A stretch of DNA of 64,000 nt, from positions 62,001-126,000 of the forward strand of contig NZ_MAXF01000095.1 of assembly GCF_001704635.1 (NCBI RefSeq), read 5' to 3'. How positions within the stretch are numbered: position 1 is the stretch's first letter; every line of letters begins with the position of its first letter. Below, in pieces: positions 1-64,000 of this stretch. The stretch comes from Streptomyces sparsogenes (GTDB lineage Bacteria > Actinomycetota > Actinomycetes > Streptomycetales > Streptomycetaceae). The notes beneath the pieces were generated by a model that worked only from the letters and a program-made list of their open reading frames with translations, had not been told where the DNA came from and searched no databases. Position numbers and translations under genes: made by a program.

Positions 1-1988
1 TCCTCCTCGCGGGCGTCCTCCAGGGCCTCGTCCATCGCCCGCTTCTCCGCCTGCTTCTCGGCCTTGAGCGCCTTGCGGTCGACCGCGGCCGCGTCCACCC
101 GGCGCCGGCCGCCCGCCTTCTCCTCGGCCTCGGCCGCCTCCTCGGCGGCCTCTCCGGCCGCCTCGGCCTGCCGCGCCTCCTTCGCGGCGCGCGAGGCCTC
201 CAGCACGGCTTCCCGCTGCCGCTGCGCGCGCTCTCGCGCGAGGGCGCGCAGCGTGGCGCGGGTGCCGCGGTTGAGGGCGAGGGGCTGCAGCAGCGGGAGG
301 CTGTCGGCGACCGCGTCCGGGCCGAGCACCTCGACCGCGGCGGCGACGGACCGCTCCGCCCCGACCCGCAGGCCGAGCGTGGTCAGCAGTTGCGCGACGT
401 CCATCCGCAGCACCACGTCGCCGGCCGCGATCTCGCCGCCGCGCAGATCGGTCAGCACGACCCGGCCGGAGCGGTCCACCAGCAGCGCGTCTCCGTCCAG
501 CCGGCGGTGGGCGATCCGGCGCGACTGGAGCGCCTTGACCTGGCGCCAGGCGCTCGCCAGCAGTTCATCGGTGATCGCCTCGTCGGGCAGCGCGTTGAGC
601 GGGCGGCCGCCGATGTGCTCGTAGACCAGCATCACGGCGTCCGGGCCGAGCTCGGAGGTCGCGATCAGCTTCGGCGCGCGGGCGCCGGCCGCGATGGCCG
701 CGTAGGCCAGCAGCGCCTCCTGCTCCAGGGCCTGGCGCAGCGACTGGAGGCTGCGCGGCGGGGTGATGGTGCGCAGCGTCAGCCGCTGCCAGACGCGGTA
801 GAAGAAGCCCTGGGCCTGCTGCTCGCGGTCCACGACGGTGACGTCCAGGGGCGGGCCGTCCTCGAGGGTGACCAGATAGCGGCGGCCTCTGTCGGACTGG
901 CCGGTGTGGCCGGTGTGGCCGTTATGGCCCAGGTGGCCTTTGGGGCCGGGGTGGCCTTTGTGGCCCAGGTGGCCTTTGTGGCCGGTCCGGTCGGCCCGGG
1001 CTCCGGGCTCGCCGTCCGCGGAGTCCTCGTACCGGAGCGCGCTGACCGGCGCGAAGCCGACGTGGCGCAGCCCGGCGAGCAGGTGCTGGCCGGTCGGCCG
1101 CACGTTCGGGGAGCCGACGGCGTAGAGCGTGCCGTAGGCCACGGTCCAGCCGATCAGCACCGTGATGATGATCGAGAACGGTGTGGTGTAGCCGCCCACC
1201 AGCACCGCGAAGGCGTCGAGCAGCAGGACGAACCACATGGCCACCCGCCAGCGCGGGCGGCGGGCCATGCCGACGGCCGTCATATAGGCGATGACGGGGG
1301 CGAGATAGCCGTGGACGGGGTCGCTGAGGGTGCCGCCGGGCGCCGGCTGGGTGAGCGCCTCGCGGATCGATTCGGGGGCGCCGCGGGCCACCCACAGGTC
1401 GGTGGCCAGGGACACCCCGTGGGCGAGGACGGCGGCCAGCACGCCGTCCGCGATCCGCAGCCCGTCGCGTTTGATCAGCCGCTCGATGGCGAACGCCATG
1501 GGGAGCAGCAGCACCGCCACACCGGCCGCCAGGCCCGCGAAGTCGATCAGCAGCGGGGGCGCCTGGTCGGCGCCGTTGCCGATGTCCTTCTCCAGCCCGG
1601 CGGTGGTGCCGTGCGCGAAGGCCGCGATGGCCAGCACGGTGCCGATGCCGAGCATGCCCAGGAGCAGCCGGAGCAGGTCGAGGGGGCGGTGGACGCGGGC
1701 GGGCAGCAGCGGCTCGTCGCCGGACACCCGGTCGACGTGCGGCTGGGGGGCGTCGCAGTCGCGGGCCCCGGCGGCCCGGTCGTCGTCCGCGGGCTCAGGG
1801 GCTTCCTGCCGCGGGGTCTCGTGCTGCGGACCCTCGTGCTGCTGGGAGTCCTGCTGAGGCTCCTGGGGCGACCTGGGCTGGGACGGCTCGCGCTTCTGGG
1901 CGCCGGGCAGCGCTTTGGGGGAGCGGGCCTCCCCTTCCGGAGGCTGCGCACCCTGCTGCTCGGCCTTCTCTTCTTGATCTCGTATCAC
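1..1988 (-). CDS. Membrane protein with degenerate kinase-like domain (LPG-synthase TM family), 3' end outside window
   Basis: This gene reads leftward off the window edge, with 662 codons visible. The GTG start at 1988 is bounded by an in-frame TGA at 1992-1994; no ribosome binding site is obvious. Residues 1 to about 75 are Gln/Glu/Pro-rich. Hydrophobic segments fill about 85-270. Residues 335-363 form a Gly-His-x repeat. About 365-560 is a kinase-like fold in which HRRLDGD and LTDLRGGE (near 492 and 511) sit where an atypical kinase has its catalytic loop and DFG, but both are degenerate. An Ala/Glu/Lys-rich helix ends the visible part. Streptomyces proteins of this layout are usually named lysylphosphatidylglycerol synthase transmembrane (flippase-like) proteins, with the named domain C-terminal and so off-window here. 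Membrane location is secure; function is inference. It diverges from the alkyltransferase-like gene. Confidence 0.7.
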   Translation of the reverse strand, partial: MIRDQEEKAEQQGAQPPEGEARSPKALPGAQKREPSQPRSPQEPQQDSQQHEGPQHETPRQEAPEPADDDRAAGARDCDAPQPHVDRVSGDEPLLPARVHRPLDLLRLLLGMLGIGTVLAIAAFAHGTTAGLEKDIGNGADQAPPLLIDFAGLAAGVAVLLLPMAFAIERLIKRDGLRIADGVLAAVLAHGVSLATDLWVARGAPESIREALTQPAPGGTLSDPVHGYLAPVIAYMTAVGMARRPRWRVAMWFVLLLDAFAVLVGGYTTPFSIIITVLIGWTVAYGTLYAVGSPNVRPTGQHLLAGLRHVGFAPVSALRYEDSADGEPGARADRTGHKGHLGHKGHPGPKGHLGHNGHTGHTGQSDRGRRYLVTLEDGPPLDVTVVDREQQAQGFFYRVWQRLTLRTITPPRSLQSLRQALEQEALLAYAAIAAGARAPKLIATSELGPDAVMLVYEHIGGRPLNALPDEAITDELLASAWRQVKALQSRRIAHRRLDGDALLVDRSGRVVLTDLRGGEIAAGDVVLRMDVAQLLTTLGLRVGAERSVAAAVEVLGPDAVADSLPLLQPLALNRGTRATLRALARERAQRQREAVLEASRAAKEARQAEAAGEAAEEAAEAEEKAGGRRRVDAAAVDRKALKAEKQAEKRAMDEALEDAREE

Positions 1989-2173
1989 CAGTCACCGCCC
2001 GGAAGATGGTGGCATGCCCGGGCTGGGGAGGTGGGCATCAGGGTGCATTTCGGGGACGTGAAATTCGGATCGTACGTCGTGTACGGGTGCCGTGCACGCT
2101 CGGTGAGCGGATCGGGGGACGGCCTTGTGGATCGCCGGCCGGGCTGTCGGAGGGGTGCGGCAGGATGGGCGGG

Positions 2174-2602
2174 ATGAGCCGGATTCCCGATCAGAGCGGT
2201 GCGCGTCCCGAGGGCGAGCGGCCGGGCGCCGTGGACCAGCTGCCCGAGTACGCGGAGCGAGTGCTGGAGGTCGCCGAGCTGATTCCGCCCGGCCGGGTGA
2301 TGACCTACGGGGATGTTGCCGAATGGCTGGACGAGGGCGGCCCGCGTCAGGTGGGCCGCGTCATGGCGCTGTACGGGGGCGCGGTGCCCTGGTGGCGGGT
2401 GGTGCGCGCGGACGGGGTGCTGCTGCCGGGCCATGAGCTGCGGGCGCTCGACCACTACCGGGAGGAGGGCACGCCGCTGCGCGAGGCGGGGCGGTCGGCC
2501 GAGGGCCATCTGCCGCGGCTCGACATGGCCCGGGCCCGGTGGGACGGCCAGGACGGCGGGACCGGCGGGCCAGGCCAGGGCGGCGGGTCCGACGGGGGCT
2601 GA
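2174..2602 (+). CDS. MGMT-family alkyltransferase-like (ATL) protein
   Basis: This 142-residue protein belongs to the O6-methylguanine-DNA methyltransferase C-terminal domain family. It carries the winged-helix DNA-binding part (PPGRVMTYGDVA) and an active-site segment reading VPWWRVVRADG. True transferases have PCHR there. Trp in place of the acceptor Cys is the hallmark of alkyltransferase-like proteins, which bind alkylated guanine and hand it to nucleotide excision repair instead of repairing it. His is also replaced here (PWWR instead of the usual PWHR). The ATG at 2174 is preferred because a CAGGAT -10 element ends exactly 7 bases before it, which predicts a leaderless mRNA; ATG 2165 is the alternative. 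Its location beside the AdnAB and UvrD2 genes fits DNA repair. Confidence 0.82.
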   Translation: MSRIPDQSGARPEGERPGAVDQLPEYAERVLEVAELIPPGRVMTYGDVAEWLDEGGPRQVGRVMALYGGAVPWWRVVRADGVLLPGHELRALDHYREEGTPLREAGRSAEGHLPRLDMARARWDGQDGGTGGPGQGGGSDGG

Positions 2603-2664
2603 CCACCGGGGAGCCGGTCCGCCGCACCCCGCGCGGCCGGGCCCGTGCCGAAGGGGGCCGCGCT

Positions 2665-2724
2665 GAAGGGGCTCATGCCGAAGGGGCTCATGCCGAAGGG
2701 GCTCATGCCGAAGGGGCTCATGCC
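2665..2724. repeat. Four perfect 15-bp tandem repeats
   Basis: Four back-to-back copies of GAAGGGGCTCATGCC fill the gap between the alkyltransferase-like gene and adnA, with diverged half-units on both sides (about 2645-2760). The period is a multiple of three, so every frame stays open, but no convincing gene covers it on either strand. The remainder of the 2603-2863 gap holds no other recognisable element. Confidence 0.9.
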
Positions 2725-2863
2725 GAGAGGGCCCGTCACGAGCGGGCCCATGCCCAGGCGGCGCGGCGCGCCCGCGGCCGTATCCACAGCCATTCGGGTG
2801 ACGCCCCGCGTCACATGAGAGGCTGTGCCGCACCCAGCACACCCACCAGGACCGGCGATCCAC

Positions 2864-5800
2864 GTGAGCTCCTCCTCCTCGTCCCTTCCGCGCCAGCGGC
2901 AGGCCCGGCAGCCGTTCACCCGGCAGCCGTCCCCGGGCCCGTACCGCCTGGTCCGCACCCGGCCGGACCCGGTGGCCGCTCCTGCCCTGGACGCGCGGCA
3001 GCGCGCCGTGGTCGACCACCCGGGCGGTCCGCTGCTGGTGCTCGCGGGACCGGGCACGGGCAAGACCACGACGCTCGTGGAGGCCGTGACCGAGCGGGTG
3101 CGGGGCGGTGCGGACCCCGAGCGGATCCTCGTGCTCACCTTCAGCCGCAAGGCGGCGGTCGAGCTGCGCGATCGGATGGCGGCACGCCTGGGGGGCGCCC
3201 GCGGCCCGCAGGCCACGACCTTCCACTCATTCTGTTATGCCCTGGTTCGCGCCCACCAGGACATGGACATTTTCGCCGATCCGCTGCGTTTGCTGTCGGG
3301 CCCCGAGCAGGACGTCGTGGTCCGTGAGCTGCTCGCCGGAGAGGCGGAGCTGGAGCGGGAGGGTCGCGCCGCGGTCCGCTGGCCGGACGAGCTGCGCGCC
3401 TGCCTGACCACCCGCGGCTTCGCCGACGAGGTGCGCGCCGTGCTCGCGCGCAGCCGGGAGCTGGGGCTCGACCCGCGGGCGCTGGGGGACTTCGCGGCGC
3501 GGCAGGGGCGGCCGGACTGGCGCGCGGCGGCGGCCTTCCTCGCCGAGTACCTGGACGTGCTGGACGCGCAGGGCGTGCTGGACTACGCGGAGCTGGTCCA
3601 CCGGGCGGTGCTGCTCGCCGAGCGGCCGGAGGTGGCGGCGGAGCTGGCCGCGCGCTACGACGCCGTCTTCGTCGACGAGTACCAGGACACGGACGTGGCC
3701 CAGCTGCGGCTGCTGCGCGCGCTTGCGGGCGACGGCAGGACGCTGGTCGCCTTCGGCGACCCGGACCAGTCGATCTACGCCTTCCGCGGCGCCGACGTGG
3801 GCGGCATCCTCGAGTTCCCGCGCGCCTTCCGCCGGCGGGACGGCGCACCGGCGCCGGTCGAGGTCCTCACCACCTCCCGCCGCTCGGGCGCCGCCCTCCT
3901 CGCGGCCACCCGCCTGATCACCCATCGGATGCCGCTCACCCGCCTCCCGGCGGCCGCCGTGCGCGCCCACCGGGAGCTGTCGGCCGTCCGCGAGGGCGGG
4001 CGCGTGGAGGTGTACACGTACCCGACCGCGGGCTCCGAGCTCGACAACATCGCGGACGTCCTGCGCCGCGCCCATCTGGAGGACGGGGTGCCCTGGCGCG
4101 ACATGGCCGTCCTGGTGCGCGCCGGCGGCCGCTCGCTCCCCGGCGTGCGCCGCGCGCTGACCTCGGCGGGCGTGCCCGTGGAGGTGGACGGGGACGACAT
4201 CCCGCTGCGCCACGAGCCCGCCGTGGCGCCCCTCCTGACGGCCCTGCGCGCCGCCGCGACGGCCGCCCTGCGAGCGCCCTCCGGCCGGGAAGCCCCCGGC
4301 GCCGGGCCCATCGCCGAGCCCACGGCCGAGCGCCGAGCCCACGGCCGACCCCGCTGCCGAGCCCACGGCCGAGCCCACCGCCGGGCCCACGGCCGACCCC
4401 ACCGCCGAGCCCGGCGCCGAGACCCCGGCCGGGCCCACCGCCGAGAACACAGACGAGACCTCGGCCGACCCCGCTGCCGCACCCACGGCCGAGCCCGGCG
4501 CCGACTCCGCCGCCGAACCGGCTGCCGCCGGCGGTGGGGCCGCCGGGCTCGACGTGGAGACCGCGCTGACCCTGCTCGCCTCGCCCCTCGGGGGCATGGA
4601 CGCCGCCGATCTGCGGCGGCTCGGCCGGGCGCTGCGCGAGGAGGAGCGGGCGGCGGGGCGGGCCGTGCCGCGCCCCTCCGACGTACTGCTCGCCGAGGCG
4701 CTCGCCGAGCCCGAGCGGCTGGTCGCGCACGACCCGGCGTACGCGCGGGGCGCGCAGCGGCTCGGTCTGCTGCTGCGCAAGGCCCGCGAGCTGCTCGCGG
4801 GCGGCGGCACCGCCGAGCAGGCGCTGTGGGAGCTGTGGGACGGCACGTCCTGGCCACAGCGGCTGGAGCGGGCCGCCCGGCGCGGCGGGGCCGCCGGGCG
4901 CAACGCGGACCGCGACCTGGACGCGGTGTGCGCGCTGTTCGAGACCGCCGCGCGCGCCGAGGAGCGGGTCGGCGGCCGGGGCGCGCTCAACTTCCTCGAC
5001 GAGATCGACGCGCAGGACATCGCGGCCGACACCCTCTCCCGCCGGGTGGTCAGGCCCGACGCCGTACGGCTGATGACCGCGCACCGCTCCAAGGGCCTGG
5101 AGTGGCGGCTGGTCGTGGTGGCGGGGGTGCAGGAGGGGCTGTGGCCGGATCTGCGGCGCCGCGGCTCGCTCCTGGAGGCGGACCGGATCGGCCGGGACGG
5201 ACTGGCCGAGCCGCTGTCCCCGGGCGCGCTGCTGGCCGAGGAGCGGCGGCTGTTCTACGTCGCGACGACGCGCGCCAAGGAGCGGCTCGTGGTCACCGCC
5301 GTCAAGGCCGCGGCCGATGACGGGGACCAGCCCTCCCGCTTCCTGGGCGAGCTGGGCGTCGAGCCGGTGGACGTCACCCAGCGCCCGCGCCGCCCGCTGT
5401 CCGTCGCGGCGCTGGTCGCCGAGTTGCGCGCCACCACCGTCGACCCGGCGGCCTCCGAGGAGCTGCGGGACGCCGCCGCCCGCCGCCTGGCCCGGCTCGC
5501 CGCGCTGCGCGACGACGAGGGCCAGCCGCTGGTCCCGGCGGCGCATCCGTACCGCTGGTGGGGCCTGTACGAGCCGACCCACAGTGAGGTCCCGCTGCGC
5601 GACCGCGACCGCCCCGTGGCGCTGTCCGGAAGCGCCCTGGACCAGCTCGTCAACACCTGCTCGCTGCAGTGGTTCCTGGGCCGGGAGGTGAAGGCCGACA
5701 CGCCGTCGACGGCCGCCCAGGGCTTCGGCAACGTGGTCCACGTCCTGGCCGACGAGGTGGCCTCCGGACGCACCCCGGCCGACCTCGCGGTCCTCATGGA

Positions 5801-6416
5801 GCGGCTGGACTCCGTATGGGACGCGCTGTCCTTCGACGCGCCCTGGAAGTCGCGGCAGGAGAAGGAGCACGCGCGGGCGGCGCTCGAGCGCTTCCTGCGC
5901 TGGCATGTGATGGAGCGCGGCGGCCGCACCCCGGTGGCCACCGAGCACGCCTTCGACGTCACCTTGGAGGCGGACGCCTACCAGGTGCGGATCCGGGGCA
6001 GCATGGACCGGGTCGAGGCCGACGGCGACGGCCGCGCCTATGTCGTCGACTTCAAGACCGGCAAGGGCACCGTGACCCGCGACGCCGTCGCCCACCACCC
6101 TCAGCTGGCCGTGTACCAGCTCGCGGTGCGCGAGGGCGCGGTGGACGACCTCTTCCCCGACGGCCGCCCCGAGCCGGGCGGCGCCGAGCTCGTACAGCTG
6201 CGCCAGGGCGCCGCCCGCAAGGACGGCGGGGACGCCGTCCCCAAGGTGCAGGCGCAGGAGCCGCTGGAGGGGGACTGGGTGGGCGAGCTGCTGGCCGATG
6301 CGGCCGGGCGTGTCCTCGACGAGCGCTTCTCGCCGAGCGCGGGCGCGCACTGCGACCGCTGCTCCTTCCGGGGCGCGTGCAGCGCCCGGGCCGAGGGGCG
6401 GCAGGTCGTCGAGTGA
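2864..6416 (+). CDS. adnA: AdnA-like helicase-nuclease subunit, with an apparent one-base frameshift at 4331
   Basis: This is a UvrD-type motor joined to a RecB-type nuclease, the first of two adjacent helicase-nuclease genes, as in mycobacterial adnA-adnB, whose heterodimer resects double-strand breaks. The first frame holds Walker A (GPGTGKTT, about residue 64) and motif II (DEYQDT, about 270). The second frame, from about 4332 to the stop at 6416, holds motif VI (TAHRSKGLEW), the nuclease motif VDFKTG, QLAVYQLA, and four Cys (NTCSLQ, then CDRCSFRGAC) that should bind an Fe-S cluster. The two halves lie in different frames. Dropping one C at 4331, inside a Pro-Thr-Ala-Glu repeat linker, joins them into about 1183 residues. 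This is either an assembly error or a real disruption. The GTG at 2864 is uncertain; GTG 2825 is possible. Confidence 0.8.
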
Positions 6417-6503
6417 CGCGGGCCGGGTGAGGTGGCGTTCGCGACACCGGCGCGGACCTCGGTGTTGACGCCGGTGTCAGCGGGCCCGGATAGCCTCACT
6501 GGA

Positions 6504-9500
6504 ATGTCCGCCCGCATCACCGACCCCGAGCAGCTCAAGGAGCTCCTTGGCATTCCGTTCACCCCGGAGCAGCTCGCGTGCGTCACCGCGCCGCCCGCCC
6601 CGCAGGTGATCGTGGCCGGGGCGGGCTCGGGCAAGACCACGGTGATGGCGGCCCGCGTGGTGTGGCTGGTCGGCACCGGCCAGGTCGCCCCCGAGCAGGT
6701 GCTCGGGCTCACCTTCACCAACAAGGCGGCCGGGGAGCTGTCCGAGCGGGTCCGGAAGGCGCTCGTCAAGGCGGGGGTGACCGACCCCGACCCGGCGCCC
6801 CCCGCCCCGGCGGCGCCGGGGGCCGCCCCGACGGGCGGGGCCGTCGCGGACGGGGCCGTGCAGGGAGAGGCCGTGCCGGGCGAGGCCGTCGCCGGTGAGC
6901 CGCAGATCTCCACCTACCACGCCTTCGCCGGGCAGCTCCTCAAGGAGCACGGGCTGCGCATCGGCCTGGAGCCGGGCGCCCGGCTGCTCGCGGACGCCAC
7001 CCGCTTCCAGCTCGCCGCGCGGGTGCTGCGCACCGCCCCCGGGCCCTTCCCGGCGCTCACCCGCCCCTTCGCGGACCTGGTCACCGACCTGCTCGCGCTC
7101 GACGCCGAGCTGGCCGAGCACCTGGTCCCCGCCGAGCGGCTGCGCGCGTACGACACCGAGCTGCTGCGCGCCCTGGAGGAGGTGAAGCTGACCAACGCCG
7201 AGCTGCGCAAGGTGCCCGAGGCCGCCCGCGCCCGGCTGGAGCTCCTGGGCCTCGTCGAGAGCTACCGCGCCGACAAGCGCGGCCGTGACCTGCTCGACTT
7301 CGGCGACCAGATCGCGCTCTCGGCCACCTTGGCCCGCACCCGCCCGGAGGTCGGCCGGATCCTGCGCGAGCAGTACGCGGTCGTCCTCCTGGACGAGTAC
7401 CAGGACACCTCGGTCGCCCAGCGGCTGCTGCTCTCCGGCCTCTTCGGCGGCGGCACGGGCCATGCCGTCACCGCCGTCGGCGACCCCTGCCAGGCCATCT
7501 ACGGCTGGCGCGGCGCCTCCGTCGCCAACCTGGACGACTTCCCCGAGCACTTCCCGCACGCCGACGGCAGCCCTGCGCGCCGCTTCGCGCTCAGCGAGAA
7601 CCGGCGCAGCGGCGGCCGCCTCCTGGACCTCGCCAACGGGCTCGCCGCCCCCCTGCGCGCCATGCACGAGGGCGTCGAGGCGCTGCGCCCCGCCCCCGGC
7701 GCGGAGCGGGACGGCGTGGTGCGCTGCGCCCTGCTGCCCACCCACGCCGAGGAGCTGGCCTGGCTCGCCGACTCCATCGCCCACCTGGTGCGCACCGGCA
7801 CCCCGCCCGGCGAGATCGCGGTGCTGTGCCGTACGGCCGGTGACTTCGCCCGGATCCAGGGCGCCCTGGTGGAGCGGGAGGTCCCGGTGGAGGTCGTCGG
7901 CCTCTCCGGGCTGCTGCACCTGCCGGAGGTCGCCGACCTGGTGGCCGTCTGCGAGGTGCTCCAGGACCCGGGCGCCAACGCGGCCCTGGTGCGCCTGCTG
8001 ACCGGCCCCCGCTGGCGGATCGGCCCCCGCGACCTGGCGCTGCTCGGCCGCCGCGCCCGCGCCCTCGTACGCTCCTCGGCGGGGCCGGCGGCGGGCGAGG
8101 ACCCCGACCGCCGTCTCGCCGAGGCCGTCGAGGGCGTGGACCCGGCCGAGGTCGTCTCGCTCGCCGACGCCCTGGACACCTTCCTCACCCCCGACGGCCC
8201 GGACGACGGGCTGCCGTTCTCGGCCGAGGCCCGGGTCCGCTTCGCCCGGCTCGCCGCCGAACTGCGCGACCTGCGCCGCTCGCTGGCCGACCCGCTCATG
8301 GACGTGCTCCACCGCGTGCTGACCACCACCGGCCTGGAAGTCGAGCTGTCCGCCTCGCCCCAGGCCCTCGCCGCCCGCCGCCGCGAGACCCTCGGCAACT
8401 TCCTCGACGTCGCCGCCGGCTTCGCGGCCCTGGACGGCGAGGCCACCCTGCTGGCGTTCCTCGGCTTCCTGCGCACGGCCGCGCAGTACGAGAAGGGGCT
8501 CGACAACTCCCTCCCCGGCGGGGAGAACACGGTCAAGGTGCTCACCGCCCACAAGTCCAAGGGTCTCGAGTGGGACGTGGTCGCGGTGCCCGGCCTCGTC
8601 GACAAGCAGTTCCCGAGCGACCAGGCCCGTGAGTCGTGGACGGCGAACGCCCGGGTGCTGCCGCACGCGCTGCGCGGCGACGCGGAGACCCTGCCGGAGA
8701 TCGGCGACTGGAGCGCCAAGGGGCTGGCCGCCTTCAAGGAGGCCATGAAGGCCCATCAGCGGACCGAGGAACTGCGGCTCGGCTATGTGACCTTCACCCG
8801 CCCCCGCTCCCTGCTGCTCGGCTCGGGCCACTGGTGGGGGCCCACCCAGAAGAAGCCGCGCGGCCCTTCGGCCTTCCTGGAGGCCTTGCGCGAGCACTGT
8901 GAGGCGGGCCACGGCGAGGTGGAGGCGTGGGCCCCGCCGCCGGAGGAGGACGAGCGGAACCCGGCCCTGGAGGCCGCGGCCGCCGACCGCGCCTGGCCGC
9001 TGCCCCTGGACCCGGACGCCCTGGCCCGCCGCCGCCGCGCGGCGGACGTGGTACTCGCCCACCTGGACCGGCTGGAGGCGGCGGGCAGCGAGGCGCCCCC
9101 GCCCCCCGCGCCCGCCACACCTGACGCGCCCCCCGCGCGCACCATGCCCCCCGCGCCCGCCGCAGCGCGCCCGCGCGGCGGCCCCGCCGCGCACGACGAG
9201 GGCCATCCCTCGGCGGACGGGGCGCCCGAGGCCGGGACCGCCCCCGGGGACGACCCGCTCTGGCCCGAGCCGCCCGACGAGGCGTACGACGACCCGTACG
9301 CGGATCCGTACGGCGACCCGTCTGACGACCCGTACGCCGAGGACGCGTACGCCGACGACGCGCACGCGGACCCGTACGCGGACCCCTACGCCGATGAGAC
9401 GCACCCCGAGGACCCGTACGCTGAGCAGCCGTACGCCGACGACCCCGCCGGGCCCGAGCCGCCGGAAACCCGCGAGGGCCCCGCCGGCGAGGCCCTCGCG

Positions 9501-10310
9501 CCCGAGGAGGCGCGGCTGGTCGCCTCCTGGGACCGGGACCTGGACGCGCTCGCCGGAGAGCTGCGGCGCGCCCGCGCCACGGTCCACGACGTGCCGATGC
9601 CGTACACCCTCACCGCCTCGCAGCTGATGCGCCTCGCCGCCGACCCCGAGGGCTTCGCGCGGGAGCTGGCCCGCCCCATGCCGCGCCCGCCGCGCCCCGC
9701 CGCGCGCCGCGGCACCCGCTTCCACGCCTGGGTCGAGTCGCGCTTCGAGGCGCTGCCGCTCCCGTTCCTGGGCCCGGACGAGCTGCCGGGCGGCGAGGAC
9801 GACGAGGCGGAGATCGCGGACGAGCGGGACCTGGCGGAGCTCAAGGAGGCGTTCGCGCGCACCCCGTACGCGCATCGCACCCCCTACCGCGTCGAAGCGC
9901 CGTTCCAGCTGGCCCTGGCGGGCCGGACGATCCGGGGCCGGATCGACGCGGTGTACCGCGAGGAGCGGGCCGAGGGGGTCGGGGAGGGCGTGCGGTACGA
10001 GATCGTCGACTGGAAGACCGGCCGGTCGCAGGACGCCGATCCGCTACAGCTGGCGATCTACCGCCTGGCCTGGGCGGAACAGCGCGGTCTGCCCCTGTCG
10101 GCCGTCTCGGCGGCCTTCCTCTATGTGCGCAGCGGCGAGGTCGTCCGCCCGGCCGGCCTGCCGGGCCGGGCCGAACTCGAGCGCATCCTGCTCGGCGAGC
10201 CCGATCGGGACCCCGCCGATGCGGAGCCCGCCGATGCGGAGTCGGCTGGCCCGGACCCCGCCGATCCAGAGCCCGCTGGTGATCACACCCGGACACGGAG
10301 CGGACCCTGA
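6504..10310 (+). CDS. adnB: AdnB-like helicase-nuclease subunit
   Basis: This 1268-residue protein has a UvrD-type motor and a C-terminal RecB-family nuclease. Visible motifs are Walker A GAGSGKTT (39-46), DEYQDTS (about 294), TAHKSKGLEWD (about 681), and nuclease motifs GTRFHAWVE (about 1069), RIDAVY (about 1145), DWKTG (about 1167) and LAIYRLAW. In mycobacteria AdnB is the lead motor of the end-resecting AdnAB complex. No Cys cluster like that of the upstream partner is seen. Residues about 850-1010 are an unusually long Pro/Ala then Asp-Pro-Tyr-Ala repeat linker between motor and nuclease. The start at 6504 is chosen because TAGCCT (6491-6496) ends 7 bases upstream, which suggests leaderless transcription separate from adnA. 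Confidence 0.87.
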   Translation: MSARITDPEQLKELLGIPFTPEQLACVTAPPAPQVIVAGAGSGKTTVMAARVVWLVGTGQVAPEQVLGLTFTNKAAGELSERVRKALVKAGVTDPDPAPPAPAAPGAAPTGGAVADGAVQGEAVPGEAVAGEPQISTYHAFAGQLLKEHGLRIGLEPGARLLADATRFQLAARVLRTAPGPFPALTRPFADLVTDLLALDAELAEHLVPAERLRAYDTELLRALEEVKLTNAELRKVPEAARARLELLGLVESYRADKRGRDLLDFGDQIALSATLARTRPEVGRILREQYAVVLLDEYQDTSVAQRLLLSGLFGGGTGHAVTAVGDPCQAIYGWRGASVANLDDFPEHFPHADGSPARRFALSENRRSGGRLLDLANGLAAPLRAMHEGVEALRPAPGAERDGVVRCALLPTHAEELAWLADSIAHLVRTGTPPGEIAVLCRTAGDFARIQGALVEREVPVEVVGLSGLLHLPEVADLVAVCEVLQDPGANAALVRLLTGPRWRIGPRDLALLGRRARALVRSSAGPAAGEDPDRRLAEAVEGVDPAEVVSLADALDTFLTPDGPDDGLPFSAEARVRFARLAAELRDLRRSLADPLMDVLHRVLTTTGLEVELSASPQALAARRRETLGNFLDVAAGFAALDGEATLLAFLGFLRTAAQYEKGLDNSLPGGENTVKVLTAHKSKGLEWDVVAVPGLVDKQFPSDQARESWTANARVLPHALRGDAETLPEIGDWSAKGLAAFKEAMKAHQRTEELRLGYVTFTRPRSLLLGSGHWWGPTQKKPRGPSAFLEALREHCEAGHGEVEAWAPPPEEDERNPALEAAAADRAWPLPLDPDALARRRRAADVVLAHLDRLEAAGSEAPPPPAPATPDAPPARTMPPAPAAARPRGGPAAHDEGHPSADGAPEAGTAPGDDPLWPEPPDEAYDDPYADPYGDPSDDPYAEDAYADDAHADPYADPYADETHPEDPYAEQPYADDPAGPEPPETREGPAGEALAPEEARLVASWDRDLDALAGELRRARATVHDVPMPYTLTASQLMRLAADPEGFARELARPMPRPPRPAARRGTRFHAWVESRFEALPLPFLGPDELPGGEDDEAEIADERDLAELKEAFARTPYAHRTPYRVEAPFQLALAGRTIRGRIDAVYREERAEGVGEGVRYEIVDWKTGRSQDADPLQLAIYRLAWAEQRGLPLSAVSAAFLYVRSGEVVRPAGLPGRAELERILLGEPDRDPADAEPADAESAGPDPADPEPAGDHTRTRSGP

Positions 10311-10401
10311 GCGAAAACACCGTGACCGAGAACACACAACAGCGGTGGGCGCCCGCGGACCCCGGCCCTGGCACCCTTCCGGGCCGGATAGGCTCAAGTC
10401 C

Positions 10402-11805
10402 ATGAGCAACACCCCGGACCCGGACATCGCCGTCCGCGCCTATGTGGACGGTCACCGCGCCGCGTTCCTCGACGACCTCGCCGAGTGGCTGCGCATCCCG
10501 TCCGTGTCTGCCGACCCCGCCCGCGCCGACGACGTCCGGCGCAGCGCGGAGTGGCTGGCGGCGAGCCTGACCGCCACGGGCTTCCCGGTGGTCGAGGTCT
10601 GGCCGACGGCCGGGGCGCCGGCCGTCTTCGCCGAGTGGCCGTCCGGGGACCCGGACGCCGCGACGGTGCTGGTCTACGGGCACCACGACGTCCAGCCCGC
10701 CGCCCGCGAGGACGGCTGGCACACCGACCCCTTCGAGCCGACGATCAAGGACGGCAGGCTGTACGCGCGCGGCGCGGCCGACGACAAGGGGCAGGTGTTC
10801 TTCCACACCCTGGGCGTCCGGGCCCACCTCGCGGCGACCGGCCGTGCCGCTCCCGCGGTCAATCTGAAGCTGATCGTCGAGGGCGAGGAGGAGTCCGGCT
10901 CACCGCACTTCACCGAGCTGATCCGGGCCCACGCCGACCGGCTGGCCTGCGACACCGTGATCGTCTCCGACACCGGGATGTGGTCCGAGGACACCCCGAC
11001 GGTCTGCACCGGCATGCGCGGGCTCGCGGAGTGCCAGATCGACCTCTACGGGCCGGACCAGGACATCCACTCCGGCTCCTTCGGCGGCGCGGTCCCCAAC
11101 CCGGCCACCGAGGCCGCCCGGCTGGCCGCCGCCCTGCACGACGCCGACCGCCGCGTCGCGATCCCCGGCTTCTACGACGGCGTCGTGGAGCTGACCGACC
11201 GCGACCGCGAGCTGTTCGCCGAGCTGCCCTTCGACGAGGACGCCTGGCTGCGCTCCGCGCACTCGCACGCCGCGCTCGGCGAGGCGGGCTTCACCACCCT
11301 GGAGCGGATCTGGGCCCGCCCGACCGCGGAGGTCAACGGGATCGGCGGGGGCTACCAGGGGCCGGGCGGCAAGACGATCGTGCCGTCGTACGCCCAGCTG
11401 AAGCTCTCCTTCCGGCTGGTGGCGGGCCAGGACGCGGACCGGGTCCAGTCGGCGGTGCGGGAGTGGGTCGCGGCCCGGCTCCCGGCCGGCATCCGCCACG
11501 AGATCACCTTCAGTGGCGCGACCCGCCCCTGTCTGACCCCCCTCGACCACCCCGCGCTCCAGTCGCTGGCGCGGGCCATGGAGCGGGCGTTCGGCACGAA
11601 GATCCGCTTCACCCGGGAGGGCGGCTCGGGCCCGGCCGCCGACCTCCAGGACGTGCTCGGCGTGCCGGTGCTCTTCCTGGGCATCTCGGTGCCCTCCGAC
11701 GGCTGGCACGCGCCGAACGAGAAGGTCGAGCTCGACCTCCTCCTCAAGGGCGCCGAGACGGCCGCCTACCTGTGGGGCGATCTCGCGGAGCAGCGGCCCG
11801 TATAG
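10402..11805 (+). CDS. M20-family dipeptidase
   Basis: This cytosolic zinc metallopeptidase of 467 residues belongs to the M20 family (carnosinase/PepV-like). Metal-ligand and catalytic signatures are visible in order: YGHHDVQPA (first ligand and catalytic Asp), ARGAADDKGQ (bridging Asp), EGEEESGSPH (catalytic Glu and ligand), SDTGMW (third Asp), and a C-terminal SDGWHAPNE His ligand. The dimerisation domain lies between, with DIHSGSFGG. A TAGGCT -10 element at 10389-10394 ends 7 bases before this ATG, supporting the start and a leaderless mRNA. It lies between adnB and nudC; substrate dipeptides cannot be told from sequence. Confidence 0.9.
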   Translation: MSNTPDPDIAVRAYVDGHRAAFLDDLAEWLRIPSVSADPARADDVRRSAEWLAASLTATGFPVVEVWPTAGAPAVFAEWPSGDPDAATVLVYGHHDVQPAAREDGWHTDPFEPTIKDGRLYARGAADDKGQVFFHTLGVRAHLAATGRAAPAVNLKLIVEGEEESGSPHFTELIRAHADRLACDTVIVSDTGMWSEDTPTVCTGMRGLAECQIDLYGPDQDIHSGSFGGAVPNPATEAARLAAALHDADRRVAIPGFYDGVVELTDRDRELFAELPFDEDAWLRSAHSHAALGEAGFTTLERIWARPTAEVNGIGGGYQGPGGKTIVPSYAQLKLSFRLVAGQDADRVQSAVREWVAARLPAGIRHEITFSGATRPCLTPLDHPALQSLARAMERAFGTKIRFTREGGSGPAADLQDVLGVPVLFLGISVPSDGWHAPNEKVELDLLLKGAETAAYLWGDLAEQRPV

Positions 11806-11857
11806 CGCGCACGATGTATGTAAACCACCCGTTTCCCAGGGGGAGTTGGAAGCTGCC

Positions 11858-12793
11858 GTGACCACCCGGACCGATCGCACCGCCGCCCAGCCGATCACGC
11901 TCAGCGGCGCGAGCGGCATCGACCGCGCCGCGCACCACCGCTTGGACGAGGCGTGGCTGGCCGCGGCGTGGAGCCACCCGACGACGCGGGTCTTCGTGGT
12001 CTCCGGCGGCCAGGCCCTGGTCGACGACACGCCGGACGGGCGCACCGAACTCGTCATGACCCCGTCCTTCGAGGCCCCGCCCACCGAGACCCACCGCTAC
12101 TTCCTGGGCATAGACGCGGACGGGGTCCGCTACTTCGCGCTGCAGAAGGACGCGCTCCCGGGCCGGATCGACCAGTCGGCCCGCCCGGCGGGGCTGCGGG
12201 AGGCGGGCGCGCTGCTGTCGGCGCGGGACGCCGGACTGCTGGTCCACGCGGTGGCGCTGGAGAACTGGCAGCGGCTGCACCGGTTCTGCTCGCGCTGCGG
12301 CGAGCGCACGGTGATCGCGGCGGCGGGGCACATCCGCCGCTGCCCGGCCTGCGGGGCCGAGCACTACCCGCGGACCGACCCGGCCGTGATCATGCTGGTG
12401 ACCGACGACCAGGACCGGGCTCTGCTGGGCCGCCAGATGCACTGGCCCGAGGGGCGTTTCTCGACGCTCGCGGGCTTCGTCGAGCCGGGCGAGTCGATCG
12501 AGCAGGCCGTGGTCCGCGAGGTGGCGGAGGAGGCGGGCGTCACGGTCGGGGAGGTCGAGTACGTGGCCAGCCAGCCCTGGCCGTTCCCCTCCAGCCTGAT
12601 GCTGGGCTTCATGGCGCGCGCCATCTCCTCCCACATCCAGGTGGACGGGGAGGAGATCCACGAGGCGCGCTGGTTCTCGCGGGAAGACCTGCGGGCCGCG
12701 TTCAAGTCCGGGGAGGTGCTCCCTCCCTCCGGCATCTCGATCGCGGCCCGGCTCATAGAGCTCTGGTACGGCGAACCGCTGCCCCGCTCCTGA
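11858..12793 (+). CDS. nudC: NAD(H) pyrophosphatase / RNA deNADding Nudix enzyme NudC
   Basis: This 311-residue protein hydrolyses NADH to NMNH and AMP, and family members remove NAD caps from RNA. A zinc ribbon (CSRC near 143, CPAC near 161) precedes a complete Nudix box beginning at GFVEPGE (about 206) and containing REVAEEAG. The NudC signature SQPWPFPSS follows. The GTG at 11858 has GGAAG six bases upstream; a TTG at 11846 in the same frame sits directly on the GGGGGAG and is less likely. It converges with the mycoredoxin gene across a hairpin that includes both stop codons. The neighbourhood nudC-mrx1-uvrD2-whiB7 is also found in mycobacteria. Confidence 0.93.
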   Translation: MTTRTDRTAAQPITLSGASGIDRAAHHRLDEAWLAAAWSHPTTRVFVVSGGQALVDDTPDGRTELVMTPSFEAPPTETHRYFLGIDADGVRYFALQKDALPGRIDQSARPAGLREAGALLSARDAGLLVHAVALENWQRLHRFCSRCGERTVIAAAGHIRRCPACGAEHYPRTDPAVIMLVTDDQDRALLGRQMHWPEGRFSTLAGFVEPGESIEQAVVREVAEEAGVTVGEVEYVASQPWPFPSSLMLGFMARAISSHIQVDGEEIHEARWFSREDLRAAFKSGEVLPPSGISIAARLIELWYGEPLPRS

Positions 12794-12833
12794 GCCCGGG
12801 GGCGACGCCGGCCCGGGCGGGAGCTCGGGCTCA
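12791..12833. terminator. Bidirectional hairpin between nudC and mycoredoxin
   Basis: TGAGCCCG (12791-12798) pairs perfectly with CGGGCTCA (12826-12833) across a GC-rich loop. The arms contain the stop codons of the two convergent genes, so it can serve both. Confidence 0.6.
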
Positions 12834-13073
12834 GGCGCCGATCTTCGCCTTGACCTGGGCGAGGGAGGGGTTGGTCAGGGTCGAGCCGTCGGGGAAGAGC
12901 ACGGTCGGCACGGTCTGGTTGCCCCCGTTCGCCTTCTCGACGAAGGCGGCCGACTCCGGGTCCTGCTCGATGTTGACCTCGGTGTACGCGATTCCCTCGC
13001 GGTCCATCTGGCTCTTCAGGCGGCGGCAGTAGCCGCACCAGGTGGTGCTGTACATCGTCACAGTGCCGGACAT
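12831..13073 (-). CDS. mrx1: Mycoredoxin / glutaredoxin-like thiol oxidoreductase
   Basis: This is an 80-residue thioredoxin-fold protein with the redox motif WC13GYC16 near the N-terminus and the cis-Pro loop TVPTVLF. CGYC is typical of actinobacterial mycoredoxins, which reduce protein-mycothiol mixed disulfides using mycothiol. The ATG at 13073 has AAGGAG about 11 bases upstream. The same frame stays open far upstream, but the sigma-R promoter at 13116-13141 and the protein's normal length fix this start. It is the only leftward gene between nudC and uvrD2. Sigma-R control would make it part of the thiol-oxidative stress regulon whose regulators sigR-rsrA lie 31 kb away in this window. Confidence 0.92.
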   Translation of the reverse strand: MSGTVTMYSTTWCGYCRRLKSQMDREGIAYTEVNIEQDPESAAFVEKANGGNQTVPTVLFPDGSTLTNPSLAQVKAKIGA

Positions 13074-13115
13074 CGGTCTTACGCTCCTTGAGGCTCGGCG
13101 TACGGGCAGTGGTGG

Positions 13116-13141
13116 AACATCTGCCCGCTCCGGCGCATTCC
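13116..13141 (-). promoter_or_regulatory. Sigma-R promoter for mycoredoxin
   Basis: On the minus strand GGAAT (13141-13137), exactly 18 bases, then GTT (13118-13116). This is the exact published sigma-R consensus GGAAT-N18-GTT. Transcription would begin near 13109, giving a leader of about 36 bases before the mycoredoxin ATG. It has the same form as the sigR autoregulatory promoter at 44017. Confidence 0.88.
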
Positions 13142-13232
13142 CGCTTCCCGCGCCGGCAGGCCGATGAGAGCCGAGGAGAAGGAGCCGGATGAGAAGTCCG
13201 ACAATCGGATGGGATGACCGCACGGGCGCGGC

Positions 13233-13241
13233 TGTGGACAA
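13233..13241 (-). promoter_or_regulatory. Exact DnaA-box match upstream of uvrD2
   Basis: TGTGGACAA is the complement of TTGTCCACA, the preferred Streptomyces DnaA box. It lies about 40 bases before the uvrD2 start. A single box does not make an origin, but it could make uvrD2 DnaA-responsive. Confidence 0.4.
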
Positions 13242-13280
13242 CCGCCCCGGCCGTCTCAGCGGACCTGGCAGCATGGCGGG

Positions 13281-15566
13281 GTGACAGCAGCAACGCCCTT
13301 CCCTCTCTTCCCGCGGGTCTCCACACCGGCCGAGTACGCGGCGGTCCCGCGCGACGCCGACGCGGTGCTCGAAGGGCTCGACCCCGAGCAGCGCGAGGTG
13401 GCCACGGTCCTCCACGGCCCGGTGTGCGTGCTGGCCGGAGCCGGGACCGGCAAGACCCGCGCCATCACCCACCGGATCGCCTACGGGGTGCGCGCGGGGG
13501 TCTTCCAGCCCGCGAGTGTGCTCGCCGTCACCTTCACCAACCGCGCGGCGGGGGAGATGCGCGGGCGGCTGCGGCAGCTGGGCGCGGGCGGGGTGCAGGC
13601 GCGCACCTTCCACTCGGCCGCGCTGCGCCAGTTGCAGTACTTCTGGCCCAAGGCGGTGGGCGGCGAGGTGCCGCGCCTGGTCGAGCGCAAGGCGCAGCTG
13701 GTCGCCGAGGCCGCGGCGCGCTGCCGGGTCCGGCTGGACCGCAATGAGCTGCGCGATGTGACGGGTGAGATCGAGTGGTCGAAGGTCACCCAGACCGTGC
13801 CCGAGGACTATCCGGCCGCGGCCGCCAAGTCCGGCCGGGAGGCCCCGCGGGACGCCGCCGAGATCGCCCGGATCTACGCCGGGTACGAGCAGCTCAAGCG
13901 TGAGCGTGGAGTGATCGACTTCGAGGATGTGCTGCTGCTGACGGTCGGGGTGCTCGAAGAGCGGCATGACATCGCCGACCAGGTGCGCCGGCAGTACCAG
14001 CACTTCGTGGTCGACGAGTACCAGGACGTCAGCCCGCTGCAGCAGCGGCTGCTCGAGCTGTGGCTCGGCGACCGGGAGAGCCTGTGCGTGGTCGGCGACG
14101 CCAGCCAGACCATCTACTCCTTCACCGGAGCCACCCCGGACCACCTGCTGAACTTCCGCACCCGGCACCCGGGAGCCACGGTCGTCAAGCTGGTCCGCGA
14201 CTACCGCTCCACCCCCCAGGTCGTGCACCTGGCCAACGGGGTGCTGGCCCAGGCCCGCGGCCGGGCGGCCGAGCACCGCCTGGAGCTGGTCTCGCAGCGC
14301 GAACCGGGCCCCGACCCGGTCTACGCGGCATACGCGGACGAGCCGGCCGAGGCGGAGGGCGTGGCCCGCCGGATCCGCGAGCTGATCACCCCCGTGGAGC
14401 AGGGCGGCGGGGGGGTCCCGCCGAGCGAGGTCGCGATCCTCTACCGGATCAACGCGCAGTCGGAGGTCTATGAGCAGGCGCTGGCCGACGCACAGGTGCC
14501 CTATCAGCTGCGCGGCGCCGAGCGGTTCTTCGAGCGCCCCGAGGTGCGCGAGGCGGGGCTGCTGCTGCGCGGCGCGGCCCGCGCCGGAAGCGCCGACCCC
14601 GCGCTGGCGGACGCGGACGTCCCCGCCCAGGTGCGGGCCGTGCTCTCCACCCGCGGCTGGACGCCCGAGCCCCCGGCGGGGTCGGGGGCGGTGCGCGACC
14701 GCTGGGAATCCCTCACGGCGCTGGTGCGGCTCGCCGAGCAGTTCTGCGCGGGCCGGCTCGCGGCGGGCCGGCAGGTCACCCTCGCGGATCTGGTGGCGGA
14801 GCTCGACGAGCGGGCGGCGGCCCAGCACGCCCCGACCGTCGAGGGTGTGACGCTCGCCTCGCTGCACGCCGCCAAGGGCCTGGAGTGGGACGCGGTCTTC
14901 CTGGTCGGGCTCACCGAGGGCATGGTGCCCATCACCTACGCCAAGACCGACCCCCAGGTGGAGGAGGAGCGCCGGCTGCTCTATGTGGGGGTGACCCGCG
15001 CCCGCCGCCATCTGTCCCTCTCCTGGGCGCTCTCGCGCTCTCCCGGAGGCCGGCCGAACCGCCGCCCCAGCCGCTTTCTGAACGGGCTGCGTCCCGGCTC
15101 CGCGGCCTCCGTCGTCCGCACGCCGGGCGGGGGCGGCGGCATCGAGCGCGGCGGCGCGAGTGGCCCGGTCCGCAAGCGGCGTGGCCCGGTCCACTGCCGG
15201 GTGTGCGGCAGGACGCTGACCGACGCGGGCGAGATGAAGCTGATGCGCTGCGAGGACTGCCCCTCGGAGCTGGACGAGGCGCTGTACGAGCGGCTGCGGG
15301 AGTGGCGGGCCGAGCAGGCCGGGCAGCTCGGCCAGCCGGCCTACTGCGTCTTCACCGACAAGACGCTGCTGGCGATCGCCGAGGCCGTGCCGGGAACCGA
15401 AGGGGAGCTGGCGGGCATCCCTGGAGTGGGGAGGCGGAAGCTCGACAAGTTCGGTGCCGACGTCCTCGCGCTCTGCTCCGGGCGGGAACTCACCCGTACG
15501 GAGGGCGCCGATCAGGACGGTGGAAGCGGTCCTGAAGAACCCGCGCGAAACTCGACGGAAAAATAG
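13281..15566 (+). CDS. uvrD2: UvrD2-type SF1 helicase with HRDC domain
   Basis: This 761-residue 3'-5' helicase has Walker A GAGTGKTR (about 52), DEYQDVS (about 243), GDASQTIYSF, and the motif V/VI region LHAAKGLEWDAVF and YVGVTRARR. A Cys4 module (CRVC ... CEDC, about 638-660) links the motor to a C-terminal HRDC domain (about 675-745). This is the architecture of mycobacterial UvrD2, an essential helicase there. The GTG start has CAGCAT ending 6 bases upstream, a leaderless-type arrangement, and a DnaA box near 13233. The stop codon at 15564-15566 lies inside the AT-rich element of the wblC promoter, so the two genes are packed without a gap. Confidence 0.92.
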   Translation: MTAATPFPLFPRVSTPAEYAAVPRDADAVLEGLDPEQREVATVLHGPVCVLAGAGTGKTRAITHRIAYGVRAGVFQPASVLAVTFTNRAAGEMRGRLRQLGAGGVQARTFHSAALRQLQYFWPKAVGGEVPRLVERKAQLVAEAAARCRVRLDRNELRDVTGEIEWSKVTQTVPEDYPAAAAKSGREAPRDAAEIARIYAGYEQLKRERGVIDFEDVLLLTVGVLEERHDIADQVRRQYQHFVVDEYQDVSPLQQRLLELWLGDRESLCVVGDASQTIYSFTGATPDHLLNFRTRHPGATVVKLVRDYRSTPQVVHLANGVLAQARGRAAEHRLELVSQREPGPDPVYAAYADEPAEAEGVARRIRELITPVEQGGGGVPPSEVAILYRINAQSEVYEQALADAQVPYQLRGAERFFERPEVREAGLLLRGAARAGSADPALADADVPAQVRAVLSTRGWTPEPPAGSGAVRDRWESLTALVRLAEQFCAGRLAAGRQVTLADLVAELDERAAAQHAPTVEGVTLASLHAAKGLEWDAVFLVGLTEGMVPITYAKTDPQVEEERRLLYVGVTRARRHLSLSWALSRSPGGRPNRRPSRFLNGLRPGSAASVVRTPGGGGGIERGGASGPVRKRRGPVHCRVCGRTLTDAGEMKLMRCEDCPSELDEALYERLREWRAEQAGQLGQPAYCVFTDKTLLAIAEAVPGTEGELAGIPGVGRRKLDKFGADVLALCSGRELTRTEGADQDGGSGPEEPARNSTEK

Positions 15567-15597
15567 TTTGCGCGCGCGGAGCGCATACCCATAGCCT
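15557..15597 (+). promoter_or_regulatory. wblC promoter with upstream AT-rich WhiB7-type motif
   Basis: GGAAAAATAG (15557-15566) lies directly against a -35 TTGCGC (15568-15573), followed after 18 bases by TAGCCT (15592-15597). Known WhiB7/WblC targets have an A/T run just upstream of the -35, which the AT-hook of the protein contacts while the protein binds the primary sigma factor. This predicts positive autoregulation. The AT run overlaps the end of uvrD2. Confidence 0.72.
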
Positions 15598-15707
15598 TCC
15601 GAGCACGGAGACAACGGCCCTTCCGGGATCCGAGGAATCCGTGTTGTACTAACTAGCCCGGACCGGTTTCGACCGGCCCCCTGAGACGCCGAGAGGAGGC
15701 GAACCCA

Positions 15708-15977
15708 ATGATCAGCTTCATGAACACCATCAAAATGACCGATCGTTCGGTCCTCGCCACCTGCCCGCTCGGCTTCGAGCTGCGTGGCACCGGTGTGTCC
15801 ACCGGCGCCAATGAGGCGCGTCTCAGCGAGCGACCGATCCAGGCACCTGCGGTAGCAGCGACCGCGCGGGCGATTGCCTATGCGTTTGCGGCCAATGGTG
15901 CCGGATCCCGGACGACGCAGCAGTACCACCAGAAGTGGGCCCTCCGCGGGCTTGGACCCTGGAGTTATCCAGCCTGA
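15708..15977 (+). CDS. wblC upstream ORF (leader peptide), 89 codons
   Basis: This ORF has a strong ribosome binding site (AGGAGG at 15694-15699, 8 bases before the ATG) and ends at TGA 15975-15977, inside the attenuator structure. The product has no recognisable domain and its composition is unlike the surrounding genes. whiB7/wblC genes of mycobacteria and streptomycetes are known to be controlled by a translated leader ORF: ribosome-targeting antibiotics stall leader translation and relieve premature termination. The last 11 or so codons form one arm of the antiterminator, so the ribosome's position decides which hairpin forms. It is likely regulatory rather than a functional protein. Confidence 0.75.
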   Translation: MISFMNTIKMTDRSVLATCPLGFELRGTGVSTGANEARLSERPIQAPAVAATARAIAYAFAANGAGSRTTQQYHQKWALRGLGPWSYPA

Positions 15978-16044
15978 TCCAGGATCAGGTCGGCACCCTC
16001 CAGGGCCGCGGAACCCACATCGGGATCCGCGGCCCTTTTGATTT
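15944..16044 (+). promoter_or_regulatory. wblC transcription attenuator: terminator and competing antiterminator
   Basis: Terminator: the arm at 16002-16012 pairs over 11 perfect bases with 16026-16036 and is followed by TTTTGATTT. Antiterminator: CCCTGGAG (15957-15964) pairs with CTCCAGGG (15998-16005), and nested outside it CCGCGG (15944-15949) pairs with CCGCGG (16006-16011). Together these occupy almost the whole 5' arm of the terminator. A small hairpin (15973-15989) sits in the antiterminator loop. The 5' arm of the antiterminator is the end of the leader ORF. Efficient translation should block it and terminate transcription; stalled translation should permit wblC expression. Confidence 0.8.
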
Positions 16045-16092
16045 GCCAGCGCCCGGCCACCGCCGGACCGAAAAGACGAGGAACAGACGACC

Positions 16093-16455
16093 GTGCAACT
16101 CAAGGCACACACCCCGTCCGTAGCCACCGACCTGATCCCCCCGCCTGACCCCTCGGAGGACTCCTTGAGCCCGCTCACCGCCCTCACCGAACTGGATGAG
16201 GCCATCGACAACCTCGGTGTGGCCGTGCCGTGCCGCTCCTACGACCCGGAGGTCTTCTTCGCCGAGTCGCCGGCCGACGTCGAGTACGCCAAGTCGCTCT
16301 GCCAGACCTGCCCGCTGCGCGAGGCCTGTCTCGCCGGGGCCAAGGACCGCCGTGAGCCCTGGGGCGTCTGGGGTGGCGAGCTCTTCATCCAGGGTGTGGT
16401 CGTCGCCCGGAAGCGGCCGCGTGGTCGCCCGCGCAAGAACCCGGTTGTGGCATGA
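16093..16455 (+). CDS. wblC: WhiB7/WblC antibiotic-response transcription factor
   Basis: This 120-residue WhiB-like iron-sulfur protein has Cys47, Cys70, Cys73 and Cys79 in the pattern C-x22-C-x2-C-x5-C, followed by GVWGGE (91-96) that contacts the primary sigma factor, and an AT-hook RGRPRKN (110-116). The AT-hook separates WhiB7/WblC from other Wbl proteins. The family activates intrinsic multidrug-resistance genes when translation is inhibited. The GTG start at 16093 follows GAGGAA about 10 bases upstream. It is controlled by the attenuator and promoter upstream. The stop overlaps the next gene's ATG (ATGA), so the downstream small protein is co-expressed. Confidence 0.95.
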   Translation: MQLKAHTPSVATDLIPPPDPSEDSLSPLTALTELDEAIDNLGVAVPCRSYDPEVFFAESPADVEYAKSLCQTCPLREACLAGAKDRREPWGVWGGELFIQGVVVARKRPRGRPRKNPVVA

Positions 16456-16763
16456 ACACCCCCGGAACGATCGATCGCCCAGCGACGCACGACCCGATGA
16501 AGCAGGTCCCGACGATGACCCCATCCGTCTCCGAGAACCCAGCCCGCGACACCTCCGGTGCGACCGAGTCGCGCCAGAACAGGACCCGTGAAATGCAACT
16601 CATCCCAGAAGCCCTGGCCCGTGCGCATATGCACGAACGACTCCACGAGGCCGAGTCTCAACGCAGGGCCCTCCGGCTGGCCGCCGCCCGGCGGATGCAG
16701 CGCCGCGCGGAGCGCGCCTCGCTCCGCGCCCGCCGCGCCCTGGCCATGGCGGTCATGCAGTGA
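16452..16763 (+). CDS. Small basic hypothetical protein coupled to wblC
   Basis: This 103-residue protein starts on the ATGA overlap with the wblC stop, so it should be translationally coupled and antibiotic-inducible with it. Residues 1-48 are Thr/Ser/Pro-rich and look disordered. Residues 49-103 form an Arg/Ala-rich amphipathic helix stretch (for example RRMQRRAERASLRARR). There are no Cys residues and no signal or membrane segment. I do not recognise a family with an assigned role. The basic helical part suggests nucleic-acid or ribosome contact, which is inference from composition only. Confidence 0.7.
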   Translation: MNTPGTIDRPATHDPMKQVPTMTPSVSENPARDTSGATESRQNRTREMQLIPEALARAHMHERLHEAESQRRALRLAAARRMQRRAERASLRARRALAMAVMQ

Positions 16764-16840
16764 CAGCCGTCACGTGGTGACGGTGGCCCCGCGATGACGG
16801 CGGTCGCGGGGTGACAGCCGTCACGCCGTGACAGTCGTCA
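16761..16840. repeat. Three copies of palindromic TGACAGYCGTCA after the wblC operon
   Basis: TGACAGCCGTCA at 16761-16772 and 16812-16823, and TGACAGTCGTCA at 16829-16840, each form a TGAC-N4-GTCA palindrome; weaker relatives lie between. The first copy includes the stop codon of the small gene. They may be operator sites or RNA hairpins protecting the 3' end. Confidence 0.65.
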
Positions 16841-16870
16841 CGCGGTAAAGGGGGGCAAGAGGGAATCACC

Positions 16871-16898
16871 GGGGGCCGGTCCGAAGGGGCCGGCCCCC
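16871..16898. terminator. Terminator between the wblC operon and the ABC1 kinase gene
   Basis: GGGGGCCGG (16871-16879) pairs perfectly with CCGGCCCCC (16890-16898) around a 10-base loop, between convergent genes. There is no strong T run, as is common in Streptomyces. Confidence 0.65.
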
Positions 16899-16927
16899 TT
16901 CGGCTGTCCGCCGCGGGAGGCCGCCCG

Positions 16928-18379
16928 TCAGGCAGATGCTTCGGCCGCCTTCTCGGGCTTCCCATCGGCCGCCTCCACCGCCGCCTCTTCCGCCTCTACC
17001 GCTGCCTCTTCCGCCTCGTCCACCTCTGCTGCCTCATCTTCCGGCTCGAGGAAGCCGGGCACCCAGTCCTCGAGTTCATCGCGCAGCCGCACCTCCGCGC
17101 CCAACTGGCACAGCACCCCTATCGTGCTCAGGCACACGCGGTGGATGAGCAGATAGGCGGGCGGCAGATTGAGCTGATTGCCCAGCTCGTAGACCGGCGA
17201 GCGGCGATCCGCCACCCGCGCCGCCTGGCGCCGCAGCCACTGCCGGTCGAACGTGAACTCCTCCACCTGGGCCGGCTCCAGCATCGGCAGCAGGAAGTCC
17301 AGCAGCGCTTCCGGATCGAGCTCGATGGTCGGCTTCACGAACCCCTCGCCGCGCAACAGCTCATAGACCCCCTCGGCGTCCCCAGCCAGCGCCATCCGCA
17401 GCGCGATGCCGATGGGCTCGGGGAGCCCGTCCGGGAGGCGGTCCACCGAACCGAAGTCCAGGACCCCCAGCTTCCACTTCTCCGGCGGCCCGTCCGGGGC
17501 GTCGCCGGTCAGCAGCCGGAAGTTGCCCGGGTGCGGGTCGGCGTGCAGCAGCCCGGTGCGGGAGGCGCCCGAGAACAGGAAGCGCGCGAGCAGCTGTCCG
17601 GCCCGGTCCCGCTGCTCGGGTCCGCCCTCGGCTATCACCTCGGAGAGCGGTATCCCGTCCAGCCATTCCGTGATCAGCACCTGATCGCTCTGGTGCACCA
17701 CCTGCGGGACCACCACATCCGGATCGTTGGCGTACTCCTCCGCGTGGATGCGCTGGGCCTCGGCCTCCAGCTCGTAGTCCAGCTCCTCCGACACCCGGTC
17801 GCGCAGCTCGGCGATCAGCGGCTTGACGTCAAGGCCCGGCACCAGCGGCCCCAAAACCCGGGCAAACCGACTCAATTGGTTCAGGTCGGAGATCAGTGCC
17901 TCGCCCGCGCCCGGGTACTGCACCTTGACGGCGACACCGCGCCCGTCGTGCCACACCGCCCGGTGCACCTGCCCGATCGAGGCGGACGCCGCGGGCTTGT
18001 CGTCGAACTCGACGAACAGCTCCCGCCAGTCCGCCCCCAGCCGCTGCTCCAGCGCCGCGTGCACCGTGCGGGTCGGCATGGGCGGCGCCGCTTCCTGGAG
18101 CTTGGTCAGCGCCGCCCGATACGGTTTGGCGATCTCTTCCGGCAGCGCCGACTCGAAGACCGACATGGCCTGTCCGAGCTTCATCGCCCCGCCCTTGAGC
18201 TCGCCGAGCACCTTGAACATCTGCTCGGCGGTGCGCTGCTGCACCTCACGCGCGACGATCTCGGCCGGTCGCCCCCCTATCCGCTTCCCGAGCCCCCAGG
18301 TGGCGCGCCCGGCGAATCCCAAGGGCAGCGTCGCCAGCTTGGCGGTACGGGTGATCGCCTTGCGCGGCAGATCGGACAT
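16928..18379 (-). CDS. ABC1/UbiB-family atypical kinase
   Basis: This 483-residue protein has the family-specific motif KLGQ in ELKGGAMKLGQAMS (about 65-80), the ATP-binding VAVKVQYPG lysine, the catalytic loop GLLHADPHPGNF and the metal-binding LDFGSVDR. UbiB/COQ8 kinases act on membrane lipid or quinone biosynthesis, usually as ATPases. Mycobacteria also carry an ABC1 kinase next to whiB7 and uvrD2. The ATG at 18379 is preferred over 18391 because GGAGGGG lies immediately upstream. The C-terminal 40 residues are Glu/Ala-rich and likely disordered. No transmembrane segment is seen. Confidence 0.9.
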   Translation of the reverse strand: MSDLPRKAITRTAKLATLPLGFAGRATWGLGKRIGGRPAEIVAREVQQRTAEQMFKVLGELKGGAMKLGQAMSVFESALPEEIAKPYRAALTKLQEAAPPMPTRTVHAALEQRLGADWRELFVEFDDKPAASASIGQVHRAVWHDGRGVAVKVQYPGAGEALISDLNQLSRFARVLGPLVPGLDVKPLIAELRDRVSEELDYELEAEAQRIHAEEYANDPDVVVPQVVHQSDQVLITEWLDGIPLSEVIAEGGPEQRDRAGQLLARFLFSGASRTGLLHADPHPGNFRLLTGDAPDGPPEKWKLGVLDFGSVDRLPDGLPEPIGIALRMALAGDAEGVYELLRGEGFVKPTIELDPEALLDFLLPMLEPAQVEEFTFDRQWLRRQAARVADRRSPVYELGNQLNLPPAYLLIHRVCLSTIGVLCQLGAEVRLRDELEDWVPGFLEPEDEAAEVDEAEEAAVEAEEAAVEAADGKPEKAAEASA

Positions 18380-18454
18380 GCGCCCCTCCAACTACAGCTG
18401 AGCCATTCCCGGGGGTGACCCCCGGACCCCCGTCGCCCACTTGGCGGACGTCGG

Positions 18455-19678
18455 TCACCCGGCCATTGTGGCGTGCGGCGCTTCGACAACCGAGGCATAT
18501 ACCGCATCAGTCCGCCCGGCCGCCCCGCAGCGGCATGCCGGATGGGGCTCGATCCGCCGCGTCTCCCAGGCGAGAGACGGCAGCGCCGCCTCCAGCCGGG
18601 CTCCGGCGCTGGGCGGCAGCCGCCCGTCCAGATATCCCAGCGCATGCGCGGCCGTGACCCCCGCGACCACCGTGGCCAAGGCGGCGTCGCAGGCCCAGCC
18701 GGCCCGGCGGCGGCCGGACCGCCACTGCGCGAGCATCCTGGGCCAGGTCGGCTCCCGCTCGGCGCGCCCCGCGGCGGCGCATCCCGCGCACGGGGTGATC
18801 CCCGGCAGCACCAGCGGACCCAGCACGCCCGTGGCCTCCAGGACCCCCGCGTACAGATGAGGCGTGCCCGAGGCCAGCAGCGGCTCGGCCTCCTCCGGGT
18901 CCGGCGCGTATGCCGCGAGTCCGTCGCGCGGGGCGATCACCACCAGGGTCAGCCCCGGCTCCCCGGAGGACCCCGAACCGGACCGCGCGGACCCCGACAC
19001 GAACCCCGCGGACGGCGCGGACCCCGAACCGGACCCCGCGGCCTCCGCCGCCGGCCGGCGCGGCCGCGGGCCCGGCGCGGACCGCCGCACCAGCCCGCGC
19101 GCCGCCGCGTCCCGACGCTCCCCGATCCGCTCGGCCGGCAGCCCGCCCGGCATCACATCCCACGGCTCGACACGGCCGCCGTCCACCACATCGACCTGAC
19201 CTACCCCCGAGGCCGACAACAGCGCCGCCACCGCCGCCCCGACCCGGCCCGCGCCCCTCACCTGCACGCGCATCGCGCCGCGCGTCGCCAACAGCCGCGC
19301 CGCGGCCCCCGGCTCGGGACACAGCACCGACAGCGCCGCCAGATCGGGCCGCAGCCGGTCGAGGGCCGCACCACGGCCCCAGGCGGCGGCCGCCCGCTCG
19401 GCGCCCTCCACCGGGTCGTCGAGCAGCCCGGCCGCCGTCAGCCGGTCCACCAGAGCGTCGGCCCGCCCCTCGGGCAATCCCAGGGCCCTGGCCTCCTGGC
19501 GGAGCAGCGGCATACCGCGCGTGCCGTCCAGCAGCTCCAGAAAGCTGCCCGTCGCCGTGTCCACCGGCCCCAGCACCACCGCATGGGCCCGGGCCACCCC
19601 GAACTGCACGGTGTCCCGGCTCCGCCAGCCGCGCCGCAGCGCGGGCTTGAGCATCGGATGCATCACCACCCCCGTCAT
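18455..19678 (-). CDS. Orphan E1/ThiF-like adenylyltransferase-fold protein
   Basis: This is a 407-residue protein. The N-terminal roughly 110 residues (LKPALRRGWRSRDTVQFGV, then helical LRQEARALGLPEGRA) resemble the winged-helix leader-binding region seen in TOMM/cyclodehydratase partner proteins. From about 130 it has a Rossmann-type E1 core: a Gly-rich GAGRVGAAVAALL loop, VDVVDGGRVEPWD, and Cys pairs (PCAGC, CRCG) that may hold zinc. A Ser/Gly-rich insert of about 40 residues interrupts the core near 205-245. No precursor peptide, YcaO or peptidase partner is adjacent, so substrate and modification are unknown. It diverges from the YgjP-like peptidase gene. The start may be 19678 or the internal ATG at 19663. 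Confidence 0.72.
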   Translation of the reverse strand: MTGVVMHPMLKPALRRGWRSRDTVQFGVARAHAVVLGPVDTATGSFLELLDGTRGMPLLRQEARALGLPEGRADALVDRLTAAGLLDDPVEGAERAAAAWGRGAALDRLRPDLAALSVLCPEPGAAARLLATRGAMRVQVRGAGRVGAAVAALLSASGVGQVDVVDGGRVEPWDVMPGGLPAERIGERRDAAARGLVRRSAPGPRPRRPAAEAAGSGSGSAPSAGFVSGSARSGSGSSGEPGLTLVVIAPRDGLAAYAPDPEEAEPLLASGTPHLYAGVLEATGVLGPLVLPGITPCAGCAAAGRAEREPTWPRMLAQWRSGRRRAGWACDAALATVVAGVTAAHALGYLDGRLPPSAGARLEAALPSLAWETRRIEPHPACRCGAAGRTDAVYASVVEAPHATMAG

Positions 19679-19826
19679 CGAGCCACCCCGTCATGGATCC
19701 CCCTGTCCCCATCCCGGCGCCCTGCCGGTCCCGGGCGCGCCGGTCCGATCCCGGTCCCGGCGCCCTGGCCGGTCCCAGCGCCGAACTGACCCCAGCATGC
19801 GCGCCCCGCCCCGCCGCCGCCGAAAG

Positions 19827-19867
19827 TTGTCCACAGGCGACGGCGATAGTCGTACAAGCGGCGACTA
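19827..19867. promoter_or_regulatory. DnaA-box match and inverted repeat between divergent genes
   Basis: TTGTCCACA (19827-19835) is an exact Streptomyces DnaA box. TAGTCG (19847-19852) and CGACTA (19862-19867) form an inverted repeat with a 9-base spacer, of operator size. Both lie in the 260-bp divergent gap between the E1-like and peptidase genes; nothing else is recognisable there. Confidence 0.4.
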
Positions 19868-19938
19868 CCGGGGCGTGTTCGCCCCGTGCCCCGGTGCGCG
19901 GCAGGACTTCCCCGGGTGCGAGCGGGTAACGTCAAGGC

Positions 19939-20577
19939 GTGTCCGCCGACCGTTCCGCCAGCCTCGCCGGGGAGACCCCGCCCCACAGCGCCGCCAGGCC
20001 CCCGCACGGCGCCGCCAGACCCCCGCGCGGCGTCCCGGGCCCGCTGGGCCGGGGCCCGGGCGCGGTCGAGGTCCGCCGGAGCACGCGGCGCCGCAGGACG
20101 GTCTCGGCCTACCGCGAGGGGGACCGCACCATCGTCCTGATCCCCGCCCGGATGTCCGAGGCGGAGGAGCAGCGCTGGGTGCGGGTCATGCTCGACAAGC
20201 TCGCCGCGCAGGAGAGCAAGCGGATGCTCGGCGACGCGGAGCTCGCGGCCCGCGCCGAGTGGCTGTCCGAGCAGTACCTGGGCGGCCGGGCCCGCCCCGT
20301 CAGCGTTCGCTGGGTCACCAACCAGAACACCCGCTGGGGGTCGTGCACCCCGTCCGAGGGCAGCATCCGGCTCTCGCACCGGCTGCAGGGGATGCCGGAG
20401 TACGTGGTGGACTACGTCCTCGTCCACGAGCTCGCCCATCTGCTGGTGCCCGGTCACGGCCCGCGCTTCTGGCGGCTCCTCGAGTCGTATCCGCGGACCG
20501 AGCGGGCCCGGGGGTACCTGGAGGGCGTGGTGGCCGCCGCACGGCTGCCGCACCTCTCCCCGGCCCCGGCCGAGTAG
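19939..20577 (+). CDS. YgjP/DUF45-type zinc metallopeptidase (M48-like)
   Basis: This 212-residue protein has a C-terminal metallopeptidase domain with HELAHLLVPGHG (HExxH at 164-168) followed by PRFW, the DUF45/YgjP pattern, and an upstream NTRWGSCT motif also typical of that family. These enzymes are predicted cytosolic zinc peptidases related to SprT/WLM peptidases. The first 50 residues are Pro/Ala/Arg-rich and probably unstructured. The GTG at 19939 is supported by TAACGT ending 6 bases upstream, a leaderless arrangement. The stop codon lies inside a 15-bp repeat array (20566 onward) in which later units read TGG where the first reads TAG. Confidence 0.85.
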   Translation: MSADRSASLAGETPPHSAARPPHGAARPPRGVPGPLGRGPGAVEVRRSTRRRRTVSAYREGDRTIVLIPARMSEAEEQRWVRVMLDKLAAQESKRMLGDAELAARAEWLSEQYLGGRARPVSVRWVTNQNTRWGSCTPSEGSIRLSHRLQGMPEYVVDYVLVHELAHLLVPGHGPRFWRLLESYPRTERARGYLEGVVAAARLPHLSPAPAE

Positions 20578-20672
20578 ACACCGGCCGAGTGGACACCGGC
20601 CGAGTGGACACCGGCCGAGCAGGCCCGGCCGAGCAGACACCGGCCGAGCAGGCCCGGCCGAGCAGACACCGG
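20566..20672. repeat. Tandem repeat array overlapping the metallopeptidase stop codon
   Basis: Three 15-bp units (CCGGCCGAGTGGACA, the first with TAG for TGG) are followed by two 29-bp units at 20611-20639 and 20640-20668. The first unit supplies the last codons and the stop of the preceding gene. Confidence 0.9.
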
Positions 20673-20772
20673 AACCACACCCCGCTCCCCGGCGTCGCTC
20701 CTTCTCAGCGGCAGCGGTTAGCCTGGCGCGCAATGCATTCTCCGCTATCGGGATGGGGGACGGTCGTTACGT

Positions 20773-22452
20773 ATGGCCAGGGAATTCCAACGCGGCCACA
20801 AGGCCAAGCTCAGTGATCTGACGGCGGGGAGGGACCTGTACGTCGGCGTGCAGATCGCCGGGCCCGGGCTGACCTTCGACATCAGCTGCTTCGGCCTCGA
20901 CGCGGACGAGCGGCTCTCCGACGACCGCTATTTCATCTTCTTCAACCAGCCCAAGTCCCCCGAGGAAGCGATCCAGCAGCTCGGCCCGCAGGCCGGGGAC
21001 ACCGAGTCGTTCCGCGTCACCCTCGACCGCATCCCGTCCCACATCCACAAGCTCTCCTTCACGGCCACCCTCGACGGCGCGGGCCAGATGTCCCAGGTCG
21101 GCCCCGGCTACATCCGGGTCGTCGCGGGCGGCGAGGAGGTCGTCCGGTACTCCTTCACCGGGGCGGAGTTCAGCACCGAGCGCGCCGTGATGCTCGGCGA
21201 CTTCTACCTCAAGGACGTGTGGCGGTTCGCCGCGGTCGGCCAGGGTTTCGACGGCGGCCTGGAGGCGCTGCTCAGGAACTTCGGTGGGGAGGTCGCGGAG
21301 GAGGAGCCCGCCCCGGCCCCGGCCCAGGGCGCTGCCCCCGGTTTCGCGCCCCCCGGCCAGGCCGCCGCCGCGCCGGGCTTCGCGCCTCCGGCGGGCGCGG
21401 CCCCGGCCCCCGCCGCGCCGCAGGCCCCGCAGCCCGCGCCCGCGCAGGGCTTCGCGCCGCCGCCCGGCAGCACGCCCCCGCCTTCGGCCCCCGCCGCGCC
21501 GCAGGTGCACGGGGCGCCGACGATCGCCGCGCCGATCGCGCCCCCCGGCCAGGTGCCGCCGCCCGGTCAGCCGGGCCAGCCGGGTCAGTTCCCCGGCCAG
21601 CAGCCGCAGTTCGGCCGGCCACCGGCCCAGACGCCCCCCGCCCCCGCCCCGTACGGCCAGACGCCCCCCGCCCCGTACGGACAGCCCGCCCCGGCCCCCT
21701 ACGGTCAGCCCGGCCAGCCGCCAGCCAGCCCGTACGGCCAGCCGCCCGCGAGCCCGTACGGTCAACCAGGCCAGCCGCAGGGCGGCGCCGCCCCCGGCGT
21801 CCAGGCCGCGCTCGCCAAGTACCGGGAGGCGCCCACCGGCCAGCGCTGGACGCCGCAGAACCCCCGGCTCATCCGGGCCGACCTCGGCGTCGGCGGTCAG
21901 CCGTTCCTCGCCCGCCAGGGCTCGATGGTGCTCTACCAGGGCAAGGTCGACTTCAGCTACAAGGGCGCGGGCTTCCGCGGCCGGATCGTGGGCAACGCCA
22001 CCGGCCAGGAGATGCAGCTGATGCGCTGCTCCGGCCAGGGCCAGGTCTTCCTCGCGGAGAACGCCGCCGAACTTCACCCGATCGAGCTACAGGGCGACGC
22101 GATCTGCGTGTCCGCCGAGAGCGTGCTGGCCTTCGACGAGGGGCTGCACCACGAGGTGCGCCGGATCGAGGGCCACGGGATCCCCGGCGGCGCGCTGTTC
22201 ACCATGCAGTTCCAGGGCACCGGCACGGTCGTCGTGAAGACCCACGGGACGCCCGTCGTGCTGCCGGTCACCCCGACGACCTTCGCCGACTCCAACGCCA
22301 TCGTCGCCTGGTCCGCCGCCTCGCAGGTGATCATCTCCAGCCAGGTGCGGCTGCGCCGCAACGCCTACCCCGGCCACAGCGGGGAGACCGTGAACCTCCA
22401 GTTCCGCGGTGCGCCCGGCAACTTCATCGTCGTCCAGCCCTACGAGGTCTAA
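20773..22452 (+). CDS. TerD-AIM24 fusion protein
   Basis: This 559-residue protein has three parts. Residues 1 to about 170 are a TerD domain, with GRDLYVGVQ, FDISCFGLDADERLSDD and FFNQPKSPEEA resembling its calcium-binding loops. About 175-350 is a Pro/Gln/Ala/Gly linker with repeated PYGQP and FAPP units. About 350-559 is an AIM24 (DUF124) domain with FLARQGSMVLYQGKV, LMRCSGQGQVF and the closing FIVVQPYEV. TerD proteins act in tellurite and envelope stress; AIM24 proteins are membrane-associated beta-structures of poorly known role. It has no signal peptide. GGGGGAC precedes the ATG. A TAGCCT -10 near 20719 would start the operon. It is followed by two free-standing AIM24 genes. Confidence 0.88.
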   Translation: MAREFQRGHKAKLSDLTAGRDLYVGVQIAGPGLTFDISCFGLDADERLSDDRYFIFFNQPKSPEEAIQQLGPQAGDTESFRVTLDRIPSHIHKLSFTATLDGAGQMSQVGPGYIRVVAGGEEVVRYSFTGAEFSTERAVMLGDFYLKDVWRFAAVGQGFDGGLEALLRNFGGEVAEEEPAPAPAQGAAPGFAPPGQAAAAPGFAPPAGAAPAPAAPQAPQPAPAQGFAPPPGSTPPPSAPAAPQVHGAPTIAAPIAPPGQVPPPGQPGQPGQFPGQQPQFGRPPAQTPPAPAPYGQTPPAPYGQPAPAPYGQPGQPPASPYGQPPASPYGQPGQPQGGAAPGVQAALAKYREAPTGQRWTPQNPRLIRADLGVGGQPFLARQGSMVLYQGKVDFSYKGAGFRGRIVGNATGQEMQLMRCSGQGQVFLAENAAELHPIELQGDAICVSAESVLAFDEGLHHEVRRIEGHGIPGGALFTMQFQGTGTVVVKTHGTPVVLPVTPTTFADSNAIVAWSAASQVIISSQVRLRRNAYPGHSGETVNLQFRGAPGNFIVVQPYEV

Positions 22453-22462
22453 AGGGACCGCC

Positions 22463-23146
22463 ATGGACCAGCAACTGATCACCGGTTACGCGCCGGCCCC
22501 GGTCTCCGCCCGGATGGAGAACCACGGCAGCAGCATGCTCAAGGTCGCCATGCAAAGCGGCCAGGACCTCTTCGCCCGCACCGGCTCGATGGTCGCCTAC
22601 GAGGGCTTCGTCCAGTACGAGCCCAACCCGCCCGCGGTGCGCCAGATGGCCTCCCAGTGGCTCACCGGCGAGGGCGCCCCGCTCATGCGGTGCAGCGGCG
22701 ACGGCCTGCTCTACCTCGCCGACTACGGCGCGGACGTGGTGTGCGTCAACCTGAACGGCGACTCCCTGTCGGTCAACGGGACCAATCTGCTCGCCTTCGA
22801 CGCCCACCTCCAGTGGGGCGTGGAGCGGGTCAAGGGCATCGCCAAGTTCGCCGGGCAGGGCCTGTTCAACGTGGGCGTCTCCGGCACCGGCTGGGTCGCC
22901 CTGACCTCCCGCGGCACCCCGATCGTCGTCGACTGCGGCCGCGGCGAGGACGAGACCTATGTCGACCCCGACGCGCTCGTCGCCTGGTCCACCAACCTCA
23001 AGGTCAAGGGGAAGCGCAGCTTCAAGGCGTCGTCCCTGATCGGCCGGGGCAGCGGCGAGGCCTACCAGCTCGGCTTCTCCGGGCAGGGCTTCGTGGTCGT
23101 CCAGCCCAGCGAGGACAGCACTGACCGGCTCCGGGCCCGGGGCTGA
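22463..23146 (+). CDS. AIM24-family protein, second gene of the operon
   Basis: This is a 227-residue AIM24 (DUF124) domain protein. It shares landmarks with its neighbours: FARTGSMVAYEG, LMRCSGDGLLYLADYG, ALVAWSTNLKVK and the end FVVVQPSED. It starts 10 bases after the stop of the TerD-AIM24 gene, with AAAGGGA as ribosome binding site, so it is in the same transcript. It has no signal peptide or membrane helix. Its sequence differs clearly from the other two AIM24 domains, so the three are old paralogues and could form a hetero-oligomer. No enzymatic residues are evident. Confidence 0.87.
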   Translation: MDQQLITGYAPAPVSARMENHGSSMLKVAMQSGQDLFARTGSMVAYEGFVQYEPNPPAVRQMASQWLTGEGAPLMRCSGDGLLYLADYGADVVCVNLNGDSLSVNGTNLLAFDAHLQWGVERVKGIAKFAGQGLFNVGVSGTGWVALTSRGTPIVVDCGRGEDETYVDPDALVAWSTNLKVKGKRSFKASSLIGRGSGEAYQLGFSGQGFVVVQPSEDSTDRLRARG

Positions 23147-23163
23147 GGGGGAGCGAAGACATC

Positions 23164-23922
23164 ATGCAGAGCCCGCTTTTCGGCTTCACCGAGACCCAGA
23201 CCCAGGACCGCTACGCGCTCCAGAACCCGCAGCTGCTGCGGGTCGCCCTCGAAGGCCACCAGGACGTGCTCGCCCGCAAGGGCAGCATGGTCGCCTACCA
23301 GGGGCTGATCGAGTTCGACGGCGAGTACCAGACGCAGGGGCAGCAGCGCGCCCGCGCCCGCACCGGCGAGGCGCTCGACCTGATGCGCTGCTCCGGCCAG
23401 GGCACGGTCTACCTGGCCAACCTGGCCCAGCACGTGCACATCGTGGACGTGGACCACGACGGGCTGACCGTCGACAGCGCCTATGTGCTCGCCCTCGACT
23501 CCACCCTGCACTGGGAGTCGATCGCGGTCGACAGCCAGTACGGCATCTCCGGCTCCGGGAAGTACAACCTCAACATCTCGGGCCACGGCAAGGTCGCCCT
23601 GATGACCTCGGGACAGCCGCTGATGCTCCAGGTCACTCCCGACAAGTACGTCAACGTGGACGCGGACGCCATCGTCGCCTGGTCCACCTCGCTGCGGGTC
23701 CAGATGCAGGCCCAGACGCACTCCAGCGGCGTGTGGCGGCGCCGCGGCAACACGGGGGAGGGCTGGGAGCTCAGCTTCCTCGGCCAGGGCTACGCGCTGG
23801 TGCAGCCCAGCGAGCTGCTGCCGCCGCAGAACGCGGTGATCGGCGGCGGGGCGGCCGCACAGTTCGGCATGGGCCAGCAGGGCGCCCGCGGGCAGAACCA
23901 GGGCAACATCTTCAGCAACTGA
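23164..23922 (+). CDS. AIM24-family protein, third gene of the operon
   Basis: This is a 252-residue AIM24 domain protein with LARKGSMVAYQGLIEF, LMRCSGQGTVYLANL, AIVAWSTSLRV and YALVQPSE, plus a Gly/Gln-rich tail (about 225-252) that may be flexible. GGGGGAG precedes the ATG 17 bases after the previous stop. With the two upstream genes it forms a tight three-gene unit ending at a hairpin (23925-23960). The tail is the main difference from the second AIM24 protein. Function is unknown; a membrane or envelope scaffold role is inference from the TerD partner and from AIM24 biology in mitochondria. Confidence 0.87.
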   Translation: MQSPLFGFTETQTQDRYALQNPQLLRVALEGHQDVLARKGSMVAYQGLIEFDGEYQTQGQQRARARTGEALDLMRCSGQGTVYLANLAQHVHIVDVDHDGLTVDSAYVLALDSTLHWESIAVDSQYGISGSGKYNLNISGHGKVALMTSGQPLMLQVTPDKYVNVDADAIVAWSTSLRVQMQAQTHSSGVWRRRGNTGEGWELSFLGQGYALVQPSELLPPQNAVIGGGAAAQFGMGQQGARGQNQGNIFSN

Positions 23923-23924
23923 GC

Positions 23925-23960
23925 CCGGCCGACGGCCGCTGCCGCCCACCCTGCCGGCCG
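23925..23960. terminator. Terminator after the AIM24 operon
   Basis: CCCGGCCG (23925-23932) pairs with CGGCCGGG (23953-23960) between convergent genes. Confidence 0.5.
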
Positions 23961-23985
23961 GGTCTGCCGTACCCGCGCGCCTCCC

Positions 23986-24513
23986 TCACACCAGCGCGCG
24001 GGTACGGGTCACCAGGCGGGCGACCGAGCCGTCGGCCACGCCCGCCACCTCGTCGTAGCCGAACCAGCGCAGGTCCAGCGACTCCTCGCTGATCGCCGCC
24101 ACCGCGTCCCGCGGGGCCAGCGCCGCGTACTGCACATCCAGATGCCAGGCGCACGGCGTCAGATGGCGGTCGAGGCGCACCGGGCCGGCCGGCAGCAGCG
24201 TCAGCCCCTCGATGCCGGACTCCTCCGTGGCCTCGCGCAGCGCCGCGTCCGCCAAGGTGGCGTCCTCGGGCTCGCAGTGGCCGCCCATCTGGAGCCACAT
24301 CTTCAACTTGCGGTGGAGTGTGAGCAGCACGCGGCCCCGGGACGGGTCGATCACCAGCGCGCTGGCCGTGATGTGCCCGTCCCGGCACGCCTTCCACACG
24401 CCGTCCGGGTACGTGGCCAGGTGGTCGCCGTACTCCAGCCGCAGCCGGTCCTGGGCGGCGTCCGGCGCGGGCCACTCGCGCAGCACCCGCGCCGCGTCCT
24501 CGTGGAGACTCAC
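23986..24513 (-). CDS. Nudix hydrolase
   Basis: This 175-residue protein has a Nudix core, GGHCEPED followed by REATEESGI, preceded by RVLLTLHRKLKMW. The REATEES helix that binds magnesium is intact, but the Glu normally found seven residues upstream of it is replaced, so the box is slightly degenerate. It hydrolyses an unidentified nucleoside-diphosphate-X substrate. The GTG start overlaps the TGA of the upstream DUF2342 gene by four bases (GTGA at 24513-24510), so translation is coupled. No ribosome binding site is needed beyond that coupling. Confidence 0.85.
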   Translation of the reverse strand: MSLHEDAARVLREWPAPDAAQDRLRLEYGDHLATYPDGVWKACRDGHITASALVIDPSRGRVLLTLHRKLKMWLQMGGHCEPEDATLADAALREATEESGIEGLTLLPAGPVRLDRHLTPCAWHLDVQYAALAPRDAVAAISEESLDLRWFGYDEVAGVADGSVARLVTRTRALV

Positions 24514-25952
24514 CGGCCGGTCTCGCCCTTGCCGCCGTCTTCCTCGCCGCCCTTGTCACGGCCCTTGTCGCCGCCCTTCTCACCCTCCGCGGCTTCTCCG
24601 CCCGCGGCCTCGCCGAGCATCTTGTCCAGCTCGGAGAAGTCCAGCTGCTCGCGGTGGACGAAGCCGTCGGGGTCGTCGAGGTCGTCGGCGGTCGGCAGCA
24701 TGTCGGGGTGCGCCCACAGCCCATCGCGCCCGTCCAGGCCGCGCGCGTCGGTCAGCGAGGCCCACAGCCGCGCGGCGTCGCGCAGCCGCCGCGGCCGCAG
24801 CTCCAGGCCGATCAGCGTGGCGAAGGTCTGCTCGGCGGGGCCACCGCTCGCCCGGCGCCGCCGCAGCGTCTCGCGCAGGGCGTCGGCGGACGGCAGGTGG
24901 GGCGCGGCGGCGGCGTGCACCACGGCGTCCACCCAGCCCTCGACGAGCGCCAGAGCGGTCTCCAGACGGGCCAGCGCGGCCTTCTGGGCCGGGGTGTCCT
25001 CCGGCTGGAACATGCCCTGCTGCAGGGCCTCCTGAAGCTGCTCGGGGTGGGTCGGGTCCAGCTGGCCGACCGCGTCCTCCAGCTTCGCCGTGTCGACCTT
25101 GATCCCCCGGGCGTACCCCTCGACCGCGCCGAACAGGTGCGAGCGCAGCCACGGCACATGCGCGAACAGCCGCTGATGGGCGGCCTCGCGCAGCGCCAGG
25201 TACAGCCGGACCTCCTCCTCGGGGACGCCGAGGCCGGAGCCGAACGCCGCGATGTTGACCGGGAGCAGGGCCGCCTTGCCGGCGGGGCCCAGCGGCAGCC
25301 CGATGTCCGTGGAGCCCACGACCTCGCCGGCCAGCACGCCCACCGCCTGCCCGATCTGGGTGCCGAACATCGCGCCGCCCATGGAGCGCATCATCCCGAG
25401 CAGCGGGCCGGCCATGGCCTGCATCTCCTCGGGGAGCACATCGCCCATGGCGGCGCCGACCCGCTCGGCGACCGGGTCCACCAGGTCCTTCCACACCGGC
25501 AGCGTCGCCTCGACCCACTCGGCGCGGCTCCAGGCCACCGCCGTGCCCGAGCCCGAGGGCAGCGAGGTGACGCCGTCCAGCCACAGGTCGGCGAGGCGGA
25601 GCGCCTCCTGGACCGCGGCGCGCTCGGCGGGGCCGACGCTCGCGTCCTTGGTGCCGTCGGCGGTGCCGCGCGCGACCGTCTGCCGGGCGATGTCCTTGGC
25701 CATGTCCCAGTTCACCGGGCCGCCCTCATAGGAGAGCATCTGGCCCAGCTGCTGGAAGGCCGCGCCCAGGTCGCTCGGGTTCAGCGACCCGAACATCGCC
25801 GCGAACGGGTTCTCCCCGCCCGGGCCGCCCGCGCCGAACCCGAACGGATTCGCGGGGCCCTGACTGCCGCCGTGGCCGCCCTTCTTCTTGCCGTCGTCGC
25901 CGTCGTCCGGCTCCTCCGGCGGGAGGCCGAATCCGAATGGGGTGTCACTCAC
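24510..25952 (-). CDS. Zinc-dependent metalloprotease-like protein (DUF2342 family)
   Basis: This 480-residue actinobacterial protein has a Gly/Pro/Asp-rich N-terminus (FGFGLPPEEPDD), a helical domain, and the segment LALREAAHQRLFAHVPWL (about 235-255). The family is annotated as a zinc metalloprotease or F420-biosynthesis-associated protein; the motif REAAHQR is only a relaxed HExxH-like signature, so catalysis is unproven. GMMRSMGGAMFGTQIGQAVG is characteristic. The C-terminal 60 residues are Glu/Gly/Lys-rich. The GTG at 25952 has GAGGGA about 5 bases upstream. It is first in an operon with the Nudix gene. A TAGGCT element on the minus strand near 26020 could be its -10. Confidence 0.82.
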   Translation of the reverse strand: MSDTPFGFGLPPEEPDDGDDGKKKGGHGGSQGPANPFGFGAGGPGGENPFAAMFGSLNPSDLGAAFQQLGQMLSYEGGPVNWDMAKDIARQTVARGTADGTKDASVGPAERAAVQEALRLADLWLDGVTSLPSGSGTAVAWSRAEWVEATLPVWKDLVDPVAERVGAAMGDVLPEEMQAMAGPLLGMMRSMGGAMFGTQIGQAVGVLAGEVVGSTDIGLPLGPAGKAALLPVNIAAFGSGLGVPEEEVRLYLALREAAHQRLFAHVPWLRSHLFGAVEGYARGIKVDTAKLEDAVGQLDPTHPEQLQEALQQGMFQPEDTPAQKAALARLETALALVEGWVDAVVHAAAAPHLPSADALRETLRRRRASGGPAEQTFATLIGLELRPRRLRDAARLWASLTDARGLDGRDGLWAHPDMLPTADDLDDPDGFVHREQLDFSELDKMLGEAAGGEAAEGEKGGDKGRDKGGEEDGGKGETGR

Positions 25953-26143
25953 GGGTTCCCTCGGCTCGTAGGGCCGCCGGCCCGGGCCGGCGGCGAATGC
26001 CCTTGCATCACCACCCAGCCTAGACACCTCGCCGGTTTGCGGGCTCGGTGCTTCGCTGATAGCGGGCCTGCGGCAGGATGGACGTCACCTGGTACGTATG
26101 CGTCAGTGCGCTGCGTACTGAAGACAACCGCTGGAGACGCCCG

Positions 26144-27253
26144 GTGAGTTCCCCAGACCGAGAAGTTCGCGCAGCGCGAAACGATACGCCGCGCACCGCA
26201 CGACGCCCTGTCGTCGCGGTCACCGGCGCCGCGTCGGGCGCCGGAGCCCTGCTCACGCAGCGGCTCGCCGAATCCGACGAGATCAAGCACGTCCTGGCCA
26301 TCGACGAGCGCCGCGGCGATGTGACCGAGGCGCAATGGCACGTCCTGGACGTGCGCGATCCGGCCATCGCGGAGAAGCTGCGCGGCGCCGACGTCGTCGT
26401 CCACCTGGCCGTCGACCTCGACCTGGGCACCGACCCGGCCGCCCGTACGGCCTACAACGTGCGCGGCACCCAGACCGTCCTGACCGCCGCCGCGGCCGCC
26501 GGGGTGCGCCGCGTGGTGCTGTGCACCTCCGCGATGGTCTACGGGGCGCTGCCCGACAACGACGTGCCGCTCGCCGAGGACGCCGAGCTGCGCGCCACGG
26601 CGGAGGCCACCGGCGTGGGGGACCTGCTGGAGATCGAGCGGCTCGCCGAGCGGGCGCCCCGGGCCCACCCCGGCCTGAACGTCACCGTCGTACGCCCCGC
26701 CATCCTGGTCGGCGGCACCGACACCGCGCTCACCCGCTACTTCGAGTCACCGCGCCTCCTGGTGGTCGCCGGCTCCCGGCCCACCTGGCAGTTCTGCCAT
26801 GTCGAGGACCTGGTCAGCGCGCTGGAGTACGCCGCCCTGGAGAAGGCCGAGGGCGAGCTGGCGGTCGGCTGCGACGGCTGGCTGGAGCAGGAGGAGGTCG
26901 AGGAGCTGTCGGGCATCCGGCGCATGGAGCTGCCCTCGGCGGTCGCGCTGGGCGCGGCCTCCCGGCTGCACCGGCTGGGCCTCACCCCGTCCCCGGCGGG
27001 CGACCTGGCGTACACCATGCACCCCTGGGCGGTCAGCGGCAGCAGGCTGCACGAGGCGGGCTGGCGGCCGCGGTGGACGAACGAGGAGGTCCTCGCCGAG
27101 CTGCTGGAGGAGGTCTCCGGCCGCCACACGCTCGCCGGGCGGCGGCTCGGCCGCAAGGACGCCACCACGCTGGGCGCCGCCGGCGCCACGGTGGCCCTGG
27201 TGGGCACCGCGGCGATCGTCCGCCGCGCCCGTAAGGCGCGCCGCAGGGCCTGA
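26144..27253 (+). CDS. SDR/epimerase-fold oxidoreductase with C-terminal membrane tail
   Basis: This is a 369-residue extended short-chain dehydrogenase (NAD-dependent epimerase) fold. The Gly-rich VVAVTGAASGAGALL binds the dinucleotide, DVVVHLAVDLDLG follows, and the TSAMVYGALPDN segment carries Tyr where the catalytic Tyr-x3-Lys would begin, though the Lys is absent, so activity may be altered. The C-terminus has one hydrophobic helix (TTLGAAGATVALVGTAAIV) and a basic tail (RRARKARRRA), indicating membrane anchoring with the enzyme in the cytosol. GGAG lies 8 bases before the GTG. It diverges from the DUF2342 gene. The substrate is unknown. Confidence 0.83.
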   Translation: MSSPDREVRAARNDTPRTARRPVVAVTGAASGAGALLTQRLAESDEIKHVLAIDERRGDVTEAQWHVLDVRDPAIAEKLRGADVVVHLAVDLDLGTDPAARTAYNVRGTQTVLTAAAAAGVRRVVLCTSAMVYGALPDNDVPLAEDAELRATAEATGVGDLLEIERLAERAPRAHPGLNVTVVRPAILVGGTDTALTRYFESPRLLVVAGSRPTWQFCHVEDLVSALEYAALEKAEGELAVGCDGWLEQEEVEELSGIRRMELPSAVALGAASRLHRLGLTPSPAGDLAYTMHPWAVSGSRLHEAGWRPRWTNEEVLAELLEEVSGRHTLAGRRLGRKDATTLGAAGATVALVGTAAIVRRARKARRRA

Positions 27254-27317
27254 GCGGAAGCCGCGTTCCGCGATCCGGTATTCCGCGGAGGGAGCGCGGT
27301 GGGGCACGATGGGGCGC

Positions 27318-27776
27318 ATGGGACGTACGCACGACCATCCGGGTGAGCTCGCGGCCGCCGATCCGATCCGCCTGCTCGCGATCCGTGACACCCCCCTGTC
27401 CGTCGACGAGGTGTTCGGGGCGGTCGGCGACGCCTCGGCCGGGGGCACCGCGCTGTTCGTCGGCACGGTGCGCGACCACGACGGAGGCGCCGACGTGGGC
27501 GCCCTCGGCTACTCCGCCCACCCCACCGCCGAGGCGGAGCTGCGCCGGGTCGCGGAGAAGGTCGCGGCGGACTTCCCGGTGCGGGCGCTCGCCGCGGTGC
27601 ACCGGGTGGGGGACCTCGCGGTGGGGGACCTGGCGGTGGTCGTGGCGGTGTCCTGCCCCCACCGCGCCGAGGCCTTCGAGGCGTGCCGCCGCCTGATCGA
27701 CGACCTCAAGAGCGAGGTCCCCATCTGGAAGCACCAGACCTTCACGGACGGTACGGAGGAATGGGTGGGCGCGTAG
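27318..27776 (+). CDS. moaE: Molybdopterin synthase large subunit MoaE
   Basis: This 152-residue protein is of the MoaE family, the catalytic large subunit that converts precursor Z (cPMP) to molybdopterin with sulfur from MoaD. The landmarks are ALFVGTVRDHD, the helix around AELRRVAEKVA, HRVGDLAVGD (His-Arg-x-Gly), CPHRAEAF and the active-site loop VPIWKHQTFTDG with the conserved Lys. No moaD is next to it here. A CACGAT -10 element ends 7 bases before the ATG at 27318, so this start is preferred over ATG 27309. The stop region GGGCGCGTAGCGCCGC is repeated 75 bp downstream. Confidence 0.92.
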   Translation: MGRTHDHPGELAAADPIRLLAIRDTPLSVDEVFGAVGDASAGGTALFVGTVRDHDGGADVGALGYSAHPTAEAELRRVAEKVAADFPVRALAAVHRVGDLAVGDLAVVVAVSCPHRAEAFEACRRLIDDLKSEVPIWKHQTFTDGTEEWVGA

Positions 27777-27978
27777 CGCCGCGTTGAGGGGTGGTGGTCG
27801 GGCGACGGGAGGGCGGGTGGGGGTTTAGGCAAGGGGCGGGCGGGCGCGTAGCGCCGCAGGTAACCCGGAAGGGTGTCCTCCGATTGCGTAACCCGTACCC
27901 TGCCCGGAGCGTTGACCTGGCGGAGGATTAATCTGCTCATCTGTCAGTCGCGGTTGTGTCAGGGGATGGGAGGCCGCC

Positions 27979-28149
27979 GTGGGTGTGCTTCTGTGGTTGC
28001 TCATTCCGGTTCTCGCCGCGTTGGCCGCCGTGCTCTATTCGGGCTGGGCCCTGCGCACCCGCAAGACCGGGGACGTCGCCGAACTCGCCGGGTACGCGCG
28101 GTTCCGTGAGGCGATGGAGCGCGCGCATTCCGATTCGGATGCGGCCTAG
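27979..28149 (+). CDS. Small single-span membrane protein (56 residues)
   Basis: This short gene begins GTG at 27979 after GGGAGG (5 bases spacing) and ends TAG at 28147-28149. Residues 3-22 form one hydrophobic helix (LLWLLIPVLAALAAVLYSGW), followed by a basic RTRKTG stop-transfer and a cytosolic tail containing AGYARFREAMERA. It lies upstream of the YlbL-type protease gene and reads in the same direction. Third positions are mostly G/C, as expected of a real gene. Function is unknown; a small partner of a membrane complex is the only inference available. The preceding 27777-27978 gap holds TTGACC (27912) as a possible -35. Confidence 0.75.
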   Translation: MGVLLWLLIPVLAALAAVLYSGWALRTRKTGDVAELAGYARFREAMERAHSDSDAA

Positions 28150-28214
28150 GCGTCGCCGGCTCGGACGGGCGGCCCGGGCGGTGGACTGACACACGCGTCC
28201 CGTACTGTCGTTCC

Positions 28215-29303
28215 ATGCCACGCCGCACTGCGACGATGCTCGCCTCCCTCCTGATGCTGATCGCGCTGCTCTGCGCAGGGGCGCTCATGCCGGTGCCGTA
28301 CGCGGAGATGTCGCCGGGGCCGAGCTACAACACGCTGGGTACCCACCAGGGCGAGTGCGTGCTGCAGATCTCCGGTCAGAAGGGCTGCGAGGGCACCGGC
28401 GGGCATCTGAACATGACGACGGTGCGCGTCACCGGCTCCGAGTACAAGATGAACCTCGTCGAGGCGGTCTACGGCTGGCTGGCCCACGACGACGTGGTGG
28501 TGCCGCACAGCACCCTCTACCCGGACGACAAGACGCCGGACGAGGTGAGCCAGGAGAACGCCGAGGAGTTCACCCAGTCCCAGGAGAGCGCCAAGGTGGC
28601 GGCGCTCAGGGCGCTGGGCAAGAAGGTCACGTCCCATGTGATCGTGGCCGTGGTGCAGCGGGACAAGCCCGCCCAGGGCCGGCTGCACGCGGGCGATGTG
28701 ATCAAGGCGGTGGACGGCACGGCGGTGCGCGGGCCCGAGGACGTGGCCAAGCTGATCACCAAGCACAAGCCGGGGGAGAAGGTCTCCTTCTCGCTCGTCC
28801 CGGCCAAGGAGGCGGCCGCGGCCGAGCGGAAGAACCAGGAGCCCACGCGGCAGAAGACGGTCACCGTCACCACCGCGAAGGCGGAGGACGGCCGGGCGAT
28901 CGTCGGCATCCAGGCCGGGGTCGACTACACCTTCCCGCTGAAGATCGACATCAAGCTGGCGGACGTGGGCGGGCCGAGCGCCGGGCTGATGTTCGCGCTG
29001 GGGATCGTGGACCGGTTGTCGCCGGGCGACCTGACCGGCGGGAAGTTCATCGCGGGCACGGGCACGATCGACGAGAAGGGTCTCGTCGGCCCGATCGGCG
29101 GGATCCAGATGAAGACCATCGGCGCGCGGAAGGAGGGCGCGCGGTACTTCCTCACACCGCAGGAGAACTGCAAGGCGGCCGCCGCGGATGTGCCCGACGG
29201 CCTCACGCTGGTCAAGGTGCACACCCTCGACGGGGCGCTGAAGGCGCTGAAGCAGATCCGCGCCGGGGACACCGCGGCCCTGCCCAAGTGCGCCAAGGGC
29301 TGA
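28215..29303 (+). CDS. Membrane-anchored PDZ-Lon protease (YlbL type)
   Basis: This 362-residue protein has an N-terminal signal anchor (MLASLLMLIALLCAGALM), a PDZ domain about 130-205 (GRLHAGDVIKAVDGTAVRGPEDV), and a C-terminal Lon-type (S16) protease domain. The catalytic Ser is in GGPSAGLM and the Lys in GPIGGIQMKTIGA, giving the Ser-Lys dyad. Such proteins act on the outer face of the membrane, probably on misfolded or signalling substrates; Bacillus YlbL is the model. Cys residues (GECVLQISGQKGC, QENCKA) could form disulfides. TACTGT ends 6 bases before the ATG, fitting a leaderless mRNA. It converges with the PPA1309 gene. Confidence 0.9.
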   Translation: MPRRTATMLASLLMLIALLCAGALMPVPYAEMSPGPSYNTLGTHQGECVLQISGQKGCEGTGGHLNMTTVRVTGSEYKMNLVEAVYGWLAHDDVVVPHSTLYPDDKTPDEVSQENAEEFTQSQESAKVAALRALGKKVTSHVIVAVVQRDKPAQGRLHAGDVIKAVDGTAVRGPEDVAKLITKHKPGEKVSFSLVPAKEAAAAERKNQEPTRQKTVTVTTAKAEDGRAIVGIQAGVDYTFPLKIDIKLADVGGPSAGLMFALGIVDRLSPGDLTGGKFIAGTGTIDEKGLVGPIGGIQMKTIGARKEGARYFLTPQENCKAAAADVPDGLTLVKVHTLDGALKALKQIRAGDTAALPKCAKG

Positions 29304-29423
29304 GCGGCGGCTCCCGGCGGCCCGGCGGCCCGGCGGCCCGGGGCGGGTTTCCCGGGCTCTGCCTCCCCGGGTCCGGCCTCCCGGGTCCGGTGAGCGCGGG
29401 GCGGTCACACCGCCCCGCCGCGG

Positions 29424-29990
29424 TCACTCGGCGAAGGTGGCGGACAGCGCCTCCGCCAGCCCCGGCACCAGGCCGGCGCCGGTGAGCACCTCGGTGGGCG
29501 AGTCCTTCTCGCGCAGCCGCACCGCCGCCTCCCGCGACCCGTCCCGCAGCACCGCGACCGTCATGCGGACCTCCTGGCGCTCCGGGTGCTTCGCGACCCA
29601 CGCGGCGAGCTGCTTCTCGTCCAGGCCGTCGGGCACGGAGCCCTCGGCGGACGGCGGCAGCATCAGGCGCTCGACGGTCAGCGCGCAGCCGGTGACCGCG
29701 TCGGGCCAGGCGATGGTGGCCAGGAACTCGTCCAGGGGGGTGCCGGCGGGCAGCTCGTCCTGCTCGATGGGGGTGAGCGAGGCCGCGGCGGTGGCGTCGG
29801 CCTCCTCGTCGAGCCCGAGCTGGGCGGCGAGGCCCGGCTCCTGCTCGCGCAGGCGCGCGGTGTCGACGAGGGCGAAGAGGCGGGCCGGGCGGTCCCAGCC
29901 GAGCCCCGAGGCGTACTCGTCGATCTCGAGCACGGCGCGGGTCAGCGGATTGGCGGCCAGGGGCCCGGAGGGCGGGGGAACGTTCGACAT
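29424..29990 (-). CDS. PPA1309-family conserved actinobacterial protein
   Basis: This 188-residue soluble protein has no signal or membrane segment. The PPA1309 family is widespread in actinobacteria and has no assigned function. Visible features are an N-terminal NPLTRAVLEIDEYASGLGWDRPARLFALVDT, a central acidic stretch, and RQEVRMTVAVLRDGSREAAVRLREKD, which alternates strands. A CACGAT element on the minus strand (30003-29998) ends 7 bases before the ATG, so the mRNA is likely leaderless and the start is secure. In actinobacteria it is usually found beside the UPF0182 gene, as here, and divergent from it. Confidence 0.85.
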   Translation of the reverse strand: MSNVPPPSGPLAANPLTRAVLEIDEYASGLGWDRPARLFALVDTARLREQEPGLAAQLGLDEEADATAAASLTPIEQDELPAGTPLDEFLATIAWPDAVTGCALTVERLMLPPSAEGSVPDGLDEKQLAAWVAKHPERQEVRMTVAVLRDGSREAAVRLREKDSPTEVLTGAGLVPGLAEALSATFAE

Positions 29991-30112
29991 GGGTCATATC
30001 GTGCCCTGATCGGACCCGGAAACGGGAACTGAGTAAAGCCTGAGTAAGTTGCTCCATTGGGTCCTACTGCCCGGACCCGCTCTAGTCGACAGCGAACTTC
30101 GAGGTGCGCACC

Positions 30113-33100
30113 TTGGCTTTCCAGATGCCGGACCGCGGCGGAGGCCCGACGGGGCCGCGGATCAGAGTCGGCCGACCGTCCCGGCGAGCCCGGACCCTGC
30201 TCATGACCCTGGGTGTGCTGGCCGTGCTGGCCATGCTCTTCGTCATGTTCGCGGGGTACTGGACCGACTGGCTCTGGTACCGCTCGGTCCACTACTCCTC
30301 GGTCTTCACCACCACCCTGTGGACCAAGATCGGACTGTTCTTCGTCTTCGGCTTCCTGATGGCCCTGGCCGTGGGGATCAACATCTGGCTGGCGCACCGG
30401 CTGCGGCCGCCGCTGAGCGCGATGTCGCTGGAGCAGCAGAGCCTGGACCGCTACCGCATGGGCATCGCGCCCTACAAGAAGTGGGTGCTGCTGGCGGTCA
30501 CCGTCCTGGTCGGGCTGATCGCGGGCGCGTCCGCGTCCGGCCAGTGGCGCACCTGGCTGCTGTGGGTCAACGGGGTGCCGTTCCACCAGCAGGATCCGCA
30601 GTTCCACAAGGACGTGTCGTTCTACGCGTTCGATCTGCCCTGGTACCGCTTCCTGCTGAGCTTCGGCTTCGCGGCGACGGTGCTGTCGCTGGTCGCCGCC
30701 GCCCTGGTGCACTACCTGTACGGGGGGCTGCGCGTCACCAGCCCGGGCGCCCGCGCGACCGGCGCCGCCACCGGCCATCTGTCGGTGCTGATGGGCGTTT
30801 TCGTCGCCCTCAAGGCCGTGGCGTACTGGCTCGACCGGTACGGCCTGGCGGTGAAGTCGAGCGACTTCAAGGCGACGAGCAGCTGGACGGGTCTGCGCTA
30901 TGTGGACGCCCACGCCTATCTGCCCGCGAAGACGATCCTGTTCTGCATCGCGGTGATCTGCGCCGTGCTGTTCTTCGCCACGCTGTGGCGGCGCACCTGG
31001 CAGCTGCCCGTCATCGGCTTCGGCCTGATGGTGCTGTCGGCGATCCTGATCGGCGGGCTCTACCCGGCGATCGTGCAGAAGTTCCAGGTCCAGCCCAACG
31101 AGCAGGCCAAGGAAGCGCCGTACATCGAGAAGAACATCGAGGCCACGCGCAAGGCGTACGGCCTCGACGACTCCGAGGTGACGGACTACAAGGGCGAGGC
31201 GCCCAAGGACGCGGACCGCAAGAAGCTGCGCGCCGAGGCCGAGACCACGGCGAGCCTGCGCCTGCTCGACCCGAACGTGGTCTCACCGACCTTCCAGCAG
31301 CTTCAGAAGGTCAAGGACTACTACGGCTTCCCCCACACCTTGGACGTGGACCGCTACAAGACCAAGGACGGCAAGGAGCAGGACACCGTCATCGGCCTGC
31401 GCGAGCTGAACGCCAGCGGCATCCCCGAGCACAACTGGATCAACGACCACTTCAAGTACACCCATGGGTACGGCGTGGTCGCGGCCAAGGGCACCACGAC
31501 CTCCAAGACCCGGCGCGGCGCGCCGGACTTCATAGAGGAGGACCTGCCCGCCAAGGGCCAGCTCCCGCCGTACGAGCAGCGGATCTACTACGGCGAGAAG
31601 ACCACCCAGTACTCGATCGTCGGCGGACCGCAGAAGGAGCTCGACCGCTCCACCGACAAGGGTGAGAAGACCTACCGCTACCAGGGCGACAGCGGCGTCA
31701 AGCTGTCCAACCCGATCACCCGCGCCGCCTACGCGCTCACCTTCAGCGAGCCCCAGATCCTGTACTCCGGGGCCATAGGGGACGGTTCGCGGATCCTGTA
31801 CAACCGCACGCCCAAGGAGCGCGTCGAGGCGGTCGCGCCGTGGCTGACCATCGACGGCGACGCCTACCCCGCGGTGGTCGACGGCCGGATCAAGTGGATA
31901 ATCGACGCCTACACGACGACGGACGGCTATCCGTACGCGTCCCGGACGACGTTGGGCGACACGACGGCCGACTCGCTCAACGACAGCGACGGCGAGCGGT
32001 CGGTGGTCGCGCAGCAGAACAAGGTCAACTACATCCGGAACTCGGTGAAGGCGACCGTCGACGCCTACGACGGCAAGGTCACGCTCTACGAGTGGGACAC
32101 CAAGGACCCGGTGCTGAAGACCTGGAAGAAGGCGTTCCCGGGCACGGTCAAGCCGAAGAGCGCGATCAGCGACGACCTGATGCAGCACCTGCGCTACCCG
32201 CAGGACCTGTTCAAGGTGCAGCGCGAGCTGCTCACCCGCTACCACGTCACCAATCCGGTGACGTTCTACAGCGGCAGTGAGGTGTGGCAGGTCCCGGACG
32301 ACCCGACCAACAAGGGCAACTCCGTGCCGCCGTACTACCTGAGCATGCGGATGCCGGACCAGAAGGAGCAGACCTTCTCGCTGACGACCACGCTCACCCC
32401 CAAGGGCCGGGACAACCTCGGCGCGTTCGTGGCGGTGGACGCGGACTCGGAGAGCAGCAGCTACGGCAAGATCAGAATCCTCAAACTGCCGTCCGACACC
32501 GGTGTGCCAGGCCCTCAGTTGGTGCAGGCCAACTTCAACTCCGATGACCAGATCGCCGGAAAGCTCAACATCCTCAAGAGAGGCGATTCGGAGATCGAGT
32601 ACGGCAATCTGCTCACCGTCCCGCTCGGGGACGGCCTGCTGTACGTCGAACCGGTCTATCTGCGCGGCGCCAGTACCGACCTTCCGCTGCTGCGGCAGGT
32701 GCTGGTCAGCTACGGGAACAAGACCGCCTTCGAGAGCTCGCTCAGCAAGGCGTTGGACGTGGTCTTCGGCCAGAGCGAGCCATCGGACGCCCCGAGTGAC
32801 GGCCAGGACGGCGGGCAGGACAACGGCGGCCAGGACAACGGCGGCGGTGGCGGCGGTGGTGACACGGCCAAGCCGCCGGCCGGTGACTCGACCGTGGAGC
32901 AGGCCCTGAAGGACGCCGAGAAGGCGTACGAGGACGCCCAGGACGCGCTCAAGAAGGACCCGCAGGACTGGGAGGCCTACGGCAAGGCCCAGCAGGCCCT
33001 CAAGGACGCCCTGGACCGGGCCGCCAAGGCCCAGGAGAACGGCGCCGGGAAGAAGGGCCAGAGCCAGGACGGCAAGCAGCCGGACCAGAAGCAGGACCAG

Positions 33101-33136
33101 GCCCCGGACGACAAGGCCCGGCGAGAAGGCAGCTGA
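30113..33136 (+). CDS. UPF0182-family large membrane protein
   Basis: This protein is about 1007 residues long. The N-terminal third has seven or so hydrophobic spans (for example [19 protein letters not shown] and [16 protein letters not shown]). A large extracytoplasmic domain follows with no Cys and repeated aromatic motifs ([25 protein letters not shown]-like segments). A Gly/Asp-rich linker near 905-930 then leads to a charged coiled-coil tail rich in Lys, Glu and Gln (about 935-1007). The family is common in actinobacteria and has no firm function. The start is uncertain: TTG 30113 has AGGTG 6 bases upstream, GTG 30104 and ATG 30125 are in frame. It ends just before the degenerate tRNA. 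Confidence 0.9.
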
Positions 33137-33229
33137 GGCACGGCCCGGGCGGCCCAGGCCGCCCGGGTCGCTCGGGCGAACGCCTGAGCGGCCACCACTC
33201 CGCGCCGTGGTAACGTAGAGGCACAACGG

Positions 33230-33298
33230 CGCGGGGTGGAGCAGCTCGGTAGTGGGCTCATAACCCAGAGGTCGCAGGTTCAAATCCTGTCCCCGCTA
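33230..33298 (+). pseudogene. Degenerate initiator tRNA-Met copy
   Basis: This copy is identical to the intact initiator tRNA at 35403 in acceptor, anticodon (CAT) and T arms, but lacks five bases (CTCGC) in the 3' half of the D arm and lacks the encoded CCA (it reads ACT). The D stem cannot form, so normal maturation and folding are not expected. A weak TAACGT upstream is a remnant of the intact gene's promoter. It is followed by a terminator like that of the intact copy, so the duplicated unit was the tRNA with its flanks. Confidence 0.85.
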
Positions 33299-33305
33299 CT
33301 GACAG

Positions 33306-33339
33306 ACAAGGCCCGGATCCGCAAGGATCCGGGCCTTGT
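33306..33339. terminator. Terminator after the degenerate tRNA
   Basis: A perfect 15-bp stem (33306-33320 with 33325-33339) around GCAA. The core GGCCCGGATCC is shared with the terminator of the intact tRNA. Confidence 0.8.
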
Positions 33340-33482
33340 CGTGTGTCCACCGGGGACGTCCACCCAAGGAATCGAGATACAAGCGTTTGGGTTGTCTCTC
33401 TGTGGGCATGTCGACAAAACGCTGAAGTGACCTCATCGGCTGGGGTATACCAAGGTGTACCCGGGTTGCAGGTGATGCCACG

Positions 33483-35273
33483 ATGGAATTTATGGGGGAC
33501 AGGGTCAGTCTGTTGGAGACAGGGCGTTTTGCGCAGTCGCACGACGATGCCGAGGAAGAGACCCGGCACCGCCGGGCCGCCGAGTCCGGCGACATCGCGT
33601 CGATGAGCGCCCTGGGCGCGCTGCTGCTGCGCCGCGGCGACCTCGACGGCGCCGAGCCCCATCTGCGCGCCGCCACCGCGGCCGGCGACCGCGCCGCGGC
33701 CAACAACCTCGGCGTCCTCCTCCACCAGCGCGGCTACGCCGAGGAGGCGGCCGGCTGGTGGCGCGTCGCCGCCGTCGCCGGCTCCGCCGCCGCGGCCCAC
33801 GCCCTCGGCCGTCACCACCGCGAGCGCGGGGACGAGCCCGCCGCCGAGTACTGGCTGCGCCAGTCCGCCGAGTCCGGCCACACCCTGGGCGCGTACGCCC
33901 TCGGCGACCTGCTGGAGCACCGCAGCGACATCGGCGCCGAGCGCTGGTTCCGGGCCGCCGCCGAGCGCGGCCACCGAGAGGCCTCGTACCGTCTCGCCCG
34001 CATCCTGGACAAGCGCGAGGGCGAGGCCGCCCGAGGCCGGGCCGGTCCCGGCGCCGAGTCGGAGGCCGAGAAGTGGTACCGCCAGGCCGCCGCGCGCGGC
34101 CACCGGCGCGCCGCCCTGCACCTCGGCACGCTCCTGGAGAAGCGCGGCGAGACCCAGGAGGCGGGCCGCTGGTACCTGACGTCCGCCAAGGACGGCGAGC
34201 CCCGCGCGGCCTGCGCGCTCGGCTTCCTGCTGCGCGACGCGGGCGACACCGACAGCGCCGCCGTCTGGTGGCACCGCGCCGCCCAGGAGGGCGACGGCAA
34301 CGCGGCCAACGCGCTGGGCGCGCTGCACGCCGACCGCGGCGAGACCCAGACCGCCGAGCGCTGGTACCGCACCGCCCTGGACGCCGGGGACATCAACGGC
34401 GCGTACAACCTGGGGCTGCTCTGCGCCGAGCAGGGCCGCACCGCGCAGGCCGAGCAGTGGTACCGCCGCGCCGCCTACGCCGGCCACCGCGAGGCCGCCA
34501 ACGCCGTGGCCGTCATGCTGCTGCAGCGCGGCGACGCGGCCGGCGCCGAGCCGTGGTTCTCCAAGGCCGCCGAGGCCGGAAGCGTGGACGCAGCGTTCAA
34601 CCTGGGCATCCTGCACGCCGGGCGGGGCGAGGAGCGGGCCGCGCAGCAGTGGTACGAGCGGGCCGCCGCCGCCGGGCACACCGAGGCCGCGCTTCAGGTC
34701 GGCATCGCCCTGCTGCGCGAGGGCGACGACCGCGAGGCCGAGCGCCACCTGCGCTGCGCGGCGGGGGGCGGCAGCGCGGAGGCCGCCTTCCGGCTGGGCG
34801 CGCTGCTGGACCGGCCCTCCGCCGACGGGGCCTCCCCGCGCGGCTCCCTCGGGCGCGCCGAGATGGAGCCGGTCGTACCGGAGTACGAGGAGTGGTACGA
34901 GCGCGCCGCCCGGCAGGGCCACCGGCGCGCCCAGGTGCGCATGGGGATGCTCGCGGCGGGCCGGGGCGATGTGGTGGAGGCCGCGCGCTGGTACCGCGAG
35001 GCAGCCGAGGCCGGCAGCAGCAACGGCGCCTTCAACCTGGGCCTGCTGCTCGCCCGCGAGGGCAGCGAGCCGGAGGCCGCCCTGTGGTGGACCCGCGCGG
35101 CCGAGGCGGGCCACGGCCGGGCCGCCCTGCGGCTGGCGCTGCTCGCGGCCCGCCGGGGCGCGCTCTCCGAGGGCCAGCGCTGGTGCGCCCGGGCCGTCGA
35201 GCTGGGCCCGGCGGAGGTCGCCGAGCGCGCGGCGCGGCTGCGGGACGCCCTCCAGCAGGAGCTCACGGCCTGA
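33483..35273 (+). CDS. Sel1/TPR-repeat protein
   Basis: This 596-residue protein is built almost wholly of Sel1-like 36-residue repeats, about 14 of them, with the recurring pattern A-A-x-x-G-x-x-x-A-x-x-x-L-G and W(Y/W)xxAAxxGH. It has no signal peptide or membrane span, so it is a cytosolic solenoid scaffold that binds other proteins. AGGTGA lies about 8 bases before ATG 33483; ATG 33492 (MGDRVSLLE) is an alternative. A short insert rich in Arg/Gly (near 180-190) and a longer one near 440-465 interrupt the repeats. It stands alone between two tRNA copies. The partner is unknown. Confidence 0.9.
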   Translation: MEFMGDRVSLLETGRFAQSHDDAEEETRHRRAAESGDIASMSALGALLLRRGDLDGAEPHLRAATAAGDRAAANNLGVLLHQRGYAEEAAGWWRVAAVAGSAAAAHALGRHHRERGDEPAAEYWLRQSAESGHTLGAYALGDLLEHRSDIGAERWFRAAAERGHREASYRLARILDKREGEAARGRAGPGAESEAEKWYRQAAARGHRRAALHLGTLLEKRGETQEAGRWYLTSAKDGEPRAACALGFLLRDAGDTDSAAVWWHRAAQEGDGNAANALGALHADRGETQTAERWYRTALDAGDINGAYNLGLLCAEQGRTAQAEQWYRRAAYAGHREAANAVAVMLLQRGDAAGAEPWFSKAAEAGSVDAAFNLGILHAGRGEERAAQQWYERAAAAGHTEAALQVGIALLREGDDREAERHLRCAAGGGSAEAAFRLGALLDRPSADGASPRGSLGRAEMEPVVPEYEEWYERAARQGHRRAQVRMGMLAAGRGDVVEAARWYREAAEAGSSNGAFNLGLLLAREGSEPEAALWWTRAAEAGHGRAALRLALLAARRGALSEGQRWCARAVELGPAEVAERAARLRDALQQELTA

Positions 35274-35359
35274 GCCGCGCCCCCGCCCGCGCGCCCTGCG
35301 CCCCGGGCTCAGCGCCCCGGCCCCAGCGCCCCGGGCTCAGCGGGCCCTGTTCTCGCGAT

Positions 35360-35389
35360 TTGCCCCAGCCGTCGACGTGTGGTTACTAT
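35360..35389 (+). promoter_or_regulatory. Promoter of the initiator tRNA gene
   Basis: TTGCCC (35360-35365), an 18-base spacer, and TACTAT (35384-35389), placing transcription start about 7 bases before the mature 5' end. Confidence 0.75.
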
Positions 35390-35402
35390 TGCGTCACATC
35401 GA

Positions 35403-35479
35403 CGCGGGGTGGAGCAGCTCGGTAGCTCGCTGGGCTCATAACCCAGAGGTCGCAGGTTCAAATCCTGTCCCCGCTACCA
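35403..35479 (+). tRNA. Initiator tRNA-fMet (CAT), CCA encoded
   Basis: This 77-base cloverleaf has anticodon CAT. Initiator features are visible: the first base pair of the acceptor (C1 with T72) is mismatched, and the anticodon stem ends in three G-C pairs (GGG/CCC). The D arm GAGC...GCTC and T arm GCAGG...CCTGT are complete and CCA is encoded. A promoter lies at 35360-35389 and a terminator at 35483-35518. A truncated copy of the same unit lies 2.2 kb upstream. Confidence 0.95.
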
Positions 35480-35482
35480 AGG

Positions 35483-35518
35483 CGAAGGGCCCGGATCCTC
35501 CAGGATCCGGGCCCTTCG
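35483..35518. terminator. Terminator after tRNA-fMet
   Basis: A long near-perfect stem (35483-35499 with 35502-35518), sharing its GGGCCCGGATCC core with the terminator at 33306. It also faces the Fur-family gene from the other side. Confidence 0.8.
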
Positions 35519-35592
35519 TGCAGCCTCAGAGCCTTGGGCGTGGCACCCGGGCCTTTCCGGCGGTGTGATCAGCGCCCTTCGGGGCGGTGTGC

Positions 35593-36009
35593 TCAGGCGC
35601 TCGCGCAGGCCGGGCAGAGCCCGCGGTAGGTGACCTGGACCGTGGAGACCGCGAAGCCGAAGCGCTCCTCCGCCGGAAGGTCGGCCAGCGGGTCGCCGGA
35701 GGGGTGGACGTCGCGGATGGTGCCGCACGAGGCGCACACCAGGTGCTGGTGCGCGTGGTGGGCGTTGGGGTCGTACCGCTTGGCCCGCCCGTCCGTGCTG
35801 ACCTCGATCACCTCGCCGAGCGAGACCAGCTCGCCGAGGGTGTTGTACACGGTCGCGCGGGAGATCTCCGGCAGGCGCTCGGTCGCCAGGGCGTGTACCT
35901 CGTCGGCGGTGTAGTGCACGTGGTCCCCGTCGAGGACCTCGGCGACGACACGCCGCTGGGCCGTCAGCCGCCAGCCGCGTCCCCGGAGTCGTTCGAGAAG
36001 GTCGCTCAT
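35593..36009 (-). CDS. Fur-family metalloregulator
   Basis: This 138-residue protein has an N-terminal winged helix (LTAQRRVVAEVL ... ISRATVYNTLGELVSLGEV) and a C-terminal dimerisation domain with the metal-site HHAHQHLVCASCGTIRD and a second CPAC pair. Two CxxC pairs form the structural zinc site common to PerR/Zur/Fur members. Which metal or signal it senses cannot be read from sequence; no target gene is adjacent, so a global role or control of a distant gene is likely. TATCAGTCAGATA just upstream may be its own operator. It is cytosolic. Confidence 0.9.
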   Translation of the reverse strand: MSDLLERLRGRGWRLTAQRRVVAEVLDGDHVHYTADEVHALATERLPEISRATVYNTLGELVSLGEVIEVSTDGRAKRYDPNAHHAHQHLVCASCGTIRDVHPSGDPLADLPAEERFGFAVSTVQVTYRGLCPACASA

Positions 36010-36020
36010 GCCAATTCACC

Positions 36021-36033
36021 TATCAGTCAGATA
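36021..36033. promoter_or_regulatory. Candidate operator of the Fur-family gene
   Basis: TATCAGTCAGATA has TATC/GATA arms and lies 12 bases upstream of the Fur-family start codon. It is AT-rich in GC-rich surroundings. Confidence 0.35.
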
Positions 36034-36138
36034 AGGCAAGGGTAGCAGTGGGCCGGTCCATGATCAGAACCGGTATCACTCTCCATGCCTTCTTGACTTA
36101 GACGACGTCCAAACCCCTCGCACGCCCGGGCGCCGGGT

Positions 36139-36558
36139 TCACCCCGCGAGCGCCGGCGCGGGCCGCCGCGCGCCGGTCCAGCAGCGGATGATGTCGCGCA
36201 CCGACACCACGCCCACGGGGTCGCCCGCGTCGAGGACTATCAGGTGCCGGAAGCCGCCCCGGGCCATCGCGTGCGCCGCCTCGTCGAGCGTCCACTGCGG
36301 GGCGGCGAAGACGACGTCGGAGGTGGTGTGGGCGTGGGCCCGCTCGCGGTCCGGGTCCTCGCCCGCGCCCAGTGAGTTGAGGACGTCGCGCTCGGTCAGG
36401 ATGCCGAGCCCGCTGGTATCCGGGTCCAGCACGATCGCCGAGCCGACCCGCCGGGCGGACATCAACCGGGCGGCCTGACGCAGCGTATGGGCGGGGCCGA
36501 TGGTGAGGACGACCGAGCTCATGGCGTCGCGGACGAACATGGGCGGGGACAGGGTCAT
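36139..36558 (-). CDS. CBS-domain pair protein
   Basis: This 139-residue protein consists of two CBS domains (about 8-62, SVVLTIGPAHTLRQAARLMSARRVGSAIVL type, and 75-130, RHLIVLDAGDPVGVVSVRDII). CBS pairs bind adenosine nucleotides or similar ligands and regulate partner proteins. There is no other domain, so it probably acts as a free sensor. The ATG at 36558 has a strong AAGGAGG about 6 bases upstream; an upstream in-frame ATG at 36648 has none. It stands alone; target unknown. The region 36559-36778 between this gene and the mobile element holds nothing recognisable. Confidence 0.88.
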   Translation of the reverse strand: MTLSPPMFVRDAMSSVVLTIGPAHTLRQAARLMSARRVGSAIVLDPDTSGLGILTERDVLNSLGAGEDPDRERAHAHTTSDVVFAAPQWTLDEAAHAMARGGFRHLIVLDAGDPVGVVSVRDIIRCWTGARRPAPALAG

Positions 36559-36778
36559 GAGCCCTCCTTGGTGAATCCTTACTGCGACGGTGGGTCCTTG
36601 CTGCGACTCCTCATGGCGCAGACGCGCTGCTGGGATGCACAAGTTCACAAGCGCGCGGATTCACATGCTCACATGAGGGCGTGGACGCTCACAAGGGGCG
36701 CGCGGAAGCCGATCCGCCGCATGCCGCGCCCCCGTGCCCCGGACCGCACGAGCCGGTCCCCGCCCAGAGCGGGCCCTA

Positions 36779-36990
36779 GGGGGTGTCTTGTGGATCATGC
36801 TGTGCTCCCGACGCCTGGCACGCCCGCCCCCAGCTACCGCTGGGAGGTGCCCCCGGCTGCGTTGTCGTCGTCGCACGCAGCGCCGCTGCGCTCTCCTCCT
36901 CCGCCTTGCGGCTGGACGCTCCCCCAGCTACCGCTGGGCGGTGCCCCCTGACGCCGCTCGCTGATCCAGCCTGATCCACAAGACACCCCC
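36779..36990. mobile_element. MITE-like non-autonomous element, 212 bp, flanked by TA
   Basis: Perfect 19-bp terminal inverted repeats, GGGGGTGTCTTGTGGATCA at 36779-36797 and its complement at 36972-36990, extend imperfectly a few bases inward. TA flanks both ends (36777-36778 and 36991-36992), as expected of a TA target duplication. Inside are two direct copies of CCCCAGCTACCGCTGGG, each a small hairpin, and no transposase. The right end abuts the hisN stop codon. The ends look like those of common Streptomyces transposons, but I cannot name the family from memory alone. Confidence 0.8.
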
Positions 36991-37784
36991 TAACCGCCCA
37001 GGTGGCTCAGCAGTTCGTCGTGCAGCAGGCCGTTCGAGGCCGCCGCGTCACCGCTGAGCGGCCCCGGTACCCCGTCGAGCCCCGTGAAGCGGCCGCCCGC
37101 CTCCTGCACGATGATCGCGTTCGCCGCCATGTCCCACAGCGACAACTCCGGCTCGGCGCAGATGTCCACCGACCCCTCGGCGACCATCATGTACGGCCAG
37201 AAGTCGCCGTAGCCGCGCGTCCGCCAGCAGGCCCTCGTCAGCTCCAGGAAGCCGTTCAGCCTGCCGCGCTCCTCCCAGCCGCTCAGCGAGGAGTACGCGA
37301 ACGACGCGTCCTCCAGCCGCGCCACCCGCGACACCGCCAGCCGGGTCGCGGAGGACAGGCTCCGGCCGGTGTACGCCCCCAGGCCCTCGGCCGCCCACCA
37401 GCGGCGGCCGAGCGCCGGCGCCGACACCACCCCGACCACCGGCCGGTCGCCGCCCTCGCCGCGCTCCATGAGCGCGATCAGCGTGGCCCATACCGGCACC
37501 CCGCGCACATAGTTCTTGGTGCCGTCGATCGGGTCCACGACCCAGCGGCGCGGCCCGCTGCCCTCGCTGCCGAACTCCTCGCCCAGCACCGCGTCCCGCG
37601 GCCGGGCGCGCTGGAGCGAGGTGCGGATCAGTTCCTCGGCGGCCTTGTCGGCCTCGCTCACCGGCGTCATATCGGGTTTCGTCTCGACCTTGAGGTCGAG
37701 CGCCTTGAATCGCTCCATGGTGGCGGCGTCGGCGGTATCGGCGAGTACGTGGGCGAGCCGCAGGTCATCGTGGTAGTCGGGCAT
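36990..37784 (-). CDS. hisN: Histidinol-phosphatase, inositol-monophosphatase type
   Basis: This 264-residue protein catalyses the penultimate step of histidine synthesis, histidinol phosphate to histidinol. Its family signatures are GEEFG (metal Glu), [15 protein letters not shown] (metal-binding Asp pair) and [18 protein letters not shown]. Actinobacteria use this IMPase-type HisN instead of a HAD or PHP enzyme. The start at 37784 is fixed by TACTGT on the minus strand ending 6 bases upstream, which also predicts a leaderless mRNA. The stop TAG (36992-36990) uses the TA flank and terminal base of the inserted element and is unchanged by insertion. Confidence 0.92.
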
Positions 37785-37865
37785 GGCCGAACAGTATCGA
37801 CACGGAATCGGCCGATCCACACGACCGCGGCCGGACGGGGGCGCCCGGGGCGCACGCCGGAGCTA

Positions 37866-37890
37866 TTGACACCACCTGGCGGTGCGTCAA
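37866..37890. promoter_or_regulatory. Candidate TetR operator and promoter
   Basis: TTGAC (37866-37870) and GTCAA (37886-37890) form an inverted repeat, with CACC/GGTG nested inside. It lies between hisN and the TetR gene. TTGACA can also serve as a -35. Confidence 0.45.
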
Positions 37891-37940
37891 TTCTGTCCGC
37901 ACGTGCCGCCCAAGACGGACGCATGGCCTGGGAGGCGACG

Positions 37941-38540
37941 ATGCCCGCAGCACGTGAATCCTTGCTCGACGCGGCCTTCACCGCGCTCGCCGAGCGCCCG
38001 TGGGCGGGGGTCCGGATGGTCGATGTGGCCATGGCGGCCGGGGTCTCGCGGCAGACGCTCTACAACGAGTTCGGCAGCAAGGACGGCCTCGCGCGCGCTC
38101 TGGTGCGCCGCGAGGCCGAGGCGTATCTGACCGGCGTCGAACGGGCCCTGTCCGGGGCCTCCGGCGCCGTCGCCCCGAACGAGCGGCTGGCGGCCGCGGC
38201 GGGCTGGACCGTACGGGCCGCGGCCGCCAACCCCCTGGTGCGGGCGGTGCTCACCGGCTGCTGGAACGAGCGGCTCCCCTCGCCCGTACGCGCCGCGGCC
38301 CGCCCGCCCCGGCGCGGGGGCGGCCCCGACCCACTGCCCTCGCCCGTCGAACTCCTGGGGCAGGTCAGGGACCGCGCGGTGCGCCTGCTGGCGGGCGACT
38401 GGCCGCAGGACGGGGCGGCGGAACTCGGCCGGGCCTGCGAGACGGCCGCGCGCCTGGCGCTGTCGTACGTGGTCGCGCCGGTGGCGGAGGAGCGGGGGGA
38501 GAGCGAGGTGGAGAGCCTGGTGCGCGGGGCGCTGGCCTAG
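37941..38540 (+). CDS. TetR-family regulator
   Basis: This 199-residue protein has the N-terminal helix-turn-helix VRMVDVAMAAGVSRQTLYNEFGSKDGLARAL typical of TetR repressors, followed by a helical ligand-binding domain with an Arg/Pro/Gly-rich loop (about 115-135). GGGAGG precedes the ATG at 37941 by 5 bases; the in-frame ATG 37923 is weaker. The gene converges with the SMR transporter gene, its likely target by the usual TetR-efflux pairing, although the operator candidate at 37866 lies on its own side. The ligand is unknown. Confidence 0.9.
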   Translation: MPAARESLLDAAFTALAERPWAGVRMVDVAMAAGVSRQTLYNEFGSKDGLARALVRREAEAYLTGVERALSGASGAVAPNERLAAAAGWTVRAAAANPLVRAVLTGCWNERLPSPVRAAARPPRRGGGPDPLPSPVELLGQVRDRAVRLLAGDWPQDGAAELGRACETAARLALSYVVAPVAEERGESEVESLVRGALA

Positions 38541-38581
38541 TGCGCAGAGTGAGCCCGGCGCGCCCAGTGCGCCCAGTGCGA

Positions 38582-38905
38582 CTAGTGCGCCGAGCCGGAG
38601 AGCTGGAGCCCGATCACGCCGACGATCACCAGCGTGATGGAGACGATCTTGAGCGTGGAGACCAGGTCGCCCAGGAAGACCATGCCGTAGATGGCGGTCC
38701 CGGCCGCCCCGATACCCGTCCACACCGCATACGCCGGACCCACGTCCAGCTTCTTCAGAGAGAGCGTCAGCAGGCCGAAGCTGCCCAGCGCGAAGGCGCA
38801 GAAGGCGATCGTCGGCCAGAGTCTGGTGAAGCCGTGCGAGAGCTTGAGACAGACGGCGAAGCCCGTTTCGAGTAGCCCGGCGACCACGACCAGCAGCCAC
38901 GCCAT
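38582..38905 (-). CDS. sugE: SMR-family transporter, SugE/Gdx type
   Basis: This 107-residue protein has four transmembrane helices. The conserved Glu of helix 1 is in VVAGLLETGFAVCLKLSHGF, and the later helices carry AYAVWTGIGAAGTAIYGMVFLGD. The motif GxxE...WTGIG places it with SugE/Gdx, which exports guanidinium or quaternary ammonium compounds by proton antiport as a dimer. GGAGGACTT precedes the ATG. I looked for a guanidine riboswitch upstream and found none. It is probably controlled by the neighbouring TetR regulator. The 42-bp convergent gap carries short CCCAGTGCG repeats. Confidence 0.9.
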   Translation of the reverse strand: MAWLLVVVAGLLETGFAVCLKLSHGFTRLWPTIAFCAFALGSFGLLTLSLKKLDVGPAYAVWTGIGAAGTAIYGMVFLGDLVSTLKIVSITLVIVGVIGLQLSGSAH

Positions 38906-39026
38906 ACAAGTCCTCCCGCGCCGGTGTCGGCTGCTTCCGCCTCGATCGTGTGATTATCCATTTACCGCCCGCGGTGGGTGGCAAACGTCACCGTCCTTCG
39001 GCGGGTCGGACAGGGGCAGCCGCGGA

Positions 39027-40034
39027 TCAGTCGCCCTCGCGCCGCTCGCGCGTCGCCAGCAGCCGCCGCAGCGAGTAGAGCCGGGCCGGGTCGGCGTGGC
39101 CGTCGGCGACCCACTGGTCGAGCGCGCAGTCCGGCTCGTCGTGGCTGCAGGCGCGCGGGCAGCCCTCGGTGCCCGGCTCCAGGTCCGGGAAGGCGTGGAT
39201 GACCCGCGCGGGGTCCACGTGGTGCAGCCCGAAGGACCGTACGCCCGGGGTGTCGATGACCCAGCCGTCGCCGTCGGGCAGCGGCAGCGCGAGCGCGGAG
39301 GTGGTGGTGTGCCGGCCGCGGCCGGTGACCGTGTTGACCCGGCCGGTGGCCCGCTTGCGGTCCGGCACCAGGGCGTTGACCAGAGTCGTCTTGCCGACAC
39401 CCGAATGCCCGACGAAGACCGTCATCTTGTCCGTGAGCCGCTCGCGCACCCGGTCGGCCACGGCGCCGTCGGCGAGTTCCTCGCGGTTGGTGACGACATA
39501 GGGGACGCCGAGCGGCCCGTAGGACTCCAGGAGGGATTCCGCCGGGGCGAGGTCGGACTTGGTGAGGACCAGCAGCGGGGAAAGACCGGCGTCGAAGGCG
39601 GCGACCAGACAGCGGTCGATCAGCCGCGGGCGCGGCTCCGGATCGGCGAGCGCGGTGACGATGGCCAGTTGGTCGGCGTTGGCCACGACGACCCGCTCGA
39701 AGGGGTCGTCGTCATCGGCGGTACGGCGCAGCACCGACGAGCGCTCCTCGACGCGGACGATCCGCGCGAGGGTGTCCTTGGCGCCCGACAGGTCCCCGAC
39801 GACCGCCACCCGGTCCCCGACCACCACGCCCTTGCGGCCCAGCTCGCGGGCCTTCATGGCGGTGATCGTGCGGTCCTCGACCAGGACGGTCAGCCGGCCG
39901 CGGTCGACGGTCACCACGAAGCCCTCGGCGGCGTCCTCGTGCTTGGGGCGGATGCTGGTGCGCGGGCGGTTGCCCCGGCGGTTGGGGCGGACCCGGACGT
40001 CGTCCTCGTCGGTGTGCTTGCCGTAGCGGCGCAT
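39027..40034 (-). CDS. rsgA: Ribosome small-subunit-dependent GTPase RsgA
   Basis: This 335-residue protein is a circularly permuted GTPase that matures the 30S subunit. It has an N-terminal OB fold (about 35-95), then the G motifs in the permuted order: TKSD (G4, about 160), GHSGVGKTT (G1), TGRGRHTTT (G2) and DTPG (G3). The C-terminal zinc module CPRAC-SH-x5-C follows. The first 35 residues are Arg-rich and could contact rRNA. It starts 12 bases after aroA, so the two form an operon. Confidence 0.93.
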   Translation of the reverse strand: MRRYGKHTDEDDVRVRPNRRGNRPRTSIRPKHEDAAEGFVVTVDRGRLTVLVEDRTITAMKARELGRKGVVVGDRVAVVGDLSGAKDTLARIVRVEERSSVLRRTADDDDPFERVVVANADQLAIVTALADPEPRPRLIDRCLVAAFDAGLSPLLVLTKSDLAPAESLLESYGPLGVPYVVTNREELADGAVADRVRERLTDKMTVFVGHSGVGKTTLVNALVPDRKRATGRVNTVTGRGRHTTTSALALPLPDGDGWVIDTPGVRSFGLHHVDPARVIHAFPDLEPGTEGCPRACSHDEPDCALDQWVADGHADPARLYSLRRLLATRERREGD

Positions 40035-40046
40035 GGCGGCGGCGCC

Positions 40047-41432
40047 TCAGGCTCTCCGCGCGGGGGCCGTCGCCGCGTCGAGCATGCCGGTCCACAGCCC
40101 GGGGAAGTCGGGCAGGGTCTTGGCCGTGGTGGCCACGTTCTCCACCTGGACGCCCTCGACGACCAGGCCGATGACGGCGGCGGCCGTGGCCAGCCGGTGG
40201 TCCTCGTAGGTGTGGAAGACCCCGCCGTGCAGCGGGCGCGGGCGGATCCGCAGCCCGTCGGCGGTCTCGGTGACATCGCCGCCCAGCTCGTTGATCTCCT
40301 TGGCGAGGGCCGCCAGCCGGTCGGTCTCGTGCAGCCGCAGATGCGCGATGCCGTGCAGCGAGGACTCGGAGTCGGCCAGGGCCGCCACCGCCGCGATCAC
40401 CGGGGTCAGCTCGCCCACCTCGTGCAGATCGGCGTCGATGCCGGTGATCCGGCCGGTGCCGGTGAAGGTCAGGCCGGCGTCGGTGAGCTCGCAGGAGCCG
40501 CCCATGTCGGTGAAGATCCGGCGCAGCGCGTCGCCGGGCTGGGTGGTGCGCTCCGGCCAGTCGGGGATAGTCACCCGGCCGCCGGTGACCAGGGCGGCCG
40601 CCAGGAACGGCGCCGCGTTGGACAGGTCGGGCTCGACCACCAGGTCGCGGCCCAGCAGGGCGCTGGGCGCCACCCGCCACACGTTCGGCTCGCCGCCCGC
40701 CTCCGGGGCGTCCACGGCGGCGCCCGCGGCCCGCAGCATGTCGACGGTCATCCGGATGTGGGGCAGCGAGGGCAGCGCGGCGCCCACGTGGCGCAGCTCC
40801 ACGCCCTGGTTGAACCGCGGCGCGGACAGCAGCAGGGCGCTGACGAACTGTGAGGAGGAGGAGGCGTCGACCTCCACCGGGCCGCCGTCCAGCGCGCCGC
40901 CGCCGTGCACGGTCATCGGCAGCGCGCCGCGCCCGTCGTCGTCGATCCGGGCGCCGAGCGCGCGCAGCGCGTCGATCACGCCGTGCAGCGGGCGCTCGTG
41001 GGAGCGCGGGTCGCCGTCGAACCGGACCGGGCCGTCGGCCAGCGCCGCGACCGGCGGCAGGAAGCGCATCACCGTGCCCGCGTTGCCGACGTCCACGGTG
41101 GCGGGGCCGTGCAGGCCGGCCGGGATGACCCGCCAGGCCTCGCCGCTGCCCGCGGAGCCCGGGGCGCCCAGGGCGCCGGGGGAGCGGTCGGGCACCGTCT
41201 CCTCGATGCCCACGCCGAGGGCGCGCAGCGCCTCGGCCATCAGCAGGGTGTCGCGGGAGCGCAGCGGGCGGCGCAGCCAGCCGGGCTCGGCGGCGAGCGC
41301 GGCCAGGATCAGGCCGCGGTTGGTGACCGACTTGGATCCGGGCACGGTGACGGTCGCGTCGACCGCTCCGTCGGCGAGCGGAGCGGGCCAGAGGGCGGTG
41401 TGCGCGCCCGAGGAGGTCTCAATGCCGGTCAT
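40047..41432 (-). CDS. aroA: 3-phosphoshikimate 1-carboxyvinyltransferase (EPSP synthase)
   Basis: This 461-residue protein catalyses transfer of enolpyruvyl from PEP to shikimate-3-phosphate in aromatic amino-acid synthesis. It has the substrate-binding [10 protein letters not shown], the GNAGTVMRF motif, [24 protein letters not shown] and the C-terminal [10 protein letters not shown] and [10 protein letters not shown]. The length is normal. The ATG at 41432 has AGTGAGA just upstream; GTG 41441 is an alternative. It lies upstream of rsgA in the same direction. An insert [17 protein letters not shown] near residue 82 is a Gly/Pro loop. Confidence 0.94.
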
Positions 41433-41508
41433 GGCTCTCACTTTAGTGGCTCGCCGAGAGTGGGATTCTCGATCAAAAACGGCGAAACCCGATCGAAACG
41501 CTTCCCGG

Positions 41509-42222
41509 TCACACCCCCAGCAGCCAGCGGCCGCCGCCGATCAGCGAACTCACCGAGACGACGTGGAAGAGCAGCAGCCAGACCGCGGCCGGGACGTTGG
41601 TCAGCCGGGCCAGCTGGTCGGGGTCGGAGTCGTACGCCCCCGAGTAGCGGCGCTTGCGCTGGAGCTCGAACGGCGGGCGGACGCCGCCCAGCAGCAGGAA
41701 CCACACCACGACGTACGCGAAGGCCGCCTGGACGTCCGGCTCGGTCAGCCAGGACACCAGGAAGAAGGCGCCCCCGGAGACGACGACGGTCAGCACGCCG
41801 TACGCGTTGCGGATCATGATGAGCATCGCGGCGAGCAGGGCCGTGGTCCCCCACAGCAGCGCGGTGATGTGGCCCGCCGCCAGCAGCCACGCCCCGGCGA
41901 GCCCCAGCAGTGACGGCGCGGTGTACCCGGCGGCCGCGGTGAGGATCATGCCGAGGCCGGTGGGCTTGCCGCGCGAGACGGTCAGCCCCGAGGTGTCCGA
42001 GTGCAGCCGTATGCCGTCCAGCCGCCGGCCGCTGAGCAGCGCCACCAGGCCGTGGCCGCCCTCGTGGGCGATGGTGATGGCGTTGCGGGCTATCCGCCAG
42101 GCGGTCTGCGACACCACGACGGAGAGCGCGACGAGCCCGGTGGCGGCGACCAGCCAGGTGGTGGGGTCCGGCTGGGTGCCGACGACGCGGTCCCACAGAT
42201 CGGCGGCGTTCGTGCTGTCCAT
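41509..42222 (-). CDS. M50-like membrane metallopeptidase
   Basis: This 237-residue protein has about six hydrophobic segments and the zinc motif [14 protein letters not shown] (about 57-70) inside a helix, as in site-2 type intramembrane proteases. The second ligand region is not clear. Members of this M50B-like group are integral membrane proteins of unknown substrate in actinobacteria. The ATG at 42222 follows GAGGAG about 11 bases upstream. The same frame is open further upstream, but the protein's typical length and [10 protein letters not shown] start fit this site. It diverges from the SRAP gene. Confidence 0.85.
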
Positions 42223-42376
42223 GTGCGGGAGGCTCCTCGCGTCCGTCTCGGGGCTCGTTCTCTTCCGTACGGCGGTCCGTGCGTCGGTCCGTACGTTGTT
42301 CAGTACGTTCTTCTCCGCCGCTCGGTTTCCTCGGCCCGGCGTCACCGGGCCTGGGCGTCGTGGCAGTGTGGCACCT

Positions 42377-43210
42377 ATGTGCGGTCGATACGCAGCGAGC
42401 CGGAAGCCCGAGGACCTCGTCGGCCTCTTCGGGGTGCGGAAGTGGGAGCCGGAGGAGACGCTGGCCCAGGACTGGAACGTCGCGCCCACCAAGGACGTGT
42501 ACGCGGTGCTCGAGCGCCCCCTCAAGGACGCCGAGGACCCGAGCCCGGTTCGCCAGTTGAGGGCGCTGAAGTGGGGGCTGGTCCCGTCCTGGGCCAAGAC
42601 ACCGGACACCGGCGTGAAGATGATCAACGCGCGGGCGGAGACGGTGCACGAGAAGCCCTCGTACCGCCGCCCCTTCGCCTCACGGCGCTGTCTGCTGCCC
42701 GCCGACGGCTACTACGAGTGGGTCACCGCCTCGGGGGAGCGGCAGCTGGAGGAGCAGGGGAAGCGCAAGCGGCCGCGCAAGCAGCCGTACTTCGTGACCC
42801 CGGTCGACGGCTCCGTCATGGCCATGGCCGGGCTGTACGAGTTCTGGCGGGACCGGACGCTGCCGGACGACCATCCGCGGGCCTGGTGGGTGACCTGCAC
42901 GGTCATCACCACAGAGGCGGAGAAGGAGCCGTTTCCCCAGCCGGCCGGGGGCGCGGAGGAGGGCGGCGCGGGGCCGCGGTCGCTGGCCGAGATCCACCCC
43001 CGGATGCCGCTGGTGCTCACCGAGGACCGCTGGGCGGACTGGCTGGACCCCTCCCGCACCGACCCCGAGGACCTGCGCCCCCTCCTCGCCCCGCCGCCCA
43101 CCGGGCTGCTGCGCGCCTACCCGGTCGCCACGGCCGTCAGTGACGTACGCAACAACGGCCCGGAGCTGGTGACCGAGCTGGAGGCCCCCGAGGTGGGCAC
43201 GCTCTTCTGA
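42377..43210 (+). CDS. SRAP-family abasic-site DNA-protein crosslinking protein (YedK/HMCES type)
   Basis: This 277-residue protein begins MCGRY. Cys2, exposed after Met removal, forms the thiazolidine crosslink to abasic sites in single-stranded DNA. Other active-site residues are visible: WNVAPT (Asn), INARAET (Glu), and HPRMPLVL (His). It shields abasic sites during replication. A CAGTGT -10 element ends 7 bases before the ATG, so the start is secure and the mRNA leaderless. An RRGD-like basic insert ([10 protein letters not shown], about 130) may aid DNA binding. It diverges from the M50 gene. Confidence 0.93.
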
Positions 43211-43254
43211 GCCGCCTCCCCCGTCCCGGCGCCGCCACGAGGCAGGATGGGCCC

Positions 43255-43977
43255 GTGAGTGCCCAGCGGACCCAGCAGCCCCAGCAGAGCAACCAGCCCC
43301 GGCAGGCCAACCAGGCCCAGCAGACCGAGCAGGCCCGGCGGACCAGCGAGATCGTGCCGACGCCCGTCGGCGACGCCCGCGTCACCTGGCACCGCGCCGC
43401 CGACGCCCGCACCGTGCTGGCCGTCGGCCACGGCGCCGGGGGCGGCATCGAGGCGCGCGACCTCGCGGCGCTGGCCGCCGCGCTGCCGTCCCAGGGCGTC
43501 AGCGTGGCGCTGGTCGAGCAGCCGTGGCGGGTGGCGGGCAAGAAGGTCGCGCCCGCGCCGAAGACGCTGGACCTCGCATGGCGCGCGCTGTGGCCCGCCC
43601 TGGAGAAGCCCGGGCTGCCGGTCGTCGCGGGCGGCCGCAGCGCCGGGGCCCGGGTGGCCTGCCGTACGGCGCGCGAGCTGGGCGCCGGCGCCGTGCTCGC
43701 GCTGTCCTTCCCGCTGCACCCGCCGGGCAAGCCGGAGCGGTCCCGGGCCGGGGAACTGCTCGGCGCCGGCCTGCCCACCCTCGTCGTCCAAGGCGGCCGC
43801 GACCCCTTCGGCCGCCCCGAGGAGTTCCCCGAGCTGCCCGCCGGCATCGAGCTGGTCGCCGTCCCGCACGGCGACCACGGCTTCGCCGTGCCCAAGAAGG
43901 CGGACATCGGCCAGGAGGAGGCGCTGGCGCGGATCACCGGCGCCGTCGTCGACTGGCTGGCCCGCGTACCGCGCTGA
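43255..43977 (+). CDS. Alpha/beta hydrolase (dienelactone-hydrolase-like)
   Basis: This 240-residue protein has an alpha/beta hydrolase core: GHGAGGG for the oxyanion region, [12 protein letters not shown] for the Ser nucleophile elbow, GGRDPFG for the acid and HGDHGF for the His. It is cytosolic. The first 32 residues are Gln-rich and likely unstructured. CAGGAT ends 6 bases before the GTG at 43255, a leaderless arrangement. It lies upstream of sigR with its promoter in between. Substrate unknown. Confidence 0.85.
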
Positions 43978-44016
43978 CCAGCGCGGACGTACGGCATCGA
44001 GAGAGAAAACGGGCCG

Positions 44017-44042
44017 GGAATGCGCTGCGGAGGCCGTGTGTT
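44017..44042 (+). promoter_or_regulatory. Sigma-R-dependent sigR promoter (p2)
   Basis: GGAAT (44017-44021), exactly 18 bases, then GTT (44040-44042), a perfect sigma-R consensus. It lies upstream of the long sigR start at 44115 and so yields the unstable longer isoform, in agreement with published S. coelicolor data. A TATTCT at 44227-44232 may be the -10 of the downstream constitutive promoter p1. Confidence 0.9.
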
Positions 44043-44114
44043 GTACCCGGCGTCGATATGAAACAGGACACGGCACAGGCTCAGGTACACGCACCAGAAG
44101 AAGGGGTTCCCAGT

Positions 44115-44972
44115 ATGGGTTCGCTCGCTTGCCCGGCCCGCCCACGCGCCGCCGACCTGGACTGGTCGCAGCCGCAGTCGGGGTGGACCGCCCGGAACGA
44201 GGCGGCGGGCGGACCGGATCGTCGTCTATTCTCCGATTCGAGCGGGTCCGCATTCGGCGAGCCCGTCACGAAGGCGGAGGAGGTGGGTCAGGTCACTGGC
44301 ACCGACGCGGGGACCGACGGCGTGACCGAGGGCCGGCCGGACGGGCAGCCGCAGGAGACGGACATCGAGCGCAACGCGCGCTTCGAGCGGGACGCCCTCA
44401 CCTTCCTCGACCAGATGTATTCAGCCGCATTGCGTATGACGCGCAATCCGGCCGACGCCGAGGACCTCGTCCAGGAGACGTACGCGAAGGCCTACGGATC
44501 CTTCCACCAGTTCCGCGAGGGCACGAACCTCAAGGCGTGGCTGTACCGGATCCTGACCAACACCTTCATCAACTCCTACCGCAAGAAGCAGCGGGAGCCC
44601 CAGCGCAGCGCGGCCGAGGAGATCGAGGACTGGCAGCTCGCGCGCGCCGAGTCGCACATGTCGACCGGTCTGCGCTCCGCCGAGTCGCAGGCGCTCGACC
44701 ATCTCCCCGACTCCGACGTCAAGGAGGCGCTCCAGGCGATTCCCGAGGAGTTCCGGATAGCGGTCTATCTCGCGGACGTCGAGGGGTTTGCCTACAAGGA
44801 GATCGCGGACATCATGGGGACACCCATCGGTACCGTGATGTCGCGGCTGCACCGTGGGCGCCGCCAGCTGCGCGGTCTGCTGGAGGACTACGCCCGTGGA
44901 CGCGGGCTGGTCCCGGCGGGCGCGCCCGCGGCGGCGGACGAGTCGCACGATCGGAAAGGCGCGGACTCATGA
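44115..44972 (+). CDS. sigR: ECF sigma factor SigR (two start sites; short form from GTG 44283)
   Basis: This is the thiol-oxidative-stress sigma factor. Region 2 ([29 protein letters not shown]) and region 4 ([46 protein letters not shown]) are complete. The long form of 285 residues begins at ATG 44115 after AAGAAGGGG. The short form of 229 residues begins at GTG 44283 after GGAGGAG. S. coelicolor makes both: the stable short form constitutively, and a longer, rapidly degraded form with a 55-residue extension from the induced promoter. The 56-residue extension here matches that length. The stop overlaps the ATG of rsrA (ATGA), which couples the anti-sigma factor to it. Confidence 0.95.
44275..44285 (+). 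promoter_or_regulatory. Internal ribosome binding site and GTG start of the short sigma-R
   Basis: GGAGGAG immediately before GTG (44283-44285). The following peptide [10 protein letters not shown] resembles the known S. coelicolor sigma-R N-terminus. Confidence 0.75.
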
Positions 44973-45289
44973 GCTGCGGAGAGCCGCACGAGACGGATTG
45001 CTCCGAGGTCCTCGACCACCTCTACGAGTTCCTCGATCGCGAGATGCCCGACGTCGACCGCGCCAAGCTGGAGGTGCACTTCCACGAGTGCTCCCCCTGC
45101 CTGGAGAAGTACGGTCTTGAGCAGGCCGTGAAGAAGCTGGTCAAGCGGTGCTGCGGCCATGACGACGTGCCCAGCGACCTGCGCTCGAAGGTCATGAGCC
45201 GCATCGAGCTGATCCGCTCCGGCGAAGGTGTGCCCGAGCGGGAGGTCACGACGGCGGAGGCGAACGCGCCGACGCCCGCGCAGGACTAG
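44969..45289 (+). CDS. rsrA: Zinc anti-sigma factor RsrA
   Basis: This is a 106-residue ZAS-family protein. Cys11, His37, Cys41 and Cys44 (HFHECSPC) coordinate zinc, and Cys3, Cys61 and Cys62 are also present, so all seven cysteines of S. coelicolor RsrA are conserved at the same positions. In the reduced zinc form it holds sigma-R; oxidation forms a disulfide, ejects zinc and releases it. It overlaps sigR by four bases. A GC-rich hairpin-forming stretch follows near 45315-45345. The 222-bp gap to the next gene holds no other gene. Confidence 0.96.
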
Positions 45290-45510
45290 CCTCACCCACC
45301 TGGGCAGTCCCCTCCCGGCCGGAACCGGCAGCCGGCCGCGCCCCGCCCCCACGCGGAGTGTCACCTGCTCGTACGGCTTGCCGCCCGATCATCACCCGAA
45401 GGTGTGCAATCGGGCGGGCCATACGGACCAACCCCGCGTGTCCGGCTCTATCCTCCCCAATCTGATCCGACGGCCCGACCGGGGCCGCCGACGGACGGGG
45501 AGGAGGGGGC

Positions 45511-47112
45511 ATGCGGGCGGTCCCTCTGACGGCGCGCGTCTACATCCTGGGTGCCGCGCTCCTGTCCGCGCTCTGCGCCGCCCCGGCCCTGAGCCCCGCG
45601 GCCGACGTGCCCTGGCCCACGGTCGGGCTCCTCGCCGCGTTGGCTGTGGTGTGGGGCTCGGCTCTTCCCCGGCTACCGCTGGGCCGGGCCGCGGCCGGGC
45701 CGGACGGGTGTGGCCCCGTGCTCCTGGCCGGGGCCTTTCTGCTGCCCGCGCCCGCCGCCGCGCTCGTCGCGGTGCCCGCGGCGCTGCTCGGGCCCGTCGA
45801 GCGGCGGCCCGCCGGCGTGCGGCGGCTGTGGCGGGTGGCCCGGTCGGCCCTCGCCGCGTACGCCGCCTCGTACGCCTTCGGGCTCGGCGGCGGCCGGGAC
45901 GCCCTCGCGACCTCCCATGTCCCCGCCGTGTCCGGCTGTCCCGGCTTCCCCCACGCCCTGGCGCCCGCGGTCGGCGCCGCGCTCGTCCTGGGCCTGACCT
46001 CCGCCGCCCTGGAAGGCGGCGTGCTGGTCACCGCCGAGGGCCGCTCGCCCCGCCTCGCCTGGCGCGGGCGGACGCTGTGCTCGCTCGTCCCCCATCTGGC
46101 GCACGGCCTGTCCGGGCTGACCATGGCCGTCCTGTGGCGCAGCCCGTACGGCCCGACCGCGGCGCTCCTCGCGCTGCCGCCGATGTACGTCTGCGCCCGC
46201 GTCTTCGCCCTCTGCCACCAGGAGCGGGCCGCCCACCAGGCCACGGTCCGCGCCCTCGTCCAGGCCGTCGACATCAAGGACCGCTATACGCGCGGCCACA
46301 GCGAGCGGGTCGGCCGCGCCTCCGTCATGATCGCCCGCGAGCTGGGGATGGGCGGGGACCGGATCGAGGCGCTGCGCGTCGCGGGCGTCCTGCACGACCT
46401 GGGCAAGCTCGGCGTCCCGACCCGTGTGCTGCGCAAAAACGGTCCGCTGACCCCCGAGGAGCGCCGCGTCATCGAGCTCCACCCCGAGTACGGGCACGAG
46501 ATGGTGCGCGGCATCGGCTTCCTGGGGGAGGCGCGGGACGCCATCCTGCACCACCACGAGCGGCTGGACGGGAGCGGCTACCCCCACGGGCTCGCGGGCG
46601 CGGACATTCCGGAGGCTGCGCGGGTGGTGGCGGTCGCGGACGCCTTCGACGCGATGACCTCCACCCGCGCGTACCGGCGGGCGCGGCCGGTGCCCGCGGC
46701 GGTGGAGGAACTCAGGCGGTGCGCGGGGGCGCAGTTCGACCCGCGCATGGTGGACGCCCTGACCCGCGCCCTCGACCGCCACGGATGGCACACCTCCGCC
46801 CCGCCGGAGCCCCGCCCCCTCACCCCAGTGGGCCGCCGGCGCACGGCGGACCCCGTGCGGGGCGAGGCGCGGGAGCGCAAGCCGGACCGCCCGCCGGAGC
46901 GCGCGCGGGGCCAGGCGCGGGGCCGCGCGCCGGACCGCGCGCAGGGCCAGGTGCCGGACCGCGCGCCGGATCAGCGCGGAAACGTCCCGCCTGCGCCCCC
47001 TCCCGCGCCCCCGCCCACGAGCCCTCCCGAGACCGTGTCGGTGCCGGACGCGGTGCCGAAGGCGGGCCAGGGGCCGAGCCCCTGGCGGCCCGGACCGGGC
47101 GGCGGCGCATGA
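45511..47112 (+). CDS. Membrane HD-GYP domain protein
   Basis: This 533-residue protein has an N-terminal membrane region (about five helices to residue 245) and a full HD-GYP domain: RGHSERVGRASVMIAREL, the metal pair HDLGK, HPEYGHEMV, then HHERLDGSGYPHGLAG and VADAFDAMTSTRAYR. HD-GYP proteins hydrolyse cyclic di-GMP. The C-terminal 110 residues are a Pro/Arg repeat (GQARGRAPDRAQ style) without structure. GGAGGAGG lies 4 bases before the ATG. The next gene starts on its TGA (ATGA overlap). It may regulate development through c-di-GMP, as in Streptomyces generally; that is inference. Confidence 0.9.
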   Translation: MRAVPLTARVYILGAALLSALCAAPALSPAADVPWPTVGLLAALAVVWGSALPRLPLGRAAAGPDGCGPVLLAGAFLLPAPAAALVAVPAALLGPVERRPAGVRRLWRVARSALAAYAASYAFGLGGGRDALATSHVPAVSGCPGFPHALAPAVGAALVLGLTSAALEGGVLVTAEGRSPRLAWRGRTLCSLVPHLAHGLSGLTMAVLWRSPYGPTAALLALPPMYVCARVFALCHQERAAHQATVRALVQAVDIKDRYTRGHSERVGRASVMIARELGMGGDRIEALRVAGVLHDLGKLGVPTRVLRKNGPLTPEERRVIELHPEYGHEMVRGIGFLGEARDAILHHHERLDGSGYPHGLAGADIPEAARVVAVADAFDAMTSTRAYRRARPVPAAVEELRRCAGAQFDPRMVDALTRALDRHGWHTSAPPEPRPLTPVGRRRTADPVRGEARERKPDRPPERARGQARGRAPDRAQGQVPDRAPDQRGNVPPAPPPAPPPTSPPETVSVPDAVPKAGQGPSPWRPGPGGGA

Positions 47113-48824
47113 CCCCGTGGCGCCGCACCGCCCGGGATCCCGGCCCCGGCGGGCGGGGAGCGCTCACCGCCGCCGTGGTCTACGGCGCGGCCGGGGCCCT
47201 GGCCATAGCCGCCTTCGCATGGACCCAATGGCGAGGCGTGCGCGACCCGGAGACGGCGCTCGCCTTCGGCGCGCTGATCGCCCTGGGAGAGACCCTCGCC
47301 TGGGACGGGTCCCAGACCCCGCGCGCGGACGAGGACGAGGATGAGGCGAGGCGAGGGGGCGCCGCCGAGGCCGGACACGCGGGCGAGGACGCGGGCCACG
47401 GCGAGCTCAGGTACGCGGGCTCGGGCGACGCCGGGTGCGCGGGCGACGCCGAGAGCGTGCACGCGGACGCAGGCGAGGTCGGCTGCGGGGGCCAGGGTGC
47501 GGGCGAGGACGACCCCCGGCGCGCGGGCGAGGGCTACACCTGGGGCACGGGCGGCTCCGACGCCAGGCGCGCGGGCGACGCCGGGGGCGTGCACGCGGAG
47601 GCGGGCGGGGGTGGACGCGAGGGCGCGGGGGGCCGCGAGGGCGGGGGTGGACGCGCGGGCGCGGGCGGCCGCGAGGGCGGGGCGGTGGGGGAGGCGTACG
47701 AGGGGCCGTACGAGCCGGGGGGCCGGGCGTGCGAGCCGGCGCCCGTCGCCGCCGCCGGTGCGCTCGGGTACGCCGTGGTGCTGCGGGTGGGAGGCGAGCC
47801 GGCCACGCACGGCGTCCTTCAGGCCGTCGCCGTGGTCGCGGCTGCTTCCCTGATGGTGCTGGTGCCCCGCGCCGTGTCGGGCCGCCCGGTCGGCCCTGAT
47901 CGCGCCGCCCGCCGGGTGCTCATCGTCGCCCTCGCCGCGCTCTGCTGCCAACCGCTCCGCTCGGTCAGCGTCGGCGACGGCCCCTTCCTCGTCGCATATC
48001 TGCTCCTCGCCTGCGCGTCGGCCGCGCTCGCCGACGCCGCCCTGGCCTCGGCCCTGACCCGGGCCCGCGAAGAGCCGGGCGAAAAGCCGGGCGAAGAGCC
48101 GCGCGCGGCGACCGCCATGGAGGTCGCCGTGAGGGTCGCGGTCTGCGTGACGGCGGCGGCGACCGGGCCGGCGGTGGCCGTGGCCGGGGCGTGGGCGCTG
48201 CCGGTGGTCTGCGCGCCGCTGCTGCTGGTCCAGCTCTCGTTCCGCCGCTGTGCGGGGATACGGGCCGCCCGCCGCCAGACCGTCGCCTCGCTGGCCAGGA
48301 CGACGGAGATCGCCGGTCACACCCCCGCCGGCCACGCCCGCCAGGTCGCCCGGCTCAGCCGCGCCGTGGGCCGGGAGCTGCGGCTTCCGGGGCCGTCGCT
48401 GTCCGTGCTGGAGTACGCGGGGCTGATGCACGACCTCGGGCAGCTGTCTCTCGTGGACCCGGTGCCGGCGGGGGCCACCGAGCCGCTGCCCGAGGCGGAG
48501 CGGCGGCGGATAGCGCGGCTGGGCGGCGCGGTCGTGCGGCGGACGGGGGTGCCGGAGGAGGTCGCGGAGGTCGTGGAGCGGCAGGCGGACCCGTACCGGG
48601 AGCAGCCACTCCCGGCCCGTATCGTGCGTGCCGTGAACGCGTACGTCGAACTGGTCGGAGGTTCTTCGGCCGGTTCGGGGGGAAGCCCTCAGGAAGACCG
48701 CGCGGCGGCCGCGCCGCGCGCCCTGGCGCGGCTGCGGCGCTCCACCTCCCGCGACTTCGACCCGGCGGTGGTGGAGGCCCTGGCCAGGGTGGTGTCGCGC
48801 CCGGTGCGAGGCCGCCCGAGGTGA
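47109..48824 (+). CDS. Second membrane HD-domain protein, degenerate, with low-complexity insert
   Basis: This 571-residue protein is coupled to the previous gene by an ATGA overlap. It has membrane helices at about 20-60, 215-255 and 265-365. Residues about 80-205 are a Gly/Ala/Glu/Asp/Arg low-complexity insert. The C-terminal HD domain keeps GHARQVARLSRAVGREL and MHDLGQ, but the GYP motif and several metal ligands are missing, so it is probably catalytically impaired and acts as a partner or sensor for the upstream HD-GYP protein. Low-complexity content makes exact membrane topology uncertain. Confidence 0.82.
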   Translation: MTPWRRTARDPGPGGRGALTAAVVYGAAGALAIAAFAWTQWRGVRDPETALAFGALIALGETLAWDGSQTPRADEDEDEARRGGAAEAGHAGEDAGHGELRYAGSGDAGCAGDAESVHADAGEVGCGGQGAGEDDPRRAGEGYTWGTGGSDARRAGDAGGVHAEAGGGGREGAGGREGGGGRAGAGGREGGAVGEAYEGPYEPGGRACEPAPVAAAGALGYAVVLRVGGEPATHGVLQAVAVVAAASLMVLVPRAVSGRPVGPDRAARRVLIVALAALCCQPLRSVSVGDGPFLVAYLLLACASAALADAALASALTRAREEPGEKPGEEPRAATAMEVAVRVAVCVTAAATGPAVAVAGAWALPVVCAPLLLVQLSFRRCAGIRAARRQTVASLARTTEIAGHTPAGHARQVARLSRAVGRELRLPGPSLSVLEYAGLMHDLGQLSLVDPVPAGATEPLPEAERRRIARLGGAVVRRTGVPEEVAEVVERQADPYREQPLPARIVRAVNAYVELVGGSSAGSGGSPQEDRAAAAPRALARLRRSTSRDFDPAVVEALARVVSRPVRGRPR

Positions 48825-48863
48825 GAACTCGCGGGTAATGAGCGGCTGCCCCGAGAGGCATGG

Positions 48864-49061
48864 TTGGATGCGAAGAGAGGGGGTGTCGGGCCTATGGCCG
48901 GCGGCAAGGAGGTGTGGTGGGCATCGTCCCCGGGCCGAACCATGAGGGGCCGGGCTGAGATGTCCGCGAATGTGTGGCAGGTTGTCGTCGAGGGAGGGCC
49001 AAGCCGTCCGCGAAGGCATCTGGTGCGGTACTACTTCGATACCGGCAGGCGGGAATCGTGA
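48864..49061 (+). CDS. Possible small ORF upstream of the TPR gene
   Basis: This 65-codon ORF ends TGA at 49059-49061, overlapping the GTG of the TPR gene (GTGA), which would allow coupling. It contains WQVVVEGG and HLVRYYFDTG. Third-position GC is noticeably lower than in neighbouring genes and no ribosome binding site is clear. It is more likely a leader region than a gene, but coupling to the next start makes it worth listing. Confidence 0.25.
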   Translation: MDAKRGGVGPMAGGKEVWWASSPGRTMRGRAEMSANVWQVVVEGGPSRPRRHLVRYYFDTGRRES

Positions 49062-50044
49062 AGATCTTCGGCAAGGTGCGGCACCGGCCGTCCGCCTCAT
49101 GGCGGCAGGCCACGGACCGCGCGTTCACGCTCATCGGCGACGGCCGGTACGAGGACGCGGGGGCGCTGCTGACTCGCGCCGCCGACCTGGAGCCGTGGCT
49201 GTCGGAGTCCTGGTTCAACCTGGCGCTGCTGCACAAGTTCCGGCACGACTGGGAGCAGGCGCGCGCGGCGGGGCTGCGCGCGGTCGCGCTGCTGGACCGC
49301 GAGACCGGCGCCCCTGACTGGTGGAACGTGGGGATCGCCGCGACCGCGTTGCAGGACTGGCCGCTGGCGCGCCGGGCCTGGCAGGCGTACGGCCTGAAGG
49401 TGCCCGGCGAGGCGTCCGCGTCCGGTGAGCCGCTCGGCATGGAGCTGGGCAGCGCGGCGGTGCGGCTGTCGCCGGAGGGCGAGTCGGAGGTCGTGTGGGG
49501 CCGCCGGCTGGACCCGGCCCGGCTCGAGGTGCTGTCGATCCCGCTGCCGTCCTCCGGGCGGCGCTGGGGTGAGGTGGTGCTGCACGACGGCGTGCCGCAC
49601 GGCGAGCGCGTCACCTCCGCGGGCGCCGCGTATCCGGTCTTCGACGAGATCGAGCTGTGGGCGCCGTCCCCGGTGCCGACCTGGGTGGTGCTGCTGGAGG
49701 CCGCGACGGAGGCCGACCGGGACGCGCTGGAGCGGCTCGCGGCGGACGCCGGCTTCGCCGCCGAGGACTGGTCGTCCTCGGTGCGGCTGCTGTGCCGCTC
49801 GTGTTCGGAGAGCCGGATGCCCAGTGACGAGGGCGAGGGCGAGCACCTGGACCCGCACGACCACAGCGAGCCCGGTCAGCCCGGCCCGCTGGGCCATCGC
49901 ATGGCGGGCTCCGGCTCGCTGTGGGTGGCGGAGCGGGAGTGCGGGATCGCCGCGCCCAGCGGGCTGGTGCGCGGGCTGCTGGACGGCTGGGTCGCGGACA
50001 GCCCGGACACCCGGGAGTGGCGGGACCTGGAAGAGGTCTGCTGA
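49058..50044 (+). CDS. TPR-repeat protein
   Basis: This 328-residue protein has TPR-like helices in residues 10-110 (AFTLIGDGRYEDAGALLTRAADLEP, SWFNLALLHKFRHDWEQARAAG, ARRAWQAYGL). A mixed domain (about 115-265) follows, with a Cys-containing RLLCRSCSESRMPSDEGEGEH, then a short tail CGIAAPSGLVRGLLDGW. It is cytosolic with no membrane segment. GGCGGGA lies 3 bases before the GTG. It stands alone upstream of peptide deformylase. The His/Asp/Glu-rich DPHDHSEP near 270 may bind metal. Partner unknown. Confidence 0.85.
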   Translation: MKIFGKVRHRPSASWRQATDRAFTLIGDGRYEDAGALLTRAADLEPWLSESWFNLALLHKFRHDWEQARAAGLRAVALLDRETGAPDWWNVGIAATALQDWPLARRAWQAYGLKVPGEASASGEPLGMELGSAAVRLSPEGESEVVWGRRLDPARLEVLSIPLPSSGRRWGEVVLHDGVPHGERVTSAGAAYPVFDEIELWAPSPVPTWVVLLEAATEADRDALERLAADAGFAAEDWSSSVRLLCRSCSESRMPSDEGEGEHLDPHDHSEPGQPGPLGHRMAGSGSLWVAERECGIAAPSGLVRGLLDGWVADSPDTREWRDLEEVC

Positions 50045-50189
50045 GGGCCGGCGCCCGGCGGTCGCAGCCGCCGGTCTTCCCCTGCCCTCCCTTGCCCCCT
50101 GATATCCCTGCTGAAATCCCCGCCGGTCCGGCGCGGGCCTTACCCTGTAGGGCGACGAGCCCGGTTTTGAGGAAGGCGTGCGGCGGACG

Positions 50190-50819
50190 ATGGCGCAGCA
50201 AGGGACTGACCAGCAGGTGGACGACGAGTTCATCGTGGACACGGAGGACTGTGAGGAGCGCGAGCGCGCGTATCGCGAGCGCGGCACGGCCCGTCCGATC
50301 ACGGTCGTCGGCAATCCGGTGCTGCACAAGGAGTGCCGGGAGGTCACGGAGTTCGACGACAAGCTCGCCGCGCTGATCGACGACATGTTCGCCAGCCAGA
50401 AGGCGGCGGAGGGCGTGGGCCTGGCCGCGAACCAGATCGGCGTGGACCTCAAGGTCTTCGTCTACGACTGCCCGGACGACGACGGCGTCCGCCACGTCGG
50501 GGTGGTCTGCAACCCGGTGCTGGAGGAGCTGCCGGCGGACCGCCGGGTGCTGGACGACTCCAACGAGGGCTGCCTGTCGGTGCCCACCGCCTACGCCCCG
50601 CTGGCCCGCCCCGACTACGCGGTGGTGCGCGGCCAGGACGCCCAGGGCAAGCCGATCGCGGTGCGCGGCACCGGCTACTTCGCGCGCTGCCTGCAGCACG
50701 AGACCGACCACCTCTACGGCCGGCTCTACATCGACCGCCTCTCCAAGCGCGACCGCAAGGACGTGCTGCGGCAGATGGCCGAGGGCACGCCGCGCTACGA
50801 GACGGTGCCCAACGACTGA
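50190..50819 (+). CDS. def: Peptide deformylase
   Basis: This 209-residue enzyme removes the formyl group from nascent proteins. All three motifs are present: [10 protein letters not shown] (about 78-87), EGCLS (Cys metal ligand) and QHETDHLYG (two His ligands and catalytic Glu). The first 30 residues are acidic. The ATG at 50190 begins MAQQ, as in S. coelicolor deformylase; GTG 50178 is in frame. A second deformylase is usual in Streptomyces. It converges with nrdB across a long perfect hairpin. Confidence 0.94.
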
Positions 50820-50837
50820 CCACTGACACGCCACGGC

Positions 50838-50883
50838 ATACGGCGCGGCGCCCCCGGGAAGTCCCGGGGGCGCCGCGCCGTAT
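50838..50883. terminator. 22-bp perfect bidirectional terminator
   Basis: Bases 50838-50859 pair perfectly with 50862-50883 around AG, between convergent def and nrdB. Confidence 0.88.
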
Positions 50884-50904
50884 CGGGTTTGGATCAGAAA
50901 TGGC

Positions 50905-51927
50905 TCAGAAGTCGTCGTCGAAGGAGACCGAGCCCTCGACCGCCACCTGGTACGCGGAGGCGCGGCGCTCGAAGAAGTTGGTCAGCTCCTGGACGTTCTG
51001 CAGCTCCATGAAGGAGAACGGGTTCTCCGAGCCGTAGACCGGGGCGAAGCCGAGGCGGGCGAGCCGCTGGTCGGCCACGCACTCCAGGTACTCGCGCATC
51101 GACTCGGTGTTCATGCCCGGCAGCCCCTCGCCGCACAGGTCGCGGGCGAACTGCAGCTCGGCCTCGACGGCCTCCCGCAGCATGTCGGTGACCTGCTGCT
51201 GGAGTTCGTCGTCGAAGAGGTCGGGCTCCTCCTCGCGGACCGTGTCCACCACCTGGAACGCGAAGTTCATGTGCATGGTCTCGTCGCGGAACACCCAGTT
51301 GGTGCCCGTCGCCAGGCCGTGCAGCAGGCCGCGGGAGCGGAACCAGTAGACGTAGGCGAAGGCGCCGTAGAAGAACAGGCCCTCGATGCACGCCGCGAAG
51401 CAGATCAGGTTGAGGAGGAAGCGGCGGCGCTCCTCCCTGGTCTCCAGCCGGTCGATCTTGTCGACCGAGTCGATCCAGCGGAAGCAGAATTCCGCCTTCT
51501 CCCTGATGGAGGGGATGTTCTCCACCGCGGCGAACGCGGCGGCCCGGTCGTCCGGGTCGGGGAGGTAGGTGTCCAGCAGCGTCAGATAGAACTGGACGTG
51601 CACGGCCTCCTCGAAGAGCTGCCGGGACAGATACAGCCGCGCCTCGGGCGAGTTGATGTGCTTGTAGAGGGTGAGCACCAGGTTGTTCGCGACGATCGAG
51701 TCACCGGTCGCGAAGAAGGCGACCAGGCGGCCGATCAGGTGCTGCTCGCCCGGGGAGAGCTTGGCCAGGTCGGCGACGTCGGAGTGGAGGTCCACCTCCT
51801 CCACGGTCCAGGTGTTCTTGATCGCGTCGCGGTAGCGGTCGTAGAAGTCCGGGTACCGCATGGGCCGCAGGGTGAGCTCGAACCCGGGATCCAGGAGGTT
51901 CTTGGGACGTTCGGGTGCGGTGGTCAT
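50905..51927 (-). CDS. nrdB: Class Ia ribonucleotide reductase small subunit
   Basis: This 340-residue R2 subunit houses the diiron-tyrosyl radical. Ligands are seen as Asp (EEVDLHSD), Glu and His (LFEEAVHVQFY, with radical Tyr four residues after the His), Glu (CIEGLFFYGAF), and Glu/His (DETMHMNFAF). The start ATG overlaps the nrdA TAA by one base (TAATG), so the genes are coupled. The C-terminal tail (about 20 residues) that docks to the large subunit ends in FDDDF. The operon ends here; no nrdS follows. Confidence 0.95.
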   Translation of the reverse strand: MTTAPERPKNLLDPGFELTLRPMRYPDFYDRYRDAIKNTWTVEEVDLHSDVADLAKLSPGEQHLIGRLVAFFATGDSIVANNLVLTLYKHINSPEARLYLSRQLFEEAVHVQFYLTLLDTYLPDPDDRAAAFAAVENIPSIREKAEFCFRWIDSVDKIDRLETREERRRFLLNLICFAACIEGLFFYGAFAYVYWFRSRGLLHGLATGTNWVFRDETMHMNFAFQVVDTVREEEPDLFDDELQQQVTDMLREAVEAELQFARDLCGEGLPGMNTESMREYLECVADQRLARLGFAPVYGSENPFSFMELQNVQELTNFFERRASAYQVAVEGSVSFDDDF

Positions 51928-54320
51928 TACTGGCAGGCCTCGCAGGACTCGGGGTTTTCCAGGGAGCAGGCGATGACCTCGGGGTCGGTGGCCGCCTGCT
52001 GGACGGGGACGGTGGCGGGCGCGGCGGCGCGAGCCGACTGTGCGATCCGGGTCGCCGGGCGCGAGCGCAGGTAGTACGTGGTCTTGATGCCGCGCTTCCA
52101 GGCGTACGCGTACATCGAGCTGAGCTTGCCGATGGTGGGCGATGCCATGAAGAGGTTCAGCGACTGGCTCTGGTCCAGGTACGGGGTGCGGGCGGCGGCC
52201 ATGTCGATCAGGGCGCGCTGCGGGATCTCCCACGCCGTCCGGTAGAGCCGCCGCACGTCCTCGGGCACCCAGGAGAAGTCCTGCACCGAGCCGTTGGACT
52301 CGCGCAGCGCCTCACGGCTCTGGGCGTCCCACACGCCGAGCTTCTTCAGGTCGTCGACCAGGTAGGAGTTGACCTGGAGGAACTCCCCGCTGAGCGTCTC
52401 GCGCTTGAACAGGTTGGAGACCTGCGGCTCGATGCACTCGTACACGCCCGCGATCGAGGCGATGGTCGCGGTCGGGGCGATGGCCAGCAGCAGCGAGTTG
52501 CGCATGCCGGACTTCGCCATCCGCTCGCGCAGCGCCTGCCACCGCTCGGGCCAGGTCGCCACCGCGTCCGTGTAGTGGTCCGGGTGCAGCACGCCGCGCG
52601 CGGTGCGGGTGGCGGACCAGGCCGGGTGGGGGCCGTGGCGCTCGGCGAGCGCGCAGGACGCCTCGTACGCCGCGAGCATGATGCGCTCGGAGATCTGGGT
52701 GGACAGCCGCTCGGCCTCGGGCGAGTCGAAGGGCAGCCGCAGCCGGAAGAAGACGTCCTGGAGGCCCATCAGGCCGAGCCCCACCGGCCGCCAGCGGGAG
52801 TTCGACGCCCCGGCCTCCTGGGTCGGGTAGAAGTTGATGTCCACCACGCGGTCGAGGAAGGTGACGGCGGTACGGACGGTCGCGTCCAGCTTCTCCCAGT
52901 CCATCCGGCCGTCCTCGCCCAGGTGCGCGGCCAGGTTGACCGAACCCAGGTTGCACACGGCCGTCTCACCGTCGTCCGTGACCTCCAGGATCTCGGTGCA
53001 CAGGTTGGAGGAGTGCACGACCCGGCCGGGCTCGGCGGTCTGGTTGGCGGTGCGGTTGGCGGCGTCCTTGAAGGTCATCCAGCCGTTGCCGGTCTGCGCC
53101 AGGGTGCGCATCATCCGGGCGTAGAGCTGGCGGGCCGGGACGGTCTTGACGGCCAGGCCGTCGGCCTCGGCCTTCCGGTACGCGGCGTCGAACTCCTCGC
53201 CCCACAGGTCCACCAGCTTGGGCGCGTCGACCGGCGAGAACAGCGACCAGTCGGCGTCGGCCTCGACCCGGCGCATGAACTCGTCCGGGATCCAGTGCGC
53301 GATGTTGAGGTTGTGGGTGCGGCGGGCCTCCTCGCCCGTGTTGTCCCGCAGCTCCAGGAACTCCTCGATGTCCGCGTGCCAGGTCTCCAGGTAGACGCAG
53401 GCCGCGCCCTTGCGCCGGCCGCCCTGGTTGACGGCGGCGACGGAGGCGTCGAGGGTGCGCAGGAACGGCACGATGCCGTTGGAGTGGCCGTTGGTGCCGC
53501 GGATCAGCGAACCGCGGGCGCGGATGCGCGAGTACGAGAGGCCGATGCCGCCCGCGTGCTTGGAGAGCCGCGCGACCTGGTGGTAGCGGTTGTAGATCGA
53601 GTCCAGCTCGTCCAGCGGCGAGTCCAGCAGATAGCAGGACGACATCTGCGGGTGGCGGGTGCCGGAGTTGAACAGGGTGGGGGAGCTGGGCAGGTAGGAC
53701 AGCGTGCTGGTGAGCCGGTACAGCTCGGCCACGTCGTCCAGCGCGCGCGTCGAGTGGTCCTCGGCGAGCCCGCAGGCCACCCGCAGCAGGAAGTGCTGCG
53801 GGGTCTCGATCACCTGGCGGGTGAGGGGGTGGCGGAGCAGGTAGCGGCTGTGGAGCGTACGCAGCCCGAAGTAGCCGAAGCGGTCGTCGGCGCCGTCGGC
53901 CAGCGCCTGCTCGACCAGGGCGTCCAGGCGGGCGGCGTGGGTGGTCACGAACTCGGCCGTGCCGTCCGCGATCAGGCCCTCGCGGTGCCCCACGGCCACC
54001 GAGGCGGAGAAGGAGACCGCTCCCTGCCCGGCCGCCTCCTCCCGGATGGCGAGGGTGAGCAGCCGCGCGGCCAGCTTCGAGTACTGCGGCTCCTCGGCGA
54101 TCAGGCCGGCCGCCGCCTCGGTCGCGAGGGTGCGCAACTCCGCCTCGTCCGAGCCGGGATGGCGGCCGCGCAGGGCGGCGGCCGCGACCTTGCCGGGGTC
54201 GGTGGCGGGCAGGTCGGCGGTGAGCGTGGTCAGGGTCCGCAGCAGGGCGGTCCCGGGCGCGTCCTCCGCTGCCTGTGCAGCCGCTGCCTCTGAAACCGGA
54301 TCGGCGGGCGCGATGGTCAC
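51927..54320 (-). CDS. nrdA: Class Ia ribonucleotide reductase large subunit
   Basis: This 797-residue R1 reduces ribonucleoside diphosphates. The substrate-site Cys region SSCYLLD, NLCTEI and the LGSVNLAA motif, plus C-terminal redox Cys in SCEACQ, are all visible. Residues 1-120 are helical and may include an ATP-cone activity site. The GTG at 54320 has GGGAGA about 9 bases upstream. Expression is governed by the NrdR boxes and B12 riboswitch upstream: when vitamin B12 is available, class II RNR serves and this operon is repressed. Confidence 0.95.
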   Translation of the reverse strand: MTIAPADPVSEAAAAQAAEDAPGTALLRTLTTLTADLPATDPGKVAAAALRGRHPGSDEAELRTLATEAAAGLIAEEPQYSKLAARLLTLAIREEAAGQGAVSFSASVAVGHREGLIADGTAEFVTTHAARLDALVEQALADGADDRFGYFGLRTLHSRYLLRHPLTRQVIETPQHFLLRVACGLAEDHSTRALDDVAELYRLTSTLSYLPSSPTLFNSGTRHPQMSSCYLLDSPLDELDSIYNRYHQVARLSKHAGGIGLSYSRIRARGSLIRGTNGHSNGIVPFLRTLDASVAAVNQGGRRKGAACVYLETWHADIEEFLELRDNTGEEARRTHNLNIAHWIPDEFMRRVEADADWSLFSPVDAPKLVDLWGEEFDAAYRKAEADGLAVKTVPARQLYARMMRTLAQTGNGWMTFKDAANRTANQTAEPGRVVHSSNLCTEILEVTDDGETAVCNLGSVNLAAHLGEDGRMDWEKLDATVRTAVTFLDRVVDINFYPTQEAGASNSRWRPVGLGLMGLQDVFFRLRLPFDSPEAERLSTQISERIMLAAYEASCALAERHGPHPAWSATRTARGVLHPDHYTDAVATWPERWQALRERMAKSGMRNSLLLAIAPTATIASIAGVYECIEPQVSNLFKRETLSGEFLQVNSYLVDDLKKLGVWDAQSREALRESNGSVQDFSWVPEDVRRLYRTAWEIPQRALIDMAAARTPYLDQSQSLNLFMASPTIGKLSSMYAYAWKRGIKTTYYLRSRPATRIAQSARAAAPATVPVQQAATDPEVIACSLENPESCEACQ

Positions 54321-54429
54321 TGAAGTGCTCTCCCTCGCTCGGCTTGGGCCGGGCGGGAGGTACGCGATGGGCGCGTACGGGCATGCCGAAACCGCGAACG
54401 GCATACCGCGCAGCGTCCACCGGCCCAAC

Positions 54430-54551
54430 CCGCGAGGCCCGGACGTATGAGACGGCCGTCGGCAGGTCCTCGGACTCGCGGGTACGCAAAAGCGTACGCG
54501 TACACCGTTGCGGGACAGTTCCGGATTCGCACCGGATTCCCCTGCGGCGAC
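54430..54551 (-). ncRNA. Cobalamin (B12) riboswitch upstream of nrdAB
   Basis: On the minus strand the core GGGAATCCGGTGCGAATC and CTGTCCCGCAACGGTG (54541-54503) matches the conserved cobalamin-aptamer core, and GGACCTGCC lies in the B12-box position (54478-54458). Published work on S. coelicolor showed a B12 riboswitch controlling nrdABS. The segment 54320-54430 can fold into hairpins near the ribosome binding site (one pairs GGGTTGGGCCGG with CCGGCCCAAGCC, one mismatch), a plausible expression platform. Confidence 0.9.
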
Positions 54552-54561
54552 AGCGAGCATG

Positions 54562-54610
54562 AGCATACATCTTGTGGTGGCGGGCGCACCTGCCCCCACA
54601 TGTTGTGTCG
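54562..54610 (-). promoter_or_regulatory. Two tandem NrdR boxes around the nrdAB promoter
   Basis: ACATCTTGTG (54567-54576) and ACATGTTGTG (54598-54607) share 9 of 10 bases and are 31 bp apart, three helix turns, as known for tandem NrdR boxes. A minus-strand -10 TATGCT lies at 54567-54562, placing transcription start near the riboswitch 5' end. A palindrome TTCGTACGAA (54624-54633) lies further upstream. The rest of the gap, 54640-54785, is a GC-rich low-complexity stretch with no gene. Confidence 0.78.
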
Positions 54611-54785
54611 TGAGGTGGAGTGTTTCGTACGAATGTGCTATTCAGTGCCGGACTTGGCGCGGTCTACGCGCGCTCGGCGCGCGGTCTGCAGGCGGCCTCG
54701 GCACGCCCGTGGCGCGGCCGTCTGGCGGCCCGGCGCGGGCGCCTGGCGGCCTGGCGCGGGCGCTTGGCGCGGTGCCGGGGGTGCC

Positions 54786-57440
54786 TCAAGCGGGCGTCGT
54801 CGCCCGCCACTCGGTGAGGGCGCGGGCCAGCCGGGCCCGGTAGTCGGCGTAGCCGCGCTCATAGGTCTCGGCACGCTCCGGGTCCGGTACGACAGTACGC
54901 GAATCGGCTCGCCATTGTGCCGCGTCCACGGGGTCACCGAGAGCGCGCCAGGCGACCGCGACCGCGCCGCGCGCCCCCACCTCGGGCTCGTCGGGAAGGC
55001 GCACGGGCCGCCCGAGGACGTCCGCGAACAGCTGGGTCCAGGCGGCGGACCGGGTGCCGCCCCCGCAGGCCGCGAGGCTCGCGCTCAGCCCCGCCGCCTC
55101 CAGGCAGTGGCGGGCGGCGTACGCGACGGCCTCGCAGGCGGCCCGTACGGCGTCCGCGCGGGTCGCGGCGAGGGTCAGGCCGTCCAGCCGGCCCCGGGCC
55201 GCCGGTTCGACGAACGGGGCCCGCTCGCCCGCGTCGGAGAGGAAGGGCAGGGCGGTCACCCCGCGCGCCCCCGGCGGGCTCCCGGCGAGCAGCGCGTCCA
55301 GGTCCGCGGTGGTGGCGCCGGTGAACTCCAGGACCCACTCCAGGGCCGCCGTGCCCACCATCGCGGGCATGCCGCGCAGCCAGCGGTCCCGGTCGGGCGT
55401 GCACAGCCACATGCCCGCCGGGTCGGCGGCCGGGTCGATCACGGCGCTGCCGGTGAGGACCTGGCTGGCGAGGGTCGTGCCGACGATCAGCAGGCCGTCC
55501 CCGACCTCCTCGACCCCGCTGCCGATCGCGCAGGCCGGAAGGTCGTACGGGCCCGCCGTGACGGGCAGTCCGGCCGGCAGCCCGAGCAGTTCCGCGCCCG
55601 CCTCGTCCAGCGCCAGGACGGTGCCGGGCGCGGCGGGCGGCGGCAACAACCGGGCGTGTTCGGCGATTCCGCACGCTTCCAGGGCCTTCGGGACGTAGTG
55701 GCGGGTGGTCACGTCCATGAAGGGCATGGAGGCGTCCGAGGCGTCCACGCCGATCACGCCGGTGAGCCGCTGGGCCACCGCGTCCACGCAGTAGCCCGCG
55801 ACCTCGGCGCGCGCCAGCGCCTCCGGTTCGTGGTCCGCCAGCCAGCGCAGCAGGGGCGCGTGGCAGCCGGGGAACACCCCGGAGCCGGTGAGCCGGTACA
55901 GCTCGCGGATCGTGCCGTCCTCGCCCCAGCGGGCCACGGTGTCGCCCGCCCGCCCGTCCATCCAGGAGATCGGCGGGCGCACGGCGCGGCCCGCCGCGTC
56001 GCGCAGCCACAGCCCGTCGCCCTGCCCGGTGAGCGCGAGCGCGACCGGGGCCGCGTGGCCCGCCCCGGCCAGGGCGGCGGTCACCTCGCGGACCACCTCG
56101 GCGACCGTGCGCAGCACGTCCTCCAGGTCCTGCTCGACCCGCCCGCCGGGCAGGCGGGTGAGCCGACTGCGGCGGCTCGCGGCCGCCAGTGACCTGCCGT
56201 CCCGGCCGAAAGCCACGGCCTTGGTGACGGAGGTGCCAACATCGACTCCGAGGACGATGCTCGTGACTCCGCTCCCTCCCGAGAGAGGGGGCTTCTCACT
56301 TGGCCGCCGTGACGGCCTCGTGACGGTCAAGCCCTGACCGGCGCCTGATGGCGCGACACGTACTGTAGCGGCTCGGTTGCGCTCCGCGCCACCAGCTCCG
56401 GGAGCCGGCTGGTTCGCCGGGTGCGCGAGCTTCTCGCCGCGCGCGTAGCGGCCGACCTCGGCGGCGGTGATGGTGGCCGCGCGGTGAGCGGTCTGCCGGG
56501 TGGCGCCGGCGAGGTGCGGGGTGGTGACGACATTGGGCGCGGAGTGCAGCGGCCAGTCGGCGGGCGGCGGTTCGATGTCGTACACGTCGAGGGCGAGGGC
56601 CCCCAGGCGGCCGCTGCGCAGCGCGTCCGGCAGCGGGGCGTAGTCCAGCAGGCCGCCGCGCGCGGTGTTCACCAGGACCGCGCCGGGGCGCATCAGGGCG
56701 AGCCGGTCGGCGTTGATCAGCCCCTTGGTCTCGGGGGTGAGCCGGGCGTGCAGGCTCACCACGGAGGAGCGGGTGAGGAGTTCGTCGAGGCCGACCGGCT
56801 CGACGCCGTCCGCGCGGGCGGCCTCGGGGTCGGTGTACGGGTCGGCGATCAGCACGTGGGCGCCGAAGGCGCGCAGCACGCGGGCGACGATCCGGCCGAT
56901 CGCCCCGTAGCCGACCAGGCCGACGGTCGCGCCGTCCAGCTCGATGCCGCTCTCCTCGTACGCGAAGAAGTCCCCGCGCCAGCGGCCGGCGCGCAGCTCC
57001 GCGTCGGCAGTGGGGATGCGGCGCATCGCGGCGAGCATCATGCCGACGGCGAACTCGGCGGCGGCGGTGGCGTTGCGGCCGGGCGCGAAGCTGACGGCGA
57101 CGCCCGCGCGGGTGGCCGCCGCCAGGTCGACGTTGACCGGGCCGCCGCGCGAGACCGCGACCATCCGCAGCTCGGGGCGGGCGGCGAAGACCTCGGCGGT
57201 GAACGGCGCCATCTGCGTCACGCACACCTCCGCCCCCGCCAGCGCCTCGATCAGCTGCTCCTCGGTGCCGCTGGCCTCGTTCACCCGGCTCGCCGGGCCG
57301 CCCACCGGCCCGAAGGGCTCGTGTGGCCACGGCAGCGTCAGCTCGGCGACATCGACGTCCGCGAGCCCCGGCTCGTCGCGGAGCGCGGCGATGATGAGGT
57401 CGGGGCGTACGAAGTGGTCTCCGGCGGCGAGGACGCGCAT
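54786..57440 (-). CDS. 2-hydroxyacid dehydrogenase fused in frame to an FGGY-family carbohydrate kinase
   Basis: This 884-codon ORF has two complete enzymes. Residues 1 to about 345 are a D-isomer 2-hydroxyacid dehydrogenase with the Rossmann VGLVGYGAIGRIVARVLRAFG, NTARGGLLD and PHLAGAT. Residues 392-884 are an FGGY kinase beginning VTSIVLGVDVGTSVTKA, with SWMDGRAGD, GTTLASQ and ACGGGTRSAAWTQ. The linker (about 346-391) is Pro/Arg/Ser-rich and reads like translated intergenic DNA. It carries GGGAGGGAGCGGA immediately before codon 392, which is GTC where a separate kinase gene would have GTG. The protein is probably a product of stop loss or a sequence error, or a true fusion. It is divergent from the phosphatase-DeoR genes. 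Substrate unknown, likely a sugar acid. Confidence 0.8.
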   Translation of the reverse strand: MRVLAAGDHFVRPDLIIAALRDEPGLADVDVAELTLPWPHEPFGPVGGPASRVNEASGTEEQLIEALAGAEVCVTQMAPFTAEVFAARPELRMVAVSRGGPVNVDLAAATRAGVAVSFAPGRNATAAAEFAVGMMLAAMRRIPTADAELRAGRWRGDFFAYEESGIELDGATVGLVGYGAIGRIVARVLRAFGAHVLIADPYTDPEAARADGVEPVGLDELLTRSSVVSLHARLTPETKGLINADRLALMRPGAVLVNTARGGLLDYAPLPDALRSGRLGALALDVYDIEPPPADWPLHSAPNVVTTPHLAGATRQTAHRAATITAAEVGRYARGEKLAHPANQPAPGAGGAERNRAATVRVAPSGAGQGLTVTRPSRRPSEKPPLSGGSGVTSIVLGVDVGTSVTKAVAFGRDGRSLAAASRRSRLTRLPGGRVEQDLEDVLRTVAEVVREVTAALAGAGHAAPVALALTGQGDGLWLRDAAGRAVRPPISWMDGRAGDTVARWGEDGTIRELYRLTGSGVFPGCHAPLLRWLADHEPEALARAEVAGYCVDAVAQRLTGVIGVDASDASMPFMDVTTRHYVPKALEACGIAEHARLLPPPAAPGTVLALDEAGAELLGLPAGLPVTAGPYDLPACAIGSGVEEVGDGLLIVGTTLASQVLTGSAVIDPAADPAGMWLCTPDRDRWLRGMPAMVGTAALEWVLEFTGATTADLDALLAGSPPGARGVTALPFLSDAGERAPFVEPAARGRLDGLTLAATRADAVRAACEAVAYAARHCLEAAGLSASLAACGGGTRSAAWTQLFADVLGRPVRLPDEPEVGARGAVAVAWRALGDPVDAAQWRADSRTVVPDPERAETYERGYADYRARLARALTEWRATTPA

Positions 57441-57504
57441 GGGTGGCCTTTCTTCGGCGTTACGAGGTCGGCGGAGTTCGGCGATCGGCGTTCCATCACA
57501 GAGG

Positions 57505-57540
57505 CGACGCTAGATTTAACATCGTTGACGTGACAAAGCA
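57505..57540. promoter_or_regulatory. Divergent promoter region with candidate DeoR operator
   Basis: TTTAACATCGTTGACGTGAC is the AT-richest stretch here; TAACATCGTTGA is an imperfect palindrome. A related sequence, GTTAACTTCAC, with TTAAC/GTTAA arms, recurs after the DeoR gene (59096-59125). Both are candidate DeoR sites. Confidence 0.35.
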
Positions 57541-57618
57541 ATGGCGCGTGCGTCGGTTCGCGCGCTATTGCGGCTCGAAGGCACGGCCCGAGGCACGGTC
57601 CGAGGAGAGGAACTTCCT

Positions 57619-58293
57619 GTGACGGCTCGTCTACTGCTCGTCCGCCACGGCGAGACGGTGTGGCACGCGGAGAACCGGTACGCCGGCATCTCGGACGTCC
57701 CCCTGACGGAACGGGGATTCCGGCAGGCGGAAGCGCTCGCCCATTGGGTGACGAAACGCGGAGTGGACGCGGTCGCCTGCTCCCCGCTGAGCCGCGCCCG
57801 GCTGACCGCGCGCCCCGCCGCCGACGCGCTCGGCCTCGTCCCCGAAGTCGTCGAGGACCTGCGCGAGGTCGACTTCGGCTGGGGCGAGGGCCGCACCATC
57901 GCCGAGATGGAGGCGGAGGACCCGGAGGCCGTACGGGCCTTCAGGGCGGACGCGGAGGCGGGCGCGTTCCCCGGCTCGGAGCCGCCCGGCGCCGCGGCGG
58001 CGCGCGCCGCGGCCGCGCTGCGCGGCCTGGCCGCCGCGCACCCGGACCGCACGGTGCTGGTCGTGGCGCACAACTCCCTGCTGCGGATGGCGCTGTGCGC
58101 CCTCCTGGGCATCCCCGTCGGCCGCTACCGGCACGTCTTCCCGCGCCTGGACAACGCGGCGGTGAGTGAGATCCAGGTGGCCGGGGAGCGGACGGCGCTG
58201 CGGTCGCTGAACGTGCCCACGGGGGACCTGTCCGAGGGGGGCGCGGGTACGCGGGACGGTGGCGCCGCTCGTGGGGGAGAATCCGCCCCATGA
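57619..58293 (+). CDS. Histidine phosphatase (phosphoglycerate-mutase superfamily)
   Basis: This 224-residue protein has the catalytic RHGET (LLLVRHGETVWHAENRYAG), the second His in VVAHNSLLR, and the Arg in SPLSRARLTA. It removes a phosphate from a small molecule; it does not have the extra loops of a true mutase. The GTG at 57619 follows GAGAGGAA. It overlaps the DeoR gene by ATGA, so it is in one operon with regulator and possibly the second kinase. In this cluster it may act on the kinases' phosphorylated sugars or recycle dead-end phosphates. Confidence 0.88.
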   Translation: MTARLLLVRHGETVWHAENRYAGISDVPLTERGFRQAEALAHWVTKRGVDAVACSPLSRARLTARPAADALGLVPEVVEDLREVDFGWGEGRTIAEMEAEDPEAVRAFRADAEAGAFPGSEPPGAAAARAAAALRGLAAAHPDRTVLVVAHNSLLRMALCALLGIPVGRYRHVFPRLDNAAVSEIQVAGERTALRSLNVPTGDLSEGGAGTRDGGAARGGESAP

Positions 58294-59099
58294 CCACGAC
58301 CGGCGCGTCCGACGTCCCGCCCCGCTCCCAGGCCGCCCGCAGGCAGACCATCACCGAGTACGTGCTCGAACACTCCACCGCCACCGCGGCCGAGCTGGCC
58401 GAGCTGACCGGCGTCAGCCTCATGACCGTGCACCGGGACCTGGACGAGCTGGCCAGGCTCGGCGTGCTGCGGAAGTTCCGGGGCGGGGTCTCGGCGCTGC
58501 CGTCGTCGGTCTTCGAGTCCAGTCTGGACTACCGGATGGGCGTGAACCGGGCCGAGAAGGAGGCGGTGGCCGCGGCCGCCGCGGAGCTGGTCGAGCCCGG
58601 CATGTCGATCATCCTGGACGACTCCACGACCGCCCTCGCCCTGGCCCGGCTGCTGGTCGACGCCGCGCCGCTGACCGTGGTGACCAACGCCCGGCGGGTG
58701 GAGGAGGTCTTCGCGGGGGTGCCGCAGACCCGGCTGATCGGCCTGGGCGGGGAGTACTCGCACACCCACGACTCCTTCCTCGGTGTGCCCTGTGTGGCCG
58801 CGATCGAGGCGCTGTCGGTGGACATGGTGCTGGTCTCCACCTCGGCGGTGGACGCGCACACCACCTACCACCAGGAGCAGGACGTGGTGCTGGTGAAGCG
58901 GGCGATGCTCGCAGCAGGAAGCCGCAAGGTCCTCCTCATGGACGCGTCGAAGACCCGGCGCACGGCCCTGCACCGGCTCTGCCCCGTGGAGGAGTTCGAC
59001 CACCTGGTGGTGGACGACGGGGTGGACCGGCGGCTGCTGGCGGAGCTGCGGGAGCGCACGGACGTGAGGGTGGCGAAGACGGCGGGGGCGCGCTCTTAA
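58290..59099 (+). CDS. DeoR/GlpR-family transcription regulator
   Basis: This 269-residue protein has an N-terminal winged helix (ATAAELAELTGVSLMTVHRDLDELARLGVLRKFRGGV) and a sugar-phosphate-binding DeoR domain (GMSIILDDSTTALALARLL, TVVTNARRV, GGEYSHTHDSFLG, LLMDASK). It senses a phosphorylated carbohydrate and represses catabolic genes; the ligand here is likely the product of one of the kinases. It starts on the ATGA overlap with the phosphatase stop. Candidate operators lie in the divergent promoter and after its stop. Confidence 0.9.
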   Translation: MTTTGASDVPPRSQAARRQTITEYVLEHSTATAAELAELTGVSLMTVHRDLDELARLGVLRKFRGGVSALPSSVFESSLDYRMGVNRAEKEAVAAAAAELVEPGMSIILDDSTTALALARLLVDAAPLTVVTNARRVEEVFAGVPQTRLIGLGGEYSHTHDSFLGVPCVAAIEALSVDMVLVSTSAVDAHTTYHQEQDVVLVKRAMLAAGSRKVLLMDASKTRRTALHRLCPVEEFDHLVVDDGVDRRLLAELRERTDVRVAKTAGARS

Positions 59100-59134
59100 C
59101 GTCTCGCGTGTTAACTTCACTTCGCACATGGGGC

Positions 59135-59175
59135 CGGTGGGTCTTGGGCGCACCGGGGAGCTCCAAGACCCACCG
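59135..59175. terminator. Hairpin after the DeoR gene
   Basis: A 13-bp perfect stem (59135-59147 with 59163-59175). The gap beyond it, 59176-59310, holds short CCCAGTCAG repeats and the ribosome binding site of the second kinase. Confidence 0.6.
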
Positions 59176-59310
59176 TTGTGCTGCCCGGCCGGCCCGGTTG
59201 GCGCAGCCCTACCCAGTCAGCCCAGTCAGCCCAGCCAGCCCTGTCCGTCCCGCCTGCCGCTGAGCCGCCCCCGGGGTACGGGCGCGCCGCGACCGAAGGA
59301 GCCGATCGCC

Positions 59311-60813
59311 ATGAGCACCGCGTCCCCTTCCCCCGAGGCCGTGGAGGGTTCCCCTCAGGTCGTGGCGGGTTCCCCCGAGGTCGTGGTGGGGATCGACATC
59401 GCCACGGCGGCGGTCCGCGCGGTGTGCGTCGACGCGCGGGGCCGGGTCCTCGCGGAGGGCCGCGTCCCGCTGCCGGCTCCCCGGCGCGGCGCCGGCGGGC
59501 GCAGCGAGCAGGACGCGCGGGCCTGGTGGCCCGCCGTCGCCGCCGCTCTGCGGGAGGCGACCGCGGCGCTCCCGGCGGGCGGCCGGGAGGTGGTGGCCGT
59601 CGCCACCTCCGCGACCTCCGGCACGGTCGTCCTGGCGGACGGCACGGGCGAGCCGGTCGGCCCCGCCCTCATGTACGACGACCGCCGCGCGGCCGGACTC
59701 AACGCCCGCGCCCAGCGGCTCGGCGCCCCCCGCTGGCAGGCCCTCGGCCTCGCGGTCGGCCCGACGGCGGCCCTCGGCCGCCTCGCCTGGCTGGCAGGGG
59801 AGGAGGGCCCCGCCGGTGGCCCCCGCCACCTCCTCCACACCCCCGACCTCATCGGATGGCGGCTCACCGGCGGCCCGGTCGCCACCGACTGGAGCCACGC
59901 CCTCAAGACCGGATACGACGCGCGCCTCGGCGAGTGGCCCGACGAGGTCCTGGACGCCCTGGGCGTACCGACCGCCTGGCTGCCGCCGGTCCAGGCGCCC
60001 GCGACCGAGGCCGGCACGGTGTGCGCCGCCGCCGCGAGCGAGACCGGGCTGCCGGTCGGCTGCCCGGTGCGCCTGGGCATGACGGACGGCTGCGCCGGGC
60101 AGATCGCCACCGGGGCCGTCCGCCCCGGCCAGTTCGTCGGGGTCCTCGGTACCACGTACGTTCTCAAGGGCGTCACCCGCGAGCTGGTCACCGACCCGAG
60201 CGGCGCGCTCTACAGCCATCGCCACCCCGACGGCTGGTGGCTGCCGGGCGGCGCCTCCAACACCGGCGGCGAGGCCCTCGCGCACGTCCCCGCCGACCGG
60301 CTCCCCGCCCTCGACCGCGCCGCCGCCGCCCGGGGCCCCGCCTCCGTCGTCGCGTACCCGCTGCGCCGCGAGGGCGAGCGCTTCCCCTTCGTCAGTGGCG
60401 AGGCCCGCGGCTTCCTCCTCGGCACCCCGGCCGACGAGGCCGACCGCCACCGCGCCGAGCTGGAGGGCGTCGCCTTCCTGGAACGCCTCGCGATCGAGCG
60501 CGTCCGGGAGCTGGGAGTGCCCGTCGAGGGCCCCCTGTGGGCGGCGGGCGGCGGCAGCCGCAGCCCCCTGTGGACCCGGATCCGCGCCACCGCCCTCGGC
60601 ATGCCGCTGCGCGTCGCCGACCGCGCCGAGACCGCCTTCGGCGCCGCGCTCCTCGCCGCCTCCGGCACCCTCCACCCCGACCTCGCGGCGGCCGCCACCG
60701 CCATGGTCCGCACCGGCCGGGACATCGAGCCGGACGAGACGGAGCGCGCGGCGCTCGACGAGTCGTACGCCGCCTTCACCGCCGCCCTGCGCGAGCGCGG
60801 CTGGATCGCGTAG
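59311..60813 (+). CDS. FGGY-family carbohydrate kinase (second)
   Basis: This 500-residue kinase has the FGGY N-terminal VVGIDIATAAVRAV, a central VGTTYVLKGV phosphate loop (GVLGTTYVLKG) and WAAGGGSRSPLWTRI near the C-terminus. The first 25 residues include a short repeat (GSPQVVAGSPEVV). It is quite different from the kinase domain in the fusion protein, so the cluster can phosphorylate two substrates or two steps. AAGGAG precedes the ATG by 9 bases. It lies after the DeoR gene but beyond a hairpin, so it may have its own promoter. Substrate unknown. Confidence 0.9.
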   Translation: MSTASPSPEAVEGSPQVVAGSPEVVVGIDIATAAVRAVCVDARGRVLAEGRVPLPAPRRGAGGRSEQDARAWWPAVAAALREATAALPAGGREVVAVATSATSGTVVLADGTGEPVGPALMYDDRRAAGLNARAQRLGAPRWQALGLAVGPTAALGRLAWLAGEEGPAGGPRHLLHTPDLIGWRLTGGPVATDWSHALKTGYDARLGEWPDEVLDALGVPTAWLPPVQAPATEAGTVCAAAASETGLPVGCPVRLGMTDGCAGQIATGAVRPGQFVGVLGTTYVLKGVTRELVTDPSGALYSHRHPDGWWLPGGASNTGGEALAHVPADRLPALDRAAAARGPASVVAYPLRREGERFPFVSGEARGFLLGTPADEADRHRAELEGVAFLERLAIERVRELGVPVEGPLWAAGGGSRSPLWTRIRATALGMPLRVADRAETAFGAALLAASGTLHPDLAAAATAMVRTGRDIEPDETERAALDESYAAFTAALRERGWIA

Positions 60814-60888
60814 GGCGCCCCGGAACCACCCGGCTCGGCCCTTCCCTCTGGCCGGATCCCTTCCCCGCTCAAGTTCTGACGGGGTCTC

Positions 60889-60917
60889 TTGACGGCGAGT
60901 TGGTCCATACCTAACGT
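60889..60917 (+). promoter_or_regulatory. Promoter and operator-like site of the alginate-lyase gene
   Basis: TTGACG (60889-60894), 17 bases, TAACGT (60912-60917). The spacer contains TGGTCCATACCT (60901-60912), one base from the 12-bp TGGTCCAGACCT direct-repeat unit of Streptomyces chitinase promoters and close to half of a DasR (dre) site. A GntR-type repressor could block the promoter here. Confidence 0.7.
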
Positions 60918-60984
60918 CTCATCAGCCGTTCCGTCATCACATATGTGACTGACGTCCGGGTCCACAAACAGATGGGAACCGCCG

Positions 60985-62190
60985 ATGTCCCAGCGAAGGA
61001 TCCTCCCGCTCACCGCCGCCGCCCTGTCCGCCGCCTGCCTGGCCGGAGCCCTCGTCGGCCCGGCCCAGGCGCAGCCGCACTCCGGAACCACGGCCACCGC
61101 TCCCGCCGCCTTCACCCACCCCGGGGTCCTGGTCGGCCGCTCCCAACTGGACTTCATCCGGGGCAAGGTGCAGGCGGGCGCGGCGCCCTGGAAGGGCGCG
61201 TACGACGCGATGATGGCGAGCAAGTACGGCTCGCTCTCCTACACCCCCAAGCCGTGGGCCGTGGTGGAGTGCGGCTCGTACTCCGACCCCAACAAGGGCT
61301 GCACCGACGAGCGGCAGGACGCCATCGCCGCCTACACCCACGCCCTGGCCTGGTACATCACCCGCGACGACCGCTACGCGAAGAAGGCGATCCAGATCAT
61401 GGACGCCTGGTCGGCCACGATCACCGACCACACCAACAGCAACGCGCCTCTCCAGACCGGCTGGGCCGGCTCCGTGTGGCCACGGGCGGCCGAGATCATC
61501 CGCTACACCTACACCGGCTGGCCGAACGTGAACCGCTTCGCGACCATGCTGCGCAACGTCTACCTCCCGAAGGTGATCAACGGCTCCCACAGCAACGGCA
61601 ACTGGGAGCTGTCCATGATGGAGGCCGCCGTCGGCATCTCCGTCTTCCTCGACGACCGCACCAGCTACGACAAGGCGGTCGCCCGCTATCTGAACCGGAC
61701 CCAGGCCTACGTCTACCTCGAGTCCGACGGCGCCCTCCCCAAGACCGTCCCGGGCAGCGGCCTGGACACCAAGGACGAGATCGTCAAGTACTGGCAGGGC
61801 CAGTCCACATTCGTGACCGGCCTGACCCAGGAGACCTGCCGGGACTTCACCCACACCGGCTACGGCATCTCCTCGATCTCACACATCGCGGAGACCTCCC
61901 GCATCCAGGGCGAGGACCTCTACCCGAAGGTCGGCGAACGCCTCCGCCAGGCGCTGGGCTTCCAGGCCAAGTACGAACTCGGCACCGCCGTGCCCTCCTG
62001 GCTGTGCGGCGGTACGGTGAAGCGCGGCCTGGGCCCGGTCACCGAGGTCGGCTTCAACGCCCTGCACAACCGCCTCGGCTACCCCATGGACAACACCCAG
62101 AAGCTCACCGAACAGCAGCGCCCCGCCGGCACGAACAACCTCTTCGTCGCCTGGGAGACCCTCACCCACGCCGACAACCCGGCCTCCTGA
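60985..62190 (+). CDS. Secreted alginate-lyase-family (PL5-like) protein
   Basis: This 401-residue protein has a Sec signal peptide (about 1-30, LPLTAAALSAACLAGALVG then AQA). An all-helical toroid domain follows, with VLVGRSQLDFIRGKV, the conserved SNGNWELSMMEAAVGI, and HTGYGISSISHIAE (catalytic Asn/His region). Alginate-lyase superfamily members cleave uronic acid polymers by beta-elimination. It ends with its stop 19 bases before the convergent lipoprotein stop. The nearby kinases and dehydrogenase suggest uptake and catabolism of the products, which is inference. The precise polymer is unknown. Confidence 0.87.
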   Translation: MSQRRILPLTAAALSAACLAGALVGPAQAQPHSGTTATAPAAFTHPGVLVGRSQLDFIRGKVQAGAAPWKGAYDAMMASKYGSLSYTPKPWAVVECGSYSDPNKGCTDERQDAIAAYTHALAWYITRDDRYAKKAIQIMDAWSATITDHTNSNAPLQTGWAGSVWPRAAEIIRYTYTGWPNVNRFATMLRNVYLPKVINGSHSNGNWELSMMEAAVGISVFLDDRTSYDKAVARYLNRTQAYVYLESDGALPKTVPGSGLDTKDEIVKYWQGQSTFVTGLTQETCRDFTHTGYGISSISHIAETSRIQGEDLYPKVGERLRQALGFQAKYELGTAVPSWLCGGTVKRGLGPVTEVGFNALHNRLGYPMDNTQKLTEQQRPAGTNNLFVAWETLTHADNPAS

Positions 62191-62209
62191 GGCTGCTTGG
62201 CTCCTCGGC

Positions 62210-62773
62210 TCAGGACGCGGGGGTCTTGTCCGCCGCGCTGATCTGGCAGGTGATGGACGTCCGCTTGGTGTAGCTGGTGGTGTCCGTCATGGTGATCTTC
62301 TTGGTGGAGTTCGCGAGCACCGTCACGTACTTGTGGCGGTATCCGATGAGGCCGCCGGACGGATCGTTCCAGCTCACCGCGATGCTGTAGCTGTAGTTCC
62401 GCGCCGTGTCGTCGTTGGTGACGGTGACGCCGTACGAGAGCTGACCGGCCGACGGGTCGAAGTAGCAGTTGCTCCCGTCGACCTCATCAAGCCCTTCCGG
62501 GTCGTAGGGGCCCAGCGTGGTGGGGGAGGACGACGGGGTCCCGTACGACGGGGCGCCCGAGGGGGCGCCCGACGGCAGGTCCGTGGGGAGACCGCTGGGC
62601 ATACCCGAGGGCAGGTCGGTCGGCACCCCGCTGGCCCCGGACGGCACACCGCCACCGAGGCCACCGGAGACAAAGCCACCCCCGTCGCTGTGCCTGCCCT
62701 TCTTCCCGCAGCCGGTCAGGGCCAACAGTCCGACCGCGGCGACGGCGACGAGGCGCACGGAGTGGCGATGCAT
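62210..62773 (-). CDS. Putative lipoprotein with Ser/Gly/Pro repeat linker
   Basis: This 187-residue protein has a lipoprotein signal peptide with lipobox LTGC (Cys22). About 30-85 is a Gly/Ser/Pro linker with repeats of PSGxPTDLPSG. The folded domain (about 95-187) contains SNCYFDPSAGQLSYGVTVTND and ends near KRTSITCQIS, with two Cys likely bonded. It resembles small beta-sandwich domains of surface lipoproteins. Attachment to the outer face of the membrane is inferred. Function unknown. GGGGG lies before the ATG. Confidence 0.85.
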   Translation of the reverse strand: MHRHSVRLVAVAAVGLLALTGCGKKGRHSDGGGFVSGGLGGGVPSGASGVPTDLPSGMPSGLPTDLPSGAPSGAPSYGTPSSSPTTLGPYDPEGLDEVDGSNCYFDPSAGQLSYGVTVTNDDTARNYSYSIAVSWNDPSGGLIGYRHKYVTVLANSTKKITMTDTTSYTKRTSITCQISAADKTPAS

Positions 62774-62871
62774 GGATTACCCCCGTGGGAAAGGCAGATT
62801 CAAGCCGAACTGGCTTTGATGAGTACGCGCCACCCTAAGGGGCTTCTGACCTCGAAGTCACCTCGGGGATG

Positions 62872-63441
62872 TCACCGATCGGTGACACCGCCGGTGCCGC
62901 CTTCGTCGCTGTTGGCGGGGGAGGTGCGGGAGGCCGGCGCTCCCAGCTCCACGCGGAACGCCCACAGTGTGATCCCCGGTACCGGCTCCCAGTCCCGCTC
63001 GGGGGCCCGTACGAACCCCAGCCGCCGGTACAGCCGGTGGGCGGCGGCCATCTGCTGCTGGCTGGATATGACGATCCGCGCGAGCCCCAGCTGCCGCCCC
63101 CGCTCCAGACACGCCCGCACCAGCGCCTCCGCCACCCCCCGCCGCCGCGCCTCGGGCCGCACGGCGAGCATCCGGAACTCCCCCTCCCCCTCCCGCGCCA
63201 GCTCCGCGTACGCCCCACCGTGCACCGCGAACGCCACCGCCCCCAGCACCTCGTCACTCCCGGCGTCGGCCGCGACCAGCACCTCCGCCAGCTCGGCCCG
63301 CCGCCGGGCGTCGCGCAGCTCGGCCAGATACGCGTCGCTGTCCTTGAAGGTCAGCAGCCCGTCCCCGAGGTACGCCTGCGCGGTCAGCTCCCCGACACTG
63401 TCCAGCTCCTCGCCCCGCGCCCGCCTGATGATGATGTCCAT
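62872..63441 (-). CDS. GNAT-family N-acetyltransferase
   Basis: This 189-residue protein has the GNAT fold: IIIRRARGEELDSVGEL at the start, the acetyl-CoA-binding FRMLAVRPEARRRGVAEALVRACLERG and the terminal AAAHRLYRRLGFVRAPERDW. It acetylates an unidentified amine. The ATG at 63441 is chosen because CACACT ends 6 bases upstream on the minus strand. The final 20 residues are Ser/Asp/Gly-rich. No neighbour suggests the substrate. Confidence 0.9.
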   Translation of the reverse strand: MDIIIRRARGEELDSVGELTAQAYLGDGLLTFKDSDAYLAELRDARRRAELAEVLVAADAGSDEVLGAVAFAVHGGAYAELAREGEGEFRMLAVRPEARRRGVAEALVRACLERGRQLGLARIVISSQQQMAAAHRLYRRLGFVRAPERDWEPVPGITLWAFRVELGAPASRTSPANSDEGGTGGVTDR

Positions 63442-63476
63442 ATCGGCAGTGTGCCGCACGCGGGTGACAGCCTCGC

Positions 63477-63677
63477 TCAGCCCTCGGCGAGGTGGTCGAG
63501 GTGGCCTGCTTTGGCGCTGCGTATGAAGGTGCGGAGGGTGGTGGGGGTGGTGGTGAGGATGGTGTCGGGGTCGTCGCTCTCGCGGAGTCGGACGGTGGCG
63601 TCGTCGGTGGAGGAGACGTAGAGGCAGTTGGCCCCTTGGGAGCTGTACGACGACTTCCGCCAGCGGAGTGTGGGCAT
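63477..63677 (-). CDS. DUF397-domain small protein
   Basis: This 66-residue protein has the DUF397 signature LRWRKSSYSSQGANCLYV then VRLRESDDPD and the C-terminal LRTFIRSAKAGHLD. DUF397 proteins occur next to XRE regulators in Streptomyces, often as a partner in morphology and antibiotic control pairs (BldB-/WhiJ-like systems). The ATG has GAGAGGGAA upstream and follows the XRE stop after 10 bases, so the pair is co-transcribed. Confidence 0.92.
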   Translation of the reverse strand: MPTLRWRKSSYSSQGANCLYVSSTDDATVRLRESDDPDTILTTTPTTLRTFIRSAKAGHLDHLAEG

Positions 63678-63687
63678 GAATTCCCTC

Positions 63688-64000
63688 TCAGGCGTCCTGT
63701 GCGATGCCATGAATCAGATCGCGTGACTTCGCGGGGTCCAGGGCGCAGCTCTCCATCCGCTCCAGCACGGAGCGATACATCACCAACTTGGCCTCCGCGT
63801 CGATGAACTCGCACCCGTGGTCCGTGTCCAACTGAACGGTGTCGAGCTGTGGCACCGGGCCGTGAGCATAGACGATGGGCTGCCCGGAGCCGGGGAAAGT
63901 GCCGCCTCCGAAAGGAATCACCAGGATGGTGATGTGCTCGTGTTCGCTCATCTCGACGAGGTGCTCAAGCTGGCCGCGCATGATTTCCGGTCCGCCGAAA
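63688..64000 (-). CDS. XRE-family regulator with DUF5753 C-terminal domain, 5' end outside window
   Basis: Only the last 103 codons are in view; the gene continues past 64000. The visible part is the DUF5753 domain typical of Streptomyces XRE regulators (EHEHITILVIPFGGGTFPGSGQPIVY and AKLVMYRSVLERME). The N-terminal helix-turn-helix is outside. It lies directly upstream of the DUF397 gene as in WhiJ-like pairs. I can see no regulated target in this window. Confidence 0.88.
   Translation of the reverse strand, partial: FGGPEIMRGQLEHLVEMSEHEHITILVIPFGGGTFPGSGQPIVYAHGPVPQLDTVQLDTDHGCEFIDAEAKLVMYRSVLERMESCALDPAKSRDLIHGIAQDA

Follow-up and report, generated by a model that had tools for sequence, protein, structure and literature searches.

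A MITE in the hisN stop codon of a Streptomyces genome and the stop-codon insertion habit of its superfamily

The 212-bp element at the stop codon of hisN in the window, i.e. the whole stretch of 64,000 nucleotides under analysis, is a real MITE as judged from its shortness, its terminal inverted repeats (TIRs), a duplication of TA and dispersed copies, and insertion into stop codons is a habit of the MITE superfamily to which it belongs. Very probably, these observations fit together in the following way. The transposase that acts on the MITE in trans would be a two-ORF member of the IS5 family (DUF4096 / NF033580), with CTAG or near variants as its insertion target and a duplication limited to the TA. 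Given that the element, which starts with G and ends with C, supplies its own G, insertion into a TAG or TAA stop would put a TAG in the place of this codon and leave the gene unharmed. Stop codons would thus constitute a major harmless landing site, because CTAG is almost absent in genes and about a quarter of the non-coding CTAGs are stops.

The element at the hisN stop codon

The element and its neighborhood comprise the following features (positions of the window):

36990..37820, minus strand: intact hisN-like gene of the inositol monophosphatase family, with 276 aa when read from the longest start
36139..36648, minus strand: CBS-domain gene (longest ORF), on the strand of hisN and downstream of it
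36779..36990: non-autonomous MITE of 212 bp with TA borders, inverted ends and further copies in the genome
36777..36778: left TA, target duplication
36991..36992: right TA, target duplication; together with base 36990 it forms the hisN stop TAG (minus strand)
36779..36802, plus strand: left TIR, 24 nt
36967..36990, minus strand: right TIR, 24 nt, one mismatch relative to the left TIR
36827..36854: 28-nt hairpin module, copy 1, missing from some sister copies
36921..36948: 28-nt hairpin module, copy 2, missing from some sister copies

The TA dinucleotides at 36777–36778 and 36991–36992 border the element as stated in the original prediction. Including these, the inverted arms measure 26 nt and are 96% complementary. 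The 19-bp terminal repeat claimed earlier corresponds to a perfect core of 19 nt, while the TIR really extends over about 24 nt with one mismatch. A 17-nt version of the core (at most three mismatches) occurs at two places in the window, namely both ends of the element, where shuffled sequences lead one to expect 0.08. Folding of the element with its TAs is much stronger than that of shuffled sequences for each of the two strands (z = −8.0 and −8.3), and Rfam returned no matches up to E = 1 in 36000–38000. The element was also correctly described as lacking a transposase gene of its own: 212 bp are too small for a DDE domain, and its internal ORFs are small.

The adjacent gene, for which we retain the earlier name hisN, encodes a product that matches the Inositol_P family (E = 3.9e-47). 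Its minus-strand ORF ends at 36990–36992, and the stop TAG combines the right TA with the terminal base of the element. When the flanks are joined at the TA, TAG is obtained again, in agreement with the claim that the stop is preserved and hisN intact. The logic behind this claim is right and general, the G being supplied by the element in related copies as well. The empty site at hisN would read CTAA on the plus strand and TTAG on the gene strand, which is a minority context and not CTAG. In contrast, displacement of a natural terminator is not supported: within 36500–37100 nothing terminator-like and no terminator with a U-run was detected, and the native hairpin right behind the hisN stop folds no better than shuffles (z = 0.2).

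Occupation of the same site in all relatives had been named as an observation that would speak against mobility. In the same genus, the element is absent behind the hisN stop in all 22 readable loci (23 fetched); with proteins that are 76–86% identical, these are not strict empty sites. We infer that an insertion event took place at hisN itself. A motif like CTTGTGAACTTGTGAA at 36640–36651, before the CBS-domain gene, is also present behind hisN in many of the loci L067–L089; the element leaves this motif, a possible conserved regulatory site, untouched.

Copies and sister families

As anticipated, further copies exist, so that the second observation named as speaking against mobility, a lack of other copies, is not borne out either. 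The genome that contains the window (8.9 Mb, 275 contigs) harbors 39 matches to the element. Four complete copies carry the same TIR, referred to as family A (L001–L004, including the window copy and thus three additional ones), along with four lone TIR ends; others were found in relatives. Three sister families of the same genome have other TIRs and share part of the interior, i.e. B (L005–L007, L010), C (L008, L009) and D (L014, L015). The exact 19-nt core is rare and was detected in five of 392 genomes of the genus, and a search with TA plus the core retrieved 16 contig stretches, all titled Streptomyces. A degenerate form of the TIR, on the other hand, is present in 52 of 61 genomes of the genus, versus few matches for a reversed control pattern.

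The 28-nt hairpin module has two fixed places in the interior of copies that otherwise match, both of which are occupied in L001, one in L002, the other by a variant in L003, and neither in L004. Throughout the genome it occurs at 29 places (at most three mismatches; control 0), some of them outside recognized elements, e.g. L023. In addition, interiors are common to families with different TIRs: L009 (C) and L015 (D) are 93.5% identical over 62 bp, and L001 (A) and L007 (B) 90% over 71 bp, which gives the impression of an exchange of ends among the families. In genome G344, a family-A end (L097, C1:254816) directly follows GGCCCTGTCGTC, a sequence that looks like the terminus of a different TIR family, and the arrangement might represent nested or hybrid ends. 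Derivatives of only 46–61 bp with little beyond the two TIRs also exist (L109, L149, L155, L157, L159 and L161), and in all six a coding ORF ends at a TA junction.

Frequency of insertion into stop codons

The surroundings of the elements were assigned with a coding classifier based on codon usage and trained on 40 ORFs of the window. It misses some genes, in test and control alike (a TetR-type gene at L187 scored 1.9), and the class "intergenic" hence includes missed genes. Some retrievals had TA in the search pattern and so favored intact stops. A sample retrieved by TIR alone, irrespective of TA, from a search of 61 genomes provides the fairer figure. Among the matches listed, its places derive from 29 of these genomes; the sample contains 138 stretches, which are all listed places but one, with 148 TIR ends. 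Pairing of the ends (at most three mismatches in 18, both flanks 150 bp or longer) left 49 elements, and the remaining ends were dropped.

Among the matches listed, 24 of these 49 paired elements lie in a stop codon with intact TA. The distribution depends on the borders, as demanding TA on both sides also biases towards stops. With TA on both sides, 14 of the 17 elements listed are at a stop and three at none. With TA on one side (18 elements listed), ten are at a stop, one is in the stop frame without TA, one at another coding position and six at none. The 14 listed elements without TA comprise no stop, one case in the stop frame without TA, four at other coding positions and nine at none. 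When all sets are pooled, some of which come from searches that required TA, 26 of the 36 elements with TA on both sides (TA–TA elements) are at stop codons. The first set from the own genome (L001–L015) gave six of 12 elements at stops, and the exact-core search outside this genome three of eight (L096, L100 and L109).

Target preference and the scarcity of CTAG

For 27 of the 36 TA–TA elements, the empty site reads CTAG. The remaining nine deviate in the outer base on one side or both, whereas the base of the element is always G or C. Hence, the duplication consists of TA only, and the G belongs to the element.

This target word is scarce in the hosts. In 800 kb of Streptomyces DNA (25 genomes; L399–L438), CTAG occurs 110 times as compared to about 2028 times expected from composition, i.e. 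it is about 18-fold rarer. Away from TIR-like ends, 107 CTAGs could be classified, with seven in coding sequence, 73 in intergenic regions and 27 in stop codons. Stops thus make up 27 of 100 non-coding CTAGs, versus 7% of non-coding TAs in general; this baseline varied with the sample (26/73, 58/183 and 27/100). The preference for stop codons is therefore likely due to a CTAG target that is nearly absent inside genes.

The observed frequency is nevertheless above this baseline. Among the matches listed, the stop share of 24/49 compares with 27/100 (p = 0.007) or 58/183 (p = 0.02), and the 17 TA–TA elements include 14 stops versus 4.2 expected. For TA–TA elements at CTAG, 13 of 15 among the matches listed are at stops (p = 1.5e-5), a figure that is inflated, since a stop codon protects its TA. 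The target and host composition consequently do not explain the whole stop share. Candidate causes of the excess over the baseline are selection against other intergenic sites, retention of the TA at stops and a benefit of the hairpin at gene ends, each of which could be sufficient.

The last of these options has been considered in its full form, in which the elements are useful at stops, the hairpin serving as a terminator or as a stabilizer of the mRNA 3' end, with copies at gene ends being positively selected. The strong folding on both strands and the excess at stops, both in the comparison with the CTAG baseline (24/49 among the matches listed against 27/100, p = 0.007) and in the TA–TA elements at CTAG (13/15 among those listed, p = 1.5e-5), would suit such a function. 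We regard it as rather unlikely, however, as the region 36500–37100 contains no terminator with a U-run, the TA–TA figure is raised by the protection of the TA in a stop codon, copies of 46–61 bp with little but TIRs sit at stops too, and selection against other intergenic sites would produce the same excess. A broader conception may be put forward tentatively, namely that stop codons are in effect the address of this genus-wide superfamily of IS5-type MITEs in Streptomyces, with a target word almost purged from genes, a stop letter of its own and copies that are retained as portable stop-plus-hairpin cassettes for 3' ends.

Candidate transposases

If the MITE is moved by an IS5-family transposase, as proposed above, candidate sources are the two-ORF ISs of these genomes (NCBIfam NF033580), in which the first ORF encodes DUF4096 and the second a DDE domain; we take them to be the IS427-like group. 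The ends of three such ISs (L180, L184 and L187) have GGATCA and more in common with family A, and in L180 and L187 the TIR takes the form GG(G)NNTGTC....GGATCA. An IS of the own genome (L044) has 15 nt of its TIR in common with family D. In the 11 IS copies for which an end pair was chosen, with pairs picked to begin with GG, the site is CTAG in every case. The classifier places five of these copies at a stop codon (L044, L180, L181, L184 and L189), and L187 adjoins the stop of the above-mentioned TetR-type gene that the classifier missed. When only a single end was read, L199 is located at a stop and L045 is not. Not all of the family fit, since L195 is a DUF4096 IS with other ends and TTAA as its site. 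At L187, a span of 1597 bp (190–1787, limits uncertain) contains an ORF at 335–841 between a TIR-like end and the IS5-type transposase ORFs, which is perhaps cargo, or else two elements are neighbors here.

The autonomous partner that the original prediction called for was not found with the exact TIR in the genomes and loci searched. No IS with the exact family-A TIR (GGGGGTGTCTTGTGGATCA ends) was retrieved from 392 genomes of the genus, neither with the exact core nor with a relaxed TIR, nor from five genomes with up to two mismatches in the core or by the contig search. The DUF4096 loci of the own genome (20 places) and of six relatives (30 of 58 places) likewise include no exact family-A partner. 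Eight of these 50 loci hold a sequence within five mismatches of the TIR, and in L180, L184 and L187 this sequence forms the IS ends. A lead from the relaxed search, L210, turned out to be a solitary TIR located at a different gene's stop and was discarded. Genome G344 contains six forward and six reverse exact TIRs, yet only three DUF4096 matches, all partial. We infer that the hisN copy was moved by a transposase of this IS5-type group.

TA duplication and TIRs would in principle also befit a MITE of the IS630 / Tc1-mariner type, similar to the pneumococcal RUP, which duplicates TA as well. This is quite improbable, given that none of 14 DDE_3 (PF13358) loci in five genomes has TIR-A-like ends (at most five mismatches) and that the TA-flanked end pairs there begin with GTGCCG, GTAGCG, CTGATC/TTGATC, CTGAGG or TGGGAC, whereas similar ends do occur at IS5-family loci.

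Relation to known mobile repeats

Several properties of the IS5-type MITEs described here are already known from other systems, as far as excerpts of the respective papers tell: MITEs as such, duplication of TA, targeting of CTAG or YTAA, and small repeats fused to gene ends. Judging from excerpts of PMC3189936, one parallel is MITEPsy1 from Pseudomonas syringae, a short MITE of 100 nt with 18-nt TIRs that targets CTAG or YTAA. It is reported to duplicate the 4 nt, in contrast to the Streptomyces elements that duplicate TA alone and supply the flanking G and C themselves, and these excerpts make no mention of insertion into stop codons. A mycobacterial IS of the IS5 type with CTAG repeats is described in PMC9241763 (excerpts). 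The actinomycete two-ORF ISs discussed above resemble the MITEs in the form of the TIR (L180, L187) and in their CTAG sites; they differ in carrying a transposase. RUP from Streptococcus pneumoniae is a 107-bp MITE at TA sites that is thought to be moved in trans by an IS; it is tied to IS630-Spn1 and thus to another transposase family, and the excerpts of PMC2229807 draw no link to stop codons. Small mobile repeats at 3' ends of genes are represented by the enterobacterial RU-1 and the Coxiella QMITE2 (excerpts of PMC2759123 and PMC5896051). In the cases given there, the normal stop disappears or shifts its position and a longer protein results, whereas the Streptomyces element rebuilds the stop at the same codon.

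Searches of open-licence papers yielded no title or abstract that deals with MITEs directed to stop codons or with Streptomyces MITEs. Nor did they bring up a MITE superfamily in which about half of the copies rebuild a stop codon. The combination of target word, codon composition of the host and first base of the element would offer a simple, testable reason for the harmlessness of a mobile element. On this basis, stop codons of other CTAG-poor, high-GC bacteria should likewise accumulate IS5-type elements, with TAA being converted to TAG. The annotation of gene ends and terminators in Streptomyces should allow for such elements.

Integrity of the affected genes

When the flanks of the 26 stop-located TA–TA elements are joined, the resulting codon is TAG in 23 and TAA in three cases (L100, L109 and L154), and never a sense codon (TAC/TAT in none). 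The three conversions of TAA into TAG indicate that the third base of the stop comes from the element. Of nine genes that abut an element with their stop, seven match known domains in Pfam and two match nothing; several of the matches, namely a CT398-type zinc ribbon, a methylmalonyl-CoA mutase and a GDSL lipase, extend nearly to the end of the protein, so that these stops look like native gene ends. An argument from reading frame (35 TA ends in the coding stop frame, none in the other two) was dropped, as a control displays the same bias. Of 397 TAs in the sequences flanking the elements, 147 are in the coding stop frame and 27 and six in the other frames, because of Tyr codons, and reliance is therefore placed on the joined-flank codon instead. 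That the insertion truncated a longer hisN, by hitting the TA of a sense codon in frame and creating a premature TAG, is scarcely credible: most relatives do end a few residues further (LNQRY-type ends), and frame alone proves little when coding TAs are mostly in this frame, but the joined hisN flanks give TAG, TAG or TAA is restored in 26 of 26 stop-located elements, and the protein end aligns with that of genome G023 (LLSYLRG), one residue past that of G018 (LLSYLRQ).

Finally, the dependence of the stop on an intact TA predicts occasional protein extension upon decay of this dinucleotide. Four junctions with CA instead of TA were observed at TIR ends in the stop frame (L310, L319, L339 and L390), where the ORF continues into the element with tails such as QGLSFGS.
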